Assembly (NCBI GenBank): GCA_937969345.1
Contig: CALBVK010000449.1
Span: 1 to 32,248 of the forward strand
Origin: an uncultured Acidimicrobiales bacterium
GTDB lineage: Bacteria; Actinomycetota; Acidimicrobiia; Acidimicrobiales; SHLQ01
DNA length: 32,248 bases
Direction of reading: 5' to 3'
The translations under genes and the position numbers were made by a program. The first letter of the stretch is position 1. Every line of letters starts with the position of its first letter. Positions 1 through 32,248 of the stretch are shown piece by piece. The notes below the pieces were generated by a model. That model worked only from the letters and a program-made list of their open reading frames with translations. It did not search any database and was not told where the DNA came from.

Positions 1-95
1 GGTTCGCCTCGTAGCTCGGGAACGAATTCGTTGATCAAGGTCTCGATCAGATCGTGATTGATCGCGACCTCGGCAGGTGGTTTGTTGCTCGGCAT
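1..95 (-). CDS. N-terminal fragment of a probable aminoglycoside/macrolide phosphotransferase family protein (truncated by window edge)
   Basis: Reverse-strand ATG at 95 gives MPSNKPPAEVAINHDLIETLINEFVPELRGE..., open to the window edge; resembles the N-terminus of APH-family kinases. Confidence 0.5.
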   Translation of the reverse strand, partial: MPSNKPPAEVAINHDLIETLINEFVPELRGE

Positions 96-144
96 GGTGA
101 ACCTCCGCGCCTCAATGTAGAACCCGTTTGGTCGATGAAGAGGT

Positions 145-978
145 ATGTCACAATTGACAGCAGCGAATTCGCATACTTCTTCGCGCCGCGACCTGTTGAA
201 AAAGGGACTCGTCGCGGGCGGTATTGCGTGGACTGCCCCGGTTGTGACCACCCTCAAGGAACCTCTCGCTGCGGCAACGGGGTCCACCGGCGGTTCCTAC
301 ACGTATTGCTTCGATGATGGCACCACCGAAGGGTGGGTCATCGACAACACCGCTGGCGCCGGAGGCGGCATGTGGAACGTCTCGAACGACCGATCCGTTA
401 GCAGCAGCTTCTCGTTGCACTACGGCACAGGCATCGGAGGCGACTACACCGGCTCGGGTCGAAACTCGGGTTCGGTGACCAGCCCAACCTTCACGGTGCC
501 GTCATCTGGTCCCGTGCTGTTGGAGTTCGATATTTGGCGCGAAGTAGAGGTCTTTGGCAGCGGTACGTGGGATGAGTTCTCCGTCTCGATTCTGCCAGCG
601 GGCACAACGCTCTATGCGGTCTCCCGCGACGGTGGCACCGGAGGCGTCTTCGAGCACGTCACGATCGATCTCGCAGGATTCGCCGGACAGACGGTTCAAC
701 TGTCGTTCTTCTTCGACACTGGCGATGGAAGCTACAACAACTTCGAAGGCATCTACGTCGACAACGTGATCGTCCCAGGGGCGACCGGCGGCTTCGGCGT
801 TCTCGCCGGTGGTGGCACATCGGCTCGTTCGCTCGGGGGAGCGGGATGGACTCCGGATCGTCCTGCACCGACCCGCCAGGAGATCCGTCGACGCGAACGC
901 GAAGTCCGTGCCGAACGCTTTGCTGAGGGCGTTGTCGCAGACGGCGAGTTGCAAGCCGGTATCAAGTCCGGGCAGTAG
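145..978 (+). CDS. Tat-exported secreted protein with beta-rich, MAM/choice-of-anchor-like domain
   Basis: ORF 277 aa; twin-arginine signal SSRRDLLKKGLVAGGIAWTAPVV; Gly/Ser-rich body (YTYCFDDGTTEGWVIDNTAG... FEGIYVDNVIVPG); charged Arg/Glu tail. Confidence 0.75.
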   Translation: MSQLTAANSHTSSRRDLLKKGLVAGGIAWTAPVVTTLKEPLAAATGSTGGSYTYCFDDGTTEGWVIDNTAGAGGGMWNVSNDRSVSSSFSLHYGTGIGGDYTGSGRNSGSVTSPTFTVPSSGPVLLEFDIWREVEVFGSGTWDEFSVSILPAGTTLYAVSRDGGTGGVFEHVTIDLAGFAGQTVQLSFFFDTGDGSYNNFEGIYVDNVIVPGATGGFGVLAGGGTSARSLGGAGWTPDRPAPTRQEIRRREREVRAERFAEGVVADGELQAGIKSGQ

Positions 979-987
979 CCTCGCCAG

Positions 988-1878
988 ATGGGTGAACCAT
1001 CGTCGGCAGTCACACGATCGCTGGGCGTCATGGTGCGCCGCGATATCGCTCCAGAGGATGTCACCGCTCACGCGGCCGCGTTGGCGGACTCCTTTGATGA
1101 GCTCTGGGTCGTCGAAGACCTGCCTTTCGCTGGCGGCATCTCCCAGATGACTGCAATCCTCGAGTCGACCACCGATGTCGTGGTCGGCCATGGCATCGCA
1201 CCCGCCCCGTTTCGAACTACGGCAGGATTGGCTATGGAGTGGGCGACCCTCGAACGGATGTATCCGGGGCGGGTCGCATGTGGGCTTGGCCACGGCGTTC
1301 AGAGTTGGATGGCACAACTCGGCGAGCAGGTGGCGTCACCGTTGTCGCTCATACGCGAAACCTGCGTGGCGGTTCGATCGCTGCTGGCCGGCGAACGGCT
1401 CGATATGTCTGGCCGGTATGTGACGGTCAACGACGTCGAACTCGAGTTTCCGCCGCTGCACGCACCGCCGGTGTCCCTCGGGGTTGTTGGCCCGAAGTCG
1501 CTTCAGCTGTCCGGAGAGGTCGCCGACGGCACGGTTCTCGGAGAGGCCACCGGTCCAACGGAGATCGCTGCCGCCCGCAACCACATCCGTCGCGGCCAGA
1601 CCGTCGCTGGCCATGATGGCCGAGCGCACCGGTTAACGGTCTACGCGGCGTTTCACATCGGTTCCACCTCCGACATCATCCGGAATCCTGCTGCACCGGT
1701 TGGGTGGGAAGCGGTCTCGACATCCGTTGGCGAGGTGGCTGACGAGCTTGCGTCGCTCTATGCGGCGGGCGCAGATTCGGTTGTGCTCGTGCCGTTGGCA
1801 TCGAACCCGATCGCGGCGCTCGATGATGCACGGCGCTCGCTCGTGCCCAAGATTCGCGAAGTTCTCGCATCTATCTGA
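988..1878 (+). CDS. LLM class (luciferase-like) flavin-dependent oxidoreductase
   Basis: ORF 296 aa with luciferase-like pattern (VVGHGIAPAPFRTTAGLAMEWATLERMYPGRVACGLGHGV). Confidence 0.8.
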   Translation: MGEPSSAVTRSLGVMVRRDIAPEDVTAHAAALADSFDELWVVEDLPFAGGISQMTAILESTTDVVVGHGIAPAPFRTTAGLAMEWATLERMYPGRVACGLGHGVQSWMAQLGEQVASPLSLIRETCVAVRSLLAGERLDMSGRYVTVNDVELEFPPLHAPPVSLGVVGPKSLQLSGEVADGTVLGEATGPTEIAAARNHIRRGQTVAGHDGRAHRLTVYAAFHIGSTSDIIRNPAAPVGWEAVSTSVGEVADELASLYAAGADSVVLVPLASNPIAALDDARRSLVPKIREVLASI

Positions 1879-1961
1879 CCACGTTCCGGCGTACAAGATC
1901 ATATGAGTAACACGCCGAGTGGCCCTCGACAGGCACTCCAGATCGCGGTATCGATAGAAAT

Positions 1962-2816
1962 ATGACGTCTTCTCACCCGCTTGTTCACGGGATTCACTCC
2001 CGCGTTATCGGCCACGTTTCGCTCGATGAGACTCGTCTTGACGCCGATATTAAGACCCTGCTTGGATTTCCGTTCAACCGTGGTTACTCCGATTATGCCC
2101 GCGGCAACCCCGGCTGGCAGAACTGCGTTCTGATGAACCACTCCGGCGATCCAAGCCACATCGAGTTTGGTGGATACGACGGTGAGGCCAAGTCAACGCC
2201 GTTGCTCGCAGAACTGCCGTACCTCGCCGAACTGCTTGCATCGACCTGGAAGACGGAGCACCTGTTGTGGGCTCGAATCTTCATGTGCGAAGACGGCATG
2301 CTCATTCCTCATCGCGACTATCTCGACCTTCCCGAGGACGAGTTCACACGAGTGCACATTCCTTTGCAGCTCGGGCCAGCCTCGATGCACTCCGAGGAGG
2401 GATCGGTCTTCCGGATGCGAAAGGGTGAGGTCTGGTTTATTGATGGCACGGTCAATCATGCTGCGTACAGCTACGACGGGAAGCCTCGGATCTATCTCAC
2501 TGCAGACCTTCGCTCCGGCGTGGCGTTCGAGGACTTGTTCGTCGATCCAGCGACAGCAGCAAACGACGTCCGACCAGACTTTGTTGAACTTCCGCCGTTA
2601 CCTGAGAGCTTCGACACCACGCTCGATGGGATGTCAACCGTGCTCGGCGCAGACACGATGGACGAGATAGTCGGTGTGCTCTCCAAGGTGCACTTCAACC
2701 ATCAGGCACCATGCGGTGAGATCTATGAATGGTTGATCGATGTCGCCGACCGCTCGGGTGATGCAGCCATGGTCGAGGCAGCGAAACAGAAGCGAGCCTT
2801 CTTCCTCGGCGTCTAG
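1962..2816 (+). CDS. Aspartyl/asparaginyl beta-hydroxylase-like Fe(II)/2OG dioxygenase
   Basis: ORF 284 aa; HxD...H-type pattern (LIPHRDYLDLPEDEFTRVHIPLQLG ... GEVWFIDGTVNHAAYSYDGKPRIYLTADLR). Confidence 0.75.
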   Translation: MTSSHPLVHGIHSRVIGHVSLDETRLDADIKTLLGFPFNRGYSDYARGNPGWQNCVLMNHSGDPSHIEFGGYDGEAKSTPLLAELPYLAELLASTWKTEHLLWARIFMCEDGMLIPHRDYLDLPEDEFTRVHIPLQLGPASMHSEEGSVFRMRKGEVWFIDGTVNHAAYSYDGKPRIYLTADLRSGVAFEDLFVDPATAANDVRPDFVELPPLPESFDTTLDGMSTVLGADTMDEIVGVLSKVHFNHQAPCGEIYEWLIDVADRSGDAAMVEAAKQKRAFFLGV

Positions 2817-2822
2817 AGGGCG

Positions 2823-5009
2823 CTACCGAACTCGAACTTCGGGAGCGCCGTCGACAAGCGTCCCAATGACCGAGCTCACATGGCCGAGCGCCACAAGCTC
2901 GGTCACGATGTCATCGGCGGCAGCCGCCGGCACGGCGGCAAGGAATCCACCAGCGGTCTGTGGATCGAACAGCACGGTCGCCCGCGGGTCTGCTCCGGTT
3001 TGGGTTAGCGGAATCGCCGAGGCATTGCTCGCATGGAGATGCGACCGCAGGCCCGAACGTGCGAGGTCGAGCGCCCCATCGAACAGGGCGATGTTGTCGA
3101 GCTCGAGTTCGGCGGCGACATTCGACTCGCGGAGCATGCCGAACAAATGGCCGGCGAGGCCAAAGCCGGTCACGTCGGTCATTGCGGTAGCTCCGCCGGC
3201 CGCCAGCACGGCGGCTGCATCGCCCTGAGGGGTTTCGAGAACGTTGAGCAGCGCTGCGATGTCCTGGCCTCGCGCACGTCGCTGCATCTCGCCTGCGAGC
3301 AGCAAGCCCGAGCCGATAGGGCGGGTGAGAACCAACCGTTGTCCAGCGGTACCCCCAGCGAGTGTGATCGCCGAACCGTTGACGAGGCCGGTGATCGAGT
3401 AGCCGACCGAGAGCTCGGCTCCCATCGATGTGTGACCACCCACAATCTCGGCGTTGGTTGCCTCCAGCGCGGCGGTTGTCCCGGCCATGATCTCGCCGAG
3501 CCACTCACCCTGCAGTGCGTGGCCGAGCTGCGGAAGCGTGACGGTGACGAGCACGGCTTGAGGGTCGGCACCCATTGCCCAGATGTCACCGAGCGCATGC
3601 AGCGTCGAGATCCGCGCCATACGAAACGGATCTGCGGTGAACGTCCTGAGCTGATCGGTTGTGATGACCTGCTTGGTGTCGCCCATCAGCAGTAATGCGG
3701 CGTCGTCACCGGGGAGTCGCACCACATCGGTTCGTGTCGACGATGGAAGTGCGCCCAGCGGCCCTTGGAGAACGTCGACGCCGACCTTGGCTCCACATCC
3801 GCCGCACAAGGGCGGTTCATCGGCGAGGACCTCGCGAAGACCGGTTGCAGATTTCTTCGGTGGCGGGTCGATCTGCATTTCAGGAAGCTCACCGAGCTTG
3901 TCCATGAAGTCGCGATCGATCTTGTCCTTTAGTCGCCAGAGTTGCTTGCCTTGCATGAAGCGCTTGAATTTGTCCGCTGCCGCCGACCGCTCGCCGAGGG
4001 AGATCAGCTTGAGGTAGTCCTGTTGCGGTTCGAACGCTTTGAGCGTGCTATCTGTCAGCATCGCCTGAATGTTGTGCGTGAGTATCGGCGCTTGGCGGAC
4101 TGCGAAGACTCCGGCCTTTGGCCGCGGGGCAAAGCTCATGTGGGCGCAGTCGCCGGTTGCAAAAATCGATGGATCGTTCGTTGAGCGAAGTGTCTTGTCG
4201 ATCGTGAGAAAGCCTTCGTGGGAATCGAGGCCCAGCTCGTCCAACCAGTCGTAGGGGCGAGCGCCTGCCGCGCCGACAACGAGATCGGCGGGTAGTGGTC
4301 CGTCGTTGGTTTCTACTCCGGCCGCGGTCACCGACGTGACCGTCGTGTGTTCGGCGAGTTTGATTCCCATGGTGTCCATCGTCTGACGGATTTCGGTCTG
4401 GGCCCGGTCGCCAAGATCTCCGAGCACCGTGGAGCGGTCGATCACGGTGACCGACGTCGTGACGCCGACCGCGTGGAGCCGGTGGGTCATCGCCATAGCC
4501 AATTCGCACCCGCCGACGCCGCCGCCGATGACGGCGATGGTGGCGTCACCCTCGCCAGCGAGTTGCTTTGCCTCAACGTAGCTGGTCCACCGATCAGCAA
4601 AATACGTGAGTGGCTTCGCTGCGATGGCATGTTCGGCAAAGCCGTCGATGTCGGGCATCGCCGACGAGATGCCGACGTTGATCGAGCAAATGTCGTACGG
4701 GATCGGGGGCCGTCCCGGAATGACGATGGTCTTGGTGTCGCGGTCGATCGTGTCGACGATTCCGAGCACGAGGCGAGCATCGGCGAATCGGGCGAGCCGC
4801 ACGAGATCGATGTCGAGCTCGTCTCGTCCGTAGTGCCCGGCGATGAAGCCTGGGAGCATTCCGGTGTAGGGAGCCGATGGGCTTGGGTTTATAACGGTGA
4901 GTCGCACGCCGGCGACCGGCTTCATGGCCCACGCACGAAGAAGCAAGGCGTGCGCGTGACCGCCGCCGACCAGGACGACGTTTTTTATGAGAGGGAGCGG
5001 CAGTTGCAT
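2823..5009 (-). CDS. selD: Fusion protein: N-terminal NDH-2-like FAD/NAD(P) oxidoreductase + C-terminal selenide, water dikinase (SelD)
   Basis: ORF 728 aa; N-term VVLVGGGHAHALLLRAW and VIGGGVGGCELAMAM dinucleotide-binding motifs, FATGDCAHM; C-term PPLCGGCGAKVGVDVLQGPLGALP...GDDAALL, TDVTGFGLAGHL, FDPQTAGGFLAAV typical of SelD. Confidence 0.9.
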   Translation of the reverse strand: MQLPLPLIKNVVLVGGGHAHALLLRAWAMKPVAGVRLTVINPSPSAPYTGMLPGFIAGHYGRDELDIDLVRLARFADARLVLGIVDTIDRDTKTIVIPGRPPIPYDICSINVGISSAMPDIDGFAEHAIAAKPLTYFADRWTSYVEAKQLAGEGDATIAVIGGGVGGCELAMAMTHRLHAVGVTTSVTVIDRSTVLGDLGDRAQTEIRQTMDTMGIKLAEHTTVTSVTAAGVETNDGPLPADLVVGAAGARPYDWLDELGLDSHEGFLTIDKTLRSTNDPSIFATGDCAHMSFAPRPKAGVFAVRQAPILTHNIQAMLTDSTLKAFEPQQDYLKLISLGERSAAADKFKRFMQGKQLWRLKDKIDRDFMDKLGELPEMQIDPPPKKSATGLREVLADEPPLCGGCGAKVGVDVLQGPLGALPSSTRTDVVRLPGDDAALLLMGDTKQVITTDQLRTFTADPFRMARISTLHALGDIWAMGADPQAVLVTVTLPQLGHALQGEWLGEIMAGTTAALEATNAEIVGGHTSMGAELSVGYSITGLVNGSAITLAGGTAGQRLVLTRPIGSGLLLAGEMQRRARGQDIAALLNVLETPQGDAAAVLAAGGATAMTDVTGFGLAGHLFGMLRESNVAAELELDNIALFDGALDLARSGLRSHLHASNASAIPLTQTGADPRATVLFDPQTAGGFLAAVPAAAADDIVTELVALGHVSSVIGTLVDGAPEVRVR

Positions 5010-5270
5010 GTGAGCGGCATCTTAGGGATCGCGACTGTTGTCTGACACAACCACGCTCGGGCTCGGCGTATTCAATCCGAAAAAGCGCTGGTGGCCGACA
5101 CGCAAGCGTGCCGGCCACCAAACAAGCCTGTCCCGCCTCAGGCGACTTCGACCGTTCGGTTCATACGGCCCCGCAATATGAACATAGGAGTATTGGGAGG
5201 AGTGTTCTGACAACTAGTGGGCAATTTGGAGAATCTCTCCCCTTGGCTCCGCGACGACTACGTTCTCGAT

Positions 5271-6620
5271 ATGCGAGCTAACCGTTCCGTGCGTGCCCTG
5301 TCCGTCCTTTTGAGCGGGGCCCTTCTGGCTGTGGCATGTGGAGGCAATACCGACGACGCTGACATCATTGCGGACGCGGAGACCGCAGACTTGATCGCAC
5401 CGACCACAGCCGTTTCCGAAACCACAGCCGCTCCCGAAAGCACAGCGGCAGCTGTGGTCGAGGAGGACACCGGCGAAGGCGTGGAAGACGACGCGCTCGA
5501 CGCTGACGCCGAACGTGCTCTATTCATCGAAGAGATCACGTTGGTTCTACGCGACTGGCAAGCGGCAGGAGACCTGCCCGCCGTCTCGTTGTCGGTTCAT
5601 ATGCCAGATGGTGAGCCCATCAATATCGCATTGGGTGTCGCGGACCTGCAGACCGACGTGCCCGTGACGACGGAGGACTACTTCCGTATCGGAAGTATCA
5701 CCAAGCCCATGACTGCGGCGATCGTCTTGCAGCTGGTCGACGAAGGTTTGATCGAGCTCGACGCCACCGTTGAGAGCTACCTGCCCGGCTGGCTGGAAGG
5801 TTATGAATACGCGGACGAGATCACCATTCGTCAGCTGCTCAACCACACCAACGGGCTCGTTGAGTACGCGCTATCACCGTCGTTCTACGCACTCGCGGGC
5901 CAGCGCTCCGATGTGGCAATTACACCTGAGGAGATCCGCGAATGGCTGGCCCGGCAGCAGCCGCTGTTTGCGCCCGGTACCGAGTATCAGTACGAGACCG
6001 GTGGCTTCCTCACGTTGGGTGATGTGATCGAGTTGGTCACCGGAAACAGTGCCGCCGCGGAGATGCGAGCGCGAATCTTTGAGCCAGCGGGCGCGGAGAA
6101 CATCTACCTCACGCCCGAAGAATTTCCGCCGACACCCGTTGTCAACGGATACGGCCGCGCAGAGATGTACCTCGCTGGCACGGTTCTCGTCGGGCGCGAA
6201 GATACCGACGGTCTCACGATTCTCGACGAGCCGGTGATCGACCTATTGGGTCAGCCGCAGGAGGTGCTGCAGTCGGCGGGTTGGACCGGCGGTGGCAACG
6301 AGGCTCAGCTCGAGTCGGTGGCGGCCATCATGGGAGCGATGTTCGATGGAACGATCCTCAGTGACGAGCAAATCGCAGAGATGACCGCTCCAACCCTCGA
6401 CGTCAACTACGGCCTCGGGATCGATAGTTCAGAGATAGACGGCGTTCGCGTGTACTCACACGGAGGCGGTGTCCCCGGCTTCCGTAGCCAAGGGAACTAT
6501 CTGCCGGACTTCGACATCTCGTGGGCGGTGTCGACGAATCTCATTCCGCTACCCGAGGGAGCGAGCGTGAACGACCTTCGAAATGCCCTCAACCCGGTGT
6601 TGGTTGCTGCAGCGGGTTAA
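5271..6620 (+). CDS. Serine hydrolase (beta-lactamase class C / D-Ala-D-Ala carboxypeptidase-like), lipoprotein
   Basis: ORF 5217-6620; preferred ATG 5271 gives lipoprotein signal MRANRSVRALSVLLSGALLAVACGG; SxxK motif RIGSITKPMTA; HTNGL and GHGG-like (YSHGGGVPGF) motifs. Confidence 0.88.
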   Translation: MRANRSVRALSVLLSGALLAVACGGNTDDADIIADAETADLIAPTTAVSETTAAPESTAAAVVEEDTGEGVEDDALDADAERALFIEEITLVLRDWQAAGDLPAVSLSVHMPDGEPINIALGVADLQTDVPVTTEDYFRIGSITKPMTAAIVLQLVDEGLIELDATVESYLPGWLEGYEYADEITIRQLLNHTNGLVEYALSPSFYALAGQRSDVAITPEEIREWLARQQPLFAPGTEYQYETGGFLTLGDVIELVTGNSAAAEMRARIFEPAGAENIYLTPEEFPPTPVVNGYGRAEMYLAGTVLVGREDTDGLTILDEPVIDLLGQPQEVLQSAGWTGGGNEAQLESVAAIMGAMFDGTILSDEQIAEMTAPTLDVNYGLGIDSSEIDGVRVYSHGGGVPGFRSQGNYLPDFDISWAVSTNLIPLPEGASVNDLRNALNPVLVAAAG

Positions 6621-6623
6621 GGA

Positions 6624-8078
6624 CTAACGAAGTCCCGGACCGGACGTGAAGACGAAGCTTCGTCCGCCGGTTTCGATTGTCATATCGTGCTGTAGCGCAA
6701 CGCGCTGACCCGGACGCAACTTCGTGCGGGTTTGTCGTTCACCGTTGAGCGACGTGTAGGTGCCGTTCGCTGATTGCATGTCGACGATCTCGACAGTCCA
6801 GCCGGACAGGCGGACCTCGACCTGGACATCGGACACTCCGCCCGCCCCGTCGTCGAGGCGAACGATCGTCGCGGGCTCTGTCTCGACCGCGTAGCCGGTT
6901 GGGACGTTCGATCCAATGGCTGCTGGCCGGTCGATATTGAGCACGGCCCCATCGTCGAAGGTCAGAACACCGAGGACCGGGCGGTCGCCGCTTACGGTGG
7001 CGGCGTCAGCAGCAATATGGGTGTGGCAGGTCCGACACGTGGTTTCGTTCGGCGCCGTCAGATGGCCGGCCGGGCACAGGACGCCACGAATCTGCGGGCG
7101 TTCTGGAGCGAGTGTGGCGGTTTGGCTCGGCTCCGGTGACGGTGCCGCGGTAGTAGGAGCTGGGGCATTGTTCGTCGGGGCACCGTTGGTGCCCTCAGGG
7201 GGAAACGGTGAGCTGCCGAACAGGCGCGGTTCGGATGGATCCGAAGCGTTGGTGGGTGTCGGCACTGCATCCTTGCGACCGAGCTCTTCGATTCGGGCGA
7301 ACATTCCTCGAGCAGCCTTCGGTGTCGGCGCATCCGACATGGAGTCGTTGGCCGCCTGATCGACGGGTGCTTCGCTAGCGGGTTGCGCTTCAGCGACTGG
7401 TGCCGGTGAGGCGGGAGCGGGTTCTGGCGTATCCGCCACAGGTGCGACAGGTGCGACCGGTGCGGGGGCTTCGGCGGGAGCTGGGGCAGCGTGCTTGGCC
7501 TCGGGCTCAGCTACCGGTGCTGATCCCTGCGCTGGTGGCGATTCAGGTGTCGTGGCTTCGGGCTCGGCTGCTTCAGCGGCAGCGCTGGCCATTTCGGACC
7601 AACGTCCCGATGCAGGCATTGGCCCTTCGGTGTCGAGGAGGAAGCCACCTGCGGGAATAACGCCGTCGCGAAGAACACCGACGACCGCCGATTCCGACTG
7701 GGTACCCGCATGGATCCGTTCGACCGAACCGCGAAGTGCAACGTCGATCCAGGTGCTCGAGTCGCGACCGTCGAGGACGGTCTCGGCTCCATCGATGGTG
7801 ATCGACAGCGATGTGTCGCCGAAGACGAGCGCGGCGACTCGATCTTGCTCGACGGACACACAGGCGAGACGAGGATGTTCGTTGTAGTCGGCCTGAGCAA
7901 TATCGGCCGTGAGTGTGCGAACAATCTCCTGCCACGGCGCGCCTGCGAGAGCGTTGATGCGAACGAGTAATTCGTTTAAGCGGCCCTCGTCGCCAGCGGC
8001 ATATGCCGTCAGGTTTTCGACGTGGGCAACGATGCCATCCCCCGCTGAGACGTGCACCCCTCGCGTTTCGTGTTCCAT
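6624..8078 (-). CDS. FHA-domain protein with Pro/Ala-rich linker and zinc-ribbon-like segment
   Basis: ORF 484 aa; long PAPAPVAPVAP-type linker; CPAGHLTAPNETTCRTCHTHI; C-terminal FHA-like ...MQSANGTYTSLNGERQTRTKLRPGQRVALQH. Confidence 0.85.
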   Translation of the reverse strand: MEHETRGVHVSAGDGIVAHVENLTAYAAGDEGRLNELLVRINALAGAPWQEIVRTLTADIAQADYNEHPRLACVSVEQDRVAALVFGDTSLSITIDGAETVLDGRDSSTWIDVALRGSVERIHAGTQSESAVVGVLRDGVIPAGGFLLDTEGPMPASGRWSEMASAAAEAAEPEATTPESPPAQGSAPVAEPEAKHAAPAPAEAPAPVAPVAPVADTPEPAPASPAPVAEAQPASEAPVDQAANDSMSDAPTPKAARGMFARIEELGRKDAVPTPTNASDPSEPRLFGSSPFPPEGTNGAPTNNAPAPTTAAPSPEPSQTATLAPERPQIRGVLCPAGHLTAPNETTCRTCHTHIAADAATVSGDRPVLGVLTFDDGAVLNIDRPAAIGSNVPTGYAVETEPATIVRLDDGAGGVSDVQVEVRLSGWTVEIVDMQSANGTYTSLNGERQTRTKLRPGQRVALQHDMTIETGGRSFVFTSGPGLR

Positions 8079-8159
8079 CAGTGAGTCTCCTTGACTACTA
8101 CCAGTTCGTAATCGGCTGAAACTGGCGGAAACAAAGGACTTTCTGAAAAGGAAATTTCT

Positions 8160-8975
8160 TTACTGAACGCGCAGTGTCGTATCTCCGACCCGGATCTGGT
8201 CTCCGAGGGTCAGCGGTTGCGGTCGATCTGGCAAAACTCGTACGGATTCGCCGTTCGACTTAATGACCCAGCTGCCGTTGTGAGAACCGCTGTCCTTGAG
8301 CGCAAGACCCTCAACGGTGGGCTGGACGATTGCGTGCAAGCGAGACACCGCAGGATCGCTCAGAATCAGCGGCTCGAGATCTTGGTCGAAATCGGGATGT
8401 GAGTACGGCCAGCGTCCAATGACGAGCCCGTTGCCAACCATGATCGTCTGACCGTCGAGCTCGAGGTGGAGATCGCTGACCGGCAAGCTGATGTTCGTGT
8501 CACGAGCACCAGCGGTTCCCCAACCTCGGTGCATATGTACACGAAGCCCACTCGCCCGGATCACACCTTCGACGAGCATGCCAGACGCATTTTCCTCATC
8601 GTCGTAGACGACGATATTTGCAATCATCCCGACGGTGACAATCTCGGTGGTCGTGCCGAGGTCGAGGCGGTGCGTCTTCTCCGTATCCGCCTCGGTGACC
8701 TCGACGCCGCCGAGGTCGTAGCTCATCAGACGAACCGAAGATTCGAGGCTCAATAGCAACATTGGAGGAAGCGGTCGGCCGGAGTGAATCCACTCGCGCA
8801 TCGTCGTAAAACTCTCGTTTACGTCGCGCGGAATCAACAGAGGCTCGATGACATCGTGTGCAATATCGATCGATTCCGCGTTCGGCAAGAAGACGACGCG
8901 GTCGTTCTCTCTCGCCAGCCAACCAGTTCCAGGGGTCATCTCAACTAAGACATCCATCGCCTCGGAGTATCGCAC
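8160..8975 (-). CDS. FHA-domain protein
   Basis: ORF 271 aa; GNGLVIGRWP...DPAVSRLHAIVQPTVEGLALKDSGSHNGSWV FHA motif. Start could be the internal ATG at 8957 (MDVLVEMTPG). Confidence 0.85.
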   Translation of the reverse strand: MRYSEAMDVLVEMTPGTGWLARENDRVVFLPNAESIDIAHDVIEPLLIPRDVNESFTTMREWIHSGRPLPPMLLLSLESSVRLMSYDLGGVEVTEADTEKTHRLDLGTTTEIVTVGMIANIVVYDDEENASGMLVEGVIRASGLRVHMHRGWGTAGARDTNISLPVSDLHLELDGQTIMVGNGLVIGRWPYSHPDFDQDLEPLILSDPAVSRLHAIVQPTVEGLALKDSGSHNGSWVIKSNGESVRVLPDRPQPLTLGDQIRVGDTTLRVQ

Positions 8976-8990
8976 AGGCAGACTCTGGAT

Positions 8991-9680
8991 ATGAAGACAA
9001 TCGGATTGCTCGGCGGGATGAGCTGGGAATCATCGGTGTTATACGAAGAACTAATCAACACGGAGGTACGGTCCCGCTTGGGCGGCACCCACTCCGCTGA
9101 CCTGCTCGTGAAGAGCTACGATTTCGCCGCGATAGAAGCGCTGCAAGAGGCTGGCGACTGGGATGGGGCAGGCGAGCTGTTGTCCGCCGATGCCGTTCGC
9201 CTGGTTACCGCCGGAGCCGAGCTCATCGTCTTGTGCACCAACACGATGCATCGGGTGGCGGACACGATCGAGGAGGCCATCGACGTACCGTTTCTTCATT
9301 TGGGAGATGCGACCGCGAAGGCGGTGGTCGCTCAAGGGCTCACGACGGTGGGCTTGCTCGGCACCCGCTTCACTATGGAGGCTGCGTTCTACCGTGAACG
9401 ACTCGAATCTCACGGGCTGACAGTTTTGACACCGAGTCCTGAAGAGCAGACGATCGTCCACGACATCATTTACAACGAGTTAGTTCGGGGCGAACTGAAT
9501 CGGTCCTCGCGCGAGGAATACCTCGACATCATCGACCGATTGTCGGCCGCTGGAGCCGAAGGTGTCATTGCTGGCTGCACGGAGATCGAACTTCTGGTTA
9601 GTGAAGATGATGTGTTCGTGCCGTACTTTCCCACCACGGAAATCCACGCACAAGCGGCTGTAGATGCCGCACTCTCATAG
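8991..9680 (+). CDS. Aspartate/glutamate racemase family protein
   Basis: ORF 229 aa; MKTIGLLGGMSWESS, IVLCTNTMH and GCTEIELLV catalytic-Cys motifs. Confidence 0.92.
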   Translation: MKTIGLLGGMSWESSVLYEELINTEVRSRLGGTHSADLLVKSYDFAAIEALQEAGDWDGAGELLSADAVRLVTAGAELIVLCTNTMHRVADTIEEAIDVPFLHLGDATAKAVVAQGLTTVGLLGTRFTMEAAFYRERLESHGLTVLTPSPEEQTIVHDIIYNELVRGELNRSSREEYLDIIDRLSAAGAEGVIAGCTEIELLVSEDDVFVPYFPTTEIHAQAAVDAALS

Positions 9681-9727
9681 CAGGATGAACTCCTAATTTT
9701 GCTAGAGGAAACGCCGATTACAACAGG

Positions 9728-11311
9728 GTGACGGCACCGACGATCGCGAGCAATGACGCGAACTCGAGACGTCGTCGCGCCCGGCAACCCATGACGATCA
9801 TGATCATTGGAATTGCGCTGACGGCGATCATGGCATCGTTTCAGCAGGACTCCGCCCGTCGCGAACAAGAGCTGCTCTTCGAACGTCAAGCCACGCGTGA
9901 ACAGCAGAACTTTGAGGATCACATCGACGACCACATCGACGCGTTCGAAGACGCTGTTGCCTTCGTCGAGGCGACCTTCCCCGGTACCGAACAGCAGTAC
10001 CGCCGGTTCTTCGAGGGCTCCCCGCTCACCGGCGGAAATAGTGCTCTCGACCCCGGAATCACGCTGATCGAACCAATAGCCCCCGATGGCATTCAGGCGC
10101 TCGAGGCCCGAGAACATTTGCTTGGCAACACGGACTTTTCCGTGCTGTCCTTTGGTGCGCCCCTCGGCGGGACGCACTACGTCATTACCCGCACCGCCGA
10201 GCCGATAAACATCTCAGGATTTCCACTGGTTGGGCTCGATGTCGGCAGTGTCGCTGCAGATTCGCTGCTCGCCGACCTGCCCGAGAATGGACGGACCGTT
10301 TACACCCTCGAAGATGAAACCGTTCTCCGATCGATGTTTTCGGGCGGGGAATACAGCACATCGGATTTGCAGCTCGTTGTCATGCTCCAGAGTGTGAACG
10401 ACCCAATTACGAACGATGTTCGTGGCTGGGCAGCCCGATTCTTTGACCCGGCGATGTTTGTCGATGACATGATCGGGAGTGCCGCGTCGATCAACCTTGA
10501 TGTCGAGATTCTGGGTGTCACCAAGACAGTGCTTGATGCGGATCCAGCAACCGAGTCCTCGATCGAGGACGCTCCGCTCGCTCGACGGGTGAGCGACGAG
10601 ACGCACGGCTTGCCGTGGACGATGTCGATGTGGGCCGACGACGACTTCGGCGTCAAGACGGGTTTGTTCGACCAGACGGCCGTCTGGATCTTCGGGCTCC
10701 TTGCGACCGTGGTGTTCATGATCATTTCGATCTGGCGTTCGTTACAGGAGCATCGCCTTAGTCAGGCCAACTTCGAACTTGAACATGCGCGAACCCTCGC
10801 CAACACCGATCCGCTTACGGGTCTGTTGAACCGAGCAGGCTTCCTTGAACTCGCCGCAAAGCTCGACACCTCCGAGGGCGGCACGCTCTTCTTCATCGAC
10901 CTCGATGGCTTCAAGGTGGTCAACGACAGCCAGGGCCACGTCGCTGGCGACCAAGTGCTTCGCGACGTCGCGCGCCGGCTGCGTGAACAGTTCCGCAACG
11001 TGGACTTGGTCTGTCGGTATGGCGGCGACGAGTTCGTCGTCTTCACACCCGGCCTCGCCGGTCGAGGAATCGAACGAGGCATCTCGCGACGTGTGATCGA
11101 TGCGGTCAGTCGATGCAACGGTTCGATATCGTGCAGCTTGGGAACAGCGGTGCAACTGCCGCAGGCCAACCTCGAAATCGACACGCTCATTCGTGAAGCC
11201 GACCAGGCCATGTACCGTGCGAAACAGGCCGGTGGCGGACGCCACGAAGCAGCGCCACCATTGGTGCCGCTGCCCGCTCATTCAACGATCGATCTTGGAG
11301 ACTCGGACTAG
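9728..11311 (+). CDS. Membrane diguanylate cyclase with CHASE-like extracellular sensor and GGDEF domain
   Basis: ORF 527 aa (GTG start); N-terminal TM then ~270 aa extracytoplasmic region, second TM VWIFGLLATVVFMIISIW, GGDEF with DPLTGLLNR and RNVDLVCRYGGDEFVVF (RxxD I-site retained). Confidence 0.9.
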   Translation: MTAPTIASNDANSRRRRARQPMTIMIIGIALTAIMASFQQDSARREQELLFERQATREQQNFEDHIDDHIDAFEDAVAFVEATFPGTEQQYRRFFEGSPLTGGNSALDPGITLIEPIAPDGIQALEAREHLLGNTDFSVLSFGAPLGGTHYVITRTAEPINISGFPLVGLDVGSVAADSLLADLPENGRTVYTLEDETVLRSMFSGGEYSTSDLQLVVMLQSVNDPITNDVRGWAARFFDPAMFVDDMIGSAASINLDVEILGVTKTVLDADPATESSIEDAPLARRVSDETHGLPWTMSMWADDDFGVKTGLFDQTAVWIFGLLATVVFMIISIWRSLQEHRLSQANFELEHARTLANTDPLTGLLNRAGFLELAAKLDTSEGGTLFFIDLDGFKVVNDSQGHVAGDQVLRDVARRLREQFRNVDLVCRYGGDEFVVFTPGLAGRGIERGISRRVIDAVSRCNGSISCSLGTAVQLPQANLEIDTLIREADQAMYRAKQAGGGRHEAAPPLVPLPAHSTIDLGDSD

Positions 11312-11318
11312 CCGAGTC
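11300..11318. terminator. Stem-loop between convergent genes (possible terminator)
   Basis: GACTCGG-ACTAG-CCGAGTC, 7-bp perfect stem overlapping the GGDEF stop; no strong T-tract. Confidence 0.35.
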
Positions 11319-11322
11319 GCAC

Positions 11323-12753
11323 TTACCAGTTCGTGGCGATGTACTGGGTTTCGCAGAACTCGTAGATGCCTTCGCTCGCACCTTCACGGCCAAGCCCGGA
11401 TTGCTTCATGCCGCCAAAGGGGGCTGCTGGGTCGGAGACGACTCCGCGGTTGAGGCCGATCATGCCCGCTTCGATCTGCTCGCTCACTCGAAGACCCCGA
11501 GCGAGGTCTTGGGTGAACACGTAACCCATGAGGCCCATCTCGGTGTCGTTGGCCATCTCGATGGCCTGTTCCTCAGTCGTGAATCCAATGAGTGGCGCAA
11601 CCGGGCCAAAGATCTCCTCGCGGGCAACATCGGCGTCGGCGGTGACGTTCGTGAGGACCGTTGGTGGGTAAAAGAAGCCTGGTCCGTCGAGCGGGGCGCC
11701 ACCGGTGACTGCCGTTGCTCCGCCGGCGATCGCCGACTGAACCAAACCATCGACGCTGTCGACGGCCTCTTGGTTGATGAGCGGGCCCACCTGGGCTCCT
11801 TCGGAGCCGCCTTCGGCGACCTTCATGGCGCTCATGGCAGCGGCGAGCTTCTCACCGAAGGCATCCATGACGGATTCCTCGACAAGGAATCGGTTCGCCG
11901 CTGTGCACGTCTCGGCAGAGTGGCGCATCTTGGCTGCGATTGCGCCCTCGACCGCAAGGTCGAGATCGGCATCGGCGAAGACGACGAACGGCGCGTTCCC
12001 GCCAAGCTCCATCGCAACCTTCAGCACCCGATCAGCTGCTTGCCGAAGAAGTGTTTGTCCAACCGGGGTGGAGCCGGTGAACGAGACCATCCGAACCGCC
12101 TGGTGATCCATGGCGGCCTTGACTGGAGCCGAGGCGGACTTGGTGGTCACCATGTTGATGAGGCCCTTGGGAAGTCCAACCTCGTTCTCGAAGAGATCAG
12201 CGAGAGCAAGGGCCGTGAGCGGAGTCTCCTTTGGTGGCTTAATCACGACAGCGTTTCCGGCGCCGAGCGCGGGAGCCATCTTGCGGGTGATCATGGCTGC
12301 GGGGAAGTTCCATGGCGTCACCATGAGCACAACCCCAACGGGCGGATGATGCACGATCATCTTTGCGGTGCCAGCTGGGTTGGTGCCGACCGAGCCGTGT
12401 AGCCGAACGGTCTCCTCGCTGTTCCAACGGAAAAACTCAGCGGCGTATCCAATCTCGCCGAGGGCATCGGCCATTGGCTTTCCGTGCTCGGCCACGATCA
12501 GCTTCGCGAGCATGTCCTTGTTATCGATCATCACCTGGTAGCAGGCCCGTAGCTTCTCTGCCCGCTCGCGCGGTGCGACCTTGGCCCAGGCCTTCTGAGC
12601 CGCGGCGGCAGCGTCACATGCTGCCTCCATGTCGGAGACCGAACCGCAGGCGACCGTAGCGACGATGTCACCGTTCGCCGGGTTGAGTACATCGACGGTT
12701 TCGCCGTCGGATCCGCCGCGTCGTTCTCCATTGATGACCAGCTGAGTTTGCAT
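11323..12753 (-). CDS. gabD: NAD(P)-dependent succinate-semialdehyde dehydrogenase-like aldehyde dehydrogenase
   Basis: ORF 476 aa; ALDH motifs VMELGGNAPFVVFADADLDLAV, AAKMRHSAETCTAANRF, EIFGPVAPLI, PFGGMKQSGLGREG. Confidence 0.88.
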   Translation of the reverse strand: MQTQLVINGERRGGSDGETVDVLNPANGDIVATVACGSVSDMEAACDAAAAAQKAWAKVAPRERAEKLRACYQVMIDNKDMLAKLIVAEHGKPMADALGEIGYAAEFFRWNSEETVRLHGSVGTNPAGTAKMIVHHPPVGVVLMVTPWNFPAAMITRKMAPALGAGNAVVIKPPKETPLTALALADLFENEVGLPKGLINMVTTKSASAPVKAAMDHQAVRMVSFTGSTPVGQTLLRQAADRVLKVAMELGGNAPFVVFADADLDLAVEGAIAAKMRHSAETCTAANRFLVEESVMDAFGEKLAAAMSAMKVAEGGSEGAQVGPLINQEAVDSVDGLVQSAIAGGATAVTGGAPLDGPGFFYPPTVLTNVTADADVAREEIFGPVAPLIGFTTEEQAIEMANDTEMGLMGYVFTQDLARGLRVSEQIEAGMIGLNRGVVSDPAAPFGGMKQSGLGREGASEGIYEFCETQYIATNW

Positions 12754-12839
12754 GATTCTCCGTTTGCTTCGCTCTGTTCTGAGGGGTTGCGTTCCGCCTG
12801 GGAGAGTACCGGGTGGTCGAGAGTGAGTAACCTTTGGGC

Positions 12840-13880
12840 ATGAAGATCTCGATGACCATTACGTACAGCGATGACCCACTCAAGGCGGTGGCTCACGCCC
12901 AGGCGATGGAGCAGGCCGGGGTTGACCAGGCGTGGGTCGCCGAGGCGTACAGCTTCGATGCGGTATCGACGCTGGGTTTCTTGGCTGCGAGCACCAAAAC
13001 CATGGAGCTCGTATCGGGCATTCTTCCGGTCTACAGCCGTACGCCAACGCTCATTGCGATGACGGCAGCGACGCTCGACTCGCTGTCCGGCGGACGCTTT
13101 GCGTTGGGTCTCGGGGCATCGGGGCCACAGGTCATCGAAGGGTGGCATGGGGTTCCCTACAACCGGCCGCTTGGCCGTACGCGTGAAGTGATCGAGATCT
13201 GTCGCAAGGTGTGGACCCGCGAGCGCCTCGAGCACGACGGACGCAACTACCAGATGCCGTATACGGGCGAAGGTGCAACCGGCCTCGGCAAGCCGTTGAA
13301 GTTGATCAACACGCCGCTTCGTCAAGACATCCCGATCTACATTGCTTCTATCGGCGAGAAGAATGTCGAGCTGACGGCCGAGATCGCTACGGGCTGGATC
13401 CCGGTCTTCTTCTACCCAGAGAAAGCTCATGACGCGTGGGGTGCTTCGCTCGATGCGGGCAAGGCGCTGCGTGACCCATCTCTTGGCGAACTGGAGATCA
13501 TCGCCGGTGGTATGGCGGCCATCACCAAGACTGAAGAGGAAGCGGTGCAGATGCGAAACTTCGCTCGTCCAAATGCTGCGCTCTACATCGGTGGCATGGG
13601 AGCGAAGTCGAAGAACTTCTACAACACGCTCTTTCAACGCTACGGATACGAGAAGGAAGCCGAGCTCGTGCAGGACCTCTACCTGTCCGGGAAGAAGGAA
13701 GAAGCTGCTGCGGCAATTCCCGATGAGTTCCTTGCGGCGACCAACCTCGTTGGCACCGAAGGCTTCATCAAGGACCGGCTTGCGGCGTTCGCCGAAGCTG
13801 GCGTCACCAGCCTGACCTTGCATCCCGCAGGTGAGGATCCGTTGGCGATCGTGTCCCAGATCAAGGAGTGGGCGAACTAA
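12840..13880 (+). CDS. LLM class F420-dependent oxidoreductase
   Basis: ORF starting ATG 12840 (MKISMTITYSDDPLKAVAHAQAMEQAGVDQAWVAEAY...); SGGRFALGLGASGPQVIEGWHGVPY typical of F420-dependent LLM enzymes. Confidence 0.85.
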   Translation: MKISMTITYSDDPLKAVAHAQAMEQAGVDQAWVAEAYSFDAVSTLGFLAASTKTMELVSGILPVYSRTPTLIAMTAATLDSLSGGRFALGLGASGPQVIEGWHGVPYNRPLGRTREVIEICRKVWTRERLEHDGRNYQMPYTGEGATGLGKPLKLINTPLRQDIPIYIASIGEKNVELTAEIATGWIPVFFYPEKAHDAWGASLDAGKALRDPSLGELEIIAGGMAAITKTEEEAVQMRNFARPNAALYIGGMGAKSKNFYNTLFQRYGYEKEAELVQDLYLSGKKEEAAAAIPDEFLAATNLVGTEGFIKDRLAAFAEAGVTSLTLHPAGEDPLAIVSQIKEWAN

Positions 13881-13895
13881 CGCCCCTGTTGTTCG

Positions 13896-14720
13896 TTAGG
13901 ACGAGAGCTGTCGGCGGACGTCGTCGGCGATCAGCACCGGATCCTGCAACGGTCCGAAATGCGTGATCGTTGGAAAGTAGTGGAGCGATCCGCTCGGGAG
14001 TGCCTCGGCGATGCGTTCCGCGAGCTGCGCGGGTAGGCCACCGTCGCCGCTCTGTCCAACAACAACGTCGCAGTGAACATCCGAAAGGTGCCCCAGCGTC
14101 ACCGACCCAGCGTTCAGGAACGTTGCTGCTTCGCTCTCGGGTGTGCACTTCAGCGTGACGCCATCCTCGCTGTCGGCGAACCCATGGCGGACGTAGTCGG
14201 ACAGCACATCGGCTCTGAAAAGGCCTAATGGGGGCCGCGACGCGTACCGCTCGAGAGCTGAGGCTCGGTTCGGAAACGAACGCAGACGGCCTCGCGCTGC
14301 TCGGGCAAGCGGCGACTCTCCGGGAAACGGTGCCGGAGGAACGATTGGCTCGAATACATACAGCGAGGCAAAGGTTCCTGGCCGTTCCCGCTCGGCGCCG
14401 ATCAGGGCCGCGCCTCCCATCGAATGACCAAATCCATAGAGCGTTGCGGCGTTCAGATGATCGACGACCCGTAGCGCATCGTCGACCATCCCTAACCAGT
14501 CGAATCCGGCTTCGTCGTGAGGAGCATCGCTGTCGCCGTGGGCTCGAAAGTCGAGAGCGATAACCGTCGCGTCGTGACGGAGCTCGTGAGCAAAGGCTCG
14601 GTAGACCTTGCCGAGAAATCCCGTGGCATGGCCGACGAGCAAGGTCACCGGACCGTCACCGCCAAGGTGGTGGAGGGCGATCTTGCCGACGTGCCCGTCG
14701 ATGAACTCGGTCGTGGTCAT
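13896..14720 (-). CDS. Alpha/beta hydrolase
   Basis: ORF 274 aa; LLVGHATGF, FRAHGDSDAP, GFGHSMGGAALI nucleophile elbow. Confidence 0.88.
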   Translation of the reverse strand: MTTTEFIDGHVGKIALHHLGGDGPVTLLVGHATGFLGKVYRAFAHELRHDATVIALDFRAHGDSDAPHDEAGFDWLGMVDDALRVVDHLNAATLYGFGHSMGGAALIGAERERPGTFASLYVFEPIVPPAPFPGESPLARAARGRLRSFPNRASALERYASRPPLGLFRADVLSDYVRHGFADSEDGVTLKCTPESEAATFLNAGSVTLGHLSDVHCDVVVGQSGDGGLPAQLAERIAEALPSGSLHYFPTITHFGPLQDPVLIADDVRRQLSS

Positions 14721-15244
14721 AGCCGATCGTAGATCCAGTCCTTGGGTTGGTCGCCGTCGTACGGCATCGTGCCGTGAAAGGCACGGGGATCATCGTCGAA
14801 AACAAGTGGAACGAAGTGTCGGTCACCAGCCCACATGGGGAGGTCGGCGGCTTTTCGAACCGCTGCGTCGGGGTCGCACGCTTGGAGCAATCTGGATCGG
14901 TCGATCCATTCGAGCGTCCCCTCCTCGTTGCCCTCCGGCGGGGTTCCGGTCCATGCAGTGACGAGGAAGATGAAGCCCATCCAGTCCTCGTCCTTTGGCC
15001 CGAAGTTCGTCCAGGTGATCGTGCCGCGCAAGGCAATGTCATCGAGGATCAGGCCGGTCTCCTCGTCCAATTCGCGGCGGAGGCTGGCAAGGATGCCCTC
15101 GTCTGGTTCGAGCTTTCCGCCAAGCCCGTTTACTTTGCCGAAGTGATCGTCATCGGGCCGGGCATTGCGCCGGATCATTAACACTCGATCAGTGTCTCGA
15201 TCCCATAGATAGGCAAGCGTTCCAACAATCGGCAAAAACGGCAC
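14717..15244 (-). CDS. NUDIX hydrolase (8-oxo-dGTP diphosphatase-like)
   Basis: ORF 175 aa; Nudix box GLGGKLEPDEGILASLRRELDEETGL; 4-nt overlap with the following hydrolase gene. Confidence 0.92.
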   Translation of the reverse strand: MPFLPIVGTLAYLWDRDTDRVLMIRRNARPDDDHFGKVNGLGGKLEPDEGILASLRRELDEETGLILDDIALRGTITWTNFGPKDEDWMGFIFLVTAWTGTPPEGNEEGTLEWIDRSRLLQACDPDAAVRKAADLPMWAGDRHFVPLVFDDDPRAFHGTMPYDGDQPKDWIYDRL

Positions 15245-15272
15245 CTCGCCAACCTACCGACCGGACAACAAA

Positions 15273-15334
15273 GGTACCTGGTACCAAACGGCAAAAAGGT
15301 ACCTGGTACCTTTCGGCCAAAAGGTGCCAGGTTC
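15273..15334. repeat. Upstream RAYT-flanking 25-bp repeat array: two intact GGTACCTGGTACC units (15273, 15298) plus a degenerate unit (GGTGCCAGGTTC, 15323)
   Basis: Direct reading: period 25 bp; 13-bp near-palindromic core and ~12-bp spacer AAACGGCAAAAA / TTTCGGCCAAAA. Confidence 0.9.
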
Positions 15335-15453
15335 GTTCACATCTTCCGATCTGACTCCGAATTGGCTTCGTTGCTTTCGCCGGGTCTATCGTTTGGCATC
15401 GGCATTGTTGCTGGTCACTTCCCCTTAGAACATCTCTTCAAGGAAGACCAACA

Positions 15454-16089
15454 GTGCCCCGACCCCTTCGGATCCAATATCCGGGAGCCTGGTACCACGT
15501 GATGAATCGCGGTGCCTCCCGACAGAACATTTTTCGTGACGTTCATGACCGGCGAGACTTTCTCGTGTGCCTTGCGTCTGCCGCAAGTCGAACTGCGGTG
15601 GAGGTGCACGCCTACGTCTTGATGGGCAACCATTACCACTTGCTGTTGAGGACTCCGCACGGAAATCTCGACACAATGATGCACCTTCTAGGTCGCAACT
15701 ACGCCCGGTATTTCAACGATCGGTATGACCGTGACGGCCGACTGTGTACCGATCGCTACTTCCCAATTCTTGTCGACTCCGACCGGTATCTCTTAGCGGT
15801 CTCGCGCTACATCCACAGAAATCCGACCGCTTTCGGGATCACGTCGCTTGGTGACTACTTTTGGTCGAGCTATGCGGCGTATCTGGGGAATCGTCGCCCG
15901 CAGGAATGGTTGCACACCGACTTCACGCTGACGCTTGCCGGCGGTTTGAGGGCGTATGAGAGTGTGGTTGAAAGCCCGCTGCCGACGGAGATCGACCTTG
16001 TGTACTCGTCAGGTAAGCCACCGCACGTGCTTGGCCCTGAGCAGTTCCGCCAGGCGGCGATTGCAAAGGCTGCCCAGGCGAGCCAATGA
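15454..16089 (+). mobile_element. REP-associated tyrosine transposase (RAYT; IS200-like Y1 HUH)
   Basis: ORF 211 aa; MPRPLRIQYPGAWYHVMNRG, HUH motif GNHYHLLLRTP, catalytic-Tyr region GRNYARYFNDRYDRDGRLCTDRY, YIHRNPT. Confidence 0.92.
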
Positions 16090-16091
16090 GA

Positions 16092-16179
16092 GGTACCTGG
16101 TACCAAACGGCGGAAAGGTACCTGGTACCAAACGGCGGAAAGGTACCTGGTACCAAACGGCGGAAAGGTACCTGGTACC
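16092..16179. repeat. Downstream RAYT-flanking array: four perfect GGTACCTGGTACC units (16092, 16117, 16142, 16167) with 12-bp spacers AAACGGCGGAAA
   Basis: Direct reading, exact 25-bp period, begins 2 bp after the RAYT stop codon, same orientation as upstream array. Confidence 0.95.
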
Positions 16180-16189
16180 GGGGTGGTGG

Positions 16190-16789
16190 TTAGTTGATGT
16201 GGATGTCGGCGGTCATGCCGAGCGGTGCTACGCCGGGGACTCGAGACTCGCGAGAGAAGAGCTCTTCCATCATTGGTATGAAGTCCTCGATAGGCAAGGT
16301 CGGGTAGTCCGGGTCAAAGCAGTTCTGGTCGTAGTTCTGGCAGAACTTCACGCAGGACTCGTAGAACTCATGCTCCTGGTGAACGTCTCGGGCGTTTCGG
16401 TCGCCGTTCATGTGATGGAAGTAGTAGTAGCCCTGGAACAGGCCATGGTGCTTGATCACCCAATGGGTCTCGTCATCGATGTACGGAGCGAGCATCGCTG
16501 CTGCGGTAGCGCTGTGATTTTGCGGAGCGATTGGGTCGCCGATGTCGTGCAGTAAAGCTCCGACCACCATGTCGAGTGACTCGTTGGCTCGAAGGGCACG
16601 GGTGGCCGACTGAAGCGAGTGTTGGTATCGGTCGATCTGGTAGCCCATCTTTGGGCCTTCCATGATCTTGAGCAACGTGACCATGTTCTCGATGAGTTCG
16701 CCTTGGGTGTGTTCGGTGTAGAGCTTGCCGAGCATCTCGTAGTCGGCTTTCGTGCCGTGATCCATTTGCGTCCAGGTGACCATTTCCAT
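16190..16789 (-). CDS. HD-domain protein, possibly of the PhnZ-like mixed-valent diiron oxygenase type
   Basis: ORF 199 aa; YQHSLQSATRA, GALLHDIGD (HD), NHSATAAAMLAPYI, VIKHHGLFQGYYYFHH, NCFDPDY metal-ligand-like residues. Confidence 0.7.
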   Translation of the reverse strand: MEMVTWTQMDHGTKADYEMLGKLYTEHTQGELIENMVTLLKIMEGPKMGYQIDRYQHSLQSATRALRANESLDMVVGALLHDIGDPIAPQNHSATAAAMLAPYIDDETHWVIKHHGLFQGYYYFHHMNGDRNARDVHQEHEFYESCVKFCQNYDQNCFDPDYPTLPIEDFIPMMEELFSRESRVPGVAPLGMTADIHIN

Positions 16790-16829
16790 GCCTGAACGAT
16801 CGGCGATAAATCCTCCCGGGTCAAGCCCT

Positions 16830-18458
16830 TTAGAGGACGTTGGATCGATCGGCGCGATCGACGATCAGTAGAACGACGGTCGTTACCACCATCAAGATGA
16901 CGCTCAGCGCCATTGCCTGACCGCGAATGCTCTGGCCGGGTTGACTAAGTAGTCGGCCAATGGCCAGCGGAACCGTCATAAAATCGGGTCGCCTTCCAAC
17001 GAAGCTTGTCGCGCCAAACTCGCCGAGTGAGATGGCGAATGCGAATCCGGCTCCCACAACAAGTGCACGTCGTGCGATTGGGAAGTCGATGTCGCGGCGT
17101 ATCTGCGCCGGCGAACTTCCCATGCTTGCCGCGGCTTCGCGAAGGTGCGGGTCGATCGAACGAAGGACCGGCACAACCGCTCGGGTCACGAACGGGATAC
17201 CGATAAGCGCTTGTGTAAGTGGGATGATCATCCATGACTGACGGAGGTCGAGCCAGCCTGAATCGAACGTGATGAGAATTCCGAAACCTAAGGTCACCGC
17301 CGACGTGCCGAGCGGCAGGAGGTACCCAATGTCGAGGAGGCGGGAAACCTTCGCCGAGCTGTAGACGATCGCAATAGACGTCCACCCACCGACGACGGTC
17401 GCGATCGCCGTCGCAACGATCGCGAACCACAGTGAATTGACGAGCGCCCGATGCGGGCTCACGGTCAGAAAGGGTGGGCGCTCAGCGAGGGACCGGTAAT
17501 TGTCGAATCCAATTCCCGAACCGGTCTGAAGTGACTGCTCGACGAGGATGATGATCGGGACGCTGAGTAGCCCGATCGTGGAGACGATAGTGAACCACGA
17601 CAGGACGCTCGTACGTCCGTTGGGTGCCGGTCGGGCGCGCTCTGCGAGACGGTCGCTTTGGGCCAGCGACGACCGGAGCCGCAGGTTAAGTGCGACGAGC
17701 GCTACGACGGCGATGAGCTGCACGATCGAGAGCGCCGCAGCGGTGGCAAAGTCGGTGCGGCTGATCGCATAGCGGAAGACTTCCGTCTCGATGGTTCTCT
17801 GGCGTGCGCCACCCAGGATGAGTACGACACCAAAAGACGTGAACGTGAAGAGGAAGACGATCGACGTCGCGGCAAGTAGGGACGGGCGGAGACGTCGGAG
17901 CGTGATTCGAAAGAACGTCTGCCAGGCGGGCGTGCCCAAGGTGCGTGCAGCGTGTTCGTCGTCTCGGGAGAGCTGCCCCCAATAGCTGCCAACCGTGCGA
18001 ACCACCACAGCAACGTTGAAGAAGACGTGAGCGACGAGGATGGCGAACACTGACTTCGACAGTGAGAACGGACCGGAGGTAGCGCCGAGCCGGTCGCCGG
18101 TTGCGAGAAACGCGCCGGCAACGACGACGGTCGGCAAGACGAACGGCACGGTGACGAGCGCCTGCACCAAGCGCCGGCCTCGGAAGTTCACATTGGCGAT
18201 CACCGCAGCAAGGGGTAGTGCAACGACCAATGTCAACACGGTCGACGCAACCGCCTGCCACAACGTGAACCAGGCGACCGAGCGAATCGATGCCGACGTG
18301 AACGTTTCGACGATTGCGCCATTGCTGTCGGAGAGCCCTCGCCACAACAGTTGAGCCACCGGCCACACGAAGAAGAACGCGAGAAACACCGTCGGGCCGA
18401 CCGCGAGACCGGCCCGACGCAAAGTCTGGGGCGTTAGCTGGCCACGATGGTGTTCCAT
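16830..18458 (-). CDS. thiP: Thiamine (or iron)-type ABC transporter permease with two permease domains
   Basis: ORF 542 aa, many TMs; EHAARTLGTPAWQTFFRITLRRLRPSLLAA and REAAASMGSSPAQIRRDIDFPIARRALVVGAGFAFAISLGEFGATSF (EAA-type loops); downstream of a TPP riboswitch. Confidence 0.85.
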   Translation of the reverse strand: MEHHRGQLTPQTLRRAGLAVGPTVFLAFFFVWPVAQLLWRGLSDSNGAIVETFTSASIRSVAWFTLWQAVASTVLTLVVALPLAAVIANVNFRGRRLVQALVTVPFVLPTVVVAGAFLATGDRLGATSGPFSLSKSVFAILVAHVFFNVAVVVRTVGSYWGQLSRDDEHAARTLGTPAWQTFFRITLRRLRPSLLAATSIVFLFTFTSFGVVLILGGARQRTIETEVFRYAISRTDFATAAALSIVQLIAVVALVALNLRLRSSLAQSDRLAERARPAPNGRTSVLSWFTIVSTIGLLSVPIIILVEQSLQTGSGIGFDNYRSLAERPPFLTVSPHRALVNSLWFAIVATAIATVVGGWTSIAIVYSSAKVSRLLDIGYLLPLGTSAVTLGFGILITFDSGWLDLRQSWMIIPLTQALIGIPFVTRAVVPVLRSIDPHLREAAASMGSSPAQIRRDIDFPIARRALVVGAGFAFAISLGEFGATSFVGRRPDFMTVPLAIGRLLSQPGQSIRGQAMALSVILMVVTTVVLLIVDRADRSNVL

Positions 18459-19552
18459 CGCTCGGTCCAGTCGTCCCGGTTCGTCTCGATAAGCGCTGGG
18501 TCGAGGGTTAACGCATCATCGACGAGTGGTCCCCATTCGACGAATGCGTCCGGGAGCGCTGCCTCGCCATTGGCCGGATAGACGAACATGTTCAGGGGGA
18601 CGTCTTCCTGGAAGGTTGTGCTGAGCATGAAGTCGATGAGTGCCGCCGCTGCTTCGGGGTTCGGGGTGCCATTGAGAACACCTGCGAACTCGATCTGACG
18701 GAAACAGCTGTCCTGAAGCACGCCGGTTGGAGGCGCGTCGACGGGGGGATCGGCGAAGAGGAACTCCGCTGGTGGGCTTGACGCGTAGGAGGTCACGATC
18801 GAACGAGCGCCGCCTCCGGCGATGAACTCTCCGTAGTACGCATCACTCCATCCGGCCGTGATCGACACATCGTTCTCGACGAGCGAGGCCCAGTAGTCTT
18901 CCCAGCCGTCCTCGCCGTACTTGGCGATCGTGGCAAGGAGGAACGAGAAGCCCGGCGATGAGGTCTCGGGGTTTTCGGTGACGAACTGACCAGCGTTGAT
19001 CGGGTCGATGAGATCGTCGAGCGAGTCAGGGGCGTCCCCGGGCAGAGCATCGGACCAGTAGTTGACGCACACGTCTCCGTAGTCGATAGGTGTAAGGCGA
19101 TGGAACGGATCGAGCTCGAGTTCGTCTGCAACGTCGTCGAGGCCTGGTGAGGTGTACGGGACGAATAGGTCGGCCTCGATTCCACGGCACATGAAGCTGT
19201 TGTCGATGCCAAACAAGACATCGGCGGTGGGGTTGTCCTTGGTGAGAACAGACTGGCTGACGAGTTGACCGGCGTCGCCAACAGCAACTTGTTCGACGAT
19301 GATTCCGGTCTGGTCGGTGAAGGCGGCGAGCGTGGTGTCGCTGAGCGCGAACGAGTCGTGGGTTGCCAGCGTGATCGTGGTGCCGGCGAGCCCGTCCGCG
19401 CTCACGTCGGTGATGGCCTCGATCGAGGGTTCATCAAAGCATGTTGAGGTCGTCTCACTCGAGGTGTCATCGCCGCACGCGGTGGCGAGCAACGCAAGCG
19501 CGGCGATCGAAGCGACCGCCCGAGTCAACGGGCGAGCAAATAGGTGAATCAT
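18434..19552 (-). CDS. thiB: Thiamine ABC transporter substrate-binding lipoprotein
   Basis: ORF 372 aa; lipobox LALLATACGD; ITLATHDSFALSDTTLAAFTDQTG, ADVLFGIDNSF, PIDYGDVCVNYW; directly follows a TPP riboswitch. Confidence 0.88.
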   Translation of the reverse strand: MIHLFARPLTRAVASIAALALLATACGDDTSSETTSTCFDEPSIEAITDVSADGLAGTTITLATHDSFALSDTTLAAFTDQTGIIVEQVAVGDAGQLVSQSVLTKDNPTADVLFGIDNSFMCRGIEADLFVPYTSPGLDDVADELELDPFHRLTPIDYGDVCVNYWSDALPGDAPDSLDDLIDPINAGQFVTENPETSSPGFSFLLATIAKYGEDGWEDYWASLVENDVSITAGWSDAYYGEFIAGGGARSIVTSYASSPPAEFLFADPPVDAPPTGVLQDSCFRQIEFAGVLNGTPNPEAAAALIDFMLSTTFQEDVPLNMFVYPANGEAALPDAFVEWGPLVDDALTLDPALIETNRDDWTERWNTIVAS

Positions 19553-19557
19553 GTCAT

Positions 19558-19652
19558 CTTCCTCCGCTGGAATTACCCAGTTCAGGTCATGCGGGTCGGT
19601 GACGCTGTCGTCACCCTCTCAGCCCGGCATATGCCCGAGCTCCCCGGTGGTT
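19558..19652 (-). promoter_or_regulatory. TPP riboswitch (THI element) upstream of thiB
   Basis: Reverse complement CCACCGGGGAGCTCGGGCATATGCCGGGCTGAGAGGGTGACGACAGCGTCACCGACCCGCATGACCTGAACTGGGTAATTCCAGCGGAGGAAG contains conserved GGGGAGC, CTGAGA(G), GACCC, CCTGAACTGGGTAATTCCAGCG. Confidence 0.95.
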
Positions 19653-19721
19653 GGATTGTTGTGTGAAGTCTACGCCGATTGTTGAGTGAGCGACGAGGAA
19701 TCGATGCGGACGAAGTTCTGC

Positions 19722-19741
19722 GGTCACCTTGCAAGGTGACC
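19722..19741. promoter_or_regulatory. Perfect 20-bp palindrome, possible operator overlapping a putative glgA promoter
   Basis: GGTCACCTTGCAAGGTGACC; TTGCAA - 17 nt - GATAGT promoter-like spacing toward glgA. Confidence 0.5.
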
Positions 19742-19807
19742 CACTACAGCCGATAGTGCAGGTGTCGAGTGCACATTCGACAGTAGTGACGACGGCTAGG
19801 AGCGCTA

Positions 19808-21196
19808 GTGAAAGTTGTGTTTGCGACCGCGGAGGCGGCACCCGTTGCCCGCGTCGGCGGTCTCGCTGAGGCGGCCGCTGGGCTTGTCCGTTCACTGCGA
19901 GCAACGACCGATGTCGAGCTCACCGTGGTGATGCCGGACTACGGCGATGTCGTGTTGGAGGTCGAGACCCGTTCGTTACTCTCGGTTCCCGAGTGGGTCG
20001 GCGAAGCATCCGTACGAACTGGCGTGGCTCCCGAACTTGGCGTCGTGCACCTGGTCAGCGTTCCTGGCATGGCACGCCCACATCCGTACGTCGATGCATC
20101 GGGTGTGGGGTGGGCGGACAATCACCAGCGGTTCTTTGGCTTCTCCGCTGCCGTCGCCGCCATCACCGACATGACCAAACCCGATGTTCTTCACCTAAAC
20201 GACTGGCATACGGCTATGACGTTGGCTTGGACGGACGTTCCATCGGTGTACACCATTCACACGCTGGGTTATCAGGGGCACGGCGACATTGGCTGGCTTC
20301 GTGCGATCGACACCGATCGGAGTACCGCGTTCGACCGACACGGCGAACTAAACCCGGCAGCGGGCGCGATTCGATTGGCAGATCAGGTCATTGCGGTCAG
20401 CCCGAATTATGCCGAGGAGATTCTCGATCCGGCGCGCGGAGCGGGTCTGCACACGCTCCTTGCAGGTCGTGGATCCGATCTGATCGGCATTCGCAACGGG
20501 ATCGACACGACGTTGTGGAACCCGGCAACCGATGCCCACATCACGAGTAGCTACGGACGCGACACAATCGCCGATAAGGCTGTCAACAAGGGCGCGCTTC
20601 TCGAAACCGTTGAATGGGAAGACGATGGTGGTCCGTTGATCGGTGTTGTCACGCGTCTCGTTGAACAAAAGGGCGTTGACATCTTGTTGGGCTTGGTGCC
20701 CTACCTCGAGCGAATGGGAGCGCGTCTCGTCGTACTCGGGAGCGGCGAAGAACGCCTGTCGCTGTGGGCTAGAGACCTGGCCGAGCAGTATCCGAGCGTC
20801 TTCCGTTTCGTGGACGGGTACGACCTCGTGCTGGCGCACCAGATTTTCGCTGGAGCGGATCTGTTCTGTATGCCGAGTCGGTTCGAGCCGTGTGGCCTCG
20901 CGCAGATGCAAGCAATGGCCTACGGCACGATCCCGGTGGTCACACCGGTTGGCGGGTTGGTCGACACCGTCATCGACATCGACGTGGAACCAAAGACTGG
21001 CACCGGTGTGGTCGCTCTCACGATCGACGGTCTGGGCATGTTGGATGCACTCCATCGAGGGGTGGCGTTGTGGAACAACAAGCGCAAGCGAACCTCAGTG
21101 CAAAAGCGTGGCATGAAGATCGATTGGAGCTGGGATCAACCAACCCAGCAGCATCTCGACGTGTACCGGGCAGCAGTGGAGCGCCGGTCGCAGTGA
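19808..21196 (+). CDS. glgA: Glycogen synthase
   Basis: ORF 462 aa (GTG start); VVFATAEAAPVARVGGLAEA (KxGGL-like), LNDWHTAM, IGVVTRLVEQKGVD, PSRFEPCGLAQMQAMAYGTIPVV. Confidence 0.88.
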   Translation: MKVVFATAEAAPVARVGGLAEAAAGLVRSLRATTDVELTVVMPDYGDVVLEVETRSLLSVPEWVGEASVRTGVAPELGVVHLVSVPGMARPHPYVDASGVGWADNHQRFFGFSAAVAAITDMTKPDVLHLNDWHTAMTLAWTDVPSVYTIHTLGYQGHGDIGWLRAIDTDRSTAFDRHGELNPAAGAIRLADQVIAVSPNYAEEILDPARGAGLHTLLAGRGSDLIGIRNGIDTTLWNPATDAHITSSYGRDTIADKAVNKGALLETVEWEDDGGPLIGVVTRLVEQKGVDILLGLVPYLERMGARLVVLGSGEERLSLWARDLAEQYPSVFRFVDGYDLVLAHQIFAGADLFCMPSRFEPCGLAQMQAMAYGTIPVVTPVGGLVDTVIDIDVEPKTGTGVVALTIDGLGMLDALHRGVALWNNKRKRTSVQKRGMKIDWSWDQPTQQHLDVYRAAVERRSQ

Positions 21197-21272
21197 TCGC
21201 AGCGACCGCAACGTCTCACATACAGTGGGGTTCTGCCGACTGGGCCATTGCGGACTAGAGAGGAAGTGCGTC

Positions 21273-21740
21273 ATGCGACGTCAACTTTTGGGAACAGTAG
21301 CGATGGCCGTGCTGCTGCTCGGCTGTTCCGGCGATAGCACAACACGTGAAGAGGACGGCACGATCACCGAAGCGGGCGAAGTCCGCGTCGATGCTGTCCA
21401 AGAAGGTGATTGCGTCGACATCCCCGCATCCTCGGAAGTGAGCGAGTTCACCGGCATCCCGTGTGATGAAGCGCACGACGCTCAGGTCTACGCATTGTTC
21501 GAGATCGCCGGCGACGAGTTCCCCGGTGACGCCGAGGTGACCGCCCAAGGCGAGACTGGCTGCGCCTCGCGTTTCGAGGCATTTGTCGGTAAGTCTTACG
21601 AAGAGTCGATCTACTACATCAACACGGTTCGGCCAACCGAGCTCTCCTGGGAGCGCGGCGATCGAGAAGTGATCTGTTTGATCGCTCCAGAGGATGGGTC
21701 GCCGAAGCTCACCCAAGATCTCGCTGGCATTGGCGAGTAA
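21273..21740 (+). CDS. Septum-formation-family-like lipoprotein
   Basis: ATG at 21273 with upstream AGAGGAAG; MRRQLLGTVAMAVLLLGCSGDS lipobox; conserved GDCVDIP... IPCDEAHDAQVYALF. Confidence 0.75.
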   Translation: MRRQLLGTVAMAVLLLGCSGDSTTREEDGTITEAGEVRVDAVQEGDCVDIPASSEVSEFTGIPCDEAHDAQVYALFEIAGDEFPGDAEVTAQGETGCASRFEAFVGKSYEESIYYINTVRPTELSWERGDREVICLIAPEDGSPKLTQDLAGIGE

Positions 21741-21769
21741 CGTCCGCTGTCAGCTTTGCCGTCGATGAC

Positions 21770-23014
21770 CTAGTTGACCATGGAGTTCTTGGCGATGACG
21801 ACGATTCCTTCGTCGCTCACCGTGTAGCGCTCGGCATCGGCGACGGGATCCACACCGATCTGAACACCGGCAGGAACGATCACGTTCTTGTCGATAACAC
21901 AGTTCCGCAGCACAGTCTCGGGTCCGACGGTTACATCGTCGAGCAGGACGACGTTCTCCAGGTCGGCGCCGTGGTGAATGTGGCTCCCCACCGAGACGAC
22001 CGAGTTCGACACGCGAGCGCCCGAAACGATCACGCCAGTGCTCACGATCGAGTTGATGACCGTTGGGTCGCCCGATCTCCAATCGGCAACAAACTTGGCT
22101 GGAGGTAGGTTGCGGCTATAGCTGAAGATCGGCCAGCTCGGGTTGTAGAGGTTGAAGATCGGCTCCGGCTGGACCAGGTCCATGTTGGCGGCGAAGTAGG
22201 AGTCGAGCGTTCCGACATCTCGCCAATAGTGCGAGTTGTCCTGGGTGTCGCCAGGGACGACGTTGGTGGTGAAGTCATAGACGTTGGCTTCGCCCTTGCT
22301 GACAAGCTCGGGGATGAGGTCACCGCCGATGTCGTGTTTGGAGCCATCCTTGCGGGCGTCGTCGGAGGCGAGGTCCATCAACATCTCGGTCGAGAAGATG
22401 TAGTTGCCCATCGACGCGAGGACTTCGCCCGGTGAGTCCGGTAGCCCTTGTGCGTTTTCGGGTTTCTCGTCGAACCGCAGAATCTTGTTCGAGTCTGGGC
22501 CAATCGTGATGACTCCGAACTGATTTGCTTCTTCGATCGGAACTCGGATGCCGGCGACCGTTGCTCCCTTGCCGCCGGCGAGGTGCGCGTCGAGCATTTG
22601 GCGAGCATCGATCCGGTAGATGTGGTCGGCGCCAAAGACGATGATGTTCTCTGGGCGCTCATCATCGATGAGGTTGAAGTTCTGGTAGATCGCGTCGAGC
22701 GAGCCGGTGAACCACTGTGGGCCGCGGCGCATCTGTGCCGGAACGGTGGTCACATAGTTGCCGAGTTCTGTGGAGAGGCTCCACGTTCGGGAGATGTGAA
22801 CGTCGAGGCTATGGGACTTGTACTGGGTGAGAACGACGATCTTTCGGTACCCGGAGTTGACCAGGTTGGAGATTGCGAAATCGATCAGCCGGTAGCGGCC
22901 GCCGAAGGGCACGGCAGGCTTTGCACGCTGCGCAGTGAGCGGCATGAGGCGCTTGCCTTCTCCACCTGCGAGAACCATGCAAAGCACGTTTGGACGACGA
23001 CCCGAATGCAACAT
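21770..23014 (-). CDS. glgC: Glucose-1-phosphate adenylyltransferase
   Basis: ORF 21770-23062; preferred start 23014 (MLHSGRRPNVLCMVLAGGEGKRLMPLTAQRAKPAVPFGGRYRLIDFAISN); hexapeptide C-term. Confidence 0.95.
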   Translation of the reverse strand: MLHSGRRPNVLCMVLAGGEGKRLMPLTAQRAKPAVPFGGRYRLIDFAISNLVNSGYRKIVVLTQYKSHSLDVHISRTWSLSTELGNYVTTVPAQMRRGPQWFTGSLDAIYQNFNLIDDERPENIIVFGADHIYRIDARQMLDAHLAGGKGATVAGIRVPIEEANQFGVITIGPDSNKILRFDEKPENAQGLPDSPGEVLASMGNYIFSTEMLMDLASDDARKDGSKHDIGGDLIPELVSKGEANVYDFTTNVVPGDTQDNSHYWRDVGTLDSYFAANMDLVQPEPIFNLYNPSWPIFSYSRNLPPAKFVADWRSGDPTVINSIVSTGVIVSGARVSNSVVSVGSHIHHGADLENVVLLDDVTVGPETVLRNCVIDKNVIVPAGVQIGVDPVADAERYTVSDEGIVVIAKNSMVN

Positions 23015-23027
23015 GGCAACACAGTAG

Positions 23028-24683
23028 TCAGGAGATGGACGCAATCCCGGGTGCCCCGGCATTGACTCGCAATGTGGTGTTCAATGCAATCGCTGAAGAC
23101 TCGCTGGTTCGGTCGTCGAGGAGGTGAATTTCGGTCGTCCACGCCGTGCTCGTCACCTCGCAGACCATGAACCCATTCTCCGGGGTGAAGTGCCGAACCT
23201 GTGGGTTTATGCCGAGAACGAGCGGTGCGAGATTGCGTAAGCTTTCCGGGAAGGCGGAGCTGATTGCAGGTGCCATGAACTCTGTGGCAATCACCGGAGT
23301 TTCAGGGTCGAATGGGTCTGCACGAACGTCGCCGCCAGAGGCCGCGTGGAAGTCGCCGCTCAGCACAATGAGGTTGTCCGAGGTCGCGGTCAAGGTCTCG
23401 AGCAGGGCCTTTCGCTCGCCGAAGTAGCCGTCCCAGGTATCGGTGTTAGTGGCTGGTACGTCGCCGGGAAATGCGTTGAGCCCGTGCATGTAGACCTGGT
23501 TTCCGAGCACGTTCCAGGTCGCGGTGGATGCCGCAACCTGTTGCTCGAGCCACGACCGTTGTTCGACTCCGAGCATGGTGTGAGTGGGGTCGGTCGCTGT
23601 AGGGCCCAGGAGGCGAACGCCGAGGTCACCGACACCGGGCAGGATTAGCGGTTCACCATCGGTTGGCTGAGGGTCTCGGTACTGGCGACCATCGAGCAGG
23701 TGCAGGTCGACGAGGGAACCCCACGACGTCGATCGGTAGATCGTGAAGTCGCCTTCGGGGCTCGGGGGGTCGAGGCGAACTGGCATGTTCTCCCACCAGG
23801 CCTGGTGCGCAGCGAGCCGTCGTTGTTCGAATGCGGCGCGGTCTTGGTCGTCTTCGGTGGCAAAGCCTGCGTGGTTGTTGTCGACCTCGTGGTCGTCCCA
23901 CGTGATGAGCCATGGCCTCGCAGCGTGGTGGGCTTGGAGGTGAGGATCCGATTTGTACAGCGCATAGCGAGACCGATATCCGTCGAGTGTCGTGACCTCG
24001 GGCGAGTTGTGAACCCGCTCGCCGGCGGAGCTGACTACGCCGCCATTACCCGGTCCGTATTCGTAGATGTAGTCGCCCAGCCAGACGAACAGGTCGAGGT
24101 CAGCGTCGGCGAGGTGACGGTGAGCTGCGTACGCTCCGCTCTCCCAGTTCTGACACGACGAGAATCCGAACCGAAGGGTGGTGTCGCCAGAGGCCGGAAC
24201 CGTCCGAGTTCGGCCGATGGCGGAGGTGTGCTCGCCGGCGCGAAATCGATACCAATACCAGCTGTCGGGTTCGAGGTTGGTCGCAAGCACATGAACGCTG
24301 TTCCCAAGTGCGGCCGGTGCCTCGTGGACGGAACTGTGGACCAGGTCAGTGAAGTTCTGATCTCGCGCGATGTCGAGGGCGACGGTGTAGTCGAGGCCGG
24401 TCGGCACCTGCTCGGCCGAGGTCAACAATCGGGTCCACAGGATGACCGATGTCGAGTCGGGGTCTCCGGAGGCGACCCCGAGGGCAAAGGGCGAAGATCC
24501 GTCGAAAGCAGGAGCGGCGACCGGAGTTGGTTGTGTAGTGGTCGTTGGTGCCTGCGTTGTCGCCGGCGAGCTCGTTGGGGTCGTGTCCGTGGCTGGCGTC
24601 GCGAGCGGGTCGGGCTGGTTGGTGCAGGCAGCAGCTGTCAGACCAAGTCCTGCGGCGAGCAGTTCACGTCGGGAGAGTGTCAC
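23028..24683 (-). CDS. phoD: Alkaline phosphatase D family protein, Tat/lipoprotein signal
   Basis: ORF 551 aa; SRRELLAAGLGLTAAAC; FALGVASGDPDSTSVILWTRL, LFVWLGDYIYEYG, TWDDHEVDNN, VLSGDFHAA. Confidence 0.93.
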   Translation of the reverse strand: MTLSRRELLAAGLGLTAAACTNQPDPLATPATDTTPTSSPATTQAPTTTTQPTPVAAPAFDGSSPFALGVASGDPDSTSVILWTRLLTSAEQVPTGLDYTVALDIARDQNFTDLVHSSVHEAPAALGNSVHVLATNLEPDSWYWYRFRAGEHTSAIGRTRTVPASGDTTLRFGFSSCQNWESGAYAAHRHLADADLDLFVWLGDYIYEYGPGNGGVVSSAGERVHNSPEVTTLDGYRSRYALYKSDPHLQAHHAARPWLITWDDHEVDNNHAGFATEDDQDRAAFEQRRLAAHQAWWENMPVRLDPPSPEGDFTIYRSTSWGSLVDLHLLDGRQYRDPQPTDGEPLILPGVGDLGVRLLGPTATDPTHTMLGVEQRSWLEQQVAASTATWNVLGNQVYMHGLNAFPGDVPATNTDTWDGYFGERKALLETLTATSDNLIVLSGDFHAASGGDVRADPFDPETPVIATEFMAPAISSAFPESLRNLAPLVLGINPQVRHFTPENGFMVCEVTSTAWTTEIHLLDDRTSESSAIALNTTLRVNAGAPGIASIS

Positions 24684-24755
24684 CTGCTCTTGTTAGCAGG
24701 CACTCGCGGCATATGGGTTGCAGTGCTCAAGAGAGCGCCTCGTAGCGCTCGGGAA

Positions 24756-25223
24756 CTATGCGGCTTGTTCTTCTTCTCCGGGCAGCAATAGCGCTTGCCC
24801 TCGGAAGGTCACGGCTGGTCCACCAGTGCCGGAAGCTGGAGCTGGCGGAACCCATGAGTCTGGGTCGTATGGGTTGTCGCCAAACGGGGTGTAGGTGTCG
24901 CTCGAGACTCCGCTGGAGAGCAGCAGCATGAGCTGGAAGATGAGGTTGACGACGGGCACGAAAAGCAGGACGACCCATCCGGCGCTCATGTGTAGATCCT
25001 TCATTCGGCGAAGGACGTTAATGACGGCGAGAAACAGGAAGCCAACGTAGATGAACGCCATAAGCGCCAGCTTGTCCGCCGCGTAGCTGATCTCTCGCGT
25101 GACCGGGTCGACGGTGAGCTCGAAGAGGAGAATGACGGACGCATACACAATGACGTTCAGCACGATGGCGACGAAGAAGTATTCGAGGCGTCCAGCTGGG
25201 GTGACCGTGGTGAAGAATCGCAT
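24756..25223 (-). CDS. DUF805-like small membrane protein
   Basis: Start MRFFTTVTPAGRLEYFFVAIVLNVIVY at 25223; RRMKDLHMSAGWVVLLFVPVVNLIFQL typical of DUF805. The longer ORF to 25763 is antisense extension. Confidence 0.7.
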   Translation of the reverse strand: MRFFTTVTPAGRLEYFFVAIVLNVIVYASVILLFELTVDPVTREISYAADKLALMAFIYVGFLFLAVINVLRRMKDLHMSAGWVVLLFVPVVNLIFQLMLLLSSGVSSDTYTPFGDNPYDPDSWVPPAPASGTGGPAVTFRGQALLLPGEEEQAA

Positions 25224-25274
25224 AAGACACAGATCGAGCGTTTTGGTGTCGAGATTGAGATGTGTGTGCAGATT

Positions 25275-25290
25275 TGGGCCGTTTGGCCCA
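25275..25290. terminator. Short GC-rich stem-loop between ccdA-like and DUF805-like genes
   Basis: TGGGCC-GTTT-GGCCCA; no clear U-tract. Confidence 0.3.
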
Positions 25291-25318
25291 GCATTGCGGC
25301 GCTGCCGGGTTCGTGGGT

Positions 25319-25912
25319 CTAGAACTCGCTGATTCGGAACAGTGCCGAGGAGAGATCGTCGTAGAGGGTCGTCACAAAAAGCAGCCCAACCAGGCCGAGG
25401 ACGATCGCGCCGCCGGTGACGATGGCTCGGTGCGCCAGCTTCTCCTGCAGTTTCGGGAAGGCCACACCGGCGGCAGCAATGGAGATGAATGGCAGGAGCA
25501 AGCCGAGGAAGAACGACACGGTTCCTCCGAGGTGAGCAAGGGGTTCGCGACGAGCGCCGTTGAGGATGTCGGCCAATTCGGGGCCGACGCACGGAATCCA
25601 CGCCCACACCGCAACAACGGCGGTGATGGCAGAGGCCGCTGCGTCGGAAATACCACGGTCGAGCTTCCACGCAACCGCAGCAGCTGCCATGACGAGCAGC
25701 CCGACCGCTATTTGCACGATGCCCCTGGGGGTTTCGAACCACCAACCGGCAAAGCGCACCCACGCAATGAGCGTTGCGACGGCGACGAACACCGAGATAA
25801 CGAGCGGTGTGCGACGCCTGCCGAAGATGGTGATGGCGGCCGCGGGTATGAGCAGTACCCAGCTACACGGAAGGCGCATGCTCTCGACGCCTTCGAGAAG
25901 CGTGTCGATCAC
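25319..25912 (-). CDS. CcdA/DsbD-like transmembrane electron-transfer family protein
   Basis: ORF 197 aa, ~6 TMs with PC motifs MRLPCSWVLLIPAAA and WIPCVGPELADIL. Confidence 0.7.
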   Translation of the reverse strand: MIDTLLEGVESMRLPCSWVLLIPAAAITIFGRRRTPLVISVFVAVATLIAWVRFAGWWFETPRGIVQIAVGLLVMAAAAVAWKLDRGISDAAASAITAVVAVWAWIPCVGPELADILNGARREPLAHLGGTVSFFLGLLLPFISIAAAGVAFPKLQEKLAHRAIVTGGAIVLGLVGLLFVTTLYDDLSSALFRISEF

Positions 25913-26571
25913 GAGGCCGTTGGTGGCGGGTTATCGATGAGATATTGCACGGTCTGTGCGAGCTCTTCGTAACGACCTTCACCAATATGGTCGTATCGAA
26001 TGTCGCCGTTCTGGTCGATGACGTAGGTGCGTGGCCAAAAGCGTCGGCCGCCTTCTTGCCAGGCCCGGAAGTTCTCTTTGTTGGTGTCGATTGCGACGGG
26101 CCAGGTGACACCGAGTCGTTCGATTGCATCTTCGATGTTTGGAATTTCGGCTTCGAAGGAGAATTCGGGAGCGTGCACGCCAATGATGTCGAAGTCGTCC
26201 CGGCTCGTCGCTGCGTAGAGCGCTTGGTTGTGGGGGATCCGGGCTTTGCAGTTGCTGCAGCCGAACGTCCACATTTCGACGAGGAGAACCTTGCCGTTGA
26301 AGTCATCGATGGAGGTGTTGTCGGTGTTTCGCCATCCGTCGAGGTTGACGAGGTCCTTGCGCGGGCCGTAGTTCTCGGGAGCGACCTCGAGCGCTTCGGT
26401 CGTGGTCGTTGTTGTGTCCATCGTGGAGTCGTCGGTGGCGCTCTCACTCGTCGCTGCGTCCGCTACGACGTCGACCGACGTGGTGTCATCTTGGCCGCCC
26501 CCAAAGCCAACGAGGGCGAGGACGACGAGACCTGCGAGCAGGACGATTCCAGCGATGAGACGAATGGCCAT
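25909..26571 (-). CDS. TlpA/AhpC-TSA-like thioredoxin-fold exported protein
   Basis: ORF 25909-26607; start at 26571 gives MAIRLIAGIVLLAGLVVLALVGF; redox motif VEMWTFGCSNCKARIP; 4-nt overlap with ccdA-like gene. Confidence 0.85.
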   Translation of the reverse strand: MAIRLIAGIVLLAGLVVLALVGFGGGQDDTTSVDVVADAATSESATDDSTMDTTTTTTEALEVAPENYGPRKDLVNLDGWRNTDNTSIDDFNGKVLLVEMWTFGCSNCKARIPHNQALYAATSRDDFDIIGVHAPEFSFEAEIPNIEDAIERLGVTWPVAIDTNKENFRAWQEGGRRFWPRTYVIDQNGDIRYDHIGEGRYEELAQTVQYLIDNPPPTAS

Positions 26572-26661
26572 ATGTCGAGCGTAAACAGCGTGTCTTTGGT
26601 GCGGCATTCCACGGCGCGTTGTTTCAGAACTTGTTCACGACTCTTTTGCTAGAACTCAGAG

Positions 26662-27054
26662 ATGACCGTATCTACGAACGCTTCATCCATGGGTGCCTTT
26701 TCGATCAGCCTTCCGGTTGCTGATCTTGCGGTATCGACCGAGTTCTACAGCAGGTTGGGATTCGCCGTCACTGGTGGCGACGAGGAGAGTTGGGCAATTT
26801 TGATGAACGGCCCCGTGATCATTGGGCTGTTTCAGGGGATGTTCGACAAGCCCATGCTCACGTTCAACCCCGGCTGGGCGAACGACACCTCGGAAATCGA
26901 GGGTTTCACCGACATCCGTGCGTTGCGCGATGCCTACATCGACGCGGGTTTGAGCATCGACGACGACACAACCCAGGACAGCGAATCGGGGCCAGCGTCG
27001 TTTTCGATGGTCGATCCCGATGGAAACCCGATTCTGATCGATCAACACCGTTAA
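26662..27054 (+). CDS. VOC (glyoxalase/bleomycin resistance) family protein
   Basis: ORF 130 aa; SISLPVADLAVSTEFYSRLGFAVTGGD ... FSMVDPDGNPILIDQ. Confidence 0.88.
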   Translation: MTVSTNASSMGAFSISLPVADLAVSTEFYSRLGFAVTGGDEESWAILMNGPVIIGLFQGMFDKPMLTFNPGWANDTSEIEGFTDIRALRDAYIDAGLSIDDDTTQDSESGPASFSMVDPDGNPILIDQHR

Positions 27055-27115
27055 CGAGGCTCGCCAAGATCGCTCTGCGTGCAACGCCCGCCGGAGGGAG
27101 GGATAGAGTTCTCCC

Positions 27116-27682
27116 GTGATCTTGAGCGACCGCAGTATTCGTGAACATCTTGACGCCGGCACCATCGCCATCGATCCAATCGATGCGACTGCAGTTCAGC
27201 CGTCGTCGGTCGACGTCCGCCTCGACCATCGTTTCCTCGTGTTCCGCAACCACACGCGCGGCCTGATCGACGTCAAGCAAGATCTCTCGGACCTCACCGA
27301 GCCGGTCGAGGCCTCCGATGACAACCCATTTATCTTGCATCCTGGCGAGTTCGTGCTCGGGTCGACACTCGAGCGAATCGCGCTCCCCGACGATCTTGTT
27401 GCACGACTCGAAGGCAAGTCGAGCCTCGGTCGTCTCGGGTTGCTCATCCATTCAACAGCGGGCTTTATCGATGCTGGTTGGGATGGGCAGATCACCCTCG
27501 AGCTCTCCAACGTCGCGAGCCTGCCGATCACGTTGTACCCCGGCATGCGCGTTGGCCAGGTGAGCTTCATGCAGATGACGACCGCAGCCGACAACCCCTA
27601 TGGCTCGGGCATCATTGGATCCAAGTACCAGGGACAGGTGGGCCCCCGTCCAAGTCAGTACTGGAAGAACTTCACGAAATGA
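27116..27682 (+). CDS. dcd: dCTP deaminase
   Basis: ORF 188 aa (GTG start); ILSDRSIREHL, LHPGEFVLGSTLE, RLEGKSSLGRLGLLIHSTAGFIDAGWDGQITLELSN, GSKYQGQ. Confidence 0.95.
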   Translation: MILSDRSIREHLDAGTIAIDPIDATAVQPSSVDVRLDHRFLVFRNHTRGLIDVKQDLSDLTEPVEASDDNPFILHPGEFVLGSTLERIALPDDLVARLEGKSSLGRLGLLIHSTAGFIDAGWDGQITLELSNVASLPITLYPGMRVGQVSFMQMTTAADNPYGSGIIGSKYQGQVGPRPSQYWKNFTK

Positions 27683-28896
27683 CGTCTCGCCGAACTGATC
27701 CGGCACGACTCTTCGTCCGGGGGTTCGGTGTTGCAGAAGGAATCGAATGGGGTTTCTGGCTGGTGCTCACGGTCTTTTGGATCGTCGAGCTCGAGCTCGG
27801 TCCAGCTGAGCTCGTGCTGTTGGGCATTGTGCTCGAAGCGTCGGTGCTGCTCGCCGAGACGCCAACTGGCGTGGTGGCCGACCTGCAATCGCGGAAGCGA
27901 TCGCTGGTAATTGCCCAAGTGCTGATGGGCATCAGCTTCTTGTGGAGTGTCGCGAGTACGAACTACTGGGTCATCCTCCCAGCGCAGATGCTCGTCGGCG
28001 TTGGTTGGACCTTTCGCAGCGGCGCGGACACCGCGTGGGTCACCGACGAACTCAAGGGCATCGGTACGTTCGATGACGATGACATCGAGCGGCTGCTCCT
28101 GCGACGCCATCGGTTTGGAATTGCGGTTTCGCTCTTGACGCTGCCGGTCACGATCGCGGTCGGTGTGCTGACATCGATCCGGTGGGCAGGGGCCATGATG
28201 GGCGTCGCGTACCTACTGCTCGGGCTGTACTTCTACGTCGTGATGACCGAGGAGCACTTCACGCCGGGGAAAGACACCGGGCGCGGGTTTCTCGACATCT
28301 TTCGTGAAGGTCTGACGGTCGTTCGGGGTCGACCGCGGCTTCGGGTGCTCGTCGTCGTCATCTTGTTGCTCGATCTCGGCGCCGAGGGCTTCGACCGCCT
28401 CGGCTTCAAGCACTTTTTGGACAACACCGGGGCCGACTCTGCGGCTGCGGGTGATTCGCTTGTCGTGCTCGGCGTATTGTTCTTCATCCTTGCGCTGGCC
28501 GGTCTCGTCGTGAATGCGGCTGCGTCTCGATACCTCGAGCGCGGCCGCGGCGTAGCGAGGCTTGCGGTTGCCTTGTTGGCAGTCGCGACCGTCGGCGGGT
28601 TTATCGCGGCGATCACCAACATCGTCGTGGTGATCGCGATTGGTTACATGATGCAGGACAGCGTTCGCGAAGCTCTATGGCCGGTGCTCGAAGGCTGGGC
28701 GAATCGTGACGCTCCAACGGAAGTGCGGGCGACGGTACATTCGCTGATGGGCCAAACCACATCGATTGGCGAGCTTGTGGGCGCGTTGTTGCTCGGTGCG
28801 GTTGCCGAGTTCGCGTCGATTCAAGTGGCGTTGCTCGTTGGCGTTGTGGCCTTCGCTGGCGCAGGGCTCTCAGCCACAAGAGGTATCGCCCGCTAG
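27679..28896 (+). CDS. MFS transporter
   Basis: ATG 27679 overlaps dcd stop (ATGA); MTSRRTDPARLFVRGFGVAEGIEWGFW..., ~12 TMs. Confidence 0.85.
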   Translation: MTSRRTDPARLFVRGFGVAEGIEWGFWLVLTVFWIVELELGPAELVLLGIVLEASVLLAETPTGVVADLQSRKRSLVIAQVLMGISFLWSVASTNYWVILPAQMLVGVGWTFRSGADTAWVTDELKGIGTFDDDDIERLLLRRHRFGIAVSLLTLPVTIAVGVLTSIRWAGAMMGVAYLLLGLYFYVVMTEEHFTPGKDTGRGFLDIFREGLTVVRGRPRLRVLVVVILLLDLGAEGFDRLGFKHFLDNTGADSAAAGDSLVVLGVLFFILALAGLVVNAAASRYLERGRGVARLAVALLAVATVGGFIAAITNIVVVIAIGYMMQDSVREALWPVLEGWANRDAPTEVRATVHSLMGQTTSIGELVGALLLGAVAEFASIQVALLVGVVAFAGAGLSATRGIAR

Positions 28897-28899
28897 CGG

Positions 28900-29547
28900 T
28901 TAGGTGCTCTCGAGCCAGTCGATATCGTCGCGAAGTTGTGACTCGTTCCAGCCGCTTCGTAGCCGGGATTCGCCGCCGCCCTGAATGACGACGAAGGTGG
29001 GAACTGCATTCACGCTGTACTCGGCAAAGAGCTGGTCGATTTCGGCTGCGTGCGTGTCGTCGGTGATATGGACGATGGATTCGACGCCCTGAGCCGTTAC
29101 GAACTCGTCGAGCTCGGCGGTGGTGCCATCGAGACCAACGCCGACGAAGGCGACATCAGGGTGCTGGAGTTGAAGCTCTGCGACCGCAGGAGCTGCTGCT
29201 TTGCAATGTGGTCACCAGGGGGCCCAGAACCATAAGACGAGGTCGGAGTCGCCCGAGAGATCGACCTGCTGGCCCACGACGCCGGCATTGTCGTCGGCAG
29301 GTACCTCGGCGGTCTCGACGAGCGCTGTGGCCGTCGCCGCCGCTTCCGTGGTGGTTGTGGTCTCGACTACCGGTTCGGTTTCCGGCGGAACGGTTGTCTC
29401 GGGAGTGGTCGTAGTCGTTTCCGGCAAGGTTGTATCCGGTGCCGACGCTGTCGTCTCCGGCGCGGCCACCTCGGCAGCGTCGCCCGTACTCGCGCAGGCG
29501 GAAGCACAGAGGCCCAAGGCCAAGACCAAACCGAGTAGTCGCCGCAT
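28900..29547 (-). CDS. Candidate selenoprotein: lipid-anchored thioredoxin-like protein with UxxC redox motif (in-frame TGA at 29212-29214 read as Sec)
   Basis: N-terminal ORF 29212-29547 has lipobox LCASACAS, Thr/Glu/Pro linker and QQVDLSGDSDLVLWFWAPW; then TGA; same frame continues PHCKAAAPAVAELQLQHPDVAFVGVGLDGTTAELDEFVTAQGVESIVHITDDTHAAEIDQLFAEYSVNAVPTFVVIQGGGESRLRSGWNESQLRDDIDWLEST-TAA. cis-Pro motif NAVPTFVV. Total 216 codons. Confidence 0.85.
29174..29194 (-). promoter_or_regulatory. Candidate bacterial SECIS (bSECIS) hairpin downstream of the in-frame UGA
   Basis: RNA AGCU-C-CUGC-[GGUC]-GCAG-AGCU: 8 bp with one bulged C, loop beginning GG, loop starting 26 nt after UGA; consistent with described bSECIS rules (small apical loop with early G, UGA-to-loop spacing of roughly 16-37 nt). 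Confidence 0.65.
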
Positions 29548-29594
29548 CAGTTCCAGTGTGACAGAGATTGATCGATCTCCGTGCTATCCGCCCA

Positions 29595-29906
29595 CTAGTT
29601 GTTGACCGGGCCCACGCTGGCTGGCGAGAGGCCGCTCAGTCCGTTCTCGATAGCCCACTCGGCGACACCGGTCTGGCTTGCGACAACGTTTATCGGGGCT
29701 GCGCTGGCCGGTGAGAGGCCGCTCAGCCCATTTGTTTGCGCCCATGCGGCGACGCCGCTGAGGTCAGCATGGGTGCGCTCCGGGGAGGCAGTTGGCGTCC
29801 CGACGACGAGCGCTCCGGCCAGCAGGATCCCCGCCGAGACGGTAGAGATGCGCCGAGTGAGGGAGTTCTGCACTGGAGCGTTGAATGAGGCGTGTGCGAT
29901 GTTCAT
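29595..29906 (-). CDS. Small secreted protein with duplicated ~29-aa motif
   Basis: ATG 29906 with SD AAAGGA; signal peptide ISTVSAGILLAGALVVGTPTA; repeats GVAAWAQTNGLSGLSPASAAPIN and GVAEWAIENGLSGLSPASVGPVN. The longer ORF to 30491 is antisense to the regulator. Confidence 0.7.
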   Translation of the reverse strand: MNIAHASFNAPVQNSLTRRISTVSAGILLAGALVVGTPTASPERTHADLSGVAAWAQTNGLSGLSPASAAPINVVASQTGVAEWAIENGLSGLSPASVGPVNN

Positions 29907-29910
29907 GATT

Positions 29911-29952
29911 CGTGTCCTTTGTTTGCATCGAGTTGTTTCGATGTGGGACACG
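29911..29952 (-). promoter_or_regulatory. Leader RNA hairpin that can sequester the SD of the small secreted protein
   Basis: RNA CGUGUCC-CA-CAUCGA-AACAAC-UCGAUG-CAAACAAA-GGACACG-AAUC-AUG: 7-bp outer and 6-bp inner stems. Confidence 0.45.
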
Positions 29953-30032
29953 GTGACCACGCGGTCTTTCACTGGACTTGCTCCAGGCGGGTGATCGGGA
30001 GTTAAGTGGCGTGAAAGTTGCGAGGTGTAGGC

Positions 30033-32248
30033 GTGGACACCATGAAGTTTCAAGCACTTGGCCCAGTTTCGGTATTTCGCGATGGCGAAGAGGTCGATCT
30101 CGGGGCCATGAAGCAACGGCGCCTGTTCGCGCTTCTCTTGCTCAACGGCAACACCGTTGTTTCGACTGACGAGATCCTCGACACGCTTTGGGGCGAGGAG
30201 GACGCAGCGAATCGTAAGGCGACGCTTCAGGTATACGTCTCCCGGTTGCGATCTGCGCTCGAACCCGAACGTTTGCGCGGCGAGGCGTCGATCTTGCAGA
30301 CGCAGGAGCCCGGTTACGTCCTCCAGGTGGATCCTATGGACTTCGATGTTGCCGAGTTTGAGCGGCTCAGCGACAGCGCACGCGAACTGGTGGCCCACGA
30401 CCCCAAGCGGGCCTCGGAGGTATTGCGCGACGCGCTCTGCCTCTGGAAGGGCAGTGCGTACGAGGAGTTTCTCTACGATGATTTCGTTCACGCTGAGCGA
30501 ACTCGGCTCGCTGAAACTCGTATAGGGGCGATCGAGGAGCGGATCGCCGCCGACCTGGCCTGTGGACTATCGGGTGAACTCGTGAGCGAGCTCGAGTCGC
30601 TACGAGAAGAACACCCATTGCGGGAACGTCTCGTCACCCACCAGATGCTCGCGTTGTACCGAGCTGGCCGTCCTGCCGATGCGTTGCGTGCCATGAGCCG
30701 GTTCCGTTCTCACATCGGGGAGGAGCTGGGGATTGAGCCAACGCCGACACTGCTCCGGCTCGAAGAGCAGATTCTGTTGCACGACGACCGAATCCAGGGG
30801 TCCAGCAAGACGCCCGGCGTGCGACTCGATCGAGCCGTCCACGCCCACAACCCGTACAAGGGGCTGCAGCCGTTCGATGGTGACGATGCCCAATCCTTCT
30901 TTGGTCGCGACGCACTCATCGCCGACCTTTTGCGGGGCGTCGGGTCCGGTCAGTCGCTTCTCGCGCTCGTCGGAGCAAGCGGTTCGGGTAAGTCGAGCGT
31001 TGTACGTGCCGGGCTCCTTCCTGCGCTGGCAAAAGGTGCCATTGAGGGGTCGGGCGAGTGGCTCGTCGCCAGCATGACGCCCGGTAGCCATCCGTTCGCC
31101 GAACTCGAGGCTGCGCTCTTGCGGACGACCATCAACGCTCCAGCGAGCCTGTCTGAGCAATTGCAGGACCCGGATGCGGGAATCCTCCGATCGGTGTTTC
31201 GAGTCCTGCCCGACGAGACTTCGCACCTGGTTCTCGTGATCGATCAGTTCGAGGAGCTGTTCACGATGGTCGAGGATGTCGACGTTCGCCGAGCGTTCCT
31301 GACGAACTTGGTCACCGCCCTCGACGACGCGCACGGCCGCCTTACGGTTGTGGTGACCCTCCGAGCCGACTTCTACGGGCGGCCCTTAGAACACCCGAAG
31401 TTCGGGGCTCGGTTGGGCAACGGGATCATCAATGTGACCGCGTTGACGGCCGAAGAGCTCGAAGCGGCCGCTGTTCGACCAGCACAAGAAGTTGGTGTCA
31501 GTGTCGAATCATCGCTGCTCGGTCAGCTCATCGCCGATGTGGGGAATCAGCCAGGAGCGCTTCCGTTGTTCCAGTACACGATGACCGAATTGTTCGATCG
31601 TCGTTCGGGAGACGCGCTTCTCACGGCCAGCTATCGAGCAATGGGCGGAATTGCCGGAGCGCTTCAGCGGCGCGCAGATGAGCTGTATCACGAGTTGAAC
31701 GATGGCGAGCAAGACGCCACTCGGCAGCTCTTGCTTCGTCTGGTTTCTGTTGGGGACCAAAATCAACGAACTCGACGCCGGGTGGCAGCCCGCGAGATTG
31801 CTTCGCTCGGCGTCGACACGGCGACAATGCAGTCGGCGATCGCCAGACTTGGAGCACATCGACTGCTCTCATTTGACTCGGACCGTTTGACGGGGGCACC
31901 GACCGTCGAGGTTGCACACGAGGCGCTGTTGACGTCCTGGCCGATGCTCGAGCAGTGGATCGATGAGAGTCGCGAGGACCTACGCCGTCACGCATCACTC
32001 ATGGTGGCGTTGAAGGAATGGCAACTGGCTGGAGAGCAGCCGACCTATCTGTTGCCCGCGGCACGTCTGGCCGAGTTCCGAACGTGGGAGCAAGCGTCGA
32101 ATCTGCGTCTCAATCATGCTGAGCTTGGGTACCTCAACGCAAGCGCGGCGAAATTGGAGGCCGAGGAAGCCGAGCGTGAGCTTGAGCGTCGTGAAGCGGC
32201 CAGGAGCCGTCGGCGGCTGTTGTCCCTCGTTGGGGTGCTGGCCATTGC
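30033..32248 (+). CDS. SARP/BTAD-family regulator fused to an nSTAND-type NTPase (AfsR-like), truncated by window edge
   Basis: GTG 30033 (or ATG 30042): MKFQALGPVSVFRDGEEVDLGAMKQRRLFALLLLNGNTVVSTDEILDTLWGEE... BTAD ...NPYKGLQPFDGDDAQSFFGRDALIADLL, Walker A VGASGSGKSSVVRAGLLPAL, LVIDQFEELFT. Open to the window end, so missing from the ORF track. Confidence 0.9.
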   Translation, partial: MDTMKFQALGPVSVFRDGEEVDLGAMKQRRLFALLLLNGNTVVSTDEILDTLWGEEDAANRKATLQVYVSRLRSALEPERLRGEASILQTQEPGYVLQVDPMDFDVAEFERLSDSARELVAHDPKRASEVLRDALCLWKGSAYEEFLYDDFVHAERTRLAETRIGAIEERIAADLACGLSGELVSELESLREEHPLRERLVTHQMLALYRAGRPADALRAMSRFRSHIGEELGIEPTPTLLRLEEQILLHDDRIQGSSKTPGVRLDRAVHAHNPYKGLQPFDGDDAQSFFGRDALIADLLRGVGSGQSLLALVGASGSGKSSVVRAGLLPALAKGAIEGSGEWLVASMTPGSHPFAELEAALLRTTINAPASLSEQLQDPDAGILRSVFRVLPDETSHLVLVIDQFEELFTMVEDVDVRRAFLTNLVTALDDAHGRLTVVVTLRADFYGRPLEHPKFGARLGNGIINVTALTAEELEAAAVRPAQEVGVSVESSLLGQLIADVGNQPGALPLFQYTMTELFDRRSGDALLTASYRAMGGIAGALQRRADELYHELNDGEQDATRQLLLRLVSVGDQNQRTRRRVAAREIASLGVDTATMQSAIARLGAHRLLSFDSDRLTGAPTVEVAHEALLTSWPMLEQWIDESREDLRRHASLMVALKEWQLAGEQPTYLLPAARLAEFRTWEQASNLRLNHAELGYLNASAAKLEAEEAERELERREAARSRRRLLSLVGVLAI

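Follow-up and report, generated by a model that had tools for sequence, protein, structure and literature searches.

The locus lies in a window of 32,248 nucleotides (the whole stretch of DNA that was analysed) from an Acidimicrobiales MAG, whose assembly comprises 3.9 Mb in 455 contigs and is 84% complete. It is formed by a gene for a RAYT-like transposase, P0001, with short repeats arrayed on both of its flanks, and is bordered by two genes outside the system. The features are the following:

14717..15244, minus strand: NUDIX-domain neighbour, outside the system (Pfam NUDIX, 2.3e-16)
15273..15285, plus strand: upstream unit 1, exact GGTACCTGGTACC
15298..15310, plus strand: upstream unit 2, exact GGTACCTGGTACC
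15323..15337, minus strand: upstream unit 3, in opposite orientation, AACGAACCTGGCACC on the minus strand (15323-15335 as GGTGCCAGGTTCG), matching the standard outer end of dispersed copies
15454..16089, plus strand: RAYT-like Y1 (HUH) transposase P0001, 211 aa, GTG start (Pfam Y1_Tnp, 9.8e-12)
16092..16104, plus strand: downstream unit 1, exact GGTACCTGGTACC, beginning just past the stop codon
16117..16129, plus strand: downstream unit 2, exact GGTACCTGGTACC
16142..16154, plus strand: downstream unit 3, exact GGTACCTGGTACC
16167..16179, plus strand: downstream unit 4, exact GGTACCTGGTACC
16190..16789, minus strand: HD-domain neighbour, outside the system (Pfam HD, 1.2e-07)

No tRNA or Rfam family was identified at the RAYT locus. 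Elsewhere in the window a TPP riboswitch (Rfam RF00059, 57.4 bits) lies at 19542-19656 on the minus strand, just upstream of a minus-strand ORF (18434-19552), and a short 18-bp tandem repeat of 2.4 copies lies at 5403-5446.

P0001 contains NHYH at residues 59-62 and Y119 with N123 and P124 (YIHRNP), all of them invariant among ten aligned relatives, and this combination of an HUH motif with a catalytic tyrosine in Y---NP context is the one that characterizes RAYT / TnpA-Y1 class 2. The protein scores 57 bits against NCBIfam REP_Tyr_transpos, under the 80-bit cut-off, and lacks a C-terminal HTH, no C-terminal domain being identified at E values up to 0.5; a weak Bac_DnaA_C was identified in its relatives L028 and L029. 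The AlphaFold model (mean pLDDT 81) has as its top PDB fold match 4er8, the E. coli TnpA-REP in complex with a REP hairpin (E 6.4e-8, TM 0.72 on target, 14% sequence identity in the structural match), and the PDB sequence search gave no match. P0001 is a member of the RAYT superfamily and, judging from its motifs and its homology to HTH-bearing relatives, would be nearest to group 1 / TnpA-Y1 subclass 2.1 / TIRYT (group names as in the summary by Quentin 2018, PMC6006769, of the groups defined in Bertels 2017). The first-pass annotation had called the repeat arrays non-canonical, which stands for the RAYT/repeat pairing, and had compared the gene with REP-type RAYTs, whereas it falls on the group-1/TIRYT branch.

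The host presents four further RAYT-like genes, one of them cut by a contig end, and each adjoins a different repeat. Repeats on both sides of a Y1 transposase would also be expected if the locus were an ordinary autonomous insertion sequence of the IS200 type, bounded by terminal repeats and with deleted copies (MITEs) spread through the genome, and the 65-bp elements described below are MITE-like. This origin is quite unlikely: the P0001 gene is single-copy and occupies a syntenic place in four genomes, the other host RAYTs are just 33-45% identical to it, its tyrosine motif is Y---NP and not Y---Q, and the hairpins at the gene form direct-orientation arrays instead of two subterminal hairpins.

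The repeat had been described as a 13-bp core with an exact 25-bp period on both RAYT flanks, and this description was borne out. At up to two mismatches GGTACCTGGTACC has 13 strand-matches in the window against 0.22 expected, a number that 0 of 100 shuffles reached; the six exact units at the RAYT are all in direct orientation on the plus strand, and both arrays were recovered by Tandem Repeats Finder with a period of exactly 25 bp. The spacers are AAACGGCAAAAA and then TTTCGGCCAAAA upstream and AAACGGCGGAAA, three times, downstream, and the 12-bp pattern proposed for them, AAACGGCRRAAA, fits with the exception of one upstream spacer. The exact counts of two units upstream and four downstream were correct, but the third upstream unit, taken to be degenerate, is not mere decay, since it has the sequence with which dispersed copies normally end on their outer side. 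The flank-to-flank repeat score of the locus is 40.5, equalled by 0 of 600 control pairs, and such agreement between the repeats of the two flanks is a TIRYT trait. A two-mismatch copy, GGAGCCTGGTACC, is located inside the RAYT gene (15484-15496, plus strand) and encodes the conserved PGAWYH motif; it is probably a coincidence, with self-regulation conceivable.

Two direct units had been expected to pair into a 12-bp hairpin with a T-T mismatch and a 12-nt loop, and DNA folding agrees (-11.6 kcal/mol, z -4.3). A single unit is also predicted to fold alone, with a stem of 5-8 bp and a CTG or CAG loop; together with AAA/TTT the stem is of 8 bp, the loop of 3 nt and the energy -5.1 kcal/mol. The pair is thus predicted to form the hairpin that had been proposed, but the candidate recognised unit is probably the mini-hairpin that one 13-mer forms, CAG/CTG loop included, and not only the pair. 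The repeat is equally unlike a classical REP, the GTAG/GGAG foot being absent and the feet being AAA/TTT or AAA/AAA in all copies.

Copy numbers in the host (G000 in the genome labels) and in its relatives were obtained by pattern searches of their genomes. The search of the host for dispersed arrays, proposed by the first-pass annotation, gave 26 exact GGTACCTGGTACC units that are not confined to the RAYT locus: they occupy 13 sites, six units belonging to the RAYT locus and the other 20 spread over 12 sites elsewhere, and the reversed control gave 0. A gene flanked by a genome-dispersed repeat is another character of RAYT / TnpA-Y1 class 2. Dispersed copies usually consist of two units in opposite orientation, with a 25-bp step between them, accompanied by a variant third unit; this three-unit element of ~65 bp has the layout AACGAACCTGGCACC-TTTTnnncAAAA-GGTACCAGGTACC-TTTTnnnnAAA-GGTACCTGGTACC and is predicted to fold as a whole into one strong hairpin (-22.2 kcal/mol, z -7.2). 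All the GGTACNNNGTACC palindromes of the host are CAG/CTG-centred (26/26), and those of genomes without a P0001 orthologue have mixed centres. In L004, L008, L015, L021 and others (13 sites) the outer end AACGAACC is preceded, at a distance of 4-7 bases, by a weak A-G-A/T-T preference; this consensus to the left of the outer end is possibly a candidate target or cleavage site.

Ten of the 12 dispersed sites are intergenic according to codon-usage gene calls, some of them between converging genes. Short intergenic palindromes in which AAAA-stem-TTTT resembles a terminator might instead be double-stranded sites or RNA hairpins (terminators, or operators for a host regulator) that multiplied through ordinary duplication and of which the RAYT gene merely carries some. 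This explanation is unlikely, since both the number of copies and the sequence of the stem go with the RAYT orthologue, and almost all RAYT genes of the family have arrays on both flanks, each gene with a different stem, so that a common host factor is not an explanation.

The relation with the orthologue is quantitative. Exact units number 26, 29, 7 and 3 where the best P0001 match has 100, 95, 69 and 67% identity, and 0-3 in the remaining genomes (19 of the family). With the whole element and its flanks as query, 23, 22, 45 and 20 matches, counts that include flank matches, were obtained in the four orthologue genomes, to which the synteny of the RAYT locus is common, and 0-3 in the other seven of the genus. 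Array and dispersed copies drift together, GGTACCAGGTACC prevailing in G000 and G015 and the T variant (GGTACCAGGTTCC and similar) in G016. The same arrays were looked for in RAYT-less genomes, and the two of the family carry 0 and 1 copies. Neither of the two outcomes that the first-pass annotation had named as refuting, repeats confined to this locus or the same arrays dispersed where a RAYT is lacking, was thus obtained, and the distinct RAYT/repeat pairing that it suggested is supported.

Among 247 genomes sampled from the class, orthologue genomes apart, counts above 4 were identified only in G201 and G252. These two (L202-L214) present intergenic (GGTACCT)n 7-bp tandem arrays, which mimic the 13-mer and are a different repeat type; they were rejected as counter-examples, the arrays being heptamer microsatellites. 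A search for a P0001-like gene in both, which included no genome known to match, found none. The presence of such microsatellites in unrelated genomes of the class gives some ground to a chance tandem-repeat expansion around an unrelated gene, an account made highly improbable by the 25-bp units, their alternating orientation and fixed outer end at 13 sites, by the same repeat family on both gene flanks, and by the dispersal and the orthologue correlation.

Twelve of the 13 host sites, RAYT locus included, are common to G015, and therefore there is no sign of recent movement; with most sites common to the closest genomes, the system appears to be old and largely quiescent. The comparison of empty sites in sister strains, also proposed at first, gave no clean ones between G000 and G015. 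At L019, a candidate site lost from G015, gene order differs between the genomes, and the intergenic region of G013 that corresponds to L094 of G015 lacks the element, the flanks being 78% identical and the comparison not base-exact. Tandem duplications of ~111 bp that span the element and adjoining host sequence were identified in G015 (L086, 1113-1290; L087, 1204-1380) and are absent from the same G000 sites.

Of the 48 RAYT genes of the family with both flanks, 37 share between these flanks a repeat exceeding the 95th percentile of pairs drawn across loci, and the other 11 have no significant flank repeat. Palindromes with perfectly matched 5-bp arms around a 3-nt centre were counted within 200 bp of 56 RAYT genes. 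The CAG/CTG centre is present at 31 of them, every other centre at three or fewer; by copies it reaches 81 against at most 3 for the others, 25-fold above control regions. CAG-centred palindromes also occur inside 8 RAYT genes, being the commonest centre there too. Compact arrays of period ~13 (TGGAGCCTGGCAC) or 12 (GTGTCAGAGCAA) flank the RAYT genes of L039 (1449-1490 and 2190-2308) and L052 (1334-1418), where they replace the spaced hairpins.

The stems are ten in all, including GGTAC, GGTGC, GGGGT, AGGGA, GGGGA, GGGGG and TGACT, and they track the RAYT tree (Mantel r 0.39, p 2e-4), a result that speaks to stems only, because only CAG-centred units were admitted by the finder used for the tree, and that, like the other comparisons here, draws on related genomes, which are non-independent samples. 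A four-member clade has AGGGA, a second four-member clade GGGGA and a pair GGGGG, and the P0001 clade has GGTAC and variants of it; GGTGC is seen again in a distant clade (L066), and therefore stems can recur. Genome-wide copies largely follow the resident stem. GGTGC palindromes with any centre number 174, 154, 85 and 44 in genomes with GGTGC RAYT flanks, and 7 and 11 in G000 and G015; GGGGTCAGACCCC numbers 167, 128 and 110 in three genomes with strong GGGGT arrays, and 3 and 1 in two genomes without a RAYT match. AGGGACAGTCCCT is confined to six genomes of one genus: three contain an AGGGA-clade RAYT gene, and G015, G017 and G018, MAGs that are incomplete, have copies with no RAYT of that clade assigned.

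The wider comparison set comprises 80 group-1-like RAYT loci, mostly from Proteobacteria, and CAG-centred palindromes are not enriched at them. A CAG palindrome general to the group-1 RAYTs of other phyla was consequently rejected; those carry GGGGTCAGGTCT-type inverted repeats. Flank-to-flank repeats above control were identified at 31 of 69 group-1-like loci, mostly inverted, of the GGGGTCAGGTCT type and ~50 bp from the start codon, and they fit GGGGWSAS, the TIRYT motif of Di Nocera (PMC3733652). The simplest history would be that the terminal repeat of group-1 RAYTs turned, in this actinobacterial line, into a symmetric hairpin whose CAG is fixed and whose stems are free.

The substrates of Y1 transposases are single-stranded hairpins. 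The reading favoured here, in which we have fairly good confidence, is that of a REPtron-like locus on the group-1 RAYT branch: a one-locus Y1 (HUH) single-strand DNA transposase with a private hairpin repeat which it reads and cuts and which it moved or copied, RAYT and stem having changed together. The recognised unit would most likely be the 13-mer, as single-stranded DNA a GGTAC/GTACC stem, often lengthened by AAA/TTT, with a 3-nt CTG or CAG loop. The enzyme would read the invariant loop together with the stem, the tyrosine of P0001 would cut beside the hairpin, and the ~65-bp three-unit element, in the order outer end AACGAACCTGGCACC, CAG unit and CTG unit in 25-bp steps, would have been moved or copied into intergenic sites; RAYT and stem would have been altered jointly as lineages diverged. 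What the sequences display directly is the arrays, the dispersal, the agreement of the local array with the copies across the genome and the invariant CAG/CTG centre; the protein fold and the hairpins are predictions, and binding, loop reading, cleavage and mobilisation by P0001 are what we infer.

One group-3 TnpA-REP requires a perfectly palindromic substrate whose 3-nt loop includes a base that cannot be substituted (PMC8266576). By analogy with it, the CAG/CTG loop could serve as constant contact and strand mark and the stem as private contact. Sister RAYTs with differing stems and the same three-base centre suggest enzyme-hairpin pairs that changed together. A wider proposal, offered tentatively and with rather less than even confidence, is that the group-1 RAYTs of this family are diversified nucleases of single-stranded DNA hairpins with a two-part address, namely an invariant strand-marking CAG/CTG loop and a clade-private 5-bp stem; up to five pairs would coexist in a genome without crossing, and the address would have changed as enzyme and repeats acquired substitutions in parallel. 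The RAYT flanks and the genome reveal which repeat, fixed in its loop and variable in its stem, goes with each enzyme. How RAYTs choose their repeats and keep up with them can therefore be tested directly with swapped stems, loops and enzymes, and many natural enzyme-hairpin pairs become open to comparison.

Several known systems share traits with this one. IS200/IS605 elements have the HUH-Y1 core and the hairpin logic, but P0001 has no adjoining tnpB, is not multicopy (near-identical gene copies at several places of one genome were not seen) and presents Y---NP instead of Y---Q. The group-2 TnpA-REP/BIME of E. coli (4er8) shares the fold, a single gene and dispersed intergenic palindromes in alternating orientation; its REPs are bulged GTAG stems of 29-37 nt, whereas the units here are 13-mers in 25-bp steps, and the GTAG/GGAG tetranucleotide that canonical REP-type RAYTs (groups 2 and 3) have at the hairpin foot is lacking. 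The group-3 TnpA-REP of the Stenotrophomonas REPtron Sm (PMC8266576) is similar in having a perfect palindrome whose 3-nt loop is constrained in sequence, in several RAYT/repeat pairs per genome and in enzyme-repeat co-evolution, but there a GTAG foot goes with group-3 proteins and here no GTAG with a group-1 type protein.

The closest systems, by the NHYH and Y---NP motifs, are TIRYT/TIRtron (PMC3733652) and RAYT group 1 / subclass 2.1 (PMC6006769). Some relatives of P0001 keep a DnaA-like C-terminal HTH, repeats are found on both sides of the gene, and the core GG..CAG of the host repeat is common to the TIRYT motif GGGGWSAS and to the GGGGTCAGGTCT repeats of Proteobacteria. P0001 itself differs in lacking the C-terminal HTH (Bac_DnaA_C or similar) of this group, and in place of GGGGWSAS terminal repeats there are GGTACCAG in the host repeat and GGGGTCAG and GGGGACAG at same-genus sister RAYTs. 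Di Nocera 2013 described some dispersed TIR families, dimers and partly self-complementary TIRs (PMC3733652), and in Quentin 2018 no REP-like sequences were found for subclass 2.1 (PMC6006769); a literature search for the repeat sequences themselves gave nothing relevant. Published surveys have left the largest RAYT branch (group 1 / subclass 2.1) without REP-like partners, or with just loosely related terminal repeats. Compared with TIRYTs, the repeats here are symmetric hairpin units with up to 174 copies, and the novelty lies in stems that differ by clade around an invariant CAG/CTG centre, in the 25-bp arrays and in the quantitative agreement of the genome-wide repeat with the RAYT.
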